Source: Jiangella gansuensis DSM 44835 (GTDB taxonomy: Bacteria > Actinomycetota > Actinomycetes > Jiangellales > Jiangellaceae). Taken from it: DNA of 64,000 nucleotides. Below, piece by piece: positions 1 through 64,000 of this stretch; within the stretch, counting starts at the first letter, position 1; the number at the start of each line of letters is the position of its first letter. Position numbers and translations under genes: made by a program. Location of the stretch: assembly GCF_000515395.1 (NCBI RefSeq), contig NZ_KI911782.1:3532606-3596605 (forward strand), written 5' to 3'. The notes beneath the pieces were generated by a model that saw only the letters and a list, made by a program, of their open reading frames with translations, did not search any database and had not been told where the DNA came from.

Positions 1-4
1 CGCG

Positions 5-1972
5 ATGCCGTTGAGCCGAAGGTCGTTCCTGACGGGTACCGGGCTGGCGTTCGCCGCGGCTCACGCCGGGCTGATGCCGGGGTGGAACGAGGGCACCGCC
101 GCGGCAGCCGACGGGCCGCTCACACCGACCCTCTACGGGCCGGCATCGCTGACCGCGGCGGTCCGCGGTGCGGCCGTCCTGGGCGACAGCGTGTACGTCG
201 CTTCTCGCTTCAACACTCCCGACCAGAAGCTGCGCCTGGCCGCGTTCGATGTCGCGACCGGCGAGAACCGCACGGTCGACGACCTCGACATCCCCAGCAA
301 CGGCGGCAACAAGCTGGCAGCCGACGGCCGGTACGTCTACATCGGCCCGGCCGGCAGCGCGTACGTGTGGCGGTTCGACCCGCAGACCCGCGAGGTGGAG
401 CCGTGGGTCGAGGCGGGGACGAGCACCACCTGGTACTACGAGATGGTGGTGGCCGGGCATCACCTGTACATCGGCACCTACCCCGACTGCACCGTCAAGC
501 GGATCCACCTCGGCACGGGCGCGATCGAGACCTACGGGCGCATCTCGTCGTCGCTCTACGCCGTCGCCATCGCCGTCGACGACACCCACGTGATCGCCGG
601 TTCCGCGGCACCCGGGACGCTCCTGCTCTGGCCGCGCGACGGCGGAACGCCCGTCGACCTGACGTCCCACCTGAGCAACTCACCCGTCGGCATCCTGGAC
701 CTGGCCGTCGCGGACGGCACGATCCACGTGGCCAGCGGACGCCAGGTGATCTCGTTCCGCAAGGACGGCTCAGAGCGAGTCTCCCGCGACATCCCAGCCG
801 AGGACCGGTATGTCGACCAGATCACGGTGGACGCCGACGGGACGGTGTACGCGCTGTCCCGCCTCACCACCAACCTCTACGAGGTCACGCCGGCCGGCCT
901 GACGAAGGTCGGCCAACCCGTCGGCGACGTCGAGAATCAACTGCTCTGGCCGATGAGCGACGGCAGCCTGCTCGGCGTCAGCGGCCTCGGTCATGTCTGG
1001 CGGACACGGCCCGGGGGCACCGCGGAAGTCTGGCAGACGGCCACCCGCGGTTTCGGCTACCCGGAGATCGTCCAGTCGATGATGCTCGACCGGCGCGGCC
1101 GGGTGTGGGTTGCCGGCCACTACGCGATGACCGTTCACGAGGCCCGTGCCCGCAGGTCGGCCAGGTTCGACGTCAACGGCGAGCCGAAGGCGATGGCCGA
1201 GGGCCGCGACGGCACCATCTACACCGGGCTGTATCCCAGCGCCCAGATCGTCGGCATCGACCCCGACACCTTCGAGATCACGCCACTCGGGACGCTGGGC
1301 AACGAGCAGCTGCGGACCAAGCGCATCCACGTCGACGTCGCCCACAACCAGCTCGTGGTCGCGTCCAGTCCGGCCACCACCAAGCACACCGGCGCGCTCA
1401 CCTTCGTCGACCTCGCAACCGGCGACTTCGACGTGCATCGCGAGTACCTGCCGGAGCAGAGCGTGATGGACGTCGTCGTGTCGGGCACCACCGCGTACCT
1501 CGTCGGCGACACCTACGGTGAGGGCACCAGCGGGCCGGTGCGGGTCACCGGCCAGATCGCGGCGGTCGACATCGTCACGCGCGAGCTCCTCTGGCGCGAC
1601 GAGCCCGTTCCGTGGGCGTCCTACGAGTCCGTCTACGTGACCGGCGACCTGCTCTACGCCGTCGGCCGACGTCCGCGCGGCGCGTGGTTCGCGTACGATC
1701 TGCGCACCCGCACCGTCGTCATGGAGGGCGACCTGGGCGGCTACGGCCAGCTCAACGGCGTGGACGGTCGCGTGTTCTCGTGGGTGCACTGGACCAACGA
1801 CATCAGCGAGCTGCCCACGCAACCAGGCGGCGAGGTGCGGACCGTGTACGACGACGTGCCGCGGGGCTGGTACAACAACCCGCTGTTCAACTTCACCCGG
1901 AACGGATCGGGGACGTGGGGCATGCACGGTACCGATCTGGCCTTCTTCCCCCTGGGTCGGCCCGCCCGGTGA
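5..1972 (+). CDS. Tat-exported beta-propeller protein
   Basis: The 655-residue product begins with a twin-arginine signal (SRRSFLTG near residue 4, then an alanine-rich hydrophobic stretch), so it is probably exported folded by the Tat system. The rest is a series of about 45-residue strands of the kind seen in PQQ/WD-like beta-propellers (for example DGRYVYIGPAGSAYVWRFD and DGTIYTGLYPSAQIVGID). No catalytic motif is recognisable, so a binding or lyase-like role is only a guess. The ATG lies at the window edge, so the ribosome site and any upstream in-frame start are not visible. It converges on the FAD/Fe-S oxidase gene, and its TGA is part of the shared terminator stem. Confidence 0.75.
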   Translation: MPLSRRSFLTGTGLAFAAAHAGLMPGWNEGTAAAADGPLTPTLYGPASLTAAVRGAAVLGDSVYVASRFNTPDQKLRLAAFDVATGENRTVDDLDIPSNGGNKLAADGRYVYIGPAGSAYVWRFDPQTREVEPWVEAGTSTTWYYEMVVAGHHLYIGTYPDCTVKRIHLGTGAIETYGRISSSLYAVAIAVDDTHVIAGSAAPGTLLLWPRDGGTPVDLTSHLSNSPVGILDLAVADGTIHVASGRQVISFRKDGSERVSRDIPAEDRYVDQITVDADGTVYALSRLTTNLYEVTPAGLTKVGQPVGDVENQLLWPMSDGSLLGVSGLGHVWRTRPGGTAEVWQTATRGFGYPEIVQSMMLDRRGRVWVAGHYAMTVHEARARRSARFDVNGEPKAMAEGRDGTIYTGLYPSAQIVGIDPDTFEITPLGTLGNEQLRTKRIHVDVAHNQLVVASSPATTKHTGALTFVDLATGDFDVHREYLPEQSVMDVVVSGTTAYLVGDTYGEGTSGPVRVTGQIAAVDIVTRELLWRDEPVPWASYESVYVTGDLLYAVGRRPRGAWFAYDLRTRTVVMEGDLGGYGQLNGVDGRVFSWVHWTNDISELPTQPGGEVRTVYDDVPRGWYNNPLFNFTRNGSGTWGMHGTDLAFFPLGRPAR

Positions 1973-2019
1973 TCATCAACGGTTGGCTGTGTCCTGGCAC
2001 GCCCAACCGTTGATGATCA
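1970..2019. terminator. Bidirectional terminator containing both stop codons
   Basis: A perfect 17-bp inverted repeat (arms 1970-1986 and 2003-2019, 16-nt loop) lies between two convergent genes. Each arm begins with the TGA stop codon of one gene (1970-1972 on plus, 2019-2017 on minus), so translation ends at the base of the hairpin from both sides. Confidence 0.85.
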
Positions 2020-4833
2020 AGGGGAACGGGTGAGCAACTGGGCCAGATGCACGCCGCCGCGGCCGGCCAGGTCCTCGGCCTGAGTGCGGCACGAGAACCC
2101 GTCGGCCAGCAGGACCGCACCGTCGGGGGCCGAGCGCAGCGCCGGCAGCAGCCCGTTCTCGGCGACCGCGACGGAGACGTCGTAGTGGCCGGCGGTCATC
2201 CCGAAATCGCCGGCCAGGCCGCAGCAGCCGGCGACCGCGGTGACCTCGGCGCCGGCGCGCCGCAGCACCCGCAGGTCGGCGTCGTAGCCGGCGGTGGCGT
2301 GCTGGTGGCAGTGCGGCTGGGCGACGACGGCGACACCGCTGAGGTCCGGCGGCGTCCAGGGCGCAGGGCCGGCCGAGGCCGCGTCCAGCACCTCGGCCAG
2401 GGTGCGGGTCGCGGCTTCGACGGCGCGCGCCCGCGGGTCGTCGCCGAGCAGCTCGATCAGGTCGCTGCGCAGCACGGCTGTGCAGGACGGCTCGAGCCCG
2501 ACGATCGGCGTGCCGGCGGCCGCGTGCGGCGCGAACGCGTCGAGCAGCCGGCGCAGCTTGGCCTTGGCCTGGTCGAGCTGGCCGGTGCTGATCCACGTCA
2601 GGCCGCAGCACACATCTCCCGCGGAGACGGTCACGGTGTAGCCGGCGTCGGTGAGCAGGCGCATGGCCGCGCGGGCGGCGTCGGGCGTGAAGGCGTCGCT
2701 GAACGAGTCGACCCACAGCAGCACCGGCCCGCGGTCACCGTCGCCGGCCGGCACCGCCGCGCGCCGTCGCCGCCACCACCGCCGGAACGGCTGGGCGGCG
2801 AACCGGGGCACGGCCCGACGCGGGTCCATGCCGCCCAGCCGCAGCAGTACCCGCCGCAGCGGACGGATCGCCAGCACCGCGTTGACCAGGCGCGGCGCCA
2901 GCCCGGCCAGCCGCGCCCACTGGGGTAGCCGGCCCAGCAGGTAGTGCGGCAGCGGCCGCAGCCGGCCGCGGTAGGTGCGGTAGAGCACCTCGGCCTTGTA
3001 CGCCGCCATGTCGATGCCGGTCGGGCAGTCCGACCGGCAGGCCTTGCACGACAGGCACAGGTCCAAAGACTCGTGTACCTCGGCCGAGCCCCACCCGTCG
3101 TGCACCAGCGAGCCGTTCGCCAGTTCCTGCAGCACCCGGGCACGGCCGCGGGTGGAGTCCTTCTCGTCCTGCGTGGCCAGATACGACGGGCACATGACGC
3201 CGCCGGACGACGACAGGTCGGCGCGGCACTTGCCCACGCCGACGCAGCGGTGCACGGCGGTGGTGAGGTCACCGGAGTCGGCGGCGAACCGGAACCCGCC
3301 GGCGGCCGGGAGCGGCCGGGCGGCCGGCCGGCGCAGGTCGGTGTCCACGGCCGCCGGCCGGACGACGACGCCCGGATTGAGCACGTCGGCGGGGTCGAAC
3401 AGGCCCTTGAACCGCTCGAACAGGCCGATGGCGGCGGGGGAGTACATGTGGGGGAGCAGTTCGCCGCGGGCACGGCCGTCGCCGTGCTCCCCGGACAGCG
3501 AGCCGCCGTGCGATGCGACCAGCATCGCGGCGTCGACGAGGAACGGGCGCAGCCGCTGCGGCGCGTCGGCCAGCGGCAGGTCGAGCCGGACATGCACGCA
3601 GCCGTCGCCGAAGTGCCCGTACAGCAGGCCGTCGATGCCGTGTTCGGCCAGCAGGGCGTCGAAGCCGCGCAGGTAGGCGCCGAGCCGTTCCGGTGGGACC
3701 GCGGCGTCCTCCCAGCCGGGCCAGGCTTGCTCACCGGAGGCGGTGCGCCCGGCCAGCCCGGCGCCGTCCTCGCGGATGCGCCACAGCGCGGCCGCGTCCG
3801 GGCCGGCTTCGAGGACCTCGCTGTCGACGGCGTCGGCATCGGCGACCAGGGCAGCCGCCGCGGCCCGTGCGCCCGCGGCGTCCTCGCCACCGACCTCCAC
3901 CAGCAGCCAGCCGGCGCCGTCCGGTAGCGGCGGCACCCGGGCCGGGCCGTGGTGCCGGCGTACGACGTCGACGAGCCGCGCGTCCAGGCCCTCGACGGCC
4001 AGCGGCTGGTGCGTGAGCAGCGCCGGTGCGGCATCGGCGGCGGTCGCCATGTCGGGGTAGCCGAGCACGACGAGTGCGCGGGCCGGTGCGACCGGCACCA
4101 GCCGCACCCGGGCACCGAGCAGCGTCCCGCAGGTGCCCTCGGTGCCGGTGAGCGCCTTGGCCAGGTCGGCGCCGCGTTCGGGCAGCAGGTGCTCGAGCGA
4201 GTAGCCGGACATCTGACGGCCGAACCGGCCCAGTTCGGTGCGGATGACCGCCAGCTCGGAGTTCACCAGGCCGGCCAGCCCGGGCACGGGGTCCAGGCCG
4301 AGCCCGGCGGTGAAGCGCCGGCCGGTGCCGTCGAGCCAGTCGAGTTCGACGACGTTGTCGGCGGTCGTTCCGTACGCGACGGCGTGCGGGCCGCAGGCGT
4401 TGTTGCCGATCATGCCGCCGATGGTGCAGCGGGCGTGGGTGGAGGGGTCGGGGCCGAAACGCAGCCCGTATGGCGCAGACTGCGCCTGCAGCGACGCGAG
4501 CACCACGCCCGGCTCGACCAGGGCCGTGCCCGACTCCGGGTCGATCTCGAGCACGCGGTTCAGGTGCCGGGAGAAATCGACGACGACGCCCGGCCCGACC
4601 GCGTTGCCGGCCACGGAGGTGCCGCCGCCGCGCGCGGTCAACGCCACGCCGGCGGACCGGGCCACCTCCGCCACCGCGAGGACGTCGTCGACGTGCCGGG
4701 GGAACACCACCACGCGGGGCACGACGCGGTAGTTCGACGCGTCCGACGAGTACTCCGCGCGGCGGCGGCTGGACGCGTCGACGCCGCCCGGCGCAGCGGT
4801 CGCCAGAAGTCGAGTGAGTTCGTCAGCCGTCAT
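2017..4833 (-). CDS. FAD-binding and (Fe-S)-binding D-2-hydroxyacid (D-lactate/glycolate) oxidoreductase
   Basis: This 938-residue protein fuses a GlcD-like FAD domain to a GlcF-like Fe-S domain, a known D-lactate/2-hydroxyacid dehydrogenase architecture of about 950-1000 residues. The FAD-binding PCMH motif ARGGGTSVAGNAVGPG lies near residue 70. Two iron-sulfur clusters follow: CVGVGKC with a later Cys near 525-550, and CLSCKACRSDCP near 595. CCG-type motifs (VCCGLTW near 741, GCCGLAGDFG near 869) close the protein. It probably passes electrons from a 2-hydroxyacid to the respiratory chain. Its start lies in a 160-bp divergent region that also holds the first IclR-type operator, so it may belong to the same regulon. 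In the inferred pathway it would oxidise a hydroxyacid end product. Confidence 0.85.
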   Translation of the reverse strand: MTADELTRLLATAAPGGVDASSRRRAEYSSDASNYRVVPRVVVFPRHVDDVLAVAEVARSAGVALTARGGGTSVAGNAVGPGVVVDFSRHLNRVLEIDPESGTALVEPGVVLASLQAQSAPYGLRFGPDPSTHARCTIGGMIGNNACGPHAVAYGTTADNVVELDWLDGTGRRFTAGLGLDPVPGLAGLVNSELAVIRTELGRFGRQMSGYSLEHLLPERGADLAKALTGTEGTCGTLLGARVRLVPVAPARALVVLGYPDMATAADAAPALLTHQPLAVEGLDARLVDVVRRHHGPARVPPLPDGAGWLLVEVGGEDAAGARAAAAALVADADAVDSEVLEAGPDAAALWRIREDGAGLAGRTASGEQAWPGWEDAAVPPERLGAYLRGFDALLAEHGIDGLLYGHFGDGCVHVRLDLPLADAPQRLRPFLVDAAMLVASHGGSLSGEHGDGRARGELLPHMYSPAAIGLFERFKGLFDPADVLNPGVVVRPAAVDTDLRRPAARPLPAAGGFRFAADSGDLTTAVHRCVGVGKCRADLSSSGGVMCPSYLATQDEKDSTRGRARVLQELANGSLVHDGWGSAEVHESLDLCLSCKACRSDCPTGIDMAAYKAEVLYRTYRGRLRPLPHYLLGRLPQWARLAGLAPRLVNAVLAIRPLRRVLLRLGGMDPRRAVPRFAAQPFRRWWRRRRAAVPAGDGDRGPVLLWVDSFSDAFTPDAARAAMRLLTDAGYTVTVSAGDVCCGLTWISTGQLDQAKAKLRRLLDAFAPHAAAGTPIVGLEPSCTAVLRSDLIELLGDDPRARAVEAATRTLAEVLDAASAGPAPWTPPDLSGVAVVAQPHCHQHATAGYDADLRVLRRAGAEVTAVAGCCGLAGDFGMTAGHYDVSVAVAENGLLPALRSAPDGAVLLADGFSCRTQAEDLAGRGGVHLAQLLTRSP

Positions 4834-4894
4834 GCGCGCTGGCTTCCGTGTCGATGTGCACGTCTTGAAGCTACAGAAAGCACTGGGAAGGCTC

Positions 4895-4927
4895 TTGACA
4901 TGGAATGAAGTTCCATGAGTCTATCAT
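4895..4927 (+). promoter_or_regulatory. Promoter with IclR-type operator, site 1
   Basis: The palindrome CATGGAATGAAGTTCCATG (4899-4917) has perfect 7-bp arms around TGAAG. It overlaps the end of a consensus -35 TTGACA (4895-4900) and fills the spacer before a weak -10 (GTCTAT 4919-4924 or TATCAT 4922-4927). A protein bound here would block RNA polymerase for the rightward gene and perhaps for the divergent oxidase. The core TGGAA-N5-TTCCA matches the known IclR-type operator form. Confidence 0.75.
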
Positions 4928-4993
4928 CGCAGACTCTGCGGAATCGGGCGCGCTGCCGCCCCGTTTCGCTCCACTCCAGCCAAGGAGGCGTCC

Positions 4994-7108
4994 ATGGGTA
5001 GTGCCAAGTTCTCCCGGCGAACGGGGCTGATCGGAGCGGCCGCGGGCGGGCTCTCCTTGACGGGCGGAGGAATCCTCGGTTCGGCATCTGCAACCGAGGT
5101 TCATTGGACTGACGACCTGGACGAGCTCACGCTCTTCGCCTTCGACCAGGTGTCGATCCCATCCGTGCAGAACCTCAAGCTTGAGATGCGCAACCCGGTC
5201 AAGCACCCGGACAACCCGGTGGTTCCGCGCGGCGAGGCCGGCAGCGTGGATTCCTGGGCGGTCCAGTTCTACGGCTCGGTCATCAAGGTCGGCGACAAGT
5301 ACCGCATGTGGTATTGCGCGGTCAGCGCGGAGGAGCGCGAGGAGCACACCGGTAGCAGCACGTCCGCGCTGTGGCGAGTCGCCTACGCGGAGAGCACTGA
5401 CGGCGTCAACTGGGTGAAGCCGAACCTCGGCCTGGTGGAGTTCCGTGGCAGCAAGAACAACAATCTCGTGCTCATGGACCCGCCGATCGGCGTGCTGAAC
5501 GTCAAGGTCTTGCACGAGCCGGACGACCACCCCAGCCGGCGGTACAAGATGGGCTGCCACGTCTACTGGGACAACCGCGGCAACCGGCACGGCACGCTGG
5601 CTGTGTACGGCAGCCCCGACGGGCTGAACTGGACGTCGCTCACCGACATCGAGCCGATCAACGGTGAAATGGCGGTTGACGACTTGCTGATCCCGGCCCT
5701 GCATGCCGAGCCTGTCGGCGGCCTGTACAAGTGGAAGGGCACTTACCACTCCACCGGCCAGAACGGCAACCCCGCGGTGCGTCCGATCCACGGACGGGTC
5801 GGCCGGACGTGGGAGTCGGGTGACTTCGAGCAGTGGCAGCAGACCAGCACAATGACTTGGGTGCGGCATCAGCAGCACACGCTGCTCGGGCCTGGCCGCA
5901 GTCTCGAGGGTGAGCAACAGCACGAGGGCATCAGCGTGTGGAACCGGGGCAATGTCCTGCTCGGCGTGACCGGCCAGTGGCACGGCGACGCGAGCTGGCA
6001 GAACGTCACCATCGACCTCGGTTTCCTGGTCAGCAACGACGGCCTGCACTTCCGGGAGCCCGCAAACGAATGGACCTTCATCCCGCGCGGCCAGGACGGC
6101 ACGCCAGAGGCGACCGTGGCCAACCCGTCGTTCGAGACTCTTGACGACGACGGCTGGCCGGTGTCGTGGACCCTCGATGCCAACCGGGCGCAGACCGCGG
6201 CGGCCAGCACCGAGCGCGCCCGGACCGGCACCACCAGCTTGCGAGTCGAGAACGTCGTCGGCACATCGGTCGGCGTGCGGACGCCCAAACTGCCGGCCGA
6301 GGAAGGCGTGGAGTACACGGCTAAGGTCTGGACGTTCACCGACAGCGGTACGCCAGCCCAGCTCTTCATGGAGTTCTTCGACGCATCCGGCAGGCGGTTG
6401 GCGAACCATTTCGTCCAGCCCGAAGCCTCGGACGACTGGCAAGAAGTGACCTTCGCCGCGACGGCGCCGGCTGGCACCGCGACTCTCAACGTGATGCTGT
6501 ACGGCGCCACGGGGGCCGCGGGTGTCTCCTTCCACGACGACGTCAGCCTCAGCTGGCCCGGCTCGGGTGATGGCGTCGCCGAGTGGGACCGCGGCGGCCT
6601 CCTCCAGGGTCAGGGATTCGAGAACGTCGGCGACCAGACGCTCGTCTACTACGGCGCCTGGGACCCGCGCGTGAATATTCCCGGGGTCCCGCTGCCGCCA
6701 CGGGGTGGCGTGGGCATCGCGGTGCTGCCGAAGGACCGGTTCGGCGACCTGACGGTCGACCTGCGGGCCGAGGGCGACGGCGCGTACCAGATCCCCGAGG
6801 TGACCAGCGAGTTCGTCACTGCGAGCGTCGTGCTGGGTCGGCGACACCGGTCGCCGAAGTTCTTCGTCAACGCCGAGGGTCTGGGCGCTCAGGCGAAGCT
6901 GCGGTTCGAGCTGCTTGAACACGACTACACGCCGATCCCCGGCTACTCGGGGGACAACGCGGCGGTTGTCGACATCGACGGCTTCCGGACGCCCATCGCG
7001 TGGGCCCGTAGCCGCGGGCGTCGACTGCCCGAGAAGATCAGGATCCGCGGCTACTTCGACGGTGAGCAGAACACCGACATCAAACTGAGCGCCATCTACA
7101 TCGCCTGA
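4994..7108 (+). CDS. Tat-exported five-bladed propeller protein (arabinanase/levansucrase/invertase superfamily) with inserted binding module
   Basis: The 704-residue product has a Tat signal (FSRRTGLIGAA) and a good ribosome site (AAGGAGG at 4982-4988). Residues from about 45 to 375 carry repeats typical of the GH32/43-like five-bladed propeller: KYRMWYCAV, RVAYAESTDGVNW, YGSPDGLNW. At about residues 376-520 a jelly-roll-like carbohydrate-binding module (NPSFETL to FHDDVSL) is inserted. The propeller then resumes (LLQGQGFENVGDQTLVYYGA), so the module sits inside the fold. I cannot assign the catalytic acids, so glycosidase activity is inferred from the family. It is the first gene downstream of operator 1. 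The next gene is a paralogue, and a hairpin separates the two. Confidence 0.8.
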   Translation: MGSAKFSRRTGLIGAAAGGLSLTGGGILGSASATEVHWTDDLDELTLFAFDQVSIPSVQNLKLEMRNPVKHPDNPVVPRGEAGSVDSWAVQFYGSVIKVGDKYRMWYCAVSAEEREEHTGSSTSALWRVAYAESTDGVNWVKPNLGLVEFRGSKNNNLVLMDPPIGVLNVKVLHEPDDHPSRRYKMGCHVYWDNRGNRHGTLAVYGSPDGLNWTSLTDIEPINGEMAVDDLLIPALHAEPVGGLYKWKGTYHSTGQNGNPAVRPIHGRVGRTWESGDFEQWQQTSTMTWVRHQQHTLLGPGRSLEGEQQHEGISVWNRGNVLLGVTGQWHGDASWQNVTIDLGFLVSNDGLHFREPANEWTFIPRGQDGTPEATVANPSFETLDDDGWPVSWTLDANRAQTAAASTERARTGTTSLRVENVVGTSVGVRTPKLPAEEGVEYTAKVWTFTDSGTPAQLFMEFFDASGRRLANHFVQPEASDDWQEVTFAATAPAGTATLNVMLYGATGAAGVSFHDDVSLSWPGSGDGVAEWDRGGLLQGQGFENVGDQTLVYYGAWDPRVNIPGVPLPPRGGVGIAVLPKDRFGDLTVDLRAEGDGAYQIPEVTSEFVTASVVLGRRHRSPKFFVNAEGLGAQAKLRFELLEHDYTPIPGYSGDNAAVVDIDGFRTPIAWARSRGRRLPEKIRIRGYFDGEQNTDIKLSAIYIA

Positions 7109-7116
7109 GCATCGCC

Positions 7117-7152
7117 TGGGCCCGGGCGCTGAACCGCGAGCGCCCGGGCCCA
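7117..7152. terminator. Hairpin after first propeller gene
   Basis: Perfect 14-bp inverted repeat, arms 7117-7130 and 7139-7152, 8-nt loop, nine bases after the stop codon. There is no clear T-tract, so it may attenuate rather than fully terminate. Confidence 0.65.
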
Positions 7153-7337
7153 TCCCGAAACCATCACGTGCACCACGAAATCCCCTGCCCGCACTAGGCC
7201 TACAGGGCTAGTGACGCGAGCGAAGTCCTCGTGACGCGGACGCCCAGGCACACCCAGCTCTGCGTCGCACGTGCCCGTCCCACCGGATCGCACCACCCGG
7301 CAATCCGCCGTGTCCTGCCATGGACAGGAGAGCGCAG
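7153..7337. other. Intergenic region before second propeller gene
   Basis: This 185-base stretch has no coding potential. It holds an imperfect inverted repeat (ACTAGGCC at 7193-7200 against GGGCTAGT at 7205-7212) and two copies of GTGACGCG 20 bp apart (near 7211 and 7231). I see no TGGAA-type operator and no convincing promoter, so the second propeller gene may depend on read-through. Confidence 0.4.
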
Positions 7338-9446
7338 ATGGAGACCGTGAAGTTCACCCGACGCACCGGACTGGTGGGAGCCGCGGCAGGCGGCCTGGCT
7401 CTGGCCGGTGTCCGGACCGCCAACGCACCCGAGGCCGTTGCCGCCGAGGTGGTGAGCGGCGAACCCGGCGGCGAGATCACCCTCTTCGGCTTCGACCAGG
7501 TGTCGATCCCGTTCGTGCAGAACCTCAAGGTGGAGATGCGGACCCCAACGAAGCACCCGGCGAACCCGGTGGTGCCTCTGGGGTCCTCGGGCCAGCCGGA
7601 CTCGTGGGCGGCGCAGTTCTACGGCTCGGTGATCAAGGTGGGCAGCACCTACCGCATGTGGTACTGCGCGGTGGGGGACGAGCGGGACGAACTGGGCGGT
7701 CGGCCCGAGTGGTGGAAGGTTGCTTACGCAGAGAGCACCGACGGCGTCACCTGGACCAAGCCGAACCTCGGCCTGGTCACCTACCGGGGCAACACCAACA
7801 ACAACCTGGTGGCGATGGATCCGGGGATCGGCGTCCTGAACGTCAAGGTCCTCCACGAGCCCGACGACCCCGACCCCGACCTCGGCTACAAGATGGCCGC
7901 GCATGTCTACTGGGACAACCGCGGCAACAGCCACGGCACGCTGGCAGTATTCGGCAGCCCCGACGGCCTGGAGTGGACGTCGCTCACCGGCATCACCCCG
8001 GTGGACTACATGCTCGAGGAGAGCGACCTGGTGCTGCCGGCTCTGCACGCCGAGCCGGTGGGTGGCCTGTACAAGTGGCGGGGCAACTACTACCTGTCCG
8101 GGCAGAACGCCAACCCCTCGGTGCGGCCATACCACGGTCGGGTGAGTCGCGGCTGGATCTCCGGCGACTTCGTGTCGTGGTCCCAGACCAACGTCATGAG
8201 TTTCGCTCGCACTGCCCAGCACACCCTGCTCGGCGCCGGCCGGAGCCGGGAAGGCGAGCAGCAGCACGAGGGCGTCAGCGTGTGGAACCGGGGCAATGTG
8301 CTTCTCGGCACCTATGGACTGTGGCACGGCGCCGCCGGCTGGGACGACGTCACCATCGACCTGGGCTTCGTCATCAGCAACGACGGCGTGAACTTCCGCG
8401 AGCCCGCGCACGAGTTCACGTTCCTGGAGCGCGGCGGGCTGGCCGCGCCGCTGCCGGAGGTTGTCAATCCCTCGTTCGAGGACCTCGACGGCGGCTGGCC
8501 GGTGGCCTGGACGCTGGACCCGCCGCCGCGAGGCCAGACCGCGGCGGCCAACACCGAACAGGCGCACACCGGCAGCCTCAGCTTGCGGGTGGAGAACGCC
8601 GCCGGAACACCGATCGCGGTGCGGTCGGACAGGCTTCCCGCCGTGCCGGGCTCGGAGTACACGGCGTCGATGTGGGTGCAGACCGAGAGCGGCACTCCGG
8701 CTCAGCTGTTCCTGGAGTTCTTCAATGCCTCCGGGAGCCGCATCCACTACCAGTTCGTCCAGCCGGCGGCGAGCGGCACCTGGCAACAGGTCTCGGTCAG
8801 CGCGACGGCACCGGCGGGAACCCAGAAGCTGGACGTGATGGTGTACGGCACCACCGCGGCGGGCGGCGTGTCGTTCCACGACGACATCACCGTGGTCAAC
8901 GAGGACGCCGTACCGCCTCCGGCCGATTGGGACCAGGGCGGCCTGCTCCAGGGCCAGGGCTTCGAGCACGTCGGTGACCAGACGTTCGTCTACTACGGCG
9001 CTTGGGATCCACGAACCAGCGACGATCCGGAGCCACGCGCCGCGCGGGGCGGCGTAGGCATCGCGGTTCTGCCGAAGGACCGATTCGGCGACCTGGTGGT
9101 CGACCTACGAGCGGAGGGTTCCGGGGAGTACCAGATACCTGAGGTCACGAGTGAGTTCCTGACGGCCACGGTCAGCCTCGGCGCCCGGCCCAGCGCACCG
9201 GACTTCTTCGTCAACGCCGAGGGGCTCGGAACCAATGCGACGTTGCGGCTGGAGCTGCTGGACGACAACCTCACACCGCTGGCCGGGTACTCCGGCGCGA
9301 ACGCGGCGGTCGTCAGCACCAATGGCTTCCGCACCCCGGTGGTCTGGCCCGGGACGGCCGCGTTGCCGGAGAGGATCCGGATCAGGGGAGTCTTCGCTGG
9401 CGACGACAACACCACCATCAAGCTCAGTGCCGTCTACATCGTATGA
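7338..9446 (+). CDS. Tat-exported propeller protein with inserted binding module, paralogue of the preceding gene
   Basis: The 702-residue product is colinear with its upstream neighbour: Tat signal (KFTRRTGLVGAAAGG), five-bladed propeller, a binding module starting at residue 376 (NPSFEDLDGGWPVAW), and the remaining propeller. I chose the ATG at 7338 because it follows ACAGGAGA and aligns with the start of the paralogue; an ATG at 7320 has no ribosome site. Long stretches are nearly identical between the two (FDQVSIPFVQNLKVEMR, AAHVYWDNRGN, EGEQQHEGVSVWNRGNVLLG), showing a tandem duplication that has since diverged. A secreted or cell-surface role on the same polymer with a different linkage preference is my inference. 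Confidence 0.8.
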   Translation: METVKFTRRTGLVGAAAGGLALAGVRTANAPEAVAAEVVSGEPGGEITLFGFDQVSIPFVQNLKVEMRTPTKHPANPVVPLGSSGQPDSWAAQFYGSVIKVGSTYRMWYCAVGDERDELGGRPEWWKVAYAESTDGVTWTKPNLGLVTYRGNTNNNLVAMDPGIGVLNVKVLHEPDDPDPDLGYKMAAHVYWDNRGNSHGTLAVFGSPDGLEWTSLTGITPVDYMLEESDLVLPALHAEPVGGLYKWRGNYYLSGQNANPSVRPYHGRVSRGWISGDFVSWSQTNVMSFARTAQHTLLGAGRSREGEQQHEGVSVWNRGNVLLGTYGLWHGAAGWDDVTIDLGFVISNDGVNFREPAHEFTFLERGGLAAPLPEVVNPSFEDLDGGWPVAWTLDPPPRGQTAAANTEQAHTGSLSLRVENAAGTPIAVRSDRLPAVPGSEYTASMWVQTESGTPAQLFLEFFNASGSRIHYQFVQPAASGTWQQVSVSATAPAGTQKLDVMVYGTTAAGGVSFHDDITVVNEDAVPPPADWDQGGLLQGQGFEHVGDQTFVYYGAWDPRTSDDPEPRAARGGVGIAVLPKDRFGDLVVDLRAEGSGEYQIPEVTSEFLTATVSLGARPSAPDFFVNAEGLGTNATLRLELLDDNLTPLAGYSGANAAVVSTNGFRTPVVWPGTAALPERIRIRGVFAGDDNTTIKLSAVYIV

Positions 9447-9476
9447 CGCTGCGACCAACGACGAAGGGAACCGACG

Positions 9477-10856
9477 ATGACCAGTCTCTCCCGGCGCACC
9501 GTGCTCAAGAGCACCGCGGCGTCGGTCCTGGCGGTGGGGGCAGCAGGCAAGCACGTCGACAAGCCCGGCAGGCACGTCGACAAGCCCGGGAGGGGCCGCA
9601 CTCCGCATGGGCCGACCTCGTATCCCATCGACTACCGGACCACCCCAGGCGGTGTGCCGTTCGGCCTGTGGGGCACCATCCCGACCTCGCCGGCGCCGAC
9701 GTTGATCATCCTGTCCGGCACGATCGACCAAGCGTTCTCGGCCAGCTTCCTGGAAGCCGGCGCGATTCTCGCCGATCCGCCGACCAACTACCTGTGCGTG
9801 TCGATCGACCTGCCGTGCCACGGCGCGCACGACTATCCCGACGCCCGCGACGGACTGCGCGGCTGGGCGGATCTCGCGGTCGCTCAACACGACTTCGTCG
9901 CGGACTTCAACGCGCGACTGTCGGAGGTGGTCGACCACCTGGTCGACGAGGAACTGACGGACGAGAACAAGATCGCCGTCTCTGGCACGTCCCGGGGTGG
10001 CTTCCTGGCTCTGCGATACGCCGCCTTCGACCCGAGGATGACGTGCGGCGTCGGCTACGCGCCCGTGACCGACCTCAGGCAGCTGACCGAGTTCGGCATC
10101 GCGGAGTCGGTGCAGTTCGTCGACCAGCTGAGCCTCGAGGCGCACGTCGACCCGTTGGTCGGACGCCCCGTCTTCGTCGTGATCGGGGACCGGGACGTCC
10201 GAGTCGGCACCGACTCGGTGATCCACTTCGCCCGGACGCTCAGCGCCAAGGCGGTCGGCTCGCCCGCCCCGGACGTCCTGAACCCGTCGTTCGAGGACGT
10301 CGACAACGGCTGGCCGCTGTGGTGGACGTTGGACCCACTCCCCAAGACACAGACTGCCGCGCCGAGCACGGCCCAGGCACGCACCGGCACCTACAGCCTG
10401 CGAGTGGAGAACGTGAGCGGAACGTCGGTCGGGGTGCGGACGTCGAAGCTGCCTGCCGAGCCGGGCGCCGACTACACCGCCACGATGTGGGTGCTGACCG
10501 AGAGCGGTACTCCAGCGACGATGTTCCTGGAGTTCTTCAACGCTTCCGGAAGCCGGATCCACTACCAGTTCGTCGCTCCCGCGGCGAGCGGCGGCTGGCA
10601 AGAGGTCAGCGTCGACGCGGCGGCGCCCGCCGAAGCGACGACCTTGGACGTGCTGATCTACGGCGCGGTGTCGGCGGTAGGTGCCTCGTATCACGACGAC
10701 GTCAGCGTGACGAAGAACTCGGGTACGCCGGTCTCGCCCAGTGTGCCAAGCGAAGTGGCGTTGCACGTGCTCTCCGAGCCGCGTGGACATACCACGCCCG
10801 ATGCAGGCGCAGGGCTGGCGGCGACCTGGATCGAGCGGGTGGTCAACGGAACCTGA
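9477..10856 (+). CDS. Tat-exported alpha/beta-hydrolase with C-terminal binding module
   Basis: The 459-residue protein has a Tat signal (LSRRTVLKSTAA). A short linker follows with two copies of the heptad HVDKPGR. Residues about 45-260 form an alpha/beta-hydrolase domain with the nucleophile elbow GTSRGG, as in acetyl-xylan-esterase-like hydrolases, and a likely acid in VIGDRDVRV. From about residue 265 it carries the same module as the two preceding proteins (NPSFEDVDNGWPLWW to YHDDVSVT). It probably removes an acyl or ester group from the substrate handled by its neighbours. The gene follows the second propeller gene by 30 bp, with GAAGGGA before the ATG. Confidence 0.75.
   Translation: MTSLSRRTVLKSTAASVLAVGAAGKHVDKPGRHVDKPGRGRTPHGPTSYPIDYRTTPGGVPFGLWGTIPTSPAPTLIILSGTIDQAFSASFLEAGAILADPPTNYLCVSIDLPCHGAHDYPDARDGLRGWADLAVAQHDFVADFNARLSEVVDHLVDEELTDENKIAVSGTSRGGFLALRYAAFDPRMTCGVGYAPVTDLRQLTEFGIAESVQFVDQLSLEAHVDPLVGRPVFVVIGDRDVRVGTDSVIHFARTLSAKAVGSPAPDVLNPSFEDVDNGWPLWWTLDPLPKTQTAAPSTAQARTGTYSLRVENVSGTSVGVRTSKLPAEPGADYTATMWVLTESGTPATMFLEFFNASGSRIHYQFVAPAASGGWQEVSVDAAAPAEATTLDVLIYGAVSAVGASYHDDVSVTKNSGTPVSPSVPSEVALHVLSEPRGHTTPDAGAGLAATWIERVVNGT
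9551..9592 (+). repeat. 21-bp tandem repeat in linker
   Basis: Two 21-bp units (9551-9571, 9572-9592) differ by one base and encode a duplicated HVDKPGR heptad just after the Tat signal peptide. The repeat lengthens the linker in frame. Confidence 0.85.
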
Positions 10857-10882
10857 CGTACTGAATCGTGACCTGGCCGGTC

Positions 10883-10937
10883 TTGACCCTCGAGGCCGGC
10901 CCACCCTATTCTACCGAATGTGGAATGAAATTCCATG
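10883..10937 (+). promoter_or_regulatory. Promoter with IclR-type operator, site 2
   Basis: A -35 TTGACC (10883-10888) and a -10 TATTCT (10907-10912) are 18 bp apart. The operator TGGAATGAAATTCCA (10921-10935) lies immediately downstream, over the expected transcription start. Its arms TGGAAT and ATTCCA are perfect. It heads the transporter operon that contains the IclR gene itself, which suggests autoregulation. Confidence 0.75.
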
Positions 10938-11016
10938 TACTCGATTCGGCCGTGCCGCGCTCGCTGACCTCGGCATGCCGGAGACGAGTCCGCTTCCTGG
11001 AAAGGGGAAGCCATCC

Positions 11017-12636
11017 ATGATGCGACGGCGCGTGACGAGAGTAGTGGGGGCGCTGGCTGCCCTGGGTCTCATGGCGGCCTGCAGTTCCGCCGCCGACGAC
11101 GACTCGACTGGAGGGTCGGAGTCGGGCGGCGGCGACGAAAAGGTGCTCAACGTCTGGCTGTACCAAGAGCCGCGGCAGCTGAACCCGCTGCTCGGCAAGA
11201 ACGGCCCGGACGAGCAGCTGATGATGTTGGTGTACGACTACCTGTTCGCGGCCACGCCCGAGGGCGAGATCGAGGGCAGCCTGGCCGAGTCCTGGGAGAT
11301 CTCCGACGACGCCACGACGTACACCATCGAGCTCGTCGACACGGTGTGGAGCGACGGCGAACCGTTCACCGCGGATGACGTCGTCTTCAGCTACAGCCTG
11401 CTGGCCGACCCGGCGATCAGCAGCCAGGCTGCCAATCTCGCCGGCATCGTCGGGGTGCAGGAGTACCTCGACGGGACGGCCGAGACCATCGCCGGCCTCC
11501 GGGCCGAGGACGAGCGCACCCTCGTGGTCGAGCTGGCCGAGCCCAACGCCGCCTGGGTCGAGCAGATGTCGACGTCGCATTTCGTCATCCCGGAGCACAT
11601 CCTGGGGGAGGTGCCCAAGGACCAGATCCTGGAGCATGAGTTCTTCAACGCGCCGACCGTGGCGATCGGCCCGTTCACCTTCGTCGACTGGCAGCAGGGT
11701 CAGTACGTCGAGTTGGAGAAGAACGACCAGTACCGCGCGGACGTCGGCATTGACCGCATGTTCATGGTGCAGGCGAACTCCGACGTCGCGACCGCCCAGT
11801 TGGAGACCGGCGACCTCGACCTCGCGTTCGCCTCGCCCACCGACGTCGACCGGCTGAAGCAGGTCGAGGGCCTGGTGGTCCAGGAGGCGCCCGGTATCGG
11901 CCAGATCAGGCTAGCCGCCGCCACCGACAGCGACCTGCTGGGCGACAAGCGGGTCCGGCAGGCGATCATGTACGGCATCGACCGCCAGGGCATCGTCGAT
12001 CAGGCGCTCGGCGGCTACGGCGAGGTCTACGACATCCCGTTCATCGGACCCGACTGGGCTGTCCCGGGTGATCTGGGCACCTACGATTACAACCCGGAGA
12101 AGGCCAAGGAGCTGCTGGCCGAAGCCGGCTGGGTGCCGGGGACGACAGTCCGGTTGAACATCATCCCGGGCACCCGCGACCGCGACACGACGGCCGAGAT
12201 CATCCAGGGTCAGCTGGGCGAGATCGGCATGGACATCCAAATCCAGCAGATGGAGGCCGGGCCGTTCGTCGACGCCTTGAACGCCCGCGACGCCGACCTT
12301 GCGCTCCACGGTGGCGGCATCCAGCACATCCACCCCAACCTGGAGGCGATCATCCACCTGTGCTCGACGGCTAAGCCCAACGGGCCGAACAACGCGGCGT
12401 ACTGCAACCCGGAGGTCGACCGGCTCTTCACCGAGGGTCGGGCCACCACCGACCCGGATGAACGAGCGACGATCTACCAGGAACTCAGCCGTATTCTGTT
12501 CGACGAGGTTCCCAACATCTGGCTGTACTCGCCGGAGCTGGTCTGGGTGTACACCGATCGACTGCAAGGCTTCGAGCCGATCGGTGACTTCGCGACGGCC
12601 TTCTGGAACGCCGCGGAGTGGAAGCTCAGCGACTGA
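11017..12636 (+). CDS. ABC transporter substrate-binding lipoprotein, peptide/oligosaccharide family (SBP_bac_5)
   Basis: The 539-residue protein has a lipoprotein signal (LGLMAAC, lipidated Cys near residue 22) and the family 5 solute-binding fold. Typical segments are WLYQEPRQLNPLLGKNG at the mature N-terminus, AESWEISDDATTYTIEL, and DKRVRQAIMYGIDRQGIVD. The start at 11017 follows AAAGGGGA; a longer upstream frame has no ribosome site and runs through the operator. Family 5 proteins bind peptides but also glycosides, so the ligand cannot be read from the sequence. The permease and ATPase genes follow in order. Confidence 0.9.
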   Translation: MMRRRVTRVVGALAALGLMAACSSAADDDSTGGSESGGGDEKVLNVWLYQEPRQLNPLLGKNGPDEQLMMLVYDYLFAATPEGEIEGSLAESWEISDDATTYTIELVDTVWSDGEPFTADDVVFSYSLLADPAISSQAANLAGIVGVQEYLDGTAETIAGLRAEDERTLVVELAEPNAAWVEQMSTSHFVIPEHILGEVPKDQILEHEFFNAPTVAIGPFTFVDWQQGQYVELEKNDQYRADVGIDRMFMVQANSDVATAQLETGDLDLAFASPTDVDRLKQVEGLVVQEAPGIGQIRLAAATDSDLLGDKRVRQAIMYGIDRQGIVDQALGGYGEVYDIPFIGPDWAVPGDLGTYDYNPEKAKELLAEAGWVPGTTVRLNIIPGTRDRDTTAEIIQGQLGEIGMDIQIQQMEAGPFVDALNARDADLALHGGGIQHIHPNLEAIIHLCSTAKPNGPNNAAYCNPEVDRLFTEGRATTDPDERATIYQELSRILFDEVPNIWLYSPELVWVYTDRLQGFEPIGDFATAFWNAAEWKLSD

Positions 12637-12645
12637 CCGCGGCCT

Positions 12646-12681
12646 GACGGGCGCGGCAGGCCGACCCGCGCCGCGCCCGTC
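12646..12681 (+). terminator. Intra-operon hairpin after binding-protein gene
   Basis: A 12-bp GC-rich inverted repeat (12646-12657 and 12670-12681, 12-nt loop) lies 9 bp after the binding-protein stop. In many ABC operons such a hairpin protects the upstream message or partly terminates, giving excess binding protein over permease. A short direct repeat (GACCGGCATCCGCT at 12717, GACCGACATCCGCT at 12735) lies between it and the permease gene. Confidence 0.65.
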
Positions 12682-12762
12682 TCTTGTGACCGGTCCCCTG
12701 GCCCGGGCTCCTGTCTGACCGGCATCCGCTATTCGACCGACATCCGCTCGAGGGGAGAACCA

Positions 12763-13725
12763 GTGGTCACGTATGTGGTCAAGCGCCTGTTGCTGGCGAT
12801 CCCGGTGCTCGTCGGCGTCTCCATCCTGATCTTCGCCCTCGTCCGGCTGGCACCCGGCGATCCGGTGGAGATGATGATGAACCCCGAGCAGGCCATGACG
12901 GGCGGCGATGCCTATCTGGAGGCCAGGCGTGCCGAACTCGGTCTCGACCGCCCACTGCCGTTCCAGTACCTGGCGTGGGTACAGGAGGCGCTGCGGGGAG
13001 ACCTCGGATTCTCTTACGTCAACCGGCGGCCGGTGACCGAACTCATCGGTGAGCGCATCGGCCCGACCGTGCGGCTGATGGTGGCCGCGCTGCTGGTCGC
13101 GGTTGTCGTCGGGCTCGTCGTCGGCGTGATCGCGGCCGTCCGGCAGAACACCTGGGTCGACTATGTGGCGAGCATCTTCGCCGTGTCGGCCATCTCCGTT
13201 CCCAGCTTCTTCCTGGGACTGGCGGCCATCTACGTCTTCGCGCTCGTACTCGGTGTGCTGCCGCCGTCGGGGATGCAGCCGAGGGGCGGCGGGGCGAGCT
13301 TGCTCGACCAGCTGCGATATCTGCTGATGCCCGCGCTCATTTTGGGACTCAGCATTGCCGGGCCGCTGGTGCGATACGTCCGCGCCGGCATGCTCGATGT
13401 GCTGTCCCAGGACTACCTGCGTACCGCGAACGCGAAGGGCATCTCGTCACGTCGGATCCTGACCAGGCACGCGTTGCGCAACGCGCTGATCCCGCTGATC
13501 ACCGTCGTCACCATCATGATTCCCGTGCTGTTCGCCGGGGCGGTGGTGGTGGAGAACGTCTTCTCCTGGCCGGGTATGGGCTCGCTGATGCTCAATGCGA
13601 TCTCCAGCCGCGACTATCCCGTCCTTGTCGGCTTCACTCTGGTGGTGGCCTTGCTCGTGGTGCTGTGCAATCTGCTGGCTGACGTGCTGTACGCCGTCGT
13701 TGACCCCAGGATCAGGTACACATGA
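12763..13725 (+). CDS. ABC transporter permease, DppB/OppB type
   Basis: The 320-residue integral membrane protein starts at a GTG preceded by AGGGGAG. It has the family N-terminus (VVKRLLLAIPVLVGVSILIF), about six membrane segments, and the EAA-like loop (YLRTANAKGISSRRIL) that docks on the ATPase. It ends with FSWPGMGSLMLNAISSRDYP and DPRIRYT, typical of this family. It should form the channel with the next gene product. Its stop overlaps the next start as ATGA. Confidence 0.92.
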   Translation: MVTYVVKRLLLAIPVLVGVSILIFALVRLAPGDPVEMMMNPEQAMTGGDAYLEARRAELGLDRPLPFQYLAWVQEALRGDLGFSYVNRRPVTELIGERIGPTVRLMVAALLVAVVVGLVVGVIAAVRQNTWVDYVASIFAVSAISVPSFFLGLAAIYVFALVLGVLPPSGMQPRGGGASLLDQLRYLLMPALILGLSIAGPLVRYVRAGMLDVLSQDYLRTANAKGISSRRILTRHALRNALIPLITVVTIMIPVLFAGAVVVENVFSWPGMGSLMLNAISSRDYPVLVGFTLVVALLVVLCNLLADVLYAVVDPRIRYT

Positions 13726-14654
13726 CGGCGCCCGATCCCGTGCTCACCGACCCGCCGGAGCCGGTGGCGGTAGCCACAACACCGGGGACAGCTCGGCTCG
13801 GTACCCGCTCGCCCCGGCAGCTCGCCTGGCGCCGGTTCCGCCGGAACCGGCTGGCGATGGCGGGGGCGTTCGTACTGGTCGTCGTAGCCGTGATGGCCAT
13901 TTCGGCTCCGTTACTGTCGGTGCACGACCCCAACGCGGTGAGCCTCGCCGCGTATCGGCAACCGCCCAGCGGCGAGCACTGGCTGGGCACCGACTCCGCC
14001 GGCCGCGACGTGCTCGCGCGCATCCTCCATGGCGGCAGGGTCTCACTGGCCGTCGGGCTGGTGGCCGCACTGACCGCTGTGACGCTGGGCATGCTGGTGG
14101 GGGCGGTAGCCGGGCTGCGCGGCGGCGCGGTCGACGCGACCCTGATGCGGGTGACCGATATCGTGCTGTCGTTCCCGTCGCTGCTGGTGGTGCTGGTGGT
14201 GGTCGCAATGATTGGGCCGAGCATGGGAACGATCATCCTGGCGATCGGCCTTTTCGAGTGGCCGACGTCGGCGCGCATCGTCCGGGCGATGACGTTGTCG
14301 ATCCGGGAGCAGGAGTTCGTCCACGCGTCGCGCAACTTCGGCAGCACCTCGAGGCACGTGCTGTTCCGGCACGTCGTCCCGTCGGTCATCCCGCCGCTGA
14401 CGGTGGCCGGAACGGTGCTGGTGGCCCAGGCGATCATGCTCGAGGCGGCGCTGTCGTTCCTCGGGCTCGGTGTGCCGCCCCCACAGGCCAGCTGGGGTGG
14501 CATGCTCTTCGATGCACAGTCGCTGACGATTCTCAAGGACATGCCCTGGTTGTGGATTCCGCCCGGTGTGGCGATCGCGGTGACCGTCATGGCCGTCAAC
14601 TTCGTCGGCGACGGTCTGCGAGACGCTCACGACCCACGACACCGGATCCGATGA
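13722..14654 (+). CDS. ABC transporter permease, DppC/OppC type
   Basis: The 310-residue partner permease has an N-terminal cytoplasmic tail, FRRNRLAMAGAFVLVVVAVM as the first membrane segment, the conserved GTDSAGRDVLARILHGGRVSL, and an EAA loop (FVHASRNFGSTSRHVLFRHV). It ends in the usual MAVNFVGDGLRDAHDPR. It overlaps the DppB-type gene by 4 bp and is followed 31 bp later by the regulator gene. Confidence 0.92.
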   Translation: MTAPDPVLTDPPEPVAVATTPGTARLGTRSPRQLAWRRFRRNRLAMAGAFVLVVVAVMAISAPLLSVHDPNAVSLAAYRQPPSGEHWLGTDSAGRDVLARILHGGRVSLAVGLVAALTAVTLGMLVGAVAGLRGGAVDATLMRVTDIVLSFPSLLVVLVVVAMIGPSMGTIILAIGLFEWPTSARIVRAMTLSIREQEFVHASRNFGSTSRHVLFRHVVPSVIPPLTVAGTVLVAQAIMLEAALSFLGLGVPPPQASWGGMLFDAQSLTILKDMPWLWIPPGVAIAVTVMAVNFVGDGLRDAHDPRHRIR

Positions 14655-14685
14655 TCATGGTGCACGTTATGAAGAAAGGACCGAT

Positions 14686-15519
14686 ATGGCCGAGTCGCAA
14701 CAGGAGGAGCGCCCGCACTACCACTCGCACGCGCTCTCACGCGGCCTGCAGCTGGTCAGGATCATCGTCGAGGCCGACGGGCCGGTGACGTTGGCCGAGC
14801 TCCACGATGCGACCGAGCTGCCCAAGAGCACGCTGGTGCGGCTGCTGTCGGTCCTGGAGGGCGAGGACTACGTGATCCGGGTCGACGAGCGGCCGGGGTT
14901 CACGCTCGGTCACGGCGTGTTGCCCATCGTCACGGCGTATCTGGCCAGTGGCAGCCTGACCGACGTCATCCGGCCGTACGTCCGCAAGCTGGCGCAGCAC
15001 ATCGGCTGGACGGCGAACTTCGGGGTGCTGGACGACCCGGGCAACGTCTACCACCTGTGCGTCGAGTACCCGGATCGGCCGTTGCGGTTCATGGCGGCCG
15101 AAGGCAGCCTGGCAGAGGCGTACTGCTCGGGACTGGGCAAGGCACTGCTCGCCGAGCTCGACGACGCCGAACTGCCGCAGCACGTGCCGCAGGAGCCGTT
15201 CCCGGCGTTGACCGACCACACCATCACGACCGTGGCCGGGCTGCGCTCGGAGCTGGACAGGATCCGCGCCCGGGGCTACGCGGTCGACGACGAGGAGAAC
15301 GCCCGCGGTCTGCGCTGCGTGTCGGTGGTCGTCCGTTCCGACGAGCAGGTTTTCGGCGCGCTGAGCGTGTCCGGCGCGGCTGGTGAGCTGGCCCGGGATC
15401 GTGAGAACGAGCTGGCCGAACAGCTGAGGCAGGTGGCCGACGAGCTGACCGGCGATCCTCGGTTGCGGTCGGCGCTCGCGCTGCTGGCGAAGGGGGAGGG
15501 CTCCCGTGTCAGACGTTGA
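14686..15519 (+). CDS. IclR-family transcriptional regulator
   Basis: The 277-residue protein has the IclR layout. An N-terminal winged helix-turn-helix lies at about residues 15-75 (SRGLQLVRIIVEADGPVTLA, then ELPKSTLVRLLSVLE). A ligand-binding domain lies at about 95-265, with the signature YCSGLGKALLAEL, GYAVDDEENARGLRCVSVVV and GALSVSG. It sits inside the ABC transporter operon, between the permeases and the ATPases, and its end overlaps the next gene by 14 bp. Four palindromes TGGAA-N5-TTCCA in the surrounding 27 kb match the operator form known for E. coli IclR. It is therefore the likely controller, probably a repressor released by a pathway metabolite. Confidence 0.92.
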   Translation: MAESQQEERPHYHSHALSRGLQLVRIIVEADGPVTLAELHDATELPKSTLVRLLSVLEGEDYVIRVDERPGFTLGHGVLPIVTAYLASGSLTDVIRPYVRKLAQHIGWTANFGVLDDPGNVYHLCVEYPDRPLRFMAAEGSLAEAYCSGLGKALLAELDDAELPQHVPQEPFPALTDHTITTVAGLRSELDRIRARGYAVDDEENARGLRCVSVVVRSDEQVFGALSVSGAAGELARDRENELAEQLRQVADELTGDPRLRSALALLAKGEGSRVRR

Positions 15520-16537
15520 CGAACCGCTGCTGCGCATCCGTGACCTGGTGGTCCGGTTCGCCACCGAGGACGGTCCCCTGACCGCCGTCGACGGGGTGAG
15601 TATCGAGGCTCGGCCCGGTGAGGTCGTGGGCATTGTGGGGGAGTCCGGCTCCGGCAAGTCCGTCACGGTCATGTCGATCCTGGGCCTCTTGCCCGGCTCG
15701 GCGTCTGTCGACGGCGGCTCGATCGAGTGGCGTGGGACGGATCTCGCCGGGCTGCCCGCGCGAGCGATGCGCCGGATCAAGGGCCGCGACATCGCAGTCG
15801 TCTTCCAGGACCCGATGACGTCGCTCAATCCCGTGCTGACCGTCGGGTGGCAGCTGCGCGAGGCCGTCCGGGCACACCAGCCGGAGTTGAGCCGCCCCGA
15901 AGTGGCACAGCGTGCGGTCGAGCTGCTGGAAGCCGTCGGGGTGCCGGACGCGCGCACCCGGGTCCGGCAATTCCCGCATCAGTTCTCCGGCGGGATGCGG
16001 CAGCGGGCGATGATCGCGATGGCGGTGGCCAACCAGCCGGCGCTGCTCATCGCCGACGAGCCGACGACCGCCCTCGACGTCACGGTGCAGGCCCAGGTGC
16101 TGCGCGTGCTGACCGATCCGAACGTCCGGGCGGACGCGGCGATGCTGCTGGTCACGCACGATCTCGGTCTGGTGGCCGAGCGGGCCCATCGAGTGGTGGT
16201 CATGTACGGGGGGCGAGTCGTGGAGTCCGGAGATGTACGCGAGATCTTCCGTCGTCCTCGGCATCCGTACACGGTGGCGCTGCTGCGAAGCCTGCCTCGG
16301 CTGGACGACCGCGTGGACCGGCTGGCGAGCATCCCCGGTGCGCCGCCCGGCCTGGCCGACCGTCCGCCGGGCTGCCCGTTCGAGCCTCGGTGCTGGCTCG
16401 GCAACGGCCGGCCGGAGTGTGTCACGACCGTGCCGCCGCTGCTGGAGGTCGGCGTCCGGCACCACAGTGCATGCCACTTCGTCGACGAGCTGGAGGCGGG
16501 CGCCGAGCCTATGGTCGGTTCCGGAGTGCGGTCGTGA
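15506..16537 (+). CDS. ABC transporter ATPase, DppD/OppD type
   Basis: The 343-residue ATPase shows Walker A GESGSGKS, Q-loop VFQDPMTSLNP, signature FSGGMRQR, Walker B LLIADEPTTALD and the H-loop VTHDL. The C-terminal oligopeptide/dipeptide domain has the cysteine pattern CPFEPRCWLGNGRPEC, which in this family can bind a [4Fe-4S] cluster. The start is a GTG inside the end of the IclR gene, preceded by GGGGGAGGG, so the two are probably translationally coupled. Confidence 0.92.
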   Translation: MSDVDEPLLRIRDLVVRFATEDGPLTAVDGVSIEARPGEVVGIVGESGSGKSVTVMSILGLLPGSASVDGGSIEWRGTDLAGLPARAMRRIKGRDIAVVFQDPMTSLNPVLTVGWQLREAVRAHQPELSRPEVAQRAVELLEAVGVPDARTRVRQFPHQFSGGMRQRAMIAMAVANQPALLIADEPTTALDVTVQAQVLRVLTDPNVRADAAMLLVTHDLGLVAERAHRVVVMYGGRVVESGDVREIFRRPRHPYTVALLRSLPRLDDRVDRLASIPGAPPGLADRPPGCPFEPRCWLGNGRPECVTTVPPLLEVGVRHHSACHFVDELEAGAEPMVGSGVRS

Positions 16538-17541
16538 CCGGCGCGGACGTGCTGCGCCTGGAGGGGCTGAAGGTGCACTTCCCGATCCAGAGCCAGATCC
16601 TACGCCGGCGCCAGGGGACGGTGTACGCCGTCGACGGCGTGGACCTCTCCTTGCACCAGGGCGAGACGCTGGGGCTGGTAGGGGAGTCCGGCTGCGGAAA
16701 GTCGACCCTCGGCCGGACCATCATGCGCATGTACGACGCCTCGGCCGGTCGGGTGCTGTTCCAGGGCCAGGATGTGACGGCGCTGGCCGGTGCGCAGCTG
16801 CGTGAGTACCGCCGGAAGGTGCAGCTGATCTTCCAGGATCCGTACATGTCGCTGAACCCGCGGATGACGGTCCGCGAGGTGGTGACCGAGCCGCTGGTGG
16901 TCCAGCAGATCGGCACGCCCCGGGAGCGGGCGAAGGTCGTCGACGACGCGCTGGAACAGGTCGGCCTGTTGCCCGAGCACGCCACCCGCTACCCGCACGA
17001 GTTCTCCGGTGGTCAGCGACAGCGCATCGGCATCGCTCGTGCGCTGACGCTGCAGCCAGAGGTGCTGGTACTGGACGAGCCGGTGTCGGCGCTGGACGTC
17101 TCGATCCAGGCGCAGGTGGTGAACCTCCTGACGGACCTGCAGGAGCGGCTGGGCATCGCGTTCCTGTTCATCGCCCACGACCTGTCGGTGGTGAAGCACA
17201 TCAGCGACCGGGTGGCGGTCATGTACCTGGGCCGGATCGTCGAGGAGGGGCCGACCGAGCAAGTGTTCGCCGCGCCCACTCACCCCTACACACAGGCGCT
17301 GCTGTCGGCGGTACCGCTGCCCGACCCGGACGGCCGGGGGCGGCGGGAGGAGATCGTCCTGGAGGGCGACGTGCCCAACCCGGCTGCGCCGCCGTCGGGC
17401 TGCCGCTTCCGCACCCGGTGCTGGAAGGCGACCGAGCGGTGCGCCGCCGAAGAGCCCTTGCTGATCGAACACGGTGACGCCGGCCGAAGCGCCTGTCACT
17501 ACGCGGAGGGACGCGACATGCTGCAGTTGAGTGCCCGATGA
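16534..17541 (+). CDS. ABC transporter ATPase, DppF/OppF type
   Basis: The 335-residue partner ATPase starts at GTG 16534, overlapping the previous stop as GTGA. Motifs are Walker A GESGCGKST, Q-loop IFQDPYMSLNPRMTV, signature FSGGQRQR, Walker B VLVLDEPVSALD and H-loop IAHDLSVV. It ends with the family C-terminal extension (GCRFRTRCWKATERC). With the DppD-type protein it would form a heterodimer driving uptake. Confidence 0.92.
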   Translation: MTGADVLRLEGLKVHFPIQSQILRRRQGTVYAVDGVDLSLHQGETLGLVGESGCGKSTLGRTIMRMYDASAGRVLFQGQDVTALAGAQLREYRRKVQLIFQDPYMSLNPRMTVREVVTEPLVVQQIGTPRERAKVVDDALEQVGLLPEHATRYPHEFSGGQRQRIGIARALTLQPEVLVLDEPVSALDVSIQAQVVNLLTDLQERLGIAFLFIAHDLSVVKHISDRVAVMYLGRIVEEGPTEQVFAAPTHPYTQALLSAVPLPDPDGRGRREEIVLEGDVPNPAAPPSGCRFRTRCWKATERCAAEEPLLIEHGDAGRSACHYAEGRDMLQLSAR

Positions 17542-18503
17542 CCGACGACGCTCGCTTTCCCCGTACCGTGCTGGCCGCCTGCTGCGTGCCGTGGGACCAG
17601 GCTGGCCAGCTCGCTGACCATGTGTTCCGTGACTCGATTGCCGGCCTGGTGCGCGAGGGCTTCGGCGACCTCTACGTGTTCGGCACGGCCGGCGAGGGCC
17701 ACGCGGTGGACGAGCCGCGCTTCGACCAGGTGGTGGACGTCTTCGCCGACGAGGCGCGTCGGCACGGCGTCGAACCCATGGTCGGCCTGATCAGCCTGTC
17801 GTTGCCCACGGTGATCGACCGGATCGAGCGCTGTCTGATCCGCGGCATCCGGTCGTTCCAGCTGTCCCTGCCGTCGTGGGGCGCCCTCAACGACGTCGAG
17901 CTGGCCAGCTTCTTCGCCGAGACGTGCGGGAGGTTCCCGAACGCGGACTTCCTGCACTACAACCTGGCCAGATCCGGACGGATGCTGACGCCGGACGACT
18001 ACGCCACGCTGGCGGCCCGGCATCCGAACCTGGTGGCCGTCAAGCACACCCGGGCCGACTACCCGACCGTGCACCGCCTATTCGCCCAGACTCCGTCGAT
18101 CCGCCATTTCTTCACCGAGTCGACGTACAGCTACGCCAGTCTGGTCGGGCCGGCGGGCTTCCTCGTGTCCGTCGCGTCCGTGAATCCGCGGCGGGCACGA
18201 GAGTTCTTCGACGCCGGGGTGGCTCGGGATGTGGCGGCGCTGATGGCGATGTGTGCCGAGCTGGTCGGGATGAGCGGCGAGCTGCGCCGGGCGGTAGGGC
18301 CGGGCCCGCACATCGACGGGGCGTTCGACAAGGTCTTCGCCAAGGTCCACGACCCCGAGTTTCCGCTGCGGCTGCTGCCGCCATACCAGGGCTCGACGGA
18401 CGAAGCGTACAAGTCCTTCCTCGAGGCGCTGAACGAGCACTACCCTCAGTGGGTCCGTCGGCGGGACAGCGACCACCCCCGTGCGCTCAGAAGTACGTGC
18501 TGA
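17538..18503 (+). CDS. Dihydrodipicolinate synthase (DapA/NanA) family aldolase
   Basis: The 321-residue TIM-barrel protein has the family features FGTAGEGHAV (the GTxGE loop), a tyrosine in LHYNLARSGR, and the Schiff-base lysine in NLVAVKHTRADY. Family members cleave or form 2-keto-3-deoxy acids, releasing pyruvate. It overlaps the ATPase gene as ATGA and ends the transporter operon. Cleavage of a ketodeoxy acid made by the enolase-superfamily enzyme at about 30-31 kb is my inference. It is not the lysine-biosynthesis enzyme by context. Its last 17 bp overlap the convergent PLP-enzyme gene. Confidence 0.85.
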   Translation: MTDDARFPRTVLAACCVPWDQAGQLADHVFRDSIAGLVREGFGDLYVFGTAGEGHAVDEPRFDQVVDVFADEARRHGVEPMVGLISLSLPTVIDRIERCLIRGIRSFQLSLPSWGALNDVELASFFAETCGRFPNADFLHYNLARSGRMLTPDDYATLAARHPNLVAVKHTRADYPTVHRLFAQTPSIRHFFTESTYSYASLVGPAGFLVSVASVNPRRAREFFDAGVARDVAALMAMCAELVGMSGELRRAVGPGPHIDGAFDKVFAKVHDPEFPLRLLPPYQGSTDEAYKSFLEALNEHYPQWVRRRDSDHPRALRSTC

Positions 18504-19653
18504 CGGTGTCGATGACGCGTCCGTCTCGTACGAGCGGAATCAGTCGCCACTTGTCGAAGGTGGTGCAGGGATGTGAGATGCCCAGCTGAACCCGGTCGCC
18601 GACGTCCAACTGCGTGCTCGGGTCGAGTTCCACGAACGCGTGCTGGTCGTTGAGCTTGGTGACGGTCGCACCGGTCATCGGCTCCGGCTGGCCGGCCCCG
18701 AGGGGCAGCCGAGCCAGCGGTGTTGGAAGGCCCTGGTCGAATGAGACGTTGCGGCGACCGGCGTCCAGGAACGCACGATCGGGCTGCGGCCGCGACAGGA
18801 CGGTTCCCCACACGGTCAGTGCCGGCCGCAGCGGCTGGTCGACGCCAGGACCGTCGAGCGGTGAATCCTGATGGAACAGGCCATGGTCGTGCACCACGTA
18901 GCAGCCGCTGCGCAGCACGATCCGGACGCTGCCGCACGTCCACCCGGTGGCCAGCTCATCGACCACTGCGTCGAAGAACATGCTGCCACCAGCGGTGAGC
19001 ACGAGCGGCCGGTCGTCGTCGACGGCGCCGGAGGTGAGCAGTTCCTCGGCAGCTGCCCGGATTGACGACAAGTAGCGATGAACCGTCGACATCGACTCCG
19101 GGTCGCGGCGACCGGCCACCACACCCTCGTACCCGGCGACACCCGCGAGCCGGACGTTGGGGGCACGCCGCACCGCGTCGGTTACCGCCGCCCGCTCGCT
19201 TTCGGTCCGGCAGCCGGTCCGGCCATTCGGGATGCCGATCTCCAACAGAACGTCGAACACGATATCCGCCATGCCGCCAGCGGCATCGAGAAACTCGACA
19301 CCGGCGACAGAGTCCACCCAGCTAGAGAACGCAAAGGCACCGCGCGCGATCTCACCGGCGATCCAGGCCGCCTCGCGGGGTTGGGCCAACTGGCTGGCCA
19401 GCTGGATCGCGGGCACGCCGAACTCGCGCATGAGCCGCACCTGGGCCGGGGTGGCTGCGGTGATCCCAGTGGCGCCGTGGGCGAGCTGACGCTCGAACAG
19501 AGACGGAGCCATGGTGGTCTTGCCGTGCGGCATCAGCTCGACGCCGCGTTCGGTGCACCACCGCGCCATGGTGGCCAGGTTGTGCTCCAGCGCGTCCGCG
19601 TCCAAGACGGCGAACGGCGTGGAGAGATGGTCGTGGACCGATGGGGATGCCAC
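18487..19653 (-). CDS. PLP enzyme of the D-threonine aldolase / D-serine dehydratase-like (alanine racemase fold) family
   Basis: The 388-residue protein has the alanine-racemase-type barrel with the PLP lysine in LMPHGKTTMAP near residue 45. It has the C-terminal domain of the DSD1-like group, where GISHPCTTFDKW supplies the His and Cys that bind zinc in characterised D-serine dehydratases. I chose the GTG at 19653 because it follows ACGAGGAG; upstream starts lack a ribosome site. It should act on a D-configured amino acid, by retro-aldol cleavage or dehydration. It is divergent from the oxidoreductase operon and may share the operator at 19755-19773. Confidence 0.85.
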   Translation of the reverse strand: MASPSVHDHLSTPFAVLDADALEHNLATMARWCTERGVELMPHGKTTMAPSLFERQLAHGATGITAATPAQVRLMREFGVPAIQLASQLAQPREAAWIAGEIARGAFAFSSWVDSVAGVEFLDAAGGMADIVFDVLLEIGIPNGRTGCRTESERAAVTDAVRRAPNVRLAGVAGYEGVVAGRRDPESMSTVHRYLSSIRAAAEELLTSGAVDDDRPLVLTAGGSMFFDAVVDELATGWTCGSVRIVLRSGCYVVHDHGLFHQDSPLDGPGVDQPLRPALTVWGTVLSRPQPDRAFLDAGRRNVSFDQGLPTPLARLPLGAGQPEPMTGATVTKLNDQHAFVELDPSTQLDVGDRVQLGISHPCTTFDKWRLIPLVRDGRVIDTVSTYF

Positions 19654-19721
19654 GGCGGCTCCTCGTAGCTCGGGTGCTGGCAAGTGCGCTCGATGCCTGA
19701 CAAGTGTGACCCGACACGGCG

Positions 19722-19784
19722 TTGACGACTCGGGCGAACCTCCCATAGAGTCTACATGAAATTATGTTCCATATTTCGCGGAAC
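19722..19784 (+). promoter_or_regulatory. Promoter with IclR-type operator, site 3
   Basis: A -35 TTGACG (19722-19727) and -10 TAGAGT (19746-19751) are 18 bp apart. The operator-like TGAAATTATGTTCCA (19757-19771) follows, one mismatch from the TGGAA-N5-TTCCA form, within the longer CATGAAA...TTCCATA. An overlapping GTTCC-N9-GGAAC repeat (19766-19784) may be a second half. The region lies between the divergent PLP-enzyme gene and the long oxidoreductase operon. Confidence 0.65.
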
Positions 19785-19842
19785 ATCATTCGAGCGGTGC
19801 TGTGACGGTCTCGCGCACCGGCTCCGAGCTTCGGGAGGACAG

Positions 19843-20865
19843 TTGATCGAGTCACCGCTCCGGGTGGCGATCGTCGGGTCCGGGTTCATCGCGGGGGAGC
19901 ATCTGGACGCCCTGTCGCGGCTAGCCGGTGTCGTGGTCGTCGGCATCGTCGACATCGACCCGTCCCGCGCAGCAGACGCAGCGCGACGAGCCGGCGGCAT
20001 CGCCAGCGCCACCGACCTCGCCGAGGCGATCAACCTGTGGGCATGCGACGCGGCCGTCGTCTGCACCCCGAACGACACCCACGGCGCCATCGCCACCACT
20101 CTCGCCGAGGCCGGCGTGCACGCATTGGTCGAGAAGCCGCTCGCCACCGATCCGGCAGTGGCCGCCAGGCTGGCGCACGCCTTCGACGAGCGCGGCCTGG
20201 TCCTCGCGGCCGCCCACACCCACCGGTTCGCCGAGTACTCGAACGCGATCAAGCAGGCCATTGACGACGGCGAGGTCGGTCGGCCGGTGCATGCCAGGCT
20301 GACCTTCCTGGGCGGGTGGCTGTGGACCGACTGGCGCAATTGGCAGATCAATCGTCAGCGATCCGGTGGGCACGGCCTGCACAACGGCGTCCATCTGCTC
20401 GACTTGGTGACCTGGTGGCTGGGCGACGAGCCGACCCATGTCCACGCCCAGGGGCGCAAGCAGTCCGCAGCTCAGCTCGAAGTCCATGACCACCTGCTGA
20501 TGACCGTCGGCTTTGCCTCCGGCGCCACGGCGATCTGCGAGATGAGCCGGGCCAATCACCCGCGACACATCTCATACCGCGACGCAGTGGTGGTGGGCAC
20601 CGAGGGGACTTTGCGAGTGCCGTGGGACGGCGAGGCACCGCTGCTGTTCACCGAGGGCGTCACCCGCCCTGTCGGTGGCGGCGCCAGCCCATTCCTGAAG
20701 CAGGCAGCCGCTTGGGTGGCTGCCGTCCGGGGCGAGCAGGCTCCCGCGGTGACCGGCGCCGACGGGCTGCGTGCCGTCGTGCTGGGCGTGGCAGCGGAGC
20801 GGTCGATGGCGACCGGCGACGTCGTCGCAGTCGCGGACGTGTGGAAGGAGATCGGCGATGAGTGA
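19843..20865 (+). CDS. Gfo/Idh/MocA family oxidoreductase (first)
   Basis: The 340-residue protein has an N-terminal NAD(P)-binding Rossmann fold (LRVAIVGSGFIAGEHLDAL), the conserved VEKPLATDP with the catalytic-site lysine, and the C-terminal alpha/beta domain with GGHGLHNGVHLLDLV. I chose a TTG at 19843 because GGGAGGA lies 4 bp upstream; an ATG at 19756 would put the operator inside the gene. Family members oxidise or reduce sugars and cyclitols. It begins a tightly coupled operon and overlaps the next oxidoreductase by 8 bp. Confidence 0.85.
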   Translation: MIESPLRVAIVGSGFIAGEHLDALSRLAGVVVVGIVDIDPSRAADAARRAGGIASATDLAEAINLWACDAAVVCTPNDTHGAIATTLAEAGVHALVEKPLATDPAVAARLAHAFDERGLVLAAAHTHRFAEYSNAIKQAIDDGEVGRPVHARLTFLGGWLWTDWRNWQINRQRSGGHGLHNGVHLLDLVTWWLGDEPTHVHAQGRKQSAAQLEVHDHLLMTVGFASGATAICEMSRANHPRHISYRDAVVVGTEGTLRVPWDGEAPLLFTEGVTRPVGGGASPFLKQAAAWVAAVRGEQAPAVTGADGLRAVVLGVAAERSMATGDVVAVADVWKEIGDE

Positions 20866-21868
20866 GCCGTTGAGGACGATCCTGTGCGGGGCCGGGGACG
20901 CCGGCGGCTCGGAGCACCAGCGGCTGAGCTTCGGCCCAGCGTTGATCGCCCATCCCGCCTACGACGTCGTGGGGGTCGTCGACGATCCGGCCGCGGGCGG
21001 CGTCGAACGGGAACGATCGGTTCAGCTCGCTGCCGATCTTGACCTGCCGGTGTTCGAGGACTTCACGGCCGCCGCCGAGGCCGCCGACGTTGCCTGTGTC
21101 TGCTCGGCACTGGACAGGCGTGGGTCGGTCGTCGCGGCGCTGGCGGCGAGCGGCGTTCACTTGCTGCTCGACAAGCCCGCTGCCCGGACGGCCGCAGCGA
21201 CTCGCGAGTTGGCGGACACCGTCGAACGGAGCGGTGTGGTCGCCATGCCCGGGCACGCCATGAGGTTCCACCCCGCGGTCCTGCGGGCGACGGCCGCGGT
21301 GGCGCGCGGCGACATCGGCCTTCCTTGGGCCGTGCAGAGCGAGTTGTTGCTGGCAGAGGGCACCACCGAGTGGCAGAACGGCGCCTTGGCCAACGGGCTG
21401 GGCCACTCGCTGGATATCGTGCGGGCGATCATCGGGTTGGAGGCGACGTCGGTTGCGGCGTGGCGCAGCAGCCCGTTCTTCGCCGGCCGGGACGAGGACC
21501 TGGCGGTGTTGTCTCTGACGTTCGAGCACGACGTGCCGGTGTCGCTGACGGTGGGGCGCACGCCGACGAAGGGCCACCCGAACGGCATAGCTGGGGACCA
21601 CCTCTACCGGGTGATGGGAAGCGAAGGCGTCCTGACCGTCGATCTCGGCAAGCCGTCCGTCCAGGTCAATGGTGGGTCGCGGGCCCGGCGATACGGCGCG
21701 GGTGCGATCGCGGCGATGCTTGACCACTTGGCGGCGGCGGTCCGCCATCAGGCACGACCCACGCTCAGCCTGGCCGACGCGGTGGCGGTGGCCGAGATCG
21801 TGGAGGCCGCCCGCAGGGCTTCCGACGGCCAGGTCGTCGTCCCCCTTACCGGGAAGACGGGGCGATGA
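20858..21868 (+). CDS. Gfo/Idh/MocA family oxidoreductase (second)
   Basis: The 336-residue protein has the Rossmann start (RTILCGAGDAGGSEHQ), LDKPAARTAA in place of the usual EKP, and GLGHSLDIVRAIIG in the C-terminal domain. The nucleotide loop GAGDAGG is atypical for the family. The start ATG at 20858 follows AAGGAG and overlaps the previous gene. Two such enzymes in a row suggest paired oxidation and reduction, or oxidation at two positions of one sugar. Confidence 0.82.
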   Translation: MSEPLRTILCGAGDAGGSEHQRLSFGPALIAHPAYDVVGVVDDPAAGGVERERSVQLAADLDLPVFEDFTAAAEAADVACVCSALDRRGSVVAALAASGVHLLLDKPAARTAAATRELADTVERSGVVAMPGHAMRFHPAVLRATAAVARGDIGLPWAVQSELLLAEGTTEWQNGALANGLGHSLDIVRAIIGLEATSVAAWRSSPFFAGRDEDLAVLSLTFEHDVPVSLTVGRTPTKGHPNGIAGDHLYRVMGSEGVLTVDLGKPSVQVNGGSRARRYGAGAIAAMLDHLAAAVRHQARPTLSLADAVAVAEIVEAARRASDGQVVVPLTGKTGR

Positions 21869-21869
21869 G

Positions 21870-22745
21870 ATGCGGTTCGTGACCTATACCCGCTCCGGCC
21901 AGACGTACCACGGCCGGGTTCAAGGCGTCGGTGCCGATGCGACGGTCGTCGAGCTCGGCGCGGGCGACCTGCTCAGCGTCCTGGAAGGCGGCGGCCTGGA
22001 TGCGGTGTCCTCGGCTCGAGGCCCCGAGTACCCACTGGCCGGGGTGACCATCGGCGCGCCGCTGCGACGCCCGCCGAAGCTGCTCGCGGTGGCGGCCAAC
22101 TACGCCGACCACATTCGCGAGGGCGGCGGCGAGCCGATGAGCCCCGAGCGTGCCACGCCTCGACTGTTCCTCAAGCCGTCGACGGCCATCATCGGACCCA
22201 CCGACCCATTGGCGCTGCCCTCCATGTCCACAGAGGTGGACTGGGAGGTCGAGCTGGCGGTGGTCATCGGCCAGCGGTGCAGAAACATCCCGGAGGAGCG
22301 GGCGCTCGATGTGGTGGCCGGCTACATGACCGCCAACGACATCTCGGCGCGCTCGGTCGACTTCCACGTCGATCGAAGTCCGGAGCATGTGCGACCGTTC
22401 TTCGACTGGCTCGTCGGCAAGTGGCCGGACGGCTTCGCTCCGCTTGGCCCCTATCTGGTGTCAGCGGACGAAGTTCCGGATCCGCATGCGCTGGAGCTGT
22501 ACCTGGATGTCAACGGCGAAGTCCGGCAACAGGGGTCGACCGCCGACATGATCTTCGGAGTTGCACAGCTCATCGCGTTCACGTCGTCGTTCATGACGCT
22601 CGAGCCGGGCGACGTCATCGAGACAGGCACCCCGGCGGGCGTGGGAGCAGCGTCGGCCACGTATCTCGAACCCGGCGACGTCATGACCGCTCGGGTCGGC
22701 GACCTCGGAGTCCTGCGCACACCGATCGTGGCGACGCCAGCGTGA
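21870..22745 (+). CDS. Fumarylacetoacetate hydrolase (FAH) family protein
   Basis: The 291-residue protein has the FAH fold, with metal-binding acids in TEVDWEVELAVVIG and TANDISARS and the closing FMTLEPGDVIETGTPAGVG. Relatives hydrolyse 2,4-diketo acids or act as oxaloacetate decarboxylases or hydratases; in L-fucose and L-rhamnose oxidation they cleave the 2,4-diketo-3-deoxy acid. It starts one base after the previous stop, so it is co-translated. The context of dehydrogenases and sugar-acid enzymes favours a diketo-acid hydrolase. Confidence 0.85.
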   Translation: MRFVTYTRSGQTYHGRVQGVGADATVVELGAGDLLSVLEGGGLDAVSSARGPEYPLAGVTIGAPLRRPPKLLAVAANYADHIREGGGEPMSPERATPRLFLKPSTAIIGPTDPLALPSMSTEVDWEVELAVVIGQRCRNIPEERALDVVAGYMTANDISARSVDFHVDRSPEHVRPFFDWLVGKWPDGFAPLGPYLVSADEVPDPHALELYLDVNGEVRQQGSTADMIFGVAQLIAFTSSFMTLEPGDVIETGTPAGVGAASATYLEPGDVMTARVGDLGVLRTPIVATPA

Positions 22746-24325
22746 CCGCCCAGGTCCTGGACACCGTCCTTCTCGGCGGGGACGTCGTCGACGGCAGCGG
22801 ACGGCCAGGCCGTCGGGCGGACGTCGGCTGGCGTCACGGTCGTATCGCCGCGATCGGCGACCTCGCCACGACCGAGGCAGGCGAGCGTGTCGACGTCACG
22901 GGTCGCGTGGTGTGCCCGGGCTTCGTCGACATCCACGGTCACTCCGACCTCACCGTGCTCCATCACCCCGCCAGCACCAGCAAGATCGTCCAGGGCGTGA
23001 CCACGGAGGTGTCCGGCAACTGCGGTCTCGGCGTGGGCCCGGTCGGCGCGCCGGCCGCTGCGTCGTCGACCCGCTCGCTGATGACCATCGTGGACGCGCC
23101 CGGGGTCGTATGGAGCTGGACCGGCATGGCTGGCTACCTGGCCCGGGTGGACGAAGCGCGCCCGGCGATGAGCATCGCCGCTCTCGCCGGGCATCTGCCG
23201 ATCCGGGTCAGTGCGGTCGGGCTGCTGGAGCGGCCGCCGACCGACGACGAACTTGCCGAGATGGCGCGGCTGCTCGACCAGGCACTGCGCGATGGAGCTG
23301 TCGGGCTGTCCCTCGGGTTGATGTATCCGCCCAGCGCCTACGCCGCCGAGGAAGAGCTGGTCGCCCTGGCGCGTGTCGTGGCCCAGCACGACGCGCTGCT
23401 CAGCGTGCACATGCGCGACTACGGCGACCACCTGACCGCCGCGGTCGGGGAAGTGCTGCGGGTGGCCGAGCGGGCGGGGTGCCGGCTGCAGATCTCTCAT
23501 CTGGCAGCAGTGGGCCGGCGGAACTGGGGCGCTGTGCACGACGCGCTCGCCCAGGTCGACGAGGCCCGCGACAGGGGCGCCGATGTCATGGTCGACATCT
23601 ATCCCTACCTGGCTGGCAGCACGAACCTCTCGCAGGTGGTGCCGCGGTGGGCGGTGGACGGAGGGCTCGAGGGCCTGCGGCGCCGCCTGGCCGACCCGGT
23701 GAATCGCCAGCGCATCGCCGAGGCCATGGCCTCACGTGCGGTGGGCTGGGACGAGATCATGCTGAGCGACGTCCCATGGGCGGCGGAGCTGGCCGGCCGA
23801 ACAGTGGCCGAGCTGGCGATCGAGCGGCGGCAGGAGCCCACCGAGGTGGTGTTCGGTCTGCTCGCGGGCGGCGATCCGGGAATGGTCGCCTTCGGCCGCT
23901 GCGAGGACGACCTGCGGACAGTGCTGTGCCACCCGGCTTCGCTGATCGGCTCCGACGGCATCGCCGTCGATCCCGGGGGAGCCGGCGTGCCCGGATTGCC
24001 GCATCCGCGCTACTTCGGTGCCTACCCAGGGCTATTCGAGCGCTACGTGCGGAAGGAATCGCTGCTGGCCGTGGAGGACGCGGTTCGCCGATGCACCTCT
24101 GGGCCTGCCGACCGTGCCCGCCTCGCCGATCGCGGACGCCTGCTGCCGGGGGCGCGTGCCGACGTCGTGGTGCTCGACCTGGACACGGTGGCCGAGCGGT
24201 CGACATATCTCGAGCCGCGCCGCGCCCCAGAAGGCGTCGAGCGAGTCTATGCCGGCGGCGCGCTGGTCGCTGCCGACGGTGTGGTGACAGGTGTCAGAAC
24301 CGGAGGAGCGGTGAGGAAACCATGA
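22742..24325 (+). CDS. N-acyl-D-amino-acid deacylase (D-aminoacylase) family amidohydrolase
   Basis: The 527-residue protein has the family start (DTVLLGGDVVDGSGRPG), the metal motif GFVDIHGHSDLT, TTEVSGNCGLGVGP with the conserved Cys, and later LQISHLAAVGRRNWG and VMVDIYPYLAGSTN. Length is usual for D-aminoacylases. The start is a GTG overlapping the previous stop as GTGA. It should remove an acyl group from a D-configured amino compound, which fits the other amino-acting enzymes in the cluster. A dihydroorotase-like or lactamase role is less likely. Confidence 0.82.
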   Translation: MTAQVLDTVLLGGDVVDGSGRPGRRADVGWRHGRIAAIGDLATTEAGERVDVTGRVVCPGFVDIHGHSDLTVLHHPASTSKIVQGVTTEVSGNCGLGVGPVGAPAAASSTRSLMTIVDAPGVVWSWTGMAGYLARVDEARPAMSIAALAGHLPIRVSAVGLLERPPTDDELAEMARLLDQALRDGAVGLSLGLMYPPSAYAAEEELVALARVVAQHDALLSVHMRDYGDHLTAAVGEVLRVAERAGCRLQISHLAAVGRRNWGAVHDALAQVDEARDRGADVMVDIYPYLAGSTNLSQVVPRWAVDGGLEGLRRRLADPVNRQRIAEAMASRAVGWDEIMLSDVPWAAELAGRTVAELAIERRQEPTEVVFGLLAGGDPGMVAFGRCEDDLRTVLCHPASLIGSDGIAVDPGGAGVPGLPHPRYFGAYPGLFERYVRKESLLAVEDAVRRCTSGPADRARLADRGRLLPGARADVVVLDLDTVAERSTYLEPRRAPEGVERVYAGGALVAADGVVTGVRTGGAVRKP

Positions 24326-24708
24326 GGATCGAACACGTCGAGCCGAACCCGGACAATCCGCCGAAGATCCCGCTGTCGTCGGGGGTGCGGGTGGCGAACC
24401 TGCTGTTCGTGTCCGGGCAGGCGTCTACAGTCCCCGGCCAGGGAATCGTGCCCGGCACATTCGACGAAGAGTTCCACCGGACCATCCAGAACGTCGAGGC
24501 CGTACTGGCCGCGGGGGGTGCCACTCTGCGCGACGTGGTCCAAGTCCGGGCGTATCTGCGGGACGAGTCCGCCCGGTCCCGCTTCAACGAGCTCTACGCC
24601 GAGGTATTCAGCGAGCCCTACCCCGCCCGGACCACGGTCGGCAATCACTTCTCGTTCATCCAGATCGAGATCGACTGCGTGGCGGTCTTGCCGGACTCCG
24701 GCGCTTGA
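24322..24708 (+). CDS. RidA/YjgF family enamine/imine deaminase
   Basis: The 128-residue protein has the RidA pattern: RVANLLFVSGQAS, TIQNVEAVLAAGGATLRDVVQVRAYL, and a C-terminal YPARTTVGNHFSFIQIEIDC. The arginine seen in classical RidA, which binds the substrate carboxylate, is not at the usual position, so it may belong to another subfamily. Members hydrolyse reactive enamine/imine products of PLP enzymes. Placement directly before a PLP enzyme (34 bp) and overlapping the deacylase as ATGA supports such a role. Confidence 0.82.
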   Translation: MRIEHVEPNPDNPPKIPLSSGVRVANLLFVSGQASTVPGQGIVPGTFDEEFHRTIQNVEAVLAAGGATLRDVVQVRAYLRDESARSRFNELYAEVFSEPYPARTTVGNHFSFIQIEIDCVAVLPDSGA

Positions 24709-24741
24709 CAACGGAACGCACATCACGAAGGGGAACGGCAC

Positions 24742-26055
24742 ATGACGACACTCGAGGACGCCCTCTCGCAGCGAACCGCCGCGGAGGCGCGTCGAGTGAT
24801 ACCGGGCGGGGTCAACAGTGCCCAGCGTGCGCTCACGGGCATGGATGACGTGGTGATCACCCGATCCGCCGGTTCACGGCTGTGGACGTCGGACGGCGTC
24901 GAACTGATCGACTTCCATGGGGCGTACGGCCCGCCCATCCTCGGGCACAACGACCCGGAGGTCGATTCGGCCGTCGCCGCGGCGCTGCGTCGTATCGACA
25001 ACCCGGGCGTGGGCGTCACTCCGTACGAGATTGAGCTGGCCGAGCGCATCGTCGACGCATTCCCAAGCGTGGAGCAGGTGCTGTTCACCAACTCCGGCAG
25101 TGAAGCCACGTTCCACGCACTTCGGGTGGCCCGGACGGTGACCGGACGCCGCAAGGTCATCAAGTTCCAGGGCTGCTACCACGGTTGGCACGACAGCGTG
25201 GCGATGAATGTGATCTCCCCGGCCGATCGGGTCGGCGGACGCGATCCGCTGTCGGCCGGCATCCTCTCCGAGGTGCTGGAGGCGACCATCGTCGTCCCGT
25301 TCAACGATGCGGCGGCAGTCGAGACGGCGCTACGAGACAACGACGGCCAGGTGGCGGCGATCATCGTCGAGCCCATTCCGCACAATGTCGGCGCGCTGCT
25401 GCCGGCGGACGGGTTCCTGGCCGAGTTGCGCCGCCTCGCCACCTCGCATGGTGTGGTGCTCGTCTTCGACGAGGTGATCTGCGGGTTCCGGCACAGTCTG
25501 GCCGGATACCAAGGCATCGCCGGTGTGGTGCCGGACCTCACGACCATGGGCAAGGCGTTCGCCAACGGCTACCCGATCGCGGCGCTCGGCGGCCGGGCCG
25601 AACTGATGCAGCAGTTCTCCACAACACCGGGCAGGCCGGCGTTCTTCGCGGGCACCTACAACGGTCACCCGGCGATGGCGGCGGCTGCCATCGCCACCGT
25701 CGACAAGCTTCGCAGCGAGCCCGTGTACGAGCATCTCTTCCGGCTCGGCGATCTGGCACGGGATCGGCTGCGCAGCCTCTACAAGGGACTGGGGATCGAC
25801 GTCGTGGTGTCCGGCTACGGCTCCGTGTTTGTCACCTATTTCATGGAGGGGCCGGTGAACGACTACCGGGACCTGCTGCGCAACGACGCCGACCTGTTCA
25901 CCCAGTACCGTATCGAGCAGTTGGCCGACGGCGTGCTGGAGGTGCCGTTGAACCTGAAGCGCAGCAATCTCTCTTACGCCCACACCGAGGACGACATCGA
26001 CCGGTTGCTCACGGCTACCGAACGCGCGGTGACGACGGTGCTGGCCCGGCGCTGA
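24742..26055 (+). CDS. Class III PLP aminotransferase, glutamate-1-semialdehyde aminomutase-like
   Basis: The 437-residue protein resembles glutamate-1-semialdehyde 2,1-aminomutase: PGGVNSAQRALTG at the N-terminus, VLFTNSGSEATFHALRVAR, VLVFDEVICGFR with the PLP-nitrogen Asp, and TMGKAFANGYPIAALGG with the PLP lysine. The cluster contains no tetrapyrrole genes, so a catabolic aminotransferase or amino-shifting enzyme is more likely. It follows RidA by 33 bp with AAGGGGA before the ATG, and it ends the operon at a tandem repeat and a terminator. Confidence 0.85.
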   Translation: MTTLEDALSQRTAAEARRVIPGGVNSAQRALTGMDDVVITRSAGSRLWTSDGVELIDFHGAYGPPILGHNDPEVDSAVAAALRRIDNPGVGVTPYEIELAERIVDAFPSVEQVLFTNSGSEATFHALRVARTVTGRRKVIKFQGCYHGWHDSVAMNVISPADRVGGRDPLSAGILSEVLEATIVVPFNDAAAVETALRDNDGQVAAIIVEPIPHNVGALLPADGFLAELRRLATSHGVVLVFDEVICGFRHSLAGYQGIAGVVPDLTTMGKAFANGYPIAALGGRAELMQQFSTTPGRPAFFAGTYNGHPAMAAAAIATVDKLRSEPVYEHLFRLGDLARDRLRSLYKGLGIDVVVSGYGSVFVTYFMEGPVNDYRDLLRNDADLFTQYRIEQLADGVLEVPLNLKRSNLSYAHTEDDIDRLLTATERAVTTVLARR

Positions 26056-26090
26056 TCCCCGGCTGCAGCAGCTGATCCCCGGCCGCAGCA
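26051..26090 (+). repeat. 20-bp tandem duplication at operon end
   Basis: Two 20-bp units (26051-26070, 26071-26090) differ at one base. The first contains the TGA of the aminotransferase gene, so a duplication of the gene end is likely. Confidence 0.8.
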
Positions 26091-26091
26091 A

Positions 26092-26137
26092 TGGTGGCGG
26101 GATCTCGGGTGCCATGGCCCCCTAGATCCCGCCACCA
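26092..26137. terminator. Bidirectional terminator
   Basis: Perfect 14-bp inverted repeat (26092-26105 and 26124-26137, 18-nt loop) between the convergent aminotransferase and amidohydrolase genes. Confidence 0.75.
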
Positions 26138-26157
26138 CGTGGTTTCGGAGCCGAACC

Positions 26158-26988
26158 TCAGGGCACGTCGAGGCCGAGCAACTCCAGGCTGTTGCGGTGC
26201 AGGATGGCCTCGATGGTCTCCGGCTCGATCTGCGGGAACGGCGACCAGTCCTTCTGCGCCATGGCGCGCAGCCCGTCGATCCCGACCTGCGGCTTCCAGA
26301 TCGGATAGTCAGAGCCGAACATCAGCTTGTCGACCACACCCCACTCCTGGGCGCGCACCAGCGCCTGGTAGCCCTCCATGCTGCGCAGCCACTGGGCGGA
26401 GACGTCGGCATAGACGTTGGCGTGCTTGCGTAGCACGATGACGCACTCGCGCTGCCACGGATGTGACATGTGCGCGAGGATCATCGTCACATCGGGGTGA
26501 CGGCGGGCCAGCTTGTCGTACAGGAGCGGGTGGCTCAGCTCCAGCATCGCCTCTGCCGCTCCACTCGTCCCAGTGTGGAAAAGCAAGGGAACACCCAAGC
26601 GGGCGACCTCACGGAAGAAGTCGTCGTGCTGGGGCTGTGTGGCGTCGAATCCGGCGAGAATGGGGTAGAGCTTGACCCCTTTGAGCCCTCGGGACAGGCC
26701 GTCTTCGAGCTGGTCCATCACATCGTCGTCGCAGAGGTCGAGAGCCATGAAACCGATGGTTTTGCCGGTGCTCTGCTTCACGAAGTTCTCGGTGTACTCG
26801 TTCGGCGTCGCCACGCCGAGCCGGGACGCGCGCAGACCGAAGACGATCGATACGTCGACAGCTTTCATCGCCTCGTCGTAGGCATCCGGCGGATTGTCGG
26901 GACGGTCCCCGTAGAGCCTGGCCCGGTCCTTTTCGTAACTGCCGTGATGGGCGGAGATATTGCAGTGGCTGTGCACGTCGACGATCAA
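26158..26988 (-). CDS. Amidohydrolase-2 family TIM-barrel hydrolase (lactonase- or decarboxylase-like)
   Basis: The 276-residue protein starts LIVDVHSHCNIS, with the HxH metal motif of amidohydrolase family 2. It contains LLFHTGTSGAAE and VTMILAHMSHPW (metal-binding His) and LMFGSDYPIWKP with the conserved Asp. The family includes sugar-acid lactonases such as L-fuconolactonase, and decarboxylases. A TTG at 26988 is chosen because GGAGGA lies 4 bp upstream. It is last in the minus-strand operon, 81 bp after the propeller gene. In this context a sugar-acid lactonase is attractive but unproven. Confidence 0.78.
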   Translation of the reverse strand: MIVDVHSHCNISAHHGSYEKDRARLYGDRPDNPPDAYDEAMKAVDVSIVFGLRASRLGVATPNEYTENFVKQSTGKTIGFMALDLCDDDVMDQLEDGLSRGLKGVKLYPILAGFDATQPQHDDFFREVARLGVPLLFHTGTSGAAEAMLELSHPLLYDKLARRHPDVTMILAHMSHPWQRECVIVLRKHANVYADVSAQWLRSMEGYQALVRAQEWGVVDKLMFGSDYPIWKPQVGIDGLRAMAQKDWSPFPQIEPETIEAILHRNSLELLGLDVP

Positions 26989-27069
26989 CGGTCCTCCTTC
27001 GGTCGTGGTTCGACGGCGGCGGGGTGAGCGGCTCGTGACCACTCACCCCGCCGGCCGGTTCGGTGCCGG

Positions 27070-29247
27070 TCAGCCGCGCCCGATGTCCGAGCGGGCCGCG
27101 GCGACGTGGATCGCCTGAGCCTCCCGGCGAGTCAGCAGACCGTGGTCCTGCCAGCTGCCGACCACCTCCCGGACGGTGCGGACGAACTGCCCGTGGTTGC
27201 GGAACGGTGCGTTCGACCACACCTCGTCGACCAGGGTCCCGCCGTTGGCGTCGGTCCGGTTCTCGACGCCGGAGTCGCTCGTGCCGAAGGCGATCGTCGC
27301 ACCGTCGGCGACGGTGAACGAGTACAGGTGACCGTCGGAGAGGTGGAACCGGATCTTGATCAGCTGGTTGCCGATCGCGGCGAAGTCGGCGCCGTCCCAG
27401 GTCAGCTCGGCCTTCAGCTGGTCACCGGTGACCGGGTTGGACTCAGCCACAGTGAAGCCGGGGATCGGGTCACCGTGGGCGTCCAGGATCTCTGCCCGCA
27501 GCGATCCGCCGGCGGCCAGCTCGGCGTTGACGTAGAGCGAGTCACCGGAGACCGACAGCTCCTTGGTGGTCAATGTCCCGATCTGGCTGCCGGCCCGCAT
27601 CGAGACCCAGCCGTCCTTTCGCCAAGTGACCTTGCCGATGGCGGCTGAACGCTGGCCGCCGGGGATGCCGTGGGTGTCGTCCCAGCCGCCGTAGTAGGTC
27701 CAGACCTCGGTATCGCTGACATTGATGTTGCTGGCGGTGAACACCATGCCGTCGTCCCAGGAGCCGTCGGGTCCCAGCTCGACGACCGGGGTTCGGTCGG
27801 GACGGTGCCAGTTCAGCAGATCGCGGGACGCGGCGATCTCGACATCGGACGGCCCGTCCGCTCCTCCGCCGAAGCCGCCGCTGGCGTCCGTGCCGGTGAT
27901 CTCGAAGATCCAAGGGAAGCCGACATAGTCGTTGCCGTAGGCCACTACCGGGAACCCGTAGGCCTGGGCCTCAAGGGCACCGTTGTCGTAGGCGGCCTGG
28001 CGGTCGATGTCGTCGGCGGCCAGGGCCAGCTCGGGAGTCGTCCAGTTCACGAAGTCCGTGCTGGTAGACAGGAAGAACGCGCGAACCCCGAACGGCTGCT
28101 TCGACATCGCGATGAAGAGCCGGTTCTCCTCGTCGTAGTCGACGGTCACCACATCGGCCGCGGGTAGCGCGGGATTCACTGGCGAGGGAGTCCAGGTCAG
28201 CCCGTCGGGGGAGAAGAAGGCCTGGTAGGTACGTGGCGGGTTCACCAGGGTGAGCAGCTTGTAGCGACGGTTCGGGTCGGGGTCGTGCGGGTCGTAGACC
28301 ACCCCGCCGCCCCCGGCGGCGTTCATCACGATGTTGTTCGCGGTCGAGCCCTCGTACTCGACGAGGCCGAGGTCCGGCTTGGTCCACGTCTCACCGTCGT
28401 CGCTCTCGGCGTAGAGGAGCCGCCAGCCCCGGTTGATGCCGGAGTACCACATGCGGTACTTCTCGTAGGTCGGGTCGTAGAAGGCCGAGCCGTAGAGCTG
28501 GACCATGTTCGACTCCCACGGTTCGGTGGGCGTGACGACCGGTCCGCTCTTGTCGCCAGGGTGCACGACGCGCTCGAGGTCGGTCGTATCGATCCTGTAG
28601 TCGTCGATGAACAGCTCCTGCTTCTGCCCGAGGACGGGGTCATAGACCTCGGGGGCCTCCTCGATGAGCTCGAGGTCGTCGATCAGGGTGACTCCGCCGC
28701 CGGGGGAGTCGGCTCTGATCATCACGGCGACATCGGTGACGAACGGCTCGACCACCAGCGGGGGCGCCGCGAACTTGACCTCCAGCTGCTGCCAGCCGGT
28801 GGAGTCGTCGGGGAGCCTGATCTCCCGGAAGTGCCGACGGGTACCCGCCTCGTTGTAGTACTGCACCGTCAGTGCGGCTGACGCCCCGTCCTCGAGGTAC
28901 ATCCATCCCCGCACCACGAACCGCTGTCCCTGGCGATCGACCGGTGTCAGGTTGCCGGTCACGATCACCGTGGAGCCGGCCGGCTGCTCGACCCGGAGGC
29001 TGTTGTCGCCGGAGTGAGCGTCGTCTTCGGTGATAGCGGCAGATCCGCCGCTGCCGGACGTGCTGACCGTCCAGTCGGTCGGGGCCCCGCTCGGCTCGGC
29101 CTGTTCGAAGGACGGGTTGTTCACGGGGTAGGTCGTCTCTCCGGCGTCAGCTTGCCCGAGACCCATGACGGTGATTGATAGAAGGCATGTCATGAGCAGG
29201 ATGGCAGCCGCCAGCGCGGTATATCTCCGCGCGATGGTTGTCGTCAT
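27070..29247 (-). CDS. Secreted protein: N-terminal binding module, five-bladed propeller, C-terminal helical domain
   Basis: The 725-residue protein has a Sec-type signal peptide (MTTTIARRYTALAAAILLMT, cleavage near ADAGE), then a module like that of the 5-11 kb proteins (NPSFEQAEPSGAPTDW to GVTLIDDLELIE, about residues 42-200). The propeller follows (YRMWYSGINRGWRLLYAES, DDGETWTKPDLGLVEYEG). The last about 45 residues (FVRTVREVVGSWQDHGLL and on) form a small helical domain resembling FIMAH. Module and propeller are the same pieces as in the Tat-exported proteins but in N-terminal rather than inserted order. It is third in the minus-strand operon, 42 bp after the dehydrogenase gene. Confidence 0.8.
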   Translation of the reverse strand: MTTTIARRYTALAAAILLMTCLLSITVMGLGQADAGETTYPVNNPSFEQAEPSGAPTDWTVSTSGSGGSAAITEDDAHSGDNSLRVEQPAGSTVIVTGNLTPVDRQGQRFVVRGWMYLEDGASAALTVQYYNEAGTRRHFREIRLPDDSTGWQQLEVKFAAPPLVVEPFVTDVAVMIRADSPGGGVTLIDDLELIEEAPEVYDPVLGQKQELFIDDYRIDTTDLERVVHPGDKSGPVVTPTEPWESNMVQLYGSAFYDPTYEKYRMWYSGINRGWRLLYAESDDGETWTKPDLGLVEYEGSTANNIVMNAAGGGGVVYDPHDPDPNRRYKLLTLVNPPRTYQAFFSPDGLTWTPSPVNPALPAADVVTVDYDEENRLFIAMSKQPFGVRAFFLSTSTDFVNWTTPELALAADDIDRQAAYDNGALEAQAYGFPVVAYGNDYVGFPWIFEITGTDASGGFGGGADGPSDVEIAASRDLLNWHRPDRTPVVELGPDGSWDDGMVFTASNINVSDTEVWTYYGGWDDTHGIPGGQRSAAIGKVTWRKDGWVSMRAGSQIGTLTTKELSVSGDSLYVNAELAAGGSLRAEILDAHGDPIPGFTVAESNPVTGDQLKAELTWDGADFAAIGNQLIKIRFHLSDGHLYSFTVADGATIAFGTSDSGVENRTDANGGTLVDEVWSNAPFRNHGQFVRTVREVVGSWQDHGLLTRREAQAIHVAAARSDIGRG

Positions 29248-29289
29248 CAGTCCTCCATGATCGGTACTGTGTGACCCCGCAGAACGGCT

Positions 29290-30303
29290 TCAGCGGGACG
29301 GGAGATCGGCGGGTTCGATGCGGTTCAGCAGATCCCGCCCAAAGAGGTGGCGGTCGAGGTTCCGGTAAAATAGGTCCCAGACGCGGCTGCGGAAGTGAGT
29401 GCTCGACGACGACCCGGAGATGTGCGAAGTGACCACCGTGTTCGGCAGGTCCCAGGTCGGGTCGTCGGGGCGCATGGGCGCGCGGTAGTGCACGTCGAGG
29501 GCGGCTCCGGCGATCTGGCCGGAGATGAGCGCGTGCCGCAGGGCGGCTTCGTCGACGACGGGGGCACGAGCCGGGTTGAGCACGATGGCGTGTGGGGGCA
29601 GGGCAGCGAATGCGGCCGCATCGACCAGTCCCCGGGTCGACGGCGTGTCGGGAGTGGCGACGATCAGATAGTCCAGCCCGGAGTAGAAGTCGGCGCTTCG
29701 GTCGAAGCCGAAGGACCGATCGGGGACGGGCCAGTCCTCCTCCGGCCGGTCCAGGGGGTCGTAGCGTCCACGTCGAGGTCCGGGAGCCGACCGAGAGAGC
29801 GACCAGATCTCCAGGCCGACCGCCCGTGCGAGCCGGGCCACCTCCTGTCCGATGTTTCCGTAGCCGACGATCCCTACCCGGAGTCCACGAAGCTCGGCCT
29901 GGAAGGCCGGATCCCGGTTCCAGCATCGGGCGCGCTGCTCGTCGAGCATGCTCGTGAACCGTCGCCGAAAGGTGAGCATCATCAGCAGGCACCACTCGGC
30001 TATCGGGATGTCGTTCACGCCGCTGGCGTTGGTCACCGCGACTTCGGGTCGCAGGCCGGTACCGGCCAGCTGGGCGTACCCGGCCGACCCGAGCTGCAGC
30101 CACGACAACGCCTTCATGTCGCCGACGTTGGCAGGCACCAGGTCGGCGAAGAGCACGGTGGCGGTGTCGGCCAGCTCGGCGGGTAGGTGGTGGCCGGTGC
30201 CGAACGGCGCGACGCAGTCGACGCGGGCATCGGCCGCGAGGCGTCGCACCCTGCGTAAACCCTCGTCGTCCACGGGCTGCGCCACCACGATGTGCTCGCT
30301 CAT
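29290..30303 (-). CDS. D-isomer-specific 2-hydroxyacid dehydrogenase family protein
   Basis: The 337-residue protein has the NAD-binding Rossmann motif VGIVGYGNIGQEVARLA, the catalytic-site arginine in LNPARAPVVDE, and the catalytic His in TVVTSHISGSS. The glutamate that pairs with His in the family (the E of DVFxxEP) appears to be alanine here (DVHYRAPM), so the proton relay may differ. The ATG at 30303 starts 5 bp after the enolase-superfamily gene. Sugar-derived 2-hydroxyacid or 2-keto acid interconversion is the likely job. Confidence 0.82.
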   Translation of the reverse strand: MSEHIVVAQPVDDEGLRRVRRLAADARVDCVAPFGTGHHLPAELADTATVLFADLVPANVGDMKALSWLQLGSAGYAQLAGTGLRPEVAVTNASGVNDIPIAEWCLLMMLTFRRRFTSMLDEQRARCWNRDPAFQAELRGLRVGIVGYGNIGQEVARLARAVGLEIWSLSRSAPGPRRGRYDPLDRPEEDWPVPDRSFGFDRSADFYSGLDYLIVATPDTPSTRGLVDAAAFAALPPHAIVLNPARAPVVDEAALRHALISGQIAGAALDVHYRAPMRPDDPTWDLPNTVVTSHISGSSSSTHFRSRVWDLFYRNLDRHLFGRDLLNRIEPADLPSR

Positions 30304-30308
30304 GGGGC

Positions 30309-31529
30309 TCAGCTCCGCAGCGTCTTGCCGGGCACGCTGACGAACTCCTCCATGCCAGGCTGGAAGGGGAATCGCTCTTTGATCCCCTCGCTGAGGTCGA
30401 CGCCGAGGCCGGGCGCCTCGGGTGGCAGCACGTAGCCGTCCCGGATCACCAGGTTGTCGCCCCACAGCAGGGTATGCAGTTCGCCGGCATCGGGCGGGAT
30501 CTCTACGACCAGCGTGGACGCTGTCGCGAACGCCGCGTGGATGTTCTGCATGACACCGACACCGGCGCTCCAGGCGTGCGACGCAATGGCCGCGTCGCGC
30601 TCGGCCGAGAGCCGGCCGACCTCAACGAACTCCGACATGCCGAGCCAGGAAGCGTCGGGCTGGGCGACCGCGAACGCGTCTCGTGCCATCCAGAGCCGGA
30701 ACTCGTCCGAGGTGCTCAGTTGCTCGCCGCCTGCGACCCGGATCGGCGAGGTCCGGGTCAGCTCGGCGTACTCGTCGGGGTCTTCGTAGGCCAGCGGCTC
30801 TTCGAAGAAGGTGATGTCGAAGGGCTCCAAGGCGGCCAACACCGCGCTCGCGGTGGCGAGATCCCAGCTGGCCTTGCCACTGCGGTGTCCCATGTGGCCG
30901 TCGAGCATGATGCCGACCTGCTTGCCCACGTGCGTGCGCATCATGGCGACCTTCTCGGCTTCGAACTCTGCAGCTTCATTCGGGCTCGGCCGCGGTACGA
31001 CAGATCGGTTGTCGGCTACGGAGCGGTATCCCGAGGACACCTTGAACGCGGTGAAGCCGAGCTCCAGGTAGCGGTCCAGCTTGCGCTTGAGCTCGTCCGG
31101 TGGCCACGGCGACGGGCCTCCGGTGGCGTAGGCCCAAAGCTTGTCGTGCTTGGCTCCGCCCAGGAGCTGATAGGCGGGAACCCCTTCTGCTTTACCGGCC
31201 AGATCCCAGAGCGCGGCCTCGACACCGGACAGGATCGCCGCCGCCACTCCGACCCGGGCTGTGTACACCAGGCATCTGCGCATGCGCGTGGCGAGGACGG
31301 CTGGATCCGTTGTGTCCGCCCCGAGCAGGATCGGCCGGACGTAGTCGACCACTGGGCCGACGAGTTCAGGCGCGAAGTAGCCCGCGTACGTCTCGCCGAC
31401 TCCGACCAATCCCCCATCAGTGTGTACCTCGATGAATGCGGCGGTCCGCTGTCGCTTGGCGGAGACCACCCATCTTTCGTTGGTCGAGGGGCCGGTGAGC
31501 AGGATTGTGCGAACGTCAGTGATGCGCAT
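30309..31529 (-). CDS. Mandelate racemase/muconate lactonizing (enolase superfamily) enzyme, probable sugar-acid dehydratase
   Basis: The 406-residue protein has the N-terminal capping domain and the barrel with metal-binding acids in GIMLDGHMG, ITFFEEPL and VAGGEQLS. A His-Asp dyad is likely from IASHAWSAGVG and VAQPDASWLG. The second-strand motif is FKVSSG, lacking the second Lys of KxK, which points to a dehydratase rather than a racemase. The start at 31529 follows AAGAGGTG; longer frames run into the operator. It heads the minus-strand operon behind operator 4 and would make a 2-keto-3-deoxy acid. Confidence 0.85.
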   Translation of the reverse strand: MRITDVRTILLTGPSTNERWVVSAKRQRTAAFIEVHTDGGLVGVGETYAGYFAPELVGPVVDYVRPILLGADTTDPAVLATRMRRCLVYTARVGVAAAILSGVEAALWDLAGKAEGVPAYQLLGGAKHDKLWAYATGGPSPWPPDELKRKLDRYLELGFTAFKVSSGYRSVADNRSVVPRPSPNEAAEFEAEKVAMMRTHVGKQVGIMLDGHMGHRSGKASWDLATASAVLAALEPFDITFFEEPLAYEDPDEYAELTRTSPIRVAGGEQLSTSDEFRLWMARDAFAVAQPDASWLGMSEFVEVGRLSAERDAAIASHAWSAGVGVMQNIHAAFATASTLVVEIPPDAGELHTLLWGDNLVIRDGYVLPPEAPGLGVDLSEGIKERFPFQPGMEEFVSVPGKTLRS

Positions 31530-31597
31530 GAGCACCTCTTTCGGCCGATGCCGTCGATGGGTACCGCGCTGGTGGAGACGGTGGCGCGTCCTGAGTA

Positions 31598-31626
31598 TCT
31601 CTACATGGAACGGCATGCCATGTCAA
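31598..31626 (-). promoter_or_regulatory. Promoter with IclR-type operator, site 4
   Basis: On the minus strand a consensus -35 TTGACA (31626-31621) and -10 TAGAGA (31603-31598) are 17 bp apart. The palindrome CATGGAACGGCATGCCATG (31604-31622) overlaps the -35 and fills the spacer. It has one mismatch in the TTCCA arm. The layout copies site 1, where TTGACA also runs straight into CATGG. Confidence 0.72.
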
Positions 31627-31674
31627 TGCTTCGTGGTGCGCTCGCCGACTGGCGGTCACCGTCGCAGACGCGAG

Positions 31675-31718
31675 CGACAGGAGGTCGCTACCCCTGCACC
31701 CGTAGCAACCTCCTGTCG
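31675..31718 (-). terminator. Terminator after MacB-like permease gene
   Basis: Inverted repeat with 11-bp perfect arms (31675-31685 and 31708-31718) extended by 3 bp beyond one mismatch, 12 bp past the stop of the minus-strand permease gene. It also marks the boundary with the catabolic island. Confidence 0.7.
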
Positions 31719-31729
31719 ATCACCGGCTC

Positions 31730-32926
31730 CTAAGCCGTGGACAGCGCCGCGGTGGGTGGCATCCGGGCGGCACGGGCGGCGGGGTAGGCGCCCGCCAGCG
31801 CGCCGACGACCATGGTGGCGCCCGCTGCGCCGGCCAGCACCCAGACCGGTAGCGCGAACGGCCAGTCCCGGCTGGTGGCGAACGCGGCGGTGGCGAGTCC
31901 GCCGAGGGCGGCGCCGCCGAGTCCGCCGAACGCGGCCAGCAGGACCGACTCACCGAGGAACTGGCGGCGGATGTGGGCGCGGGTGGCGCCGAGCGCGCGT
32001 CGCAACCCGACTTCGGAGCGGCGTTCGAGGACGGCGATGACCATGGTGTTGGCGACGCCGATGCCACCGACGAGCAGTGCCACCCCGCCGAGGGCGAGGA
32101 GCAGGGTGGTGAGGGTCTCGTCGGTGGCGGCTTGGGCGGCCAGCGCGTCCGACGGGCGGCTGACCGCCACTTCCTCCGGATGCGCCGGGTGCACCGTCGC
32201 CGGCAGGAGCGCCCGGACGTCGTCGATGACGGCTTCGTCGCTGCGTTCGTAGATGGTGGTAGGCGCGCCGTCGAAGCCCAGCAGCCCGGTCGCCACCGGC
32301 CAGCCGATCAGCGCCGCCGAGTCCAGCTCCGGCGCCAGGGCCACCGGGTCGAGGACGCCGACGACGGTGAACCACTCGCCGCCCAGCCACACCTCGACCG
32401 TGCCGTCGGTCCGCGAGATCCCCAGCAGGTCCGCGGCATCCGCCCCCAGCACCACGGCGGGAAAGGCCGCCAGTGCGTCGTCGAGCCACCGGCCCGACGC
32501 GACGGTCGCGCTGACGGTGTCGAGCAGGTCGGTGCGGGCGGCGGTGACGGCCAGCGCGTTCGTCTGGTTCACGTCGATCTGGTCGTTGCGGTACACCGAC
32601 GCCCCCGGGACCGCGCCGACCGCGCTGACCGACGTGACGCCGTCGAGCCGGGCCACCATGTCCACGCTCTCCTCCGGCAACACAGCTTCGCCGGTGAACG
32701 ACGTCCCGGGCGCGACCGTGAGCAGGTTGGTGCCGAGCGACTCGAGCTGCTGGTTGACCTGTTCGCGGCTGCTGGCGGAGATGCCCACGACGGCGACCAT
32801 CGCGGCGATGCCGACCGCGATCCCCAGCGCGGACAGCACCGCGCGCAGGGGGCGGGCGCGCAGGCCGGAGAAGGCGACCCGGGCGGTGTCGCGGGCGCGC
32901 AGCCGGGACGGTGCCGGGGCGCTCAT
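31730..32926 (-). CDS. MacB/FtsX-type ABC transporter permease
   Basis: The 398-residue protein has one N-terminal membrane helix (LSALGIAVGIAAMVAVVGIS), a large extracytoplasmic domain (about residues 55-280) and three C-terminal helices of the FtsX type, with GGIGVANTMVIAVLERRSEV and RRALGATRAHIRRQFLGES between them. It pairs with the ATPase overlapping it by 4 bp. Such MacAB-like complexes export peptides, lipoproteins or antimicrobials, or transmit envelope signals. Confidence 0.88.
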   Translation of the reverse strand: MSAPAPSRLRARDTARVAFSGLRARPLRAVLSALGIAVGIAAMVAVVGISASSREQVNQQLESLGTNLLTVAPGTSFTGEAVLPEESVDMVARLDGVTSVSAVGAVPGASVYRNDQIDVNQTNALAVTAARTDLLDTVSATVASGRWLDDALAAFPAVVLGADAADLLGISRTDGTVEVWLGGEWFTVVGVLDPVALAPELDSAALIGWPVATGLLGFDGAPTTIYERSDEAVIDDVRALLPATVHPAHPEEVAVSRPSDALAAQAATDETLTTLLLALGGVALLVGGIGVANTMVIAVLERRSEVGLRRALGATRAHIRRQFLGESVLLAAFGGLGGAALGGLATAAFATSRDWPFALPVWVLAGAAGATMVVGALAGAYPAARAARMPPTAALSTA

Positions 32927-33624
32927 CGGTGCTCCAGCTTCTCGTCGGACTCGATCCGCCCGTCCAGGATGTGCACCTGGCGGGGCAGCTCGGCGGCGAC
33001 GCCGTGGTCGTGGGTGATGACGATGACGGTGGTGCCGGCGTCGTGCAGCTCGTGCAGCAGTTTGAGCACGGCCGCGCCGGACGCGGAGTCCAGCGCGCCG
33101 GTGGGTTCGTCGGCCAGCAGGAACGACGGCTTCCCCACGAGGGCACGGGCGACGGCGACACGTTGGCGCTGTCCGCCGGAGAGCTCGTTCGGCTTGTGGT
33201 GGACGCGTTCGGCGAGGCCGACGCGTTCCAGGGTGGCGCGCGCCCGGCGGCGCCGCTCGCGGAGAGGTGCGCCGGTGTAGAGGAGCCCGTCGGCGACGTT
33301 GTCGAGTGCCGTCACACCGGGGGAGAGAAAGAACTGCTGGAACACGAATCCGATGCGGCGGGCCCGCAGCGCCGAGAGCTGCCGGTCGGACAGCGCGCCC
33401 ACGTCGTGCCCGTCGATGTGGACGGTGCCCGCGTCGGCGCGGTCCAGCGTGCCGAGGACGTTGAGCATGGTGCTCTTGCCGGAGCCGGACGGGCCGACGA
33501 TGCTCACCATCTCGCCGGCATCGATCGTCAGGCTGACGCCGTCCAGGGCGCGTACCGGCGGGCGACCTGGGTAGACGCGGCGTACGCCGTCGAGCATGAC
33601 GACGGGCTGGGTCGGGGTGGTCAT
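32923..33624 (-). CDS. MacB/LolD-type ABC transporter ATPase
   Basis: The 233-residue ATPase has Walker A GPSGSGKST, Q-loop FVFQQFFLSPGVTALDN, signature LSGGQRQR, Walker B LLADEPTGALDS and H-loop ITHDHGVA, all typical of the LolD/MacB subgroup. Both ends overlap its neighbours by 4 bp. Confidence 0.92.
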   Translation of the reverse strand: MTTPTQPVVMLDGVRRVYPGRPPVRALDGVSLTIDAGEMVSIVGPSGSGKSTMLNVLGTLDRADAGTVHIDGHDVGALSDRQLSALRARRIGFVFQQFFLSPGVTALDNVADGLLYTGAPLRERRRRARATLERVGLAERVHHKPNELSGGQRQRVAVARALVGKPSFLLADEPTGALDSASGAAVLKLLHELHDAGTTVIVITHDHGVAAELPRQVHILDGRIESDEKLEHR

Positions 33625-34775
33625 CGTCCGGCCACCCCGACGACCGTTCCCTCGCCGATGCCGTCGCCGGTCACCTCGACCTGGCCGTCCGCGAACAGGC
33701 CGGTCTCCACCGGGACGATCTCGGTGCTGCCGCCGTCACCCACGACTTCCAGCCCATAGCCGCCGCCGGCGACCGCGAGCAGCGCGTTGACCGGTACGAC
33801 CAGCACGTCGGCGCGCTCGTCGACCGGCCGCACCACGTCGACCGGCGAACCGATCAGGCTGGCCTCGGCCGGCTCGGCGAGCGTCACCTCCACCTCGGCG
33901 ACGGCCGCGTCGGCGCCGGTCTCGTCCTCGGAGGCACCACCACCGCTCCCGGCCGCCGCGGTGGCCTGGACCACCGACGACGCCGTAACGGTGCCGGCGA
34001 CCTCGCCACCGCCCGGTAACACCACCGTGACGGCGGTACCGGCGGCCAGGAGGTCGCGGTCAGCTACGTCCACCTCCAGCGTCGCCACCTGGTCGGTGCC
34101 GGTGACATCCAGGACCGGCGCGCCCGGTGCCTGCGTGGCTCCCGCCTCGGCGTGAACGGTGCCGACCCGCCCGCCCTCGGGCAGGAACACCACGTCGGCC
34201 ACGCCCACCGACCCGGTTTCCTCCGCGCCGATGTCCTCCTGCCACTCCCGGACCGCTTCGGCGGTGTACCAGGTGTACTCGTCGTCGGCAGTGAAGCCGT
34301 CGTATCCCAGTGCGGTCAGGTTCGCCTCCAGCTGCTGGACATCGATACCGGTGTCGCCCGCGGCGAGGTCCCGGTACATCGGGATCGCCCCGAGCAGCGC
34401 CGTCACCGGCCGCTCGTCCAGGCGGTACAGCTCGGTGCCGCGGGTGACCTCCATGTCCTGCGCGGCCACCCGGGTGAGCGTCCCCGCCCCGGACGACACG
34501 GTGTGTGCGTCGCCGTGCCCGAGAGTTCCCGCCCAGGTCTCCGTCGCCGCGATGGTGCCGCGCGTCACCTGCGCCGTCGCGGCCGGCGCGGCCGTGCCGT
34601 CCGTCGTGTCGTCGCCGTCCTCCTGCGTCAGGTACCAGACCGCCCCACCGGCGCCCGCGGCGGCGACCAGCCCCAGCGTGAGCCAGAGCAGCCGGGACCG
34701 CCGCCTCGACGGTCGCTCCAGCTCGGCGTCGAGGTCAACGGGTTCCGCGGTCGTGACATGGTCGACGTGGCTCAC
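33621..34775 (-). CDS. Membrane-fusion (periplasmic-adaptor-like) protein with peptidoglycan-binding domain
   Basis: The 384-residue protein has one membrane anchor at about residues 28-47 (LLWLTLGLVAAAGAGGAVWY), an acidic linker, and beta-barrel and lipoyl-like segments. A PG_binding_1-type domain is seen in GDTGIDVQQLEANLTALGYD to AVREWQEDIG. This arrangement is common in Gram-positive MacA-like partners of MacB permeases and would tie the exporter to the wall. The start is a GTG overlapping the lipoprotein stop as GTGA. Confidence 0.82.
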   Translation of the reverse strand: MSHVDHVTTAEPVDLDAELERPSRRRSRLLWLTLGLVAAAGAGGAVWYLTQEDGDDTTDGTAAPAATAQVTRGTIAATETWAGTLGHGDAHTVSSGAGTLTRVAAQDMEVTRGTELYRLDERPVTALLGAIPMYRDLAAGDTGIDVQQLEANLTALGYDGFTADDEYTWYTAEAVREWQEDIGAEETGSVGVADVVFLPEGGRVGTVHAEAGATQAPGAPVLDVTGTDQVATLEVDVADRDLLAAGTAVTVVLPGGGEVAGTVTASSVVQATAAAGSGGGASEDETGADAAVAEVEVTLAEPAEASLIGSPVDVVRPVDERADVLVVPVNALLAVAGGGYGLEVVGDGGSTEIVPVETGLFADGQVEVTGDGIGEGTVVGVAGR

Positions 34776-35299
34776 TGGCCACCGCCCGGTCCGAAGCGCA
34801 CCGGGGCGCCGGCCAGCAGCGACTGGCAGGCGCCGATCGCGGCCTGGAACTCGGCGGAGTTCGGGTCGAGCCCGGTCGGCATCGACAGCGAACCGTCCGC
34901 GGCCGGGTCGGGCATGTCCACGCCGTTCTCGCGCATGCAGGTCGTGAACGCACGAAGCGCTTCCAAAGCGTCCGCGTCCGGGTCCGACGCCTCGCCGCCG
35001 TCGGGCAGCAGCGACCGGCACTCCTCCATGGCCTCCGCGGCGCCCGGGTCGTCGGGAAGCTCGAGCTGGATGCCCTGCTGGCTCGGATCCGGGTCGGGCA
35101 TGTCGATGCCGTTGTCCCGCATGCACTCGTAGAACGCGAGCTCGCCGTCCGCGGCACTGTTGCCGTCGCCGTCCCCGGTACCGGACGCCGCGCCGTCGTC
35201 GTCGGACCCGCACGCCGTGAGCGAGACCGTCAGCAACAGGGCGAGTACGGGCAGCAGCCGGCCGCGGAGTGCCGTCCGGCCAGTGGTGAAGCGTGTCAT
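34772..35299 (-). CDS. Lipoprotein with duplicated CMRxNGxDMPDP motif
   Basis: The 175-residue lipoprotein has a lipobox (SLTAC, Cys30). It contains two copies of a short unit: AFYECMRDNGIDMPDPDPSQ and FTTCMRENGVDMPDPAADG, each followed 30-40 residues later by another Cys (ECRSLL, ACQSLL). The spaced cysteines suggest two disulfides, one per repeat. Its role is unknown, but placement first in the MacAB-like operon suggests an extracytoplasmic sensor or partner. GGAGG precedes the ATG. Confidence 0.78.
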   Translation of the reverse strand: MTRFTTGRTALRGRLLPVLALLLTVSLTACGSDDDGAASGTGDGDGNSAADGELAFYECMRDNGIDMPDPDPSQQGIQLELPDDPGAAEAMEECRSLLPDGGEASDPDADALEALRAFTTCMRENGVDMPDPAADGSLSMPTGLDPNSAEFQAAIGACQSLLAGAPVRFGPGGGQ

Positions 35300-35384
35300 G
35301 TCGTCCTCCGGGACGTGGTCGATGCCGTCTGTGCGGTGCGATCGCCACGCTCCTGTGCCCGGATGAGACGTCTTTAGGGCCGGA

Positions 35385-36800
35385 CTAAGAGCCGGCTGAG
35401 AAATCGTCCGGCGGCCGGAGCGGGAACCGTAGGGTCAGCACCGCGCCCCCGCCCGCCCGGTTCGCCGCGGTGGCCGTCCCACCGTGCTGCTCGGCCGCCT
35501 GCGCCACGATGGCCAGGCCCAGACCCGAGCCCTGTCGTTCGCGGGCGCCCTCACCGCGGTAGAAGCGGTCGAACAGCCGTGGCAGGTCGTCGTCGCGGAT
35601 ACCCGGCCCGCGATCGAGCACCCGGACCGTCGCCCACCCGTCGGCCGCTGCGAGCTGCACCTGGACCCGGCCGCCGTCGGGGCTCACCTGAACCGCGTTG
35701 CGGACCAGGTTCGCAATCGCGCGCTCCAGGGTCGCCGGGCGCACGGCCGCCTCGACCGGCCCGCCGCGGATCTCGACGGCGACGGTCGGGTTCACGCGCC
35801 GGGTCCGCGCCACCGCGCGGGCCGCCACCTCGCCGAGGTCGACGTCGAGGCAGGGCTCGTCCTCGCTGCCGCCACGGGCGAGGTCGACGATCTCCGCGAC
35901 CATCTCCGACAGCGCCGCGGCCTCGGACTCCAGGTCGCGCAGCAGGTCGGCGCGGTCGGAGGTGGCGAGGGTCCGCTCGGGGTGCTGCTCGGCCCGCAAC
36001 AGCACGCCGAGGTCGTTGCGCAGCGTGGCCAGCGGCGTTCGCAACTCGTGTCCGGCGTCCTCGACCAGCTGCCGCTGGCGGGTCCGGGCGCTGTCCAGGG
36101 CCGCCAGCATCGCATTGACCGAGCCGGCGAGCCGGACGACCTCGTCCCGGTCGCTGCCCTTGACCTCGATGCGATGCGCGAGGTCCTTGGTCGTGGCCAC
36201 CTGCTCCGCGGCCTCGACCAGTCTGTCCACGCGGCGCAGACCCGCCCGGGCGATCACCCAGCCGAGGGCGCCGGCGACGGCCACGCCCACGCCGGCGATG
36301 GCGATGAGCAGCCAGACGATGCGCGTCATCGTCGCTTCCACGCCGTCGAGGGGTTGGACCAGGCGCAGTACGCCGCCGTTGTCGATCAGGGCGCTCATCA
36401 CGCGGTAGTTGGCGCCGTCGATGGTCTCGGTGCGCAGGTGCGGGCTCTCGGTGTCACCATCGAGCAGTGCCTGCTCGGCGGTGTCGAGGACGAATGCGTC
36501 GACGTCCGCTCCGGGCGGGACGAGCTCCTTCACGATGCCGTCGGGATCGACCACCTGGACGCCGAGTGGTTCGTTCGCGATGACCAGCCCCGCCCGTTCG
36601 CCGTCGGCGGAGGTGCCTGCGGCGACGTCCTGCGACATGCTGGCCAGTCGGTCGATGTCGGGGAGCCGGTCGAGCAGCCGGTCGTCGATCTCGGCCAGCA
36701 GGCTGGAGCGGATCAGCAGCCACGCGGCGACCGACGCCGCGAGGACGGCCAGGGCCATCGCGCCCGACGTCAGCATGGCCAGGCGGGCTCGCAGTGTCAT
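35385..36800 (-). CDS. Sensor histidine kinase (two-component system)
   Basis: The 471-residue kinase has a first membrane helix near residues 10-30, an extracytoplasmic sensor of about 120 residues, a second helix near 150-172 and a HAMP linker. The phospho-acceptor His lies in [14 protein letters not shown] (about residue 250). The ATPase motifs are [11 protein letters not shown] (N box), [21 protein letters not shown] (G1/F boxes) and GSGLGLAIV (G2). It overlaps the response-regulator gene as ATGA. Confidence 0.92.
35386..35401 (-). promoter_or_regulatory. Candidate response-regulator site B
   Basis: On the minus strand TCTCAGCCGGCTCTTA is an 11-bp-period direct repeat (TCTCA/TCTTA), as expected for OmpR/PhoB-type regulators. 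It overlaps the end of the kinase gene, 87 bp before the lipoprotein start, and nearly matches site A at 37508-37523. Confidence 0.5.
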
Positions 36801-37489
36801 GGCGGCGGGTCCGCGGCGCGGACGGTGTAGCCGACCCCGCGGACCGTGTGCAGCATTCGCGGCTCGCCGCCGGCCTCCAGCTTCTTGCGCAGGTACCCGA
36901 TGTAGACGTCGAGCGAGTTCGTCGAGCCGTCCAGGTCGCAGCCCCACACACCCTCGTAGAGCTGGGTTCGGGTGAGCACCTGACGGGGATGCCGCATCAG
37001 GAGCTCGAGCAGACCGAACTCGGTGCGGGTGAGCGTGATCTCCCGGTCCCCGCGGGAGACCTGCCAGGCACCTGGGTCGAGCCGAAGGTCGCCGACGACC
37101 AACGGCGGCTGGCCCGGGGTGGTGGCGACGCGCCGCAACATCGCCCGCAAGCGGGCCAGGAGCTCCTCGTGCGCGAAAGGCTTGACCAGGTAGTCGTCGG
37201 CGCCCGCATCCAGGCCGAGGACCCGGTCGCGGACCGCGTCGCGCGCGGTGAGCATCAAGACGGGGGTGAGGTCACCGTCCCGCCGCAGTCGCCGGCACAC
37301 CTCGATGCCGTTGAGACGCGGCATGACGACATCCACCACGAGGACGTCCGGGCGGACGTCGGGCACCCGGATCAGCGCCTCGACGCCATCGGCCGCGGTC
37401 GTCACGGCGTAGCCCTCGAAGCGCAACGACCGCGCCAGGGATTCCCGAAGTACTGGTTCGTCGTCCACGACAAGGACCCGCACGTGCAT
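36797..37489 (-). CDS. OmpR-family response regulator
   Basis: The 230-residue protein has a receiver domain with the acidic pair VVDDEP (residues 8-12), phospho-acceptor Asp53 in [13 protein letters not shown] and Lys in [14 protein letters not shown]-terminal winged helix follows ([20 protein letters not shown] to [20 protein letters not shown]). It resembles the MprA/CseB type paired with envelope-stress kinases. The start at 37489 is the first ATG giving a normal receiver; longer frames run through site A. Confidence 0.92.
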
Positions 37490-37507
37490 CAGTGTGGACG
37501 GGCTCCT

Positions 37508-37523
37508 TAAGAGCAGCCTGAGA
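37508..37523 (-). promoter_or_regulatory. Candidate response-regulator site A
   Basis: On the minus strand TCTCAGGCTGCTCTTA, an 11-bp-period direct repeat, lies 18 bp before the response-regulator start. It shares 13 of 16 bases with site B, which suggests autoregulation and control of the exporter operon. Confidence 0.5.
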
Positions 37524-37605
37524 AGACGATCCGGCTTCAGCGCCCGGTGCGACGGGCCCGCATGACACCCGGCGCGACGGCCCGACACGCGGCTCAGCAG
37601 CGGAT

Positions 37606-37915
37606 TTGACGTGTGTGGCGTGATCTTTGTAAGTTCTCCGTCGGCTCGTGAGAGCGCGGAACGCCTTCGGGCGGGCCGGACTCGCGAAGCCAAACCCGCG
37701 CGAACGACGGTAGTGGCAGGCGTATGCCTGTGGCTCCCGGCGCTCCGCATGCTGGTGAGTTTCATCCGGCAACTCGGATCGGCCGACACGGTTGATCGGG
37801 GGCACCGGATGGGGTAAGCTAGCAGGGTTGCCCGGGCAAGGATCTCATGATCGTCGCCTCGGTCGAATTCGAGAAAGACGCGGATTTGACTAGGAAGACC
37901 GGGAAAACCTAAAGT
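37606..37915 (+). promoter_or_regulatory. Three tandem rRNA promoters
   Basis: Three -35/-10 pairs point towards the 16S gene: TTGACG (37606-37611) with TAAGTT (37630-37635), 18 bp spacer; TTGATC (37792-37797) with TAAGCT (37815-37820), 17 bp; and TTGACT (37886-37891) with TAAAGT (37910-37915), 18 bp. Tandem promoters with TAAGCT/TAAAGT -10 elements are usual for actinobacterial rrn operons. No protein gene is convincing in this stretch. Confidence 0.7.
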
Positions 37916-38171
37916 TAAACCATCGCCTCACGGCGAGTTTCGAAAGAAACTCAAGCGAGTGCGTCCGATTTTTGAGAACTCAACAGTGTGTTTTTGATGG
38001 TTGTTTGTTGACGCCAATTTAGTTTGTGTCCTCGTGCCTGCCCTGTTTGGGGTGGGTTTGGGGTTCCTTTGATGATGCGGCAGCCCTTGTTTGGGGTTGT
38101 TGTTATTGTTGGGGTTGTTCTTTTCATTGGTTTGGTAGCTCTGGCCTTTTGGGGTTGGGGTTGTCATATGT
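37916..38171 (+). other. rRNA leader
   Basis: The leader has a boxB-like hairpin (37935-37952, 7-bp stem, GAAA loop). It also has the conserved actinobacterial element TTTGAGAACTCAACAGTGTG near 37972, a boxA/processing region related to the element before the 23S gene. The rest is T- and G-rich and non-coding. Confidence 0.6.
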
Positions 38172-43184
<5,013 letters not shown>

Positions 43185-43335
43185 ACACACCCCCTTCCAC
43201 CATGCGTGGAGGCGCGGGAAACGAAGACTGCGAAGCGTCCACTATACGGTTCTGAACCAACAACCACACCCCCACACCCACCCGACCCGGTCGGGGCCGC
43301 GGTGTGGGAGTCCGGTGCTGGTTGGTTCACAACAC
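43185..43335 (+). other. 23S-5S spacer with right arm of processing stem
   Basis: Positions 43235-43253 pair with 40040-40058 before the 23S gene, 19 bp with a single G-U pair. This forms the stem expected to be cut by RNase III in pre-23S maturation. Confidence 0.8.
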
Positions 43336-43455
43336 GTGCCGGCGGTCATAGCGAAGGGGAAACGCCCGGATCCATTCCGAACCCGGAAGCTAAGCCCTTC
43401 AGCGCCGATGGTACTGCCCTCTAGCGGGGGTGGGAGAGTAGGACACCGCCGGACA
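43336..43455 (+). rRNA. rrf: 5S ribosomal RNA
   Basis: About 120 nt with the 5S pattern: terminal stem GCCGGCGG/CCGCCGG, CCATTCCGAACCCGGAAG in loops B/C, and GGGTGGGAGAGTAGGACACC at the 3' side. It closes the 16S-23S-5S operon. Confidence 0.95.
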
Positions 43456-43472
43456 CACAACCAAAGAAGAAG

Positions 43473-43563
43473 AAATGGTTTGAGGGAGACAACCCCCCAA
43501 CCCCCACCCCTGACCAGGGGCCGGAGGCGTGTTGGGTGCGTGGTTGTCTCCCTCAAACCATTT
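43473..43563. terminator. Large nested rrn terminator
   Basis: A perfect 22-bp inverted repeat (43473-43494 and 43542-43563) encloses smaller stems, including CCCCTG/CAGGGG near 43507-43520 and CCCAAC/GTTGGG. It lies 18 bp after the 5S gene. Confidence 0.85.
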
Positions 43564-43601
43564 CACCACCCACAACACACCCACACCACCCGCAGCACAT
43601 C

Positions 43602-43783
43602 GCGCCGGTCCGCCTGTACGCCGTGCCGTCGGAGCTGACGCCGCCATCGCTGTATCTCACCGAGAGCGGCCCCGGCTACTGCCTGCACGGCAGGTCGACT
43701 GGGCCATTCGGCGCCATGGGCCGGACGAGGTCGACTTCTGGCTCGGCGTGGCCGCGGCGCGGCTCGGCACCGCTGTGGCCTGA
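43602..43783 (+). pseudogene. C-terminal gene remnant with a frameshift
   Basis: Codon thirds are almost all G/C in one frame up to about 43690 (APVRLYAVPSELTPPSLYL, then TESGPGYCLHG). They switch to another frame after it (VDWAIRRHGPDEVDFWLG, then VAAARLGTAVA and a TGA at 43781-43783). A single indel would join them into one roughly 60-residue C-terminus with no start of its own. The upstream end abuts the rrn terminator. I do not recognise the family. Confidence 0.4.
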
Positions 43784-43801
43784 GCGCGCGGCCGTACAAG
43801 G

Positions 43802-44719
43802 TCACCGCAGGACCGTCGCCACGAGCACCAGAACAGGCAGTGACACGACGGTGGTCACGAGGATCGATTCGCGCACCAACGTCATCGCCTTGCCGTACCA
43901 GACGGCGAAGGTCAGGGCGTTCTGTGCGGTGGGCAGAGCGGACAGCACGACCAGCGCCAGGAGCTCGTCGCGAGACAGATCGAGCAGCATTCCGAGGCCC
44001 AGCGCCACAGCCGGGTGAACCAGCGACTTCAGCGCGACCGCCAATGCCAGTGGCCGCCGGTCCGGCCCCCGTCCTGGCCACGACGCCCCGCACAGCGAGA
44101 TGCCGAACACGATCAGCACCGCGGGAATCGACATCGACCCGACCAGGATGAACGGTTCCATGACCGGCGCGGGGATGGGCACGCTCGTGGCCGCGACAAC
44201 GACGCCGGCCAGGGAACCGACGGTGACCGGGCTCTGCAGCGGTGTCAGGAACCGCCGCCAGAGCGGGAGTTTCGTCGCGGCGCCAGCCAGGTCCAGAATC
44301 GTCAACGCCACCGGGACGATGACGATCGTCTGCATCAAGAGGATCGGCGCGACCAGGGTCGCGTCACCCAGCACGTAGGCGGCGATCGGGATGCCCAGGT
44401 TGCCGGCGTTCACGAGGCCGGAGCAGAGCGCGCCGAGGGTTGTGTAGGACGCGTCCCAGCCGCGCCACCACCCGGCCAGGGCGAACACCGCCACCACGAC
44501 GGCCACGCTGCCGGCGGTTGCGATCAGCGGCTTCGAGGCCAGGACGGCCAGGTCGGCGCCGGCGACGGTGTGGAACATCAGCGCCGGGCTGGCGACCCAG
44601 AACGCCAGCTTGCTGAGCACCATCGGGCCCGTCGGGCCGAGGACATCGCGGCGGCCCAGGAGGTAGCCGATGGCGATGATCGTGACGATGACGGCGAATC
44701 CGGTGACGACGCTGGTCAT
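43802..44719 (-). CDS. AEC (auxin efflux carrier) family transporter
   Basis: The 305-residue protein has about ten membrane segments in two halves, the family segment SGLVNAGNLGIPIAAYVLG after helix four, and ALPTAQNALTFAVWYG near the C-terminus. AEC proteins export or exchange small organic acids and similar anions; the substrate cannot be told. It is transcribed alone towards the rrn terminator. Confidence 0.85.
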   Translation of the reverse strand: MTSVVTGFAVIVTIIAIGYLLGRRDVLGPTGPMVLSKLAFWVASPALMFHTVAGADLAVLASKPLIATAGSVAVVVAVFALAGWWRGWDASYTTLGALCSGLVNAGNLGIPIAAYVLGDATLVAPILLMQTIVIVPVALTILDLAGAATKLPLWRRFLTPLQSPVTVGSLAGVVVAATSVPIPAPVMEPFILVGSMSIPAVLIVFGISLCGASWPGRGPDRRPLALAVALKSLVHPAVALGLGMLLDLSRDELLALVVLSALPTAQNALTFAVWYGKAMTLVRESILVTTVVSLPVLVLVATVLR

Positions 44720-44786
44720 CGAAGCCGACTACCTCCCACGTGAGGTCGTGCGGGTGGATGACAACGTCGTCGATTCCATGGACTCT

Positions 44787-44810
44787 TCGACATGAAGGGT
44801 GTCATGTCGA
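44787..44810. promoter_or_regulatory. Operator-like inverted repeat
   Basis: TCGACATGA (44787-44795) and TCATGTCGA (44802-44810) are perfect 9-bp arms with a 6-bp spacer. They lie in the 259-base divergent region between the AEC carrier and the M28 peptidase. No regulator gene is adjacent. Confidence 0.5.
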
Positions 44811-44978
44811 CCCCGGCGGCGCGTTCATGACCCCGTCGACGCGGCTTCCGGCGCGACATAACGTTTCGAATGCGGCAATCCAGGGTCTTCTGCGCATGCC
44901 TGGTCCGGGTATAGCGTCTCGGTCACCGTTTCCGGCCGGGGGCCGGCAGCCAGGAACCTGTGCAGGAGGTTGCCCACG

Positions 44979-46541
44979 ATGCTGAATCGACCGACTCGAC
45001 GCACTGCCGCCATCGCGACGGCTGGGGTGATGGCGGGCACGTGTTTGCTGGCCGTGCCTGCCGTCACGGCCACTGCCGCGAAGGACAACGTCCCGCTTCG
45101 CTCGCTCAACAAAGCCGTCACTCTCGAGGCCGTCCTGGATCATCTCGAGGCGTTCCAGAAGATCAGCGACGACAACGGCGGCAATCGCGCCTCGGGGTTG
45201 CCCGGCTACGCCGAGAGCGTCGACTACGTCGTCGAGCAGTTGCGTGCGGCGGGATACACCCCTGAAGTGCAGGAGTTCGAGTTCGAGTACTTCGACGAGC
45301 GGTCCGAACTGGAGCGTGTCACTCCCGAGCCGACCACGTTCGAGGAAGGCAGCGAGTTCATCCGCAACGACTTCGACACCGGCGTCCCCCAGGGTGAAGC
45401 TACCGGTGAGCTGGTCCCCGTCGACCTCCGCCTCGACGCGCCCAACCTGCCGGACAACACGTCGACCAGCGGCTGCGAGACCGAGGACTTCGCCGGGTTC
45501 CCGCAGGGCGGCATCGCCCTCGTCCAGCGCGGCACCTGCGGTTTCGCGCAGAAGGTGCTCAACGCGCAGGCCGCGGGCGCTGCCGCCGTCGTCGTCATGA
45601 ACGAGGGCCAGCCCGGCCGCACCGGCCTGGTCGGCATGATCGGCGACGCCACCGGGCTCGCGGTCCCGGCGGTGTTCGCCACCTTCGACGCCGGCGCCGA
45701 GCTGGCCAGCACGCCGGGTGCGACGGTCCGCGTCGAGGTCGACTTCACCGCTGACATCCGCACCACCTGGAACGTGCTGGCCGAGACCCGCAAGGGCAAC
45801 GACGACAACGTCGTCATGGCGGGCGCGCACCTGGACAGCGTGCCCGACGGCGCCGGGATCAACGACAACGGCAGCGGCAGCGCCGCCCTGCTGGAGACGG
45901 CCATCCAGCTGAACCGGCAGAACGTCAAGAACACCGTCCGGTTCGCGTGGTGGGGTGCTGAGGAGTCCGGGCTGCTCGGTGCCGAGCACTATGTCGCGAA
46001 CCTCACCGAGGAGCAGCAGGCCGACATCGCGCTGTACCTCAACTTCGACATGGTCGCCTCGCCCAACTACATGTTCGGCATCTACGACGGCGACAACTCG
46101 GGCGGTACCGCGCCGGAAGGCTTCATCCCGCCAGGCTCGGCCGAGATCGAGGACGTGTTCGAGCGCATCTACGCCCGCCGCAACCTCGAGTTCAACGACA
46201 GCGAGTTCTCCGGCCGTTCCGACTACGGGCCCTTCATCGCGGTCGGTATCCCGGCCGGCGGGCTGTTCACCGGGGCAGAGGGCGTCAAGACCGAGGAGCA
46301 GGCCGAGATGTACGGCGGCGTCGCAGGCGTCGCGTACGACCCCTGCTACCACAACTTCTGCGACAACCTCACCGGCGAGGGCCAGGACGACGCCGTCTAC
46401 GACGCGCTGCGGGCCGACTACGACCTGGTGGGCAACGTCAACACCGAGGCGCTGGACATCAACTCCGACGTGATCGCCTCCGCCGTGCTCACTTTCGCCT
46501 ACGACACCTCCACGGTGAACGGCGTCAAGCCGCGACGCTGA
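44979..46541 (+). CDS. Secreted M28-family zinc aminopeptidase with PA domain
   Basis: The 520-residue protein has a signal peptide (AAIATAGVMAGTCLLAVPAV). The M28 metal ligands are His in MAGAHLDSVPDG, Asp in INDNGSGSAALLE, catalytic Glu and ligand in WWGAEESGLLGAEHY, Asp in YLNFDMVASPN and His in CYHNFCDNL. A PA domain is inserted at about residues 150-255 (ALVQRGTCGFAQKVLNAQ). The ATG at 44979 is 9 bp after AGGAGG; a TTG at 44970 is too close to that site. It probably trims peptides outside the cell. Confidence 0.88.
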   Translation: MLNRPTRRTAAIATAGVMAGTCLLAVPAVTATAAKDNVPLRSLNKAVTLEAVLDHLEAFQKISDDNGGNRASGLPGYAESVDYVVEQLRAAGYTPEVQEFEFEYFDERSELERVTPEPTTFEEGSEFIRNDFDTGVPQGEATGELVPVDLRLDAPNLPDNTSTSGCETEDFAGFPQGGIALVQRGTCGFAQKVLNAQAAGAAAVVVMNEGQPGRTGLVGMIGDATGLAVPAVFATFDAGAELASTPGATVRVEVDFTADIRTTWNVLAETRKGNDDNVVMAGAHLDSVPDGAGINDNGSGSAALLETAIQLNRQNVKNTVRFAWWGAEESGLLGAEHYVANLTEEQQADIALYLNFDMVASPNYMFGIYDGDNSGGTAPEGFIPPGSAEIEDVFERIYARRNLEFNDSEFSGRSDYGPFIAVGIPAGGLFTGAEGVKTEEQAEMYGGVAGVAYDPCYHNFCDNLTGEGQDDAVYDALRADYDLVGNVNTEALDINSDVIASAVLTFAYDTSTVNGVKPRR

Positions 46542-46561
46542 CCTCATACCGCCGACACGAT

Positions 46562-46596
46562 GGCCGGCCGCTGGCGTTCCTCGCCAGCGGCCGGCC
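46562..46596. terminator. Strong hairpin terminator
   Basis: Perfect 15-bp GC-rich inverted repeat (46562-46576 and 46582-46596, 5-nt loop) 20 bp after the peptidase stop, between convergent genes. Confidence 0.85.
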
Positions 46597-46649
46597 GTCG
46601 TCGTGCGACCGTGAGGCGGCCATCGTCGAGCAATCGATGCGGCGCGGCC

Positions 46650-47522
46650 TCAGTCCGGTGTGCCGGTTGCCTCCCGCGACGCCGTCATGCGGTAGATCAA
46701 CCGCGGCGGGAGCAGGCGGGTGAGGATCCCGACGATCCGGGCGTCGCGGCCGACCAACCGGCGCGGCCGCGGGTTCCGGCCGCTCAGGGCGTCGACGATG
46801 ACCGCGGCCAGCCGCTCCGGCGGAATGCCGCGGGCAGCCGTGCGTTCGGCGTCCGCGAAGCTCGTCCGCACCTGTCGCTCGTAGCGGCGCGCCTCCGGCG
46901 GCATCGCGGCCACCACCTCGTTGGCTGAGCGCAGCGCACGTTCCCAGATCGGCGTGGCCACGCTGCCCGGCTCGATGACCACCACCCCGATGCCGAAGGG
47001 CGCTAGCTCGGCGCGCAGGCTGTCGCTCAGCCCGACGATGCCGAACTTGGACGCGTGGTACGGGCCCACCATCGGCCCGGCGATCCGCCCGCCGATTGAC
47101 CCGATCATGACGATGCGCGGTGGCCGTGAGCCCTCCGACCGCGCCCTGGTGGCTGCCTGGTGCAGCGCCGGGAGCATGGCCTGAGTCACTGACAACTGGC
47201 CGACCAGGTTGATGTCGAGCTGGCGGCGGAACACCGCAAGCGGCAGGAACTCCAGCGGTCCGGTCAGAGCGGCACCGGCATTGTTGACCAGCCCGTGCAA
47301 CGGCCCGGCCGCGCGGACCTGCTCGCCGGCCGCGGCGACCGTGGCGTCGTCCTCGAGGTCCATGATCAGGGGAGTGACGCTCGCGCCGTGCTGCTCGCGT
47401 AGGCTCCGCGCATCCAGGTCGCGGCGGACCGTCGCCCAGACGTGATGGCCGGTGCGCACGAGCGCGGCGACGGTGGCGCGGCCGATACCGGTGGAGGCGC
47501 CGGTGACGACAACGGAACGCAT
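46650..47522 (-). CDS. Short-chain dehydrogenase/reductase
   Basis: The 290-residue SDR has the cofactor motif VTGASTGIGRATV, LVNNAGAALTGPLE, catalytic Ser in MIGSIGGRIAG, and YHASK with the catalytic Tyr and Lys. It resembles classical retinol/ketoreductase-like SDRs with a basic C-terminus (RPRRLVGRDARI). It starts 4 bp after the stop of the small exported protein gene, so the two form an operon. Confidence 0.9.
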   Translation of the reverse strand: MRSVVVTGASTGIGRATVAALVRTGHHVWATVRRDLDARSLREQHGASVTPLIMDLEDDATVAAAGEQVRAAGPLHGLVNNAGAALTGPLEFLPLAVFRRQLDINLVGQLSVTQAMLPALHQAATRARSEGSRPPRIVMIGSIGGRIAGPMVGPYHASKFGIVGLSDSLRAELAPFGIGVVVIEPGSVATPIWERALRSANEVVAAMPPEARRYERQVRTSFADAERTAARGIPPERLAAVIVDALSGRNPRPRRLVGRDARIVGILTRLLPPRLIYRMTASREATGTPD

Positions 47523-47526
47523 GCCG

Positions 47527-47922
47527 TCACGCCCCGGGCGGGCAGGACTCGATAGGGAAGGTCTGGCTGAAGTAGCCCATGACCTCAGCCGCACCGGTGA
47601 GAACGACGGCGTCGTCGCGGTCGCCGGACGGCGGCATCCGGTTCACGAAGGTCGCCTCGGGGTGCAGCATCGCCCGGACGGCGGGGGCGTCCTCGCGCTG
47701 GAACGCGGCGACGAACTGGGCGGCGCGATGTTCGGTGCGGTACTCGGACCAGCCGTCGAACAGGCCGGCGGCTCGGCTGGTGGCGGCACTCGTGGCTCTG
47801 GCCGGACTCTGGACGTCGTCGTCGGACGACGCTGCCGTGGCAGTGCCCGCGGTGAGCAGCATGGCGCCGGCGACCACGAGAGGGCGCAGTCGGCGGGAGA
47901 GCGCGAAGAGAGAAGAGGTCAT
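47527..47922 (-). CDS. Exported NTF2/SnoaL-like protein
   Basis: The 131-residue protein has a signal peptide (RPLVVAGAMLLTAGTATAA) and a mature domain (FDGWSEYRTEHRAAQFVAAF, then LHPEATFVNRMPPSG and TGAAEVMGYFSQTFP) resembling the SnoaL-like NTF2 fold that binds small hydrophobic ligands. No catalytic residue is certain. The promoter sits so close to the ATG that the message is probably leaderless. Confidence 0.65.
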   Translation of the reverse strand: MTSSLFALSRRLRPLVVAGAMLLTAGTATAASSDDDVQSPARATSAATSRAAGLFDGWSEYRTEHRAAQFVAAFQREDAPAVRAMLHPEATFVNRMPPSGDRDDAVVLTGAAEVMGYFSQTFPIESCPPGA

Positions 47923-47928
47923 GAGACG

Positions 47929-47959
47929 ATTCTAAGTCTCGAATGGGACTCAGTGTCAA
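47929..47959 (-). promoter_or_regulatory. Promoter of the SnoaL-like/SDR operon
   Basis: On the minus strand TTGACA (47959-47954) and TAGAAT (47934-47929) are 19 bp apart. The -10 ends 7 bases before the A of the start codon at 47922. The spacer holds the repeat-like AGTCCCATTCGAGACT, a possible operator. Confidence 0.65.
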
Positions 47960-48001
47960 TTCATTCTCGGTCTCGCTCTGGTTGTCCAAGGGGCCGGAAC
48001 G

Positions 48002-48041
48002 CACCGGTGCCCGTGACCGTCGTCGGCCACGGGCACCGGTG
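48002..48041 (-). terminator. Terminator of the sugar-transport operon
   Basis: Perfect 14-bp inverted repeat (48002-48015 and 48028-48041, 12-nt loop), 45 bp past the end of the deacetylase gene. Confidence 0.8.
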
Positions 48042-48086
48042 GATCACCAGGTCTCTGCTCGCTTCAGCAGGTCATTTCCGAATCGG

Positions 48087-50867
48087 TCAGCGGACCTCCT
48101 CCGCGAGGGCGAGGGTGCCGTCGTCGGTGATGAACGCCACCAGCGCCTGCAGTTCGCCGGCGTCCCCTGCGCCATCGAGTGGTACGTCCACCGTGGTCCG
48201 GCCGGCATCGACGTCCACCTGGGTGGAGCCGACCACGGCCTCGCCGTCCCAGATGAACACGTTCGCCCGGCCGGACTCGCGGGCGCGCAGGCCCACCTCG
48301 GCCGTCGACCCGGACGCCTGTGCGGACGTCAGCCGCGCGGTGCCCGCCGGCAGCTTCGGAGCCCCGCCGAGCCCGACGCCGTCCACCGCGGACTGGGCAA
48401 TGCTCTGCGGCGAGTCGACGCTGAGCGCGGCGGTGTCGGGCATGGTCGGCGGAACCGGGTCCGAGCCTGCGTCGGTCAGCCCGGGCAGGGTGGCCAGTGC
48501 CCACCGGAACGGGTCGGCCTGCACACCGTTGAACGTCGACCAGCCGATGCGGGTCTGGCCGGTCTTGTCCTGCGTGTCGGAGTCGTAGACCAGAACGTTG
48601 AGCCCCATCCGCTCGGGGTCGACGTTGTCCGGCAGTACGTCGAACGGGATCTTCGCCTCGATCGTGTAGCCGGTGTAGCCGTCGGCCGCGGTCGCTCCGC
48701 CCGCGCAGGCGCCGCAGCCGCAGGAGCCGCAGCTCCCGTGCCCGCTCTGGACCCGCGAGGTGCCCATCACTGCCGCGACCTCCATGCCCGGCGCGGTCTC
48801 CGCACCCGGTCCCTGGCGGTTGTCGGCGTCGCGCTGGAAGCACGGGTCGCCTTCGGTGGTGGTGGGGAAGATGCCGGTCTTGAACGTGGTCGACGTGTTC
48901 GACGAGGTCCCGCGCGGGTCGACGGTGATCTCGACCGCATCGGTGCGCCAGTGCCGCTTGCAGTCCTCGAGCGGCAGCACGGCGCCGAGGACGTCGTCGG
49001 TGACCTCCACCAGGAAGTAGAGGGCGTCGTCGGTGAAGCTGACCCGCGTGGTCGCGGACGCGTCGACCGGCTCGACCGCCTGGCCCTCCCACATCGTCGA
49101 GGTGTCGATCGCCTCGCCGGGGTACTCGCCGTCGCCGGCGACGCCGTCGACCACCGGCTCCGCCGACGGTTGCGGCACGGTGGTGGTCGGCACCAGCTCC
49201 AGGGTGGCGTCCTGGGTATCGGTGCCAGCGCCGAAGTCGGTGACGATGCGCAGCGGGTACCCGCCGTCAGGCGCCCGGTTGGACGTCGGCAGCGAGGTGT
49301 CGTCGTTGGTGACGTCGAAGGTGACGGTGGTGCTCTCGCCCTGCGCGAGGTCAGCGAAGGCTGCCGTCGCCGGCTCCGCGCTGAACCCGTCGGCCAGCTC
49401 CAGGGTGACCGAGCCGGTGGCGGGCGCGACGCCGTCGTTGGTGACGTCGACGGAGACGGGCTGGGTGCGCCCGGTACCGACCGACGTGATGGTGGGGATC
49501 AGGCTCTCCAGCTTCGGCAGGTTCTGCTCCGCGGTCCACTCGGCGAACACCTGCGCCTCCGGGCGCTGCGCCAGCTCGCCGCGGACGGCGGTCGTGGTCT
49601 CGACGGCCGCCTCGTTCGAGCCGGTGCCGCCGCTTGCGCTCAGCGTGGCCTGCAGCGCGACCCGCTCGTCCGCGGCTGCGTCGGCCGGCGGGGTGACGAC
49701 GGCGTCGATGCTCACCGTGCGGCCGGGGGCCAGTGCGGGCGGCAGGGCGGCGTCGTCGACGCTGACCTCCCACCCGGACGGGGCGGTCACCTCGAGCGAC
49801 GGGCGCACCAGCGGCCGCTTCGGCGCCGCGGTGACCTCGACGGTCGCGGTGAACGGCTCACCCGGCAGCACTCGGAAGGTGTCCGGCGTGATGGTCAGCT
49901 GGGTGCCCAGCGGCAGGCCGCCCTCGGTCGGCAACACGGCGCCCTGGAGTGCCGCCGTAGGCCCGGCGGTGGTCGACGGGTACGGCGTGCGGCTGGCGAT
50001 CAGCGTGAACCAGTCGCAGCCGTTCTGCTCCGGGTCGGTGGGCGGCGGCGGGAACACGGCCCACCCCTGGCTGACGTACTCCCACTGCGACTGGCGCTCG
50101 CGCAGCGCCCACATCTCTCCGGTCTCCTCCGACAGCCGGCCCTGCCAGACGCCGAACACCCGGTCAGTAGGGTCGGCCGGTGTGTACGCGGTGGTTTCGC
50201 AGGCCGATCCGGTGACACCGCGGCCGGTGGCGCCGCCGCGCAGGATGCGCGCGACACTCCAGGTGTCCAGGCCCTCCTCGGACAACTGCTCCGGGAACGC
50301 CTCGGGGTCGGCGGCGGCCTCGTACGCCTCGACGGCCAGCCGGGCGGCCTGCTGGTGATGGCCGTGGTTGCCCGCGGTCGGCGACGGGTTCATCGTCACG
50401 ATGACCTCGGGCCGGGTGCTGCGGACCACCCGGACGACCCGTTCGAGGGCGTCCGCGCTCCAGACTTCGTCGGTCAGCGGCGCGCTGGCGTTGTAGAAGA
50501 AGTCGACCTCGTCGAGGTTGTAGACGTGCTCGATGTTCGCGTTCCCGACGGCGCGGCGCTCCTCGGCCTCGCGCAGCATGCCCAGCTCCGGGCCCTCCTC
50601 GAGGCCGACGGCGTTGCCTCCGCCCTCGCCGCGGGTGACGGTGATGACACCGGCGCGGATGTCGTCGTACTCGTTCCACTGACCGAACGCGGCCAGCGAA
50701 CCGGCCTCGTCGTCCGGATGCGCGCCGATGTACAGCACGTCCAGGTCGACGGCGTCGCTCGACCCGCCGCCCGCCGCTCCGGCCCCGGCCGCGACCGCCG
50801 CGGCCGGGAGCGTCGCGGCGAGGAGCGCGGCACTGGCGGCTACAGCAGCATGCCTGGCTGCTCGCAT
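48087..50867 (-). CDS. Secreted PIG-L family deacetylase with NEW3-like and CBM9-like domains
   Basis: The 926-residue protein has a Sec signal peptide. The PIG-L/LmbE zinc motif AHPDDE lies at about residues 49-54, with a later HGHHQQA near 166. Middle repeats around 330-560 (EPFTATVEVTAAPKRPLV, TVTFDVTNDDTS) resemble NEW3/CARDB-type beta domains. A C-terminal CBM9/DOMON-like domain follows (PVVDGVAGDGEYPG to YTIEAKIPFDVLPD). Inside this last domain is a cysteine-rich insert, GHGSCGSCGCGACAGG. It should remove N-acetyl groups from sugars outside the cell. It is the last gene of the ABC importer operon, 42 bp after the permease. Confidence 0.82.
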   Translation of the reverse strand: MRAARHAAVAASAALLAATLPAAAVAAGAGAAGGGSSDAVDLDVLYIGAHPDDEAGSLAAFGQWNEYDDIRAGVITVTRGEGGGNAVGLEEGPELGMLREAEERRAVGNANIEHVYNLDEVDFFYNASAPLTDEVWSADALERVVRVVRSTRPEVIVTMNPSPTAGNHGHHQQAARLAVEAYEAAADPEAFPEQLSEEGLDTWSVARILRGGATGRGVTGSACETTAYTPADPTDRVFGVWQGRLSEETGEMWALRERQSQWEYVSQGWAVFPPPPTDPEQNGCDWFTLIASRTPYPSTTAGPTAALQGAVLPTEGGLPLGTQLTITPDTFRVLPGEPFTATVEVTAAPKRPLVRPSLEVTAPSGWEVSVDDAALPPALAPGRTVSIDAVVTPPADAAADERVALQATLSASGGTGSNEAAVETTTAVRGELAQRPEAQVFAEWTAEQNLPKLESLIPTITSVGTGRTQPVSVDVTNDGVAPATGSVTLELADGFSAEPATAAFADLAQGESTTVTFDVTNDDTSLPTSNRAPDGGYPLRIVTDFGAGTDTQDATLELVPTTTVPQPSAEPVVDGVAGDGEYPGEAIDTSTMWEGQAVEPVDASATTRVSFTDDALYFLVEVTDDVLGAVLPLEDCKRHWRTDAVEITVDPRGTSSNTSTTFKTGIFPTTTEGDPCFQRDADNRQGPGAETAPGMEVAAVMGTSRVQSGHGSCGSCGCGACAGGATAADGYTGYTIEAKIPFDVLPDNVDPERMGLNVLVYDSDTQDKTGQTRIGWSTFNGVQADPFRWALATLPGLTDAGSDPVPPTMPDTAALSVDSPQSIAQSAVDGVGLGGAPKLPAGTARLTSAQASGSTAEVGLRARESGRANVFIWDGEAVVGSTQVDVDAGRTTVDVPLDGAGDAGELQALVAFITDDGTLALAEEVR

Positions 50868-50909
50868 GGTGACTCCTCTCGAAAAGTGGTGCCAACCTTC
50901 GGACGCCGG

Positions 50910-51713
50910 CTATTTGACGGCGCCCTCGACCATCCCCCGGATGAAGTGACGCTGAAGGAACAGGTAGACCACGACGACCGGCAGCGCGACGAGCGTGGCG
51001 CCGGCGGCCAGCAACGCGGTACCGGAGGTGTACTGGCCCTGGAAGAACGCCAGCCCCAGCGGCGCGGTGCGCAGGTTCTCGCTGGTGGCCATGATCAGCG
51101 GGATCAGGAACTCGTTCCACGTCCACATGAAGACCAGCACGACCATCGTCGTGACGGCGGGCCGGCCCATCGGAACCAGCACCTGCCACAGGGTGCGCCA
51201 GTGCCCGGCGCCGTCGAGCCGGGCGGCCTCGACCACCTCCCGGGAGCTGGTGCGGAAGTACGCGCGCATCCAGAACGTGCCGAACGCCGTCGACTGCGCC
51301 ACCTGCGGCATCACGATGGCGACGAGGGTGTTGGTGAGCCCGATCTCGCGCAGGTCGAAGTAGAGCGCCACGACCAGCGCCTCCGCCGGCACCATGATGC
51401 CCAGGAGGATCAGGTAGAAGATCACCTCGGAGCCGCGGAACGACATGGTGCCGAACGCGTAACCGGCCAGCACCGAGATGAGCGTCGACAGGCCCACGAC
51501 GAGGATCGCCACGATGACACTGGTGCGCATGTAGGAGCCGAACTGGCCCTGGTCCCACGCGTCGGCGAAGTTCTCGAAGTGGAAGGAGCCGCCGCCGCCG
51601 ATCTGGTCGTTGGACAGTGCCGTGGACAGGATCAGCAGGACCGGGAAGATCGCGATCACCGCGAACAGGACCAGGATGGCGTAGTTGGCGAGCCGTTCGC
51701 CGCGGGAGATCAT
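50910..51713 (-). CDS. Sugar ABC transporter permease, MalG/ThuG type
   Basis: The 267-residue permease has six membrane segments and the EAA loop EVVEAARLDGAGHWRTLWQV. It ends QRHFIRGMVEGAVK, the usual MalG-type C-terminus. It overlaps the partner permease as ATGA. No ATPase gene is present, so a shared MsiK-like ATPase encoded elsewhere probably powers it, as is common in actinomycetes. Confidence 0.92.
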   Translation of the reverse strand: MISRGERLANYAILVLFAVIAIFPVLLILSTALSNDQIGGGGSFHFENFADAWDQGQFGSYMRTSVIVAILVVGLSTLISVLAGYAFGTMSFRGSEVIFYLILLGIMVPAEALVVALYFDLREIGLTNTLVAIVMPQVAQSTAFGTFWMRAYFRTSSREVVEAARLDGAGHWRTLWQVLVPMGRPAVTTMVVLVFMWTWNEFLIPLIMATSENLRTAPLGLAFFQGQYTSGTALLAAGATLVALPVVVVYLFLQRHFIRGMVEGAVK

Positions 51714-52642
51714 CGCTGCCCCCGCTCGCCGACGCGGTTGATGACGACCGTCATGGCGAACACGACGGCCGTGAGCACGATGGCCAGGGCGGTCGCGGTG
51801 CCGACCCGGCCGAGCAGGAACGCGTTGTTGTACACCTGGTACGACGGCACCGTGGTCTCGGTGCCGGGGCCGCCGCTGGTCATCACGTACACCAGGTCGA
51901 ACGTCTTCAGCGCGGCGATGACGGTCAGCGTCAGCGCGACGGCGAGCTCGCCGCGCACCGACGGCAGCGTGATGGAGAAGAACTCGCGCAGCGGGCCGGC
52001 GCCGTCGAGCCGGGCGGCCTCGTACAGCTCGCGCGGGATGCGGGCCATGCCGGCCAGGAACAGCACCAGGCACAGGCCGGTGCCGACCCAGGTGCCGACG
52101 ATGCCGACCGACGGCAGCGCCCAGGTGTAGTCGCCCAGCCACGGCCGGGCCAGCGAGTCCAGCCCGACGAAGCGCAGCACGTCGTTCAGCGGGCCCTGCG
52201 GCTCGTAGATCTGCCGCCACGCGATCGCCACCACGACCATCGGGATGACCTGCGGCAGGAACAGCACCACCCGGAAGAACCCGAGGCCGCGCAGGACCGC
52301 GCGGCTCATGGTCGCCGCGAGCAGCAGGCCGAGCGTCACCGGGATGACCGCGTAGAACACGATCAGGACCAGTGCGTGCACGAACGCGCCACGCAGCTGC
52401 GGCTCGGTGAAGACCGCCTGGTAGTTGGAGAGCCCCACCCAGGTGCTGGCGCCCAGGCCGTTCCATTCGTACAGCGAGAACTGCGCGGTGCGGATCAGCG
52501 GGTACAGGATGAACAGCGCGAAGACCAGCACCGCGGGCAGGATGTAGAGGTAGGCGACGCGGCGTGGTTCGCCTGGCCGGCCACGCCGCCGGGGGGTCCC
52601 GGCGGTCGCGACCGGCGTGGCCACCTGTTGTGCGGATGTCAT
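51710..52642 (-). CDS. Sugar ABC transporter permease, MalF/ThuF type
   Basis: The 310-residue permease has an N-terminal cytoplasmic tail, YLYILPAVLVFALFILYPLI as first helix, and the EAA loop ELYEAARLDGAGPLREFFSI followed by KTFDLVYVMTSGGPGTET. The ATG at 52642 is chosen for its fit to the family length; it is 10 bp after the binding-protein gene. Confidence 0.92.
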   Translation of the reverse strand: MTSAQQVATPVATAGTPRRRGRPGEPRRVAYLYILPAVLVFALFILYPLIRTAQFSLYEWNGLGASTWVGLSNYQAVFTEPQLRGAFVHALVLIVFYAVIPVTLGLLLAATMSRAVLRGLGFFRVVLFLPQVIPMVVVAIAWRQIYEPQGPLNDVLRFVGLDSLARPWLGDYTWALPSVGIVGTWVGTGLCLVLFLAGMARIPRELYEAARLDGAGPLREFFSITLPSVRGELAVALTLTVIAALKTFDLVYVMTSGGPGTETTVPSYQVYNNAFLLGRVGTATALAIVLTAVVFAMTVVINRVGERGQR

Positions 52643-52652
52643 ACGGACGACG

Positions 52653-54008
52653 TCACGACCCGGTCGCCGCGGTGTACTCGGCTTCGAGCGTCTCCAGGAA
52701 CTGCTGCGGCGTGGACTGTCCACCCATGAGGTTCTGCACGGCCGCGGTGATGGTGTCGTAGAACGTCTCGGTCGCGTAGTCGAGATACGGGACGAGCAGG
52801 TCGTCCTCGCCGGCCTGTGCCCAGGCGTCGAACACCTCCGCCTGCAGGCCCTCGGTGGTCTGCTGGTCGGCCTCGATGACCGGCAGGTTGCCGGCCTCGG
52901 TGACGGCGGTCATCGCCTCGGAGCTGGTGATGAAGTCGATGTACGCCGCCGCGGCGTCCTGGGCGTCGCTGTTGGCCGGAATGGCCCACGGGATGCTGAT
53001 GCCGCCGGTGACGAGGTTCTGCCCGCTCGCGCCGGCCGGGGTGAGCACGAACCCGACCTCGTCGCCCATGGCGGAGGTCAGGTCGGCCACCAGCCAGGTG
53101 CCGCCGACGAAGAACACGCCGTTGCCCTGGGCGAACGACTGCCAGGCGCTGTCATACGAGACGCCGTTGAACCCGTCGACGAAGAAGCCGGAGTCGACCC
53201 ACGAGACCGTGGTCTCGGCGGCGGCGACGTTGTCCTCGGACATCCAGGACGAACCCGGACGGCCGAAGCCGAGGTTGCGGATGGTCTCGGCGTCGGAGAA
53301 CTGGTTCTGGATGAACCCGAACTCGTGGATGCCCGCCCACGGCTCGGAGTTGCCGAACTGGATCGGGATCTCACCGGCGGCCTGCGCCGCGGCGAGGGCC
53401 GCTTCGAAGTCCTCGGTGGTGGCCGGCGGCTCCAGCCCGAGCGCGTCGAGCTTCGTCTTGTTGTAGTAGAGACCGACGATCTCGCCCATCTGCGGCAGGC
53501 CGTACAGCTCGCCCTCACCGTAGGTGGCGCCGTCCTCGCTGTAGGACGCCAGCGCACGCACCGATTCGGGGAACCGGTCGAACCAGCCGTACGCCTCCGC
53601 GTAGCCGTCCAGCGGCGTCAGTAGGCTCGAGGCCACGTACTGGCCCATCTCGGGGCGGCCGTTGTTGGCCTGGACCACGTCGGGGGCATCCTCACCGGAC
53701 AGCGCCAGCCGCAACGTGGTGCGCAGGTCGTCGGTGGAACGGGAGACCCGCTCGATGGTGATGTTCGGGTAGGCCTCCTCGAACGCGGTGTTGAGCGCCT
53801 CGATCTGCTCGGTCTGGCCTTCGCGGACCTCCTGGTCCCAAACCGTCAGGGTGACGTCGCCCAGCTCCGACGCGTCGGTCTGGACGTCGCCGGCGGTCGG
53901 CGCGTCGCCGGCGTCGTCATCGTCGCCACCCGGTGCGCACGCGGCGATCAGCAGCGCCGCGGCTGCCGCGGCACCCCATCGGGTGGACGTTCTGGTGAAC
54001 AGCGTCAT
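52653..54008 (-). CDS. Sugar ABC transporter substrate-binding lipoprotein (family 1)
   Basis: The 451-residue protein has a lipobox (LLIAAC, Cys24), the ITIERV and GEDAPDVVQANNGRPEMGQY segments of maltose-type binding proteins, and YGLPQMGEIVGLYYNKTKLD. GAGGAG precedes the ATG at 54008. It should bind a di- or oligosaccharide, or an N-acetylated sugar given the linked deacetylase. Confidence 0.9.
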   Translation of the reverse strand: MTLFTRTSTRWGAAAAAALLIAACAPGGDDDDAGDAPTAGDVQTDASELGDVTLTVWDQEVREGQTEQIEALNTAFEEAYPNITIERVSRSTDDLRTTLRLALSGEDAPDVVQANNGRPEMGQYVASSLLTPLDGYAEAYGWFDRFPESVRALASYSEDGATYGEGELYGLPQMGEIVGLYYNKTKLDALGLEPPATTEDFEAALAAAQAAGEIPIQFGNSEPWAGIHEFGFIQNQFSDAETIRNLGFGRPGSSWMSEDNVAAAETTVSWVDSGFFVDGFNGVSYDSAWQSFAQGNGVFFVGGTWLVADLTSAMGDEVGFVLTPAGASGQNLVTGGISIPWAIPANSDAQDAAAAYIDFITSSEAMTAVTEAGNLPVIEADQQTTEGLQAEVFDAWAQAGEDDLLVPYLDYATETFYDTITAAVQNLMGGQSTPQQFLETLEAEYTAATGS

Positions 54009-54054
54009 GACTCCTCGGCCCTTTCGCTCACTCATGCGGTGCCCTAGCGGGCGT

Positions 54055-55152
54055 CTAGCGCCCGGCCCGGAAGCCCAGCGTCGCGATGGCTCGCGATACC
54101 TCCGGCAGGGCGTCGTCCGGGACGATCCTCTCCAAGAACTCGTAGTCGGCGGCCAGGCCGGGGTCCTTGGACCCGACCTCGCGGTACCACAGCGCGATGT
54201 CGCCCCAGCCGGGTGAGGCGAGGGCGCCGCCGAAGTGCCGCACGGACAGTGCGGCGCCCAGGTTCGCCAGCCGCAGGCTGTGCACCAGCGGCCAGCCTGC
54301 CAGCGTACCGACCATGAGCCCGGCGACGAACACGTCACCCGCGCCGGTCGGGTCCAGCGCCTGCACCGGCACCGCGTCCGCGTGCACCGGCCGGCCGGTC
54401 TCGCGGTCGAACGCCACCACACCGTCGGCGCCGTTGGTGACGACGGCCAGCGGCACCAGTTCGGCCAGGGCTTCGGCCGCGGCCTCCGGGGTGTCGGTGC
54501 GGGTGTAGCTCATGGCTTCGACGGCGTTGGGGGAGAAGGCGTGGCAGCCGGCCAGGTTCTCGCGCAGGCGGCCGAGGTCCCAGCGGTCTTCGGGGTCCCA
54601 GCCGATGTCGGCGAAGACCAGTCCGCCGCCGGCGGCGACGGAGTCGACCCACGGCTGGCGGTCCGCCCCGAGGTCGACGAAGCAGGAGCGGGCCTGCGGC
54701 GGCTGGTCGACCAGCCTGCGCAGCGCCTGGGGCTGGTGGCCGTGCGTGACCATGGCGCGGTCGCGCTGGAAGACCATGGAGACGGTAACGGGCGAGTGCC
54801 AGCCGGTGACGTAGCGGGAGTAGGTGAGGTCGATGCCCTCCTGCACCCCGAGCGTCTGGCGGCAGTAGTCGCCGTAGAGGTCCTCGCCGAACGTGGCCGC
54901 GAGGCCGGTGCGCAGTCCGAGCCGGGCGCAAGCGACGGCGAGGTTGGCCACCCCGCCGGGGCTCGAGCCCATGCCGTCGGCCCAGACCTCGGTGCCCTGC
55001 CGGGGCGCGCCCTCCATGCCGGTGAAGACGATGTCGAAGAAGACGGTTCCGGTGAGGAACACGTCCAGGTCCGGCCCGTCATCCTCGCGCCGGTCCGCCA
55101 GCGGGTCGTGCCGCGTCGGCGCGCGGAACGGATCGCGAGCGATGTTGGACAC
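54055..55152 (-). CDS. PfkB-family sugar kinase
   Basis: The 365-residue kinase has the PfkB signature 1 (GGVANLAVACARLGLRTG) and signature 2 with the catalytic Asp (DPTGAGDVFVAGLM), plus the FSPNAVEA and VVTNGADGVVAFD segments. An N-terminal extension of about 30 residues precedes the kinase start LDVFLTGTVFFD. It heads the importer operon and would phosphorylate the imported sugar. Confidence 0.88.
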   Translation of the reverse strand: MSNIARDPFRAPTRHDPLADRREDDGPDLDVFLTGTVFFDIVFTGMEGAPRQGTEVWADGMGSSPGGVANLAVACARLGLRTGLAATFGEDLYGDYCRQTLGVQEGIDLTYSRYVTGWHSPVTVSMVFQRDRAMVTHGHQPQALRRLVDQPPQARSCFVDLGADRQPWVDSVAAGGGLVFADIGWDPEDRWDLGRLRENLAGCHAFSPNAVEAMSYTRTDTPEAAAEALAELVPLAVVTNGADGVVAFDRETGRPVHADAVPVQALDPTGAGDVFVAGLMVGTLAGWPLVHSLRLANLGAALSVRHFGGALASPGWGDIALWYREVGSKDPGLAADYEFLERIVPDDALPEVSRAIATLGFRAGR

Positions 55153-55194
55153 TGCCGGACCTCTCCCCCGTGGTTCGCGGATTGTGTTGGTGGA

Positions 55195-55238
55195 ACCCTA
55201 GTTCCGCTGCTCGTAAATGACAAGATATGAGCGCTTGT
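55195..55238 (-). promoter_or_regulatory. Promoter and operator-like repeat of the kinase operon
   Basis: On the minus strand TTGTCA (55223-55218) and TAGGGT (55200-55195) are 17 bp apart. An inverted repeat ACAAG-N9-CTTGT (55220-55238) overlaps the -35. A related stretch with TATG and CTTGT recurs near 55288-55300 in the same divergent region. These are candidate DeoR-type sites. Confidence 0.5.
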
Positions 55239-55350
55239 GATGCCGTGCACGCGGTTTTCGGGGTGCTCGGCGGAGTCTAACGCGCAGTTATGCGCATCTT
55301 GTCGCATCGGTGGTGTTCGAATGAGCGAAGATGACTGATATGGTTCAGTC

Positions 55351-56103
55351 GTGCTTCCACAGCGCCGGTACGAGCTCATCATGCAGATCCTCCGTGCCGA
55401 GGGTCCGGTGGCGGTGGCCACGCTCGGGACGCGGCTGGGTGTCAGCCAGGCCACCATCCGGCGTGATCTGACCTGGCTGTCCGACCAGGGCCTGCTCACG
55501 CGGGTACGTGGCGGCGCCGCGGCCAGCACGTCGCTGGAGCCGTCGTTCGCGGCCGTCGCCACCGAGGCTCACCATTCCAAGGACGCCATCGGACGCAGGG
55601 CGGCGGAGATGGTCGAGGACGGTGACGTGATCCTGCTCGACATCGGCACCACGGTGCACCGCCTCGCCGCGCACCTGCGCGGCCGGCAGGTCACGGTGAT
55701 GACCGCGAACATGGCCGTCTACGAGGAGCTGGTGCCCGACCCCGACATCGAGCTGATCCTGCTCGGCGGTGTGGTGCGGCGCAACTACCGCTCCCTGGTC
55801 GGCTTCCTGACCTCCGACGCGGTGCGGCAGCTGCGGGCGGACAAGCTGTTCATGGGCACCAGCGGGGTGCGCTCGGACGGCACGTTGATGGACACGACGA
55901 TGGACGAGGTCCCGGTGCGCCGGGCCATGATCGCCTCGGCCGACCAGGTGGTTCTGCTGGCCGACGCGGCCAAGTTCCCCGGCAACGGTTTCGCCACGGT
56001 ATGCGGGCCGGATGCCCTGGACGTCGTCGTGACCGATGCCGACGAGGGCGCTCCCGCCCTCGACGCGCTACGAGAGAACGGTGTGAAGGTGGTCCTCGTA
56101 TGA
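55351..56103 (+). CDS. DeoR-family transcriptional regulator
   Basis: The 250-residue protein has the DeoR helix-turn-helix (LGVSQATIRRDLTWLSDQGL, then LTRVRGGA) and the C-terminal sugar-phosphate-sensing domain (ILLDIGTTVHRLAAHL, FMGTSGVRSDGTLMDT, VVLLADAAKF). DeoR proteins usually respond to a phosphorylated sugar, which the adjacent kinase could make. The start is a GTG without a clear ribosome site. Confidence 0.92.
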   Translation: MLPQRRYELIMQILRAEGPVAVATLGTRLGVSQATIRRDLTWLSDQGLLTRVRGGAAASTSLEPSFAAVATEAHHSKDAIGRRAAEMVEDGDVILLDIGTTVHRLAAHLRGRQVTVMTANMAVYEELVPDPDIELILLGGVVRRNYRSLVGFLTSDAVRQLRADKLFMGTSGVRSDGTLMDTTMDEVPVRRAMIASADQVVLLADAAKFPGNGFATVCGPDALDVVVTDADEGAPALDALRENGVKVVLV

Positions 56104-57443
56104 GGTTGACGATCCTCGGCGGCGGCGGTTTCCGGGTGCCCCTGGTGCACCGGGCGCTGTCCGGCAGCGACTCCGGCGTCGACACGATCGTGTTGCACGA
56201 CACGGATCCGGCCCGGGTCCGGGCGGTGCAGGCGGTGCTGGCGGAGCGTTCGGCCGACGGCGGGCCGGAGCTGGTCGTCGAGAGCGACCTGGCGGCGGCG
56301 GTGCGCGGCACCGACTTCGTCTTCTCCGCGATCCGGGTCGGCGGCCTGGCCGGCCGGTCCTGCGACGAGCGCTCGGCACTGGGCGAGGGCGTGCTCGGCC
56401 AGGAGACGACCGGCGCCGGCGGGGTCCTCTACGGGCTGCGGACGGTGCCGGTGGCGCTGCGCATCGCCGAGACCATCGCGGCCGAGGCGCCCGACGCCTG
56501 GGTCATCAACTTCACCAACCCGGCCGGCATGGTCACCGAGGCCATGAGCTCGGTGCTGGGCGACCGGGTCATCGGCATCTGTGACTCGCCGGTCGGGCTG
56601 TTCCGGCGGGTGGCGCGGGCGCTCGGGGTGTCCATGTCGGACGCCTGGTTCGACTACGCCGGGCTCAACCACCTCGGCTGGCTGCGCCGGGTTCTCGTGA
56701 ACGGCCGCGACGTGCTCCCCGGGCTGCTGGCGTCCGACGACGCGCTGGGCTCGTTCGAAGAGGGCAAGCTGTTCGGTGCGCCGTGGCTGCGCACGCTCGG
56801 CACCGTCCCGAACGAATATCTGTACTACTACTACTTCACCCGTGACGCCATCGGCTCCGCGCAGGCGGCGCCGGCCACCCGCGGCGAGTTCCTGCTGGCT
56901 CAGCAGGAGGCGTTCTACGCCGCCGGTCCCGACGCGTCGGCCGCCGGTGGGGCGGCACAGCGCTGGGACGACGTGCGGCGCGAGCGGGAGGCCACCTACA
57001 TGGCCGAGAGCCGTGAGGCCGCGGGCGTCGGCGAGCGCGACACCGCCGACCTGGACGGCGGCGGCTACGACCGGGTGGCGCTGGCCCTGATGCGGGCCAT
57101 CGCCGCCGATGAACGGACGACCCTGGTGCTCAACGTGCGCAACCGGTCGGCCCTGCCGGGCCTTGATGCCGACGCCGTCGTCGAGGTGCCGTGCCTGGTG
57201 GGTCGCAACGGCGCCCACCCGCTTGCTGCCGGCGCACTCGACCCGGCCGCGTCGGCACTGGTGGCGACCGTGAAGGCGACCGAGCGGGCGACCATCGCTG
57301 CGGCCCGCTCCGGCTCGCGGTCCGCAGCGGTGGCCGCGCTGGCGAGTCACCCGCTGGTCGACTCCGTCACCACAGCTGGGCGGCTGCTCGAGCGTGAGCT
57401 GGCGGCGCTGCCGGAGCTGCGCTCGGTGCTGGTCGCCGACTGA
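56100..57443 (+). CDS. GH4 family glycosidase (6-phospho-beta-glucosidase-like)
   Basis: The 447-residue protein has the GH4 NAD motif (LTILGGGGFRVPLVH), INFTNPAGMVTEA, the metal-binding Cys in IGICDSPVGLF, NHLGWLRRV, and EYLYYYYFTRDA. GH4 enzymes use NAD+ and Mn2+ in a redox-elimination mechanism, often on 6-phospho-glycosides. It overlaps the DeoR gene as ATGA. Here phosphate might be added by the PfkB kinase, because no PTS is present in the window. Confidence 0.88.
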   Translation: MRLTILGGGGFRVPLVHRALSGSDSGVDTIVLHDTDPARVRAVQAVLAERSADGGPELVVESDLAAAVRGTDFVFSAIRVGGLAGRSCDERSALGEGVLGQETTGAGGVLYGLRTVPVALRIAETIAAEAPDAWVINFTNPAGMVTEAMSSVLGDRVIGICDSPVGLFRRVARALGVSMSDAWFDYAGLNHLGWLRRVLVNGRDVLPGLLASDDALGSFEEGKLFGAPWLRTLGTVPNEYLYYYYFTRDAIGSAQAAPATRGEFLLAQQEAFYAAGPDASAAGGAAQRWDDVRREREATYMAESREAAGVGERDTADLDGGGYDRVALALMRAIAADERTTLVLNVRNRSALPGLDADAVVEVPCLVGRNGAHPLAAGALDPAASALVATVKATERATIAAARSGSRSAAVAALASHPLVDSVTTAGRLLERELAALPELRSVLVAD

Positions 57444-57485
57444 CGCCGTCGCGGCCCCGCGCCGCGCCCGCCGCCGAGCTCGCGA

Positions 57486-58247
57486 TCACGCGAGCCGGTA
57501 CAGCGTCGGCTGGGCGGAGATGCCGTTCGCGGCGAAGTTGGCCAGCACGAAGCGGCGGAACGACCGGCGGAACACCATGCGCGGCGCCACATCGCGCAGC
57601 CGGTCCCACCGGCAGTGGTTGACGATGCCGTACTCGCGCGGCTCACCGTCCAACGGCGCCAGGACGCGGGAGTTGTCCAGGCCGGTGTTCACGTGCCACC
57701 AGCCGGCGGTGTACTCCCAGACCGGAACGAGCTCGCGCTCGTCGTCGGCGTAGAAGAAGTTGAAGAGGAAGACGCCGGGGCGGGTGGCGTCGACGTCGCC
57801 CATGTTTCGGGGGTTGCCGGCGGCCAGTTCGTAGGTGCGCCGGGCGGCGTGGCGGACCCGCCCGGCCAGCCGGGCGTACGCAGGGTGCTCGCGCAGGGCG
57901 GCCGCGGCCTCGGGCGTGACCGTCTCCACCAGTACGACGACGTCGTAGCGCGCCGGGCGGGTCAGCCGGCCCGCCGCCGCCGCGCGCCGCAGCAACCCGT
58001 GGTTCTCTCCGAACGCCAGGTGGGCGAAGCCGCGGAACACGGTGGCCCGGACGACGTGGTCGCCGGTGGCCGCCGGCAGCTGCCGGGTCAGCGCGGTGAT
58101 CTCGGCCAGCATGCGTCGCTTCGAGCGGCTGCCGGGCAGGAACATCGGCCTGCGGTCGACCTCCGCGGCCAGCAGCAGGTAGCCGGCCGGGCTCGGCGCC
58201 TCCAGTTCGGCCGGGGCTGGGTTCAGGTGTTCATTGACGATGCGCAT
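57486..58247 (-). CDS. Unrecognised protein controlled with a TetR regulator
   Basis: I do not recognise this 253-residue protein. It has no signal peptide or membrane helix. Notable features are a motif-like AHLAFGENHGLLRRA, then YDVVVLVETVTPEAAAALRE (ferredoxin-like strand pattern), and an aromatic C-terminal half (VFLFNFFYADDERELVPVWE, YTAGWWHVNTGLDNS) ending in a basic RRSFRRFVLANFAANG. The start at 58247 follows AGAGGA; a longer frame would include the operator. Its promoter carries two TetR-type operators. Confidence 0.7.
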   Translation of the reverse strand: MRIVNEHLNPAPAELEAPSPAGYLLLAAEVDRRPMFLPGSRSKRRMLAEITALTRQLPAATGDHVVRATVFRGFAHLAFGENHGLLRRAAAAGRLTRPARYDVVVLVETVTPEAAAALREHPAYARLAGRVRHAARRTYELAAGNPRNMGDVDATRPGVFLFNFFYADDERELVPVWEYTAGWWHVNTGLDNSRVLAPLDGEPREYGIVNHCRWDRLRDVAPRMVFRRSFRRFVLANFAANGISAQPTLYRLA

Positions 58248-58264
58248 CGCGGTTCCTCTCCTCT

Positions 58265-58352
58265 GCCAACGGCTGTTGGCCAACGCTCGTTGGCATAACT
58301 CTACGACCATTAGAGCAGAGGAGTCAACGGTTGTTGGCCAACGCTTGTTGGT
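58265..58352. promoter_or_regulatory. Two 30-bp TetR-type operators around a divergent promoter
   Basis: Sites at 58265-58294 and 58323-58352 share the pattern CAACGG-N-TGTTGGCCAACGC-N-N-GTTGG, differing at a few positions. Each consists of two CAAC/GTTG palindromes. On the minus strand, -35 TTGACT (58327-58322) and -10 TAGAGT (58303-58298) are 18 bp apart. Site 2 covers the -35 and site 1 lies at the transcription start. Confidence 0.8.
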
Positions 58353-58366
58353 CTAGGCTCGGTGCC

Positions 58367-58924
58367 GTGAGAAGGACAGCGGAGGAGACGAAATCAGTGA
58401 TCCTCGCGGCCGCCCGGGAACGGTTCGCGGCCGACGGCTATGAACGGGCCACCATCCGGGCGATCGCCGCGGACGCACGGATCGACCCGTCCATGGTGAT
58501 GCGATACTTCGGCTCGAAAGAGAAGCTGTTCGCGGCCGCGGCGTATTTCGACCTGGAGCTGCCCGAGCTCGTGGCGGCGCCGCTGGGGGAGGTGGGCCGC
58601 CGGCTGGCCGGGCACTTCCTGGACCGCTGGGAGGCCGACGAGGGACTGATGGTCCTGCTGCGCTCCGGCGTCACGAACGCCGACGCCGCGGAGCGGATGC
58701 GGTCGATCTTCGCCGAGCAGTTGTTGCCGGTGGTGGCGCGGTTCGGCGGCGACCCACACGAAGCGGGCCGCCGGGCCGGGCTGGCGGCGAGCCAGGTCCT
58801 GGGCCTGGCGCTGTGCCGGTATCTGCTGCGGTTCCCGCCGATCGCCTCCATGAGCAGGGCCGAGGTCGTGGACTACGTGGGCCCGACGCTGCAGCGCTAC
58901 CTCACCGGCGACTCGGGGGAGTAG
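58367..58924 (+). CDS. TetR-family transcriptional regulator
   Basis: The 185-residue protein has the TetR N-terminal helix-turn-helix (TKSVILAAARERFAADGYER, then TIRAIAADARIDPSMVMRYF) and an all-helical C-terminal domain (LSRAEVVDYVGPTLQRYL-like end). The GTG at 58367 gives a normal N-terminus. It very probably binds the two 30-bp operators just upstream and represses itself and the divergent gene. Confidence 0.92.
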   Translation: MRRTAEETKSVILAAARERFAADGYERATIRAIAADARIDPSMVMRYFGSKEKLFAAAAYFDLELPELVAAPLGEVGRRLAGHFLDRWEADEGLMVLLRSGVTNADAAERMRSIFAEQLLPVVARFGGDPHEAGRRAGLAASQVLGLALCRYLLRFPPIASMSRAEVVDYVGPTLQRYLTGDSGE

Positions 58925-58938
58925 CCGGTGAGGTAGCG
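58895..58938. terminator. Terminator overlapping the TetR gene end
   Basis: Perfect 15-bp inverted repeat (58895-58909 and 58924-58938). The left arm is coding and the TAG stop lies at the loop edge. It sits before the convergent protease gene end. Confidence 0.75.
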
Positions 58939-58974
58939 GAGATCGGCAGGTGTGCCGAGTTCGGGTGCGGTGCG

Positions 58975-59895
58975 TCAGGCGCCCGCGGCGGCGTTGTAGA
59001 CCGACCGCACGGTCCCGCCGAAGTACGGCCCGTACATGGTGTTCCGGTCGTTGGTGTACTTGTAGCTGTTGACGGAGTTCAGCCGGCCACCGGTGATCCA
59101 GCCGCCGCCGGACGACCCGCCGGTCATGTCGCAGGGGATGCCCTGAGTGGTGGAGCCGCCCGGGTCGTTGCGGGCCGTGCCGCTGCAGGAGAAGAGCCGC
59201 TGGCCGTTGAACGGGCTGGCCGCCGGGTAGCCGTACGACGTGTACGACAGGCCCCGTCCCTGATCGAAGGCGATCGGGTAGGAGCCGACGACGTCGGTCA
59301 GGCTCTGCCCGGTGCCGTTCTCGTTCATCACCGCGAACCCGGCGTCGACGGCGAAGTCGCCGCTGTTCGCCCAGCCGGTCGACGTGAACAGGTCCGAGGC
59401 GGTCCACTGGCCGTGCGGTGCGGCACCGTCGTGGTAGGCAGGTACGAACGTGAACCGGGACGCGAAGCCTCCTCCGCCGCCCTCGTGCAGGCAGTGCCCG
59501 GCGGTGGTGACGACGTCGCCGTTCGAGCTGGACGTGGCCGTGCCGGAGCAGACGTAGTCGACCCCGCCGATGGTGAAGAACACCTTGCCCAGCTCCGGCC
59601 GCGGATTCTCCGGCTCGGCAGCGCGGGCGATGCCGGCCCGCGACTCAGCCGCCGTGGCGGACGTGCCGTCGACCAGCACCTCGGCCGGGACGGCCGCACG
59701 CATCCGCTCGGGCGTCCAGTACTCGATGACGCTGCGTTGTTGCGCCTTCGTCGTGGCCAGTTCCTGATGGACGACGACGGCGGCGTCCGCGCCGGTGTTG
59801 CCGGCGTCGGGAGCGGCCACCGCCGGGATGGCGGCAACACCCGGCACCACGAGCGCGGCGCCGGCCAGGAGAGATCGAATGACGGGTTTCCTCAT
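58975..59895 (-). CDS. Secreted trypsin-like (glutamyl-endopeptidase-like, S1B) serine protease
   Basis: The 306-residue preproprotein has a signal peptide (SLLAGAALVVPGVAAIPAV), a propeptide of about 75 residues, and the S1 triad: His in VVTTAGHCLHEG, Asp in DFAVDAGFAVMN, Ser in DMTGGSSGGGWI. Likely disulfides are CSGTA with GHC and CSGTARND with GIPCDM. The ATG at 59895 is 7 bp after AGGGAGGA. A 17-bp repeat ACCTGTCATGTACAGGT at 59959-59975 upstream could be an operator. Confidence 0.85.
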   Translation of the reverse strand: MRKPVIRSLLAGAALVVPGVAAIPAVAAPDAGNTGADAAVVVHQELATTKAQQRSVIEYWTPERMRAAVPAEVLVDGTSATAAESRAGIARAAEPENPRPELGKVFFTIGGVDYVCSGTATSSSNGDVVTTAGHCLHEGGGGGFASRFTFVPAYHDGAAPHGQWTASDLFTSTGWANSGDFAVDAGFAVMNENGTGQSLTDVVGSYPIAFDQGRGLSYTSYGYPAASPFNGQRLFSCSGTARNDPGGSTTQGIPCDMTGGSSGGGWITGGRLNSVNSYKYTNDRNTMYGPYFGGTVRSVYNAAAGA

Positions 59896-60102
59896 GCCCA
59901 TTCCTCCCTGTTGAGGCATAACGTCAGATTCGACGCGTTGCTCAACGTACAGTCAACAACCTGTCATGTACAGGTATGTCGCAATTTTCGGGCATGGTAG
60001 AGCCGCAGACAACACCGACCACCGGTAGTCAGGTTTCGGTCATGACCGTTGTCGTATCGTCGAAATATGCAGGCCTGACGCGGTGCGGTGGAGCCGGTGC
60101 GG

Positions 60103-60906
60103 TCAGAGCGACGCGAAGAAAATCAACGCCATGCCGACGCTCAGGGCCACCTCGCTGGCGCACCGCCCAGCCGACGACGACAGCAGGCGCGACCCGCCGC
60201 GCGCGGATTCCGGCCGGGAGGCCGGCGCCGGCGGCAGGCCGGGACCGGCGGGCATGGCCAAGCGGTAGCTCAGTCGCACGGCCGGTTCGCCCACGCGAAA
60301 GCCCAGCGACGTCGCGGCGACCAGGAAATACAGTCCGAGCAGCCAATGGACGCCAGCGGCGGTCGCCACCTGGTGCTGCGTGCTCGCGGCGGTGTCCGCG
60401 GCCACCCCATGGCTCGTCGCGAACATGACGATCATGGCGACGCAGCCCACGAGGTGGTGCAGGTTGTAGCCGCCGTGCTCGCGTGCCGCGGCGCCGTCGG
60501 CGCTGCTGGTCAGGGGCCAGCCGGCCGCGGTCAAGCCGGGAGCCGGGGCGGCCCGCCGCCGGCGAGCCGCGCGGTCCGGGCCGGGCCAGCCGTCCGGATC
60601 GGATGCGCGGTCACCGGCCCGGCTCATCAGGCCGTCGTGCCACAGGATCGTGGCGAACCAGGCCGCCAGAACGCCGAACACGAGCACGCCCAGCGGTGCG
60701 GGAACGGGATTCTCGTCGAGCGGCGCGACCGTCAGCGCCATCGCCGCTCCCATGAGGGCATGGGAGATGTCGGCGACAGGTTCGCCCGCGAAGCCGGGCC
60801 GGCCGCGGTGGGTGAGCCGCCAGGCGACCACCCGCCCCGTGCAATACAGCGCGACGGCGGCGAGCGCGACGGACAGGGCGGTTCGGGCCAGGTCGATCGA
60901 CGTCAT
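60103..60906 (-). CDS. DUF5134-like integral membrane protein
   Basis: The 267-residue protein has about six membrane segments and histidines in or near them (DISHALMGAAMAL, HHLVGCVAMIVMF, GVHWLLGLYFLVAATSLG), the pattern of actinobacterial DUF5134 proteins often found near copper genes. Function is not known. The ATG at 60906 is chosen with GGGAG 8 bp upstream. Confidence 0.72.
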   Translation of the reverse strand: MTSIDLARTALSVALAAVALYCTGRVVAWRLTHRGRPGFAGEPVADISHALMGAAMALTVAPLDENPVPAPLGVLVFGVLAAWFATILWHDGLMSRAGDRASDPDGWPGPDRAARRRRAAPAPGLTAAGWPLTSSADGAAAREHGGYNLHHLVGCVAMIVMFATSHGVAADTAASTQHQVATAAGVHWLLGLYFLVAATSLGFRVGEPAVRLSYRLAMPAGPGLPPAPASRPESARGGSRLLSSSAGRCASEVALSVGMALIFFASL

Positions 60907-61364
60907 CGGCGTCACTCCCCGTTCGTTCGGGTGCCAGCGGTCAGGCCGTCGCAGCCGGAGCGGGCCAGCCGTCTCGGTTCATGTGACGGCCTCCCGTGCT
61001 TCGCGGCCCGATGACGCCGGCGCAGGTCACGCCGTGGGTTCACCGTAGTGGAGTAGGGGCGCCGAGAAAAGCCTTGAATTCATTCCTGACGCTCAGTAAT
61101 TTAGCGGTCATGACTGCCTTGACGTCGCCCATCGATGGCTGGAGCGTCATGCTTCCGCAGTACTTCGAGCAACAAACGATTCCCACTGCATCAAGCCACT
61201 GCAGATTGGAATCAGAAAACTCTTGTCGGTCATGACTTCGGGTGTCATTGTGGAGTCACAACTGAACACTGGAGTCCCGCTCGGGACGATCAGCTTCACA
61301 CCTGGTTCCTGAGCGGCTGTGGCTGCGGCTTCTCGGGGGTCTTCCAACCCACAAGGGAGGAACG
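60907..61364. other. Long intergenic stretch with lower GC
   Basis: No convincing gene. The segment from about 61060 to 61300 is less GC-rich than its surroundings. It can encode short peptides on both strands (plus 61110-61235; minus about 61297-61147), but codon thirds and ribosome sites are poor for each. It may be the decayed remains of a gene. Confidence 0.4.
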
Positions 61365-61487
61365 ATGAAGGGTAGGCACAGGCGGCGGCGTCCCACCAGG
61401 TCGCGCAGGGGCTGGCCTCTTGGCTGGTTGAAGAGTTCCGCGCGCGGACGTGGGGAAGATCCGAATGCGGTGGTGGTCACCAGGTGA
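61365..61487 (+). CDS. Possible small basic peptide
   Basis: A 40-codon frame starts at an ATG preceded by a strong ribosome site (AGGGAGG, 61354-61360). It encodes a very basic peptide (MKGRHRRRRPTRSRRGWPLG, then a milder C-terminus). No relative is known to me. The ribosome site is the main support. Confidence 0.3.
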   Translation: MKGRHRRRRPTRSRRGWPLGWLKSSARGRGEDPNAVVVTR

Positions 61488-61550
61488 CGCCGGGGCACTC
61501 CAGGTCCTGAGGCGCCCGTCCCGTCACGGGGGAGGGCGGGCAGTCACAGG

Positions 61551-61592
61551 ACACGAAAGGTCCAGCTCGAAATCGAGCTGGACCTTTCGTGT
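61551..61592. terminator. Near-perfect 42-bp palindrome, terminator
   Basis: Arms of 20 bp (61551-61570 and 61573-61592) are exact complements with only AA between, so the loop forms by opening the last pairs. It lies 19 bp past the end of the VOC gene on the minus strand. Confidence 0.85.
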
Positions 61593-61611
61593 GTGTGGAG
61601 CGATTTTCCCC

Positions 61612-61989
61612 TCAGCTCTCCTGGATCACCGACATCACGTTGCCGGCGGGGTCGGTGAACCACGCGATGAGCGGGCCGCCGCCGCGGAATATGCCCTTCT
61701 CATCGGTTTCGATCGGGGTTCCCTCGTAACGCTCGAACCGCACGCCGCGGCGGGTGAGTTCCTCGACGGCGGCCTCGATGTCGTCGACCGGGAAGTTGAG
61801 GATGGTGAACGATGCCGGCGTGTGGTCGTCCTTGGGGTAGACCAGGATCGGCGTCCGGCCGGCGATGCGCAGCTCGAGCATGCCGTTCTGTTCGCCGACA
61901 TCCAAGCCCAGTGTCTCGGTGTAGAACTGCTTGGCGCGCGGGACGTCGTCGACCGAGAAGCCGCTGAAAGCCTCGCTGTTCTGGAACAT
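61612..61989 (-). CDS. VOC (glyoxalase/bleomycin-resistance) family protein
   Basis: The 125-residue protein has the VOC fold in two beta-alpha-beta-beta-beta halves: FSVDDVPRAKQFYTETLGLD, LVYPKDDHTPASFTILNFPV, and GGGPLIAWFTDPAGNVMSVI with the C-terminal metal-binding-type Glu. The usual N-terminal His ligand is not obvious. The substrate is unknown. AAGGAGAA precedes the ATG. Confidence 0.85.
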   Translation of the reverse strand: MFQNSEAFSGFSVDDVPRAKQFYTETLGLDVGEQNGMLELRIAGRTPILVYPKDDHTPASFTILNFPVDDIEAAVEELTRRGVRFERYEGTPIETDEKGIFRGGGPLIAWFTDPAGNVMSVIQES

Positions 61990-62175
61990 GTGGTTCTCCT
62001 TCCGTGGCGGTCACGCGGCCGGTGCCGCCGGGCGCGGTGGTGGCCGCGTCGTCGCCCACCTGGTCGGTGGCCTCAGGTGTACAGACCAGACTGGCACCGA
62101 AGGCTCATCGATGGCCGGCCCGGCGGCGATCGACTCGACGAAGCGCCACCAGGGCATCTGCCGCGCGGGAGCCCG

Positions 62176-62985
62176 TCAGGTCCGGGCGGCGTATCGGGCC
62201 GGGCCGACACCCAGATACCGGGTGAAGTGCCGGGTCAGGTGGGCCTGGTCGTAGAAGCCGGCCGCCGTGGCCACGTCAGCGGGGCGGTGGCCGTCCAGCA
62301 GCAGCCGCCGCGCCAGCTCGACCCGGCGACCGGTGAGGTACCGGTGCGGCGGCAGGCCGAACGCCGTGGTGAATGAACGGACCAGGTGGGTGGGGTGTGC
62401 GTGGAGTTCGGCGGCCGCGTCGCGCAGGGTGAGGCCGCTGGTCGTCCGGGAGTCCAGCAGCTCGCGCAGCCGACCCGCCAGCGCGGCCGGTGCGGGTCGC
62501 GGGCCGTCGGACGGTTGCCGCAGCCGCTGTCGCAGCCGGTCGCGGATCAGCACCAGGCGGCTCTCGGCTTCCAGGTCGTCGCCGGGCTGATCCAGAGCGC
62601 GGTGCAACTGGTGCAGTCGTTGCCGCAACCTGCGGTCCAGCAGCGTCGGTTCGTCCACAGCGGAACCGATCAGGTCGTCGCCGAGGACGGACGGGTCGAG
62701 GTACAGCACCCGCTTGCGGAACCCACCGGGGGTAGCGGCACGACCGTCATGAGGCACGTGCGGCGGCAGGAGCGTGACCGCTGAGCCGCCGGCGCCGTGG
62801 TGATGACGGTCGAGATCGAAGCGGATGGCGCCGTCGTCGACGATCAGCAGCGTCCACGCGTCGTGCGTGTGCGCGGGGTAGGCGTGATCGGTGAAATGCG
62901 CATGGAAGACCTCGACCACCCCGGGCACGGGCGGGCGCCAGGCGCGCACCATGGCTGGAGCGCCGGCGGTGTGCGAGTGCTGCAC
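62176..62985 (-). CDS. AraC-family transcriptional regulator
   Basis: The 269-residue protein has an N-terminal cupin-type arabinose-binding-like domain (FHAHFTDHAYPAHTHDAWTL, LLPPHVPHDG) and a C-terminal double helix-turn-helix (LTLRDAAAELHAHPTHLVRS to PADVATAAGFYDQAHLTRHF, RYLGVGPARY). The start is uncertain: GTG 62985 or ATG 62952, neither with a good ribosome site. It is divergent from the DUF2000-like gene 49 bp away, a probable target. Confidence 0.87.
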   Translation of the reverse strand: MQHSHTAGAPAMVRAWRPPVPGVVEVFHAHFTDHAYPAHTHDAWTLLIVDDGAIRFDLDRHHHGAGGSAVTLLPPHVPHDGRAATPGGFRKRVLYLDPSVLGDDLIGSAVDEPTLLDRRLRQRLHQLHRALDQPGDDLEAESRLVLIRDRLRQRLRQPSDGPRPAPAALAGRLRELLDSRTTSGLTLRDAAAELHAHPTHLVRSFTTAFGLPPHRYLTGRRVELARRLLLDGHRPADVATAAGFYDQAHLTRHFTRYLGVGPARYAART

Positions 62986-63034
62986 GCTAAGACCGTACAA
63001 GACCCGGGGCCGGCGTCGGCGGCACGCTGGCCGG

Positions 63035-63457
63035 GTGACCGATGAGATCCGTTTCACCACCAAGATCGCCGTTCTGCTCGCCGAAGACCTCGAGGTCTGG
63101 CAGCGGCTCAACGTCACGGCGTTCCTGATCAGTGGCGTCGCCGGCGCGGAACCGGAGCTGCTGGGAGAGCCGTACGCCGATGCCGACGGCACCGCATACC
63201 TGCCGATGTTCCGCCAGCCGGTCATGGTGTTCGCCGGCGCCGACGATGTTCTCCGCGCCGCGCACCGGCGGGCCGTGGACCGCGGCCTGCGCCCGTCCGT
63301 GTTCACCCGGGAGTTGTTCGCCACCGGCAACGATCGCGACAACCGGGCCGCGGTGCGAGCCGTCCCGCGTGATCAGCTCGATCTCGTCGGACTGGCCGTG
63401 CACGGGCCGCGGAACGCGGTGGACAAGATGATCAAGGGCGCTCGCCTGCACCCGTGA
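63035..63457 (+). CDS. DUF2000-family protein
   Basis: The 140-residue protein begins FTTKIAVLLAEDLEVWQRLN, followed by VTAFLISGVAG and FRQPVMVFAG, the pattern of DUF2000, whose solved structures resemble peptidyl-tRNA hydrolase-2-like folds. Function is unknown. The GTG at 63035 gives the family N-terminus. Its last 26 bp overlap the convergent monooxygenase-like gene. Confidence 0.78.
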   Translation: MTDEIRFTTKIAVLLAEDLEVWQRLNVTAFLISGVAGAEPELLGEPYADADGTAYLPMFRQPVMVFAGADDVLRAAHRRAVDRGLRPSVFTRELFATGNDRDNRAAVRAVPRDQLDLVGLAVHGPRNAVDKMIKGARLHP

Positions 63458-63758
63458 GCGGGACGCCCAAGCCGCCGACGAGCCGCACCTCCTGACCGCT
63501 GAACTCGCCGGTGAGCATGGGCATCGCCGCGGCGATGGCGGCCTTCGTCTCGGGCAGCTCCAAGGAGGCGTCGTGGTGCTCCTTGCTCTCCCAGATCTCG
63601 CTGATCCAGATGACGTCGTCGTCGGTGTCGGAGACGCCCACGGCATAGAGTTGGCAGCCGGCGGCGCGCAGGCCGTCGGTGCCCTCGAGCAGGATGGCGA
63701 CGACGTCGTCGCGGTGGCCGGGCCGGGTGCGCATACTGCCTTGGTATCCGTAGTTCAC
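63432..63758 (-). CDS. Antibiotic biosynthesis monooxygenase (ABM) fold protein
   Basis: The 108-residue dimeric ferredoxin-like protein has GSMRTRPGHRDDVVAILLEG, LYAVGVSDTDDDVIWISEIW and SKEHHDASLELPETKAAIAA, typical of ABM-fold quinol monooxygenase-like proteins, which often act without cofactor. The substrate is unknown. Confidence 0.82.
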   Translation of the reverse strand: MNYGYQGSMRTRPGHRDDVVAILLEGTDGLRAAGCQLYAVGVSDTDDDVIWISEIWESKEHHDASLELPETKAAIAAAMPMLTGEFSGQEVRLVGGLGVPLTGAGERP

Positions 63759-63809
63759 GTTGCCGATCGTGTCACGGCAGGTGGGACGGCGGCTTGTATG
63801 AACCCGACT

Positions 63810-64000
63810 TCAGCCGCGGCTGCCGATCTCCGCGACCAGCGCGCAGGTGTCGGCAACCGGGTCGATGTGGTTCACGTGCGCGGCGAGCCGGCCGAGCATC
63901 TCCCGCAGCGCCTGGCGATCGGCGTCGTCGAGGCAACCGAGCACGTGGTCTTCGGCGCGCAGCATGCGCCGGTCGACCTCGGCCAGGGCCTCGCGGCCGT
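63810..64000 (-). CDS. MarR-family regulator, C-terminal part (cut by window end)
   Basis: The last 62 codons of a minus-strand gene read EVDRRMLRAEDHVLGCLDDA, then DRQALREMLGRLAAHVNHID and a TGA at 63812-63810. This matches the C-terminal dimerisation helices of MarR proteins. The DNA-binding part lies outside the window. Confidence 0.6.
   Translation of the reverse strand, partial: GREALAEVDRRMLRAEDHVLGCLDDADRQALREMLGRLAAHVNHIDPVADTCALVAEIGSRG

Follow-up and report, generated by a model that had tools for sequence, protein, structure and literature searches.

We found that in Jiangella gansuensis DSM 44835 the genes of an OmpR-family two-component system and the adjoining genes of a lipoprotein and a MacAB-like exporter are each preceded by direct repeats with an 11-bp period that end at a fixed distance from a -10-like element, and it is quite likely that the phosphorylated local regulator binds and activates both promoters. 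The locus was studied in a 64,000-nt stretch of contig NZ_KI911782.1 (hereafter the window, to which all coordinates refer unless a locus is named). A preliminary description of the window had proposed autoregulation plus control of the exporter by an OmpR/PhoB-type regulator at these repeats. At the sequence level this proposal is strongly supported by repeats and -10 spacing that are invariant in 12/12 Jiangella genomes, by the same layout at a paralogous operon, and by an operator profile whose matches are restricted to the family. Absent from the earlier reading were the four half-sites at the exporter promoter, the probable leaderless nature of the regulator mRNA, the MprA-like character of the regulator and the presence of the operator at other promoters.

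The genes are arranged on the minus strand in the order regulator, kinase, lipoprotein, adaptor, ATPase and permease. The response regulator (36797–37489, PF00072 and PF00486) appears MprA-like in our family tree; its conserved start is a GTG at 37483, the ATG at 37489 being unique to this genome among the 12. The adjoining kinase gene (35385–36800), whose chosen start overlaps the regulator stop, encodes HAMP, HisKA and HATPase_c domains, so that the pair shows the receiver, winged-helix Trans_reg_C and HisKA/HATPase composition expected of the OmpR/PhoB family. It is followed by the gene of a lipoprotein (34772–35299) with an LTAC lipobox and two CMRxNGxDMPDP repeats, for which no Pfam or NCBIfam match was found. 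The next gene (33621–34775), with a chosen start overlapping the lipoprotein stop, encodes a MacA-like membrane fusion protein with a peptidoglycan-binding domain (PF01471) and a weak, below cut-off match to RND_mfp. The ATPase (32923–33624, PF00005) has its best NCBIfam matches with MacB, LolD and FtsE, all below cut-off, and the permease (31730–32926) combines MacB_PCD (PF12704) and FtsX (PF02687) domains. Taken together, the MacB_PCD/FtsX permease, the MacB-like ATPase and the membrane fusion protein constitute a MacAB-type exporter, with the reservation that no curated MacB cut-off was passed. A single-chain MacB with a fused ATPase is absent from the locus, where 32923–33624 and 31730–32926 form two separate overlapping genes. 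With the chosen starts adjacent genes overlap by a few bases, except for the gap between kinase and lipoprotein, which is the place of the exporter promoter.

This gene order is well conserved: in the ten named Jiangella and Phytoactinopolyspora loci (L040–L049), regulator, kinase, lipoprotein, adaptor and ATPase are consecutive in 10/10 and the permease comes next in 9/10. In J. anatolica (L043), a 375-aa frame on the opposite strand (5963–7090 of that locus) lies directly after the exporter ATPase, in the expected place of the permease; we take it to be transposase-like, and the exporter of this species may be broken at this point. On the other side of the locus, an rRNA operon (38170–41500) starts on the opposite strand at a distance of about 0.7 kb from the regulator; contigs of several draft genomes stop about 1.2–1.6 kb short of the regulator gene, as though interrupted by this same operon.

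The two copies of TCTCAG-N5-TCTTA previously reported, one before the response-regulator gene and another before the lipoprotein/exporter operon, were confirmed as TCTCAGGCTGCTCTTA at 37508–37523 and TCTCAGCCGGCTCTTA at 35386–35401, both on the minus strand. The genome scan proposed in the preliminary description gave a clear result: these are the sole exact copies in 5,585,780 bases, against about 0.2–0.35 expected from composition, and the reversed control pattern has no exact match. The exact motif was detected in 12/12 Jiangella genomes, at 27 places in total compared with about 3–5 expected from composition over their 84 Mb, and the reversed control gave none in every genome. These places comprise 24 belonging to the regulator/exporter pair, two further four-repeat operators in one species (G005: L130, L141) and one other (G006: L150), which is devoid of the surrounding architecture and was set aside as chance. 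Looser searches were less specific. With two mismatches, the window holds 3 places against 3.6 expected, which is uninformative. With one mismatch, the whole genome holds 9 against 4 for the reversed control, so that weaker matches are unreliable alone; the nine include the two sites described here, two at an mprAB-htrA-like paralogue, one hydrolase operator (L033) and four others. One-mismatch places L034, L035, L038 and L039 were set aside for want of a clear architecture. The pattern YCTYA-N6-TCTYA is not enriched and is uninformative by itself, as it occurs at 13 places against 12 for its reversed control.

On the regulator side, the motif scan and the alignment of 12 genomes define site A (37508–37523, minus strand), a direct repeat TCTCAG-N5-TCTTA(A) that corresponds to one predicted dimer site. 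Exactly 10 nt after its second half-site lies CACACT (37491–37496, minus strand), a putative -10 element located 7 nt before the conserved GTG start in this genome. Aligned on the motif, the 12 Jiangella promoters read TCTCAG-N5-TCTTAA-N10-CACACT-N6/7-GTG, and the three hexamers are invariant in 12/12, whereas 0% of the columns are invariant in the 60 nt upstream. Outside the genus, the site is retained with half-site variants in 4/4 loci of the family (L015–L018), together with CACACT. Only 6–7 nt separate CACACT from the start codon, too few for a leader with a ribosome-binding site, and the regulator is therefore probably translated from a leaderless mRNA.

On the exporter side, the previously reported copy turned out to be the distal half of a longer operator. 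Site B (35363–35401, minus strand) consists of four half-sites, TCTCAG, TCTTAG, CCCTAA and TCTCAT, at an exact 11-bp period, i.e., two predicted dimer sites; exactly 10 nt after the fourth half-site lies GAGCGT (35347–35352, minus strand), again a putative -10 element, so that the whole spans 35347–35401. The 12 Jiangella genomes share the form TCTCAG, TCTTAG, (C/G)CCTAA and TCTCAT in 11-bp steps, followed by N10 and, in 12/12, by GA(A/G)CGT. Invariant columns make up 73% of the 44 over the repeats and 3% of the 60 upstream. In the four-repeat pattern score, site B reaches 23/24, against a maximum of 18–20 in each of 20 Markov-simulated windows. Among family members outside the genus, the operator is clear in three loci (L046, L047 and L049) and degenerate in a fourth (L165); the operators of G012 and G015 score 24/30 and 22/30, that of G015 being degenerate. 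Between 35250 and 37800 we found no consensus sigma-70 promoter or terminator, which says little, as shuffled sequences gave almost none either (promoter mean 0.0).

The kinase gene ends inside the exporter operator in 11/12 Jiangella genomes. In J. gansuensis the repeat crosses the last kinase codons, TCT-TAG being the last codon and the stop, and the stop therefore falls in the second half-site; in 10 others it falls in the third half-site and in G005 it lies 36 nt before the operator. Outside the genus, the stop is found in the fourth half-site (L046), in the second (L049), or 94 nt (L047) and 32 nt (L165) before the operator. The reading frame over the operator thus differs between species, which argues that it is the DNA and not the protein that is conserved.

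The positions, conservation and geometry of these repeats and their specificity across the genome are direct observations, as is the layout shared with the mprAB-htrA-like operon; that the local regulator binds the repeats and acts as an activator and not a repressor, where transcription starts and which stimulus is sensed are matters of inference. In the proposed mechanism, the regulator, once phosphorylated by the kinase, would bind YCTYAR half-sites with an 11-bp spacing in the form of head-to-tail dimers. The half-site nearest the -10-like element, ending 10 nt before it, would stand in for a -35 box, and the bound protein would recruit RNA polymerase; the fixed phasing of the half-sites and their fixed spacing to the -10-like element indicate this class II mode of activation by head-to-tail dimers. 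One dimer site would serve the regulator-kinase operon (autoregulation), and two tandem dimer sites, in an operator overlapping the kinase gene end, would serve the lipoprotein-adaptor-ATPase-permease operon. The exporter would be expected to respond more steeply than the regulator, given two tandem sites against one. In some Jiangella species, the same operator would also drive secreted β-lactamase-family hydrolases and S13 D-Ala-D-Ala carboxypeptidases.

A close relative of the regulator was found in the same genome. It is the only other regulator there that matches at E ≤ 1e-60 (48 of 62 candidates scored); it is 64% identical and is followed by a kinase gene and by a gene for an HtrA/PDZ protease, in the regulator-kinase-htrA arrangement known for mprAB. 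A similar regulator-kinase-HtrA-type arrangement is reported for cssRS (PMC3498368). The paralogous operon carries TCTCAG-N5-TCTCA before its regulator and again before htrA, and these sites lie 10 nt before CAGACT or CACCGT, the same layout as at the local sites. Compared with this paralogue and with promoters from the class, the locus has a direct-repeat box at both positions, ahead of the regulator as well as of the downstream envelope gene. Downstream of the local kinase htrA/pepD is absent; the exporter operon occupies that place, and htrA follows the paralogue. We examined 15 MprA-like regulator promoters, 14 from the class and the family plus that of the paralogue (for which htrA linkage was checked), using a score with fixed spacing. 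Ten of the 15 possess the same architecture, with 12–14 of 14 and 0–1 of 500 shuffles as good, and the remaining five have no recognisable repeat.

In the regulator tree, which was midpoint-rooted for drawing only and contains no named MprA sequences, the 15 MprA-like regulators form a supported clade of their own, without the regulator of the window and its orthologues. The latter, a Promicromonospora regulator (L050) and the 15 MprA-like proteins are set apart with full support from the lipoprotein-linked regulators of other families, which form a separate, fully supported group with some members on long branches. The Promicromonospora regulator is 66% identical to that of J. gansuensis; a two-repeat site precedes its own gene, and a site with four repeats lies ahead of the operon of an ABC transporter. 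In this locus (2438–5073), the MprA-like pair and the four-repeat operator are followed by a MacB-type permease, an ATPase and a PDZ fragment similar to the terminal part of HtrA, an arrangement suggestive of exporter genes that were inserted into htrA or took the place of most of it.

The similarity between the two regulators of J. gansuensis raises the question of which one reads the sites. Their recognition regions are nearly identical (a 15-letter stretch against NSLEVYVGYLRRKTE), and given DNA-binding regions so similar the paralogue could share the sites. The sites might then be read mainly by the MprA-like paralogue of the htrA operon, or by both regulators, and the exporter would belong to a shared envelope-stress regulon and not to a private circuit. 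We consider this the strongest competitor, although still unlikely. The two systems have half-sites that are alike except at the fourth position, C or T, and this position is already variable inside the exporter operator; against this, in the second half-site that position is C at both paralogue sites and T at both local sites of this genome, which hints at separated specificities. The parallels with the paralogue, CssRS and C. glutamicum MprA point to the local regulator as the natural ligand. That the bound regulator represses one or both promoters instead of activating them seems quite improbable. A protein bound next to the -10 element could block RNA polymerase, and the C. glutamicum MprAB system is termed predominantly a repressor in a published study (PMC12113857), where, on the other hand, autoregulation by MprA is positive. 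Moreover, NANNNT stands at exactly 10 nt in the operators of all 12 genomes, in L194–L198, L204, L205 and L208, and in the best row of L046, L047, L049, L050 and L165, as would be expected for polymerase contact.

Two further explanations concern the repeats themselves. Half-sites 2 and 3 of the exporter operator form a partial inverted repeat in several species, CTTAG-N7-CTAAG, which could be the core target of a dimeric regulator unrelated to the local one; the resemblance to the regulator promoter would then be coincidental. This is very improbable: the inverted repeat is weakened in the window itself, the hydrolase operator L033 lacks it and retains the direct repeats, and site A and the MprA-type sites contain direct repeats only. 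Finally, the distal half of site B is kinase coding sequence in this genome, so conservation might reflect the C-terminus of the kinase, or the matches might be fortuitous. We rejected both, and regard their probability as negligible, given the reversed control without a match in 12 genomes, the simulations, and repeats that are invariant next to kinase codons that are barely conserved; in addition, the reading frame over the operator in this genome is shifted relative to 10 of the other 11, and the G005 kinase ends before the operator.

To look for further promoters carrying the operator, we trained a profile on sequence alone (R1) with 16 operators, the 12 exporter sites and four others. With 150 candidates scored per genome, it recovered the exporter operator in 12/12 Jiangella genomes with E at most 3.2e-15 and pointed to eight further places with E below 0.001, four of which belong to the training set. 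Of 28 rows, the eight whose E lay in the range 0.08–1 were treated as noise; they include L199 and L203, which score 19/30. Among 246 genomes of the class, 14 match at E ≤ 0.001, all of them Jiangellaceae, and in the two positive family genomes outside the genus the matches lie upstream of the lipoprotein gene. The class-wide scan gave no match in G012 and G015, as its stricter filters miss weak sites.

The additional targets are mostly secreted enzymes of cell-wall type. Operator-led β-lactamase-family hydrolases (PF00144) were detected once in J. gansuensis and three times in G005, and operator-led S13 D-Ala-D-Ala carboxypeptidases (PF02113) in G003, G009 and G010; by eye, both kinds of protein start with twin-arginine-type signals. 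The places outside the training set, L208 and the S13 promoters L196, L197 and L198, all precede enzymes of the penicillin-recognising fold, and they count as two independent cases since the latter three are orthologous. Between L208 and its PF00144 gene there are about 290 nt, which contain a short signal-like ORF. Hydrolase homologues (E at most 1e-70) occur in 5/12 genomes, and in every one of the five an operator leads at least one hydrolase or S13-hydrolase pair. For other hydrolase copies (G005 contigs 51, 54 and 68; G010 near 4.67 Mb), the 1.5 kb scanned contained no operator. In these 1.5-kb scans, operators score 25–28/30 and everything else at most 18. The hydrolase and S13 carboxypeptidase targets suggest a regulon devoted to envelope or cell-wall stress.

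Several of these loci have further features. In J. gansuensis, the operator-led hydrolase gene is followed by that of a protein with a signal, TPR repeats and a domain resembling aspartyl proteases (L229, 7657–8976). In G005 contig 132 (L231, 1147–6065), two PF00144 hydrolases and an S13 carboxypeptidase lie behind one operator, separated from the first gene by a short signal-peptide-like ORF. A four-repeat-like operator (L195, G000:C1 near 3034190) precedes a gene of the SRPBCC (polyketide cyclase/lipid transport) fold, which at E ≤ 1e-20 was found in J. gansuensis only among the 12 Jiangella genomes.

Relatives of the lipoprotein (E ≤ 1e-4) were detected in 65/246 class genomes, 48 of them outside the family. 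We examined the neighbourhoods (1.5-kb flanks) of the best 14 of these 48 outside-family loci (L168–L181). In 13 of these 14, the lipoprotein gene is next to the adaptor gene, and in 12 it is next to a gene for a regulator or kinase. Eleven loci include a regulator within the flanks, which is transcribed in the direction leading away from the lipoprotein gene in 11/11 and is 41–46% identical. Lipoprotein-exporter modules linked to a two-component system are thus a recurrent arrangement among actinobacteria. An MprA-like system in that linked place was found in Jiangellaceae only, among the loci examined, with a looser parallel in Promicromonospora (L050). Across loci L152–L181, the family has two Cys-containing repeats of the CMRxNGxDxPDP type and is located mostly beside MacA/MacB-type genes. 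The lipoprotein was predicted as four helices from 11 sequences (mean pLDDT 68, pTM 0.44), and a PDB fold search with this model returned eight matches, none at E ≤ 0.001. Judged from its gene neighbourhood, the lipoprotein could be an accessory of the sensor or a component of the exporter. Lipoproteins tuning sensors are described in Streptomyces, namely CseA, with AfsQ3 as a proposed one (PMC9739842). By analogy, feedback from the lipoprotein to the sensor, as the preliminary description had imagined, is possible.

A broader scenario, which we offer as speculation and hold to be unlikely in its entirety, is that a duplicated MprAB-type system became in Jiangellaceae a separate circuit for cell-wall damage. 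It would drive the lipoprotein-MacAB exporter through a two-dimer operator at the kinase end, would have repeatedly recruited secreted penicillin-recognising enzymes in individual species, and would use the lipoprotein as an accessory receptor coupling export to the sensor. Neither the mode of binding nor any of the protein types involved is new; the combination in which an MprA-like duplicate controls a MacAB-type exporter and secreted penicillin-recognising enzymes through a four-repeat operator located where the kinase gene ends was not met in the open-licence literature searched. Our results define an operator and a regulon that can be put to experimental test, for a sensor system hitherto uncharacterised, in an actinobacterial family that has received little study. 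They also describe a simple promoter architecture by which many further MprA-like systems of the class can be recognised. Attention is further drawn to a group of actinobacterial lipoproteins with no Pfam or NCBIfam family, whose genes accompany those of MacAB-type exporters and two-component systems.

As for known systems, the 11-bp repeat period and the fixed spacing from repeats to -10 element resemble OmpR-family activation of the PhoB/PhoP type, with the geometry of E. coli pstS as the familiar example. Yet, the half-site is here YCTYAR and the regulator is distantly related, its nearest solved relatives being PrrA and PhoP. The exporter shares with E. coli MacAB(-TolC) and LolCDE an adaptor, a MacB/LolD-type ATPase and a MacB/FtsX-type permease; unlike E. 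coli MacAB, its ATPase and permease are separate, the adaptor has a peptidoglycan-binding domain and a lipoprotein is added. The linkage of a lipoprotein gene to a two-component system, on which the likeness rests, recalls Streptomyces CseA-CseBC and AfsQ3-AfsQ1/Q2 (PMC9739842), but here the lipoprotein belongs to the exporter operon and not to the regulator operon. The closest relatives of the regulator, as judged through the htrA-linked paralogue, would be MprAB of mycobacteria and corynebacteria and CssRS of S. lividans, which are associated with HtrA/PepD. CssRS controls HtrA-like proteases (PMC3498368), and C. glutamicum MprA, besides its positive autoregulation, binds its own, the htrA, sigE, bla and other promoters; the loose 10-bp motif reported for it, TKTTAAGAAM, differs in form from the local repeats (PMC12113857). 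As in MprAB/CssRS, a regulator-kinase operon is followed by an envelope gene, with direct repeats before both. In contrast to them, a lipoprotein-MacAB exporter takes the place of htrA, the second half-site is TCTTA and not TCTCA, four half-sites precede the exporter, and the local system coexists with an mprAB-htrA-like operon in the same genome.
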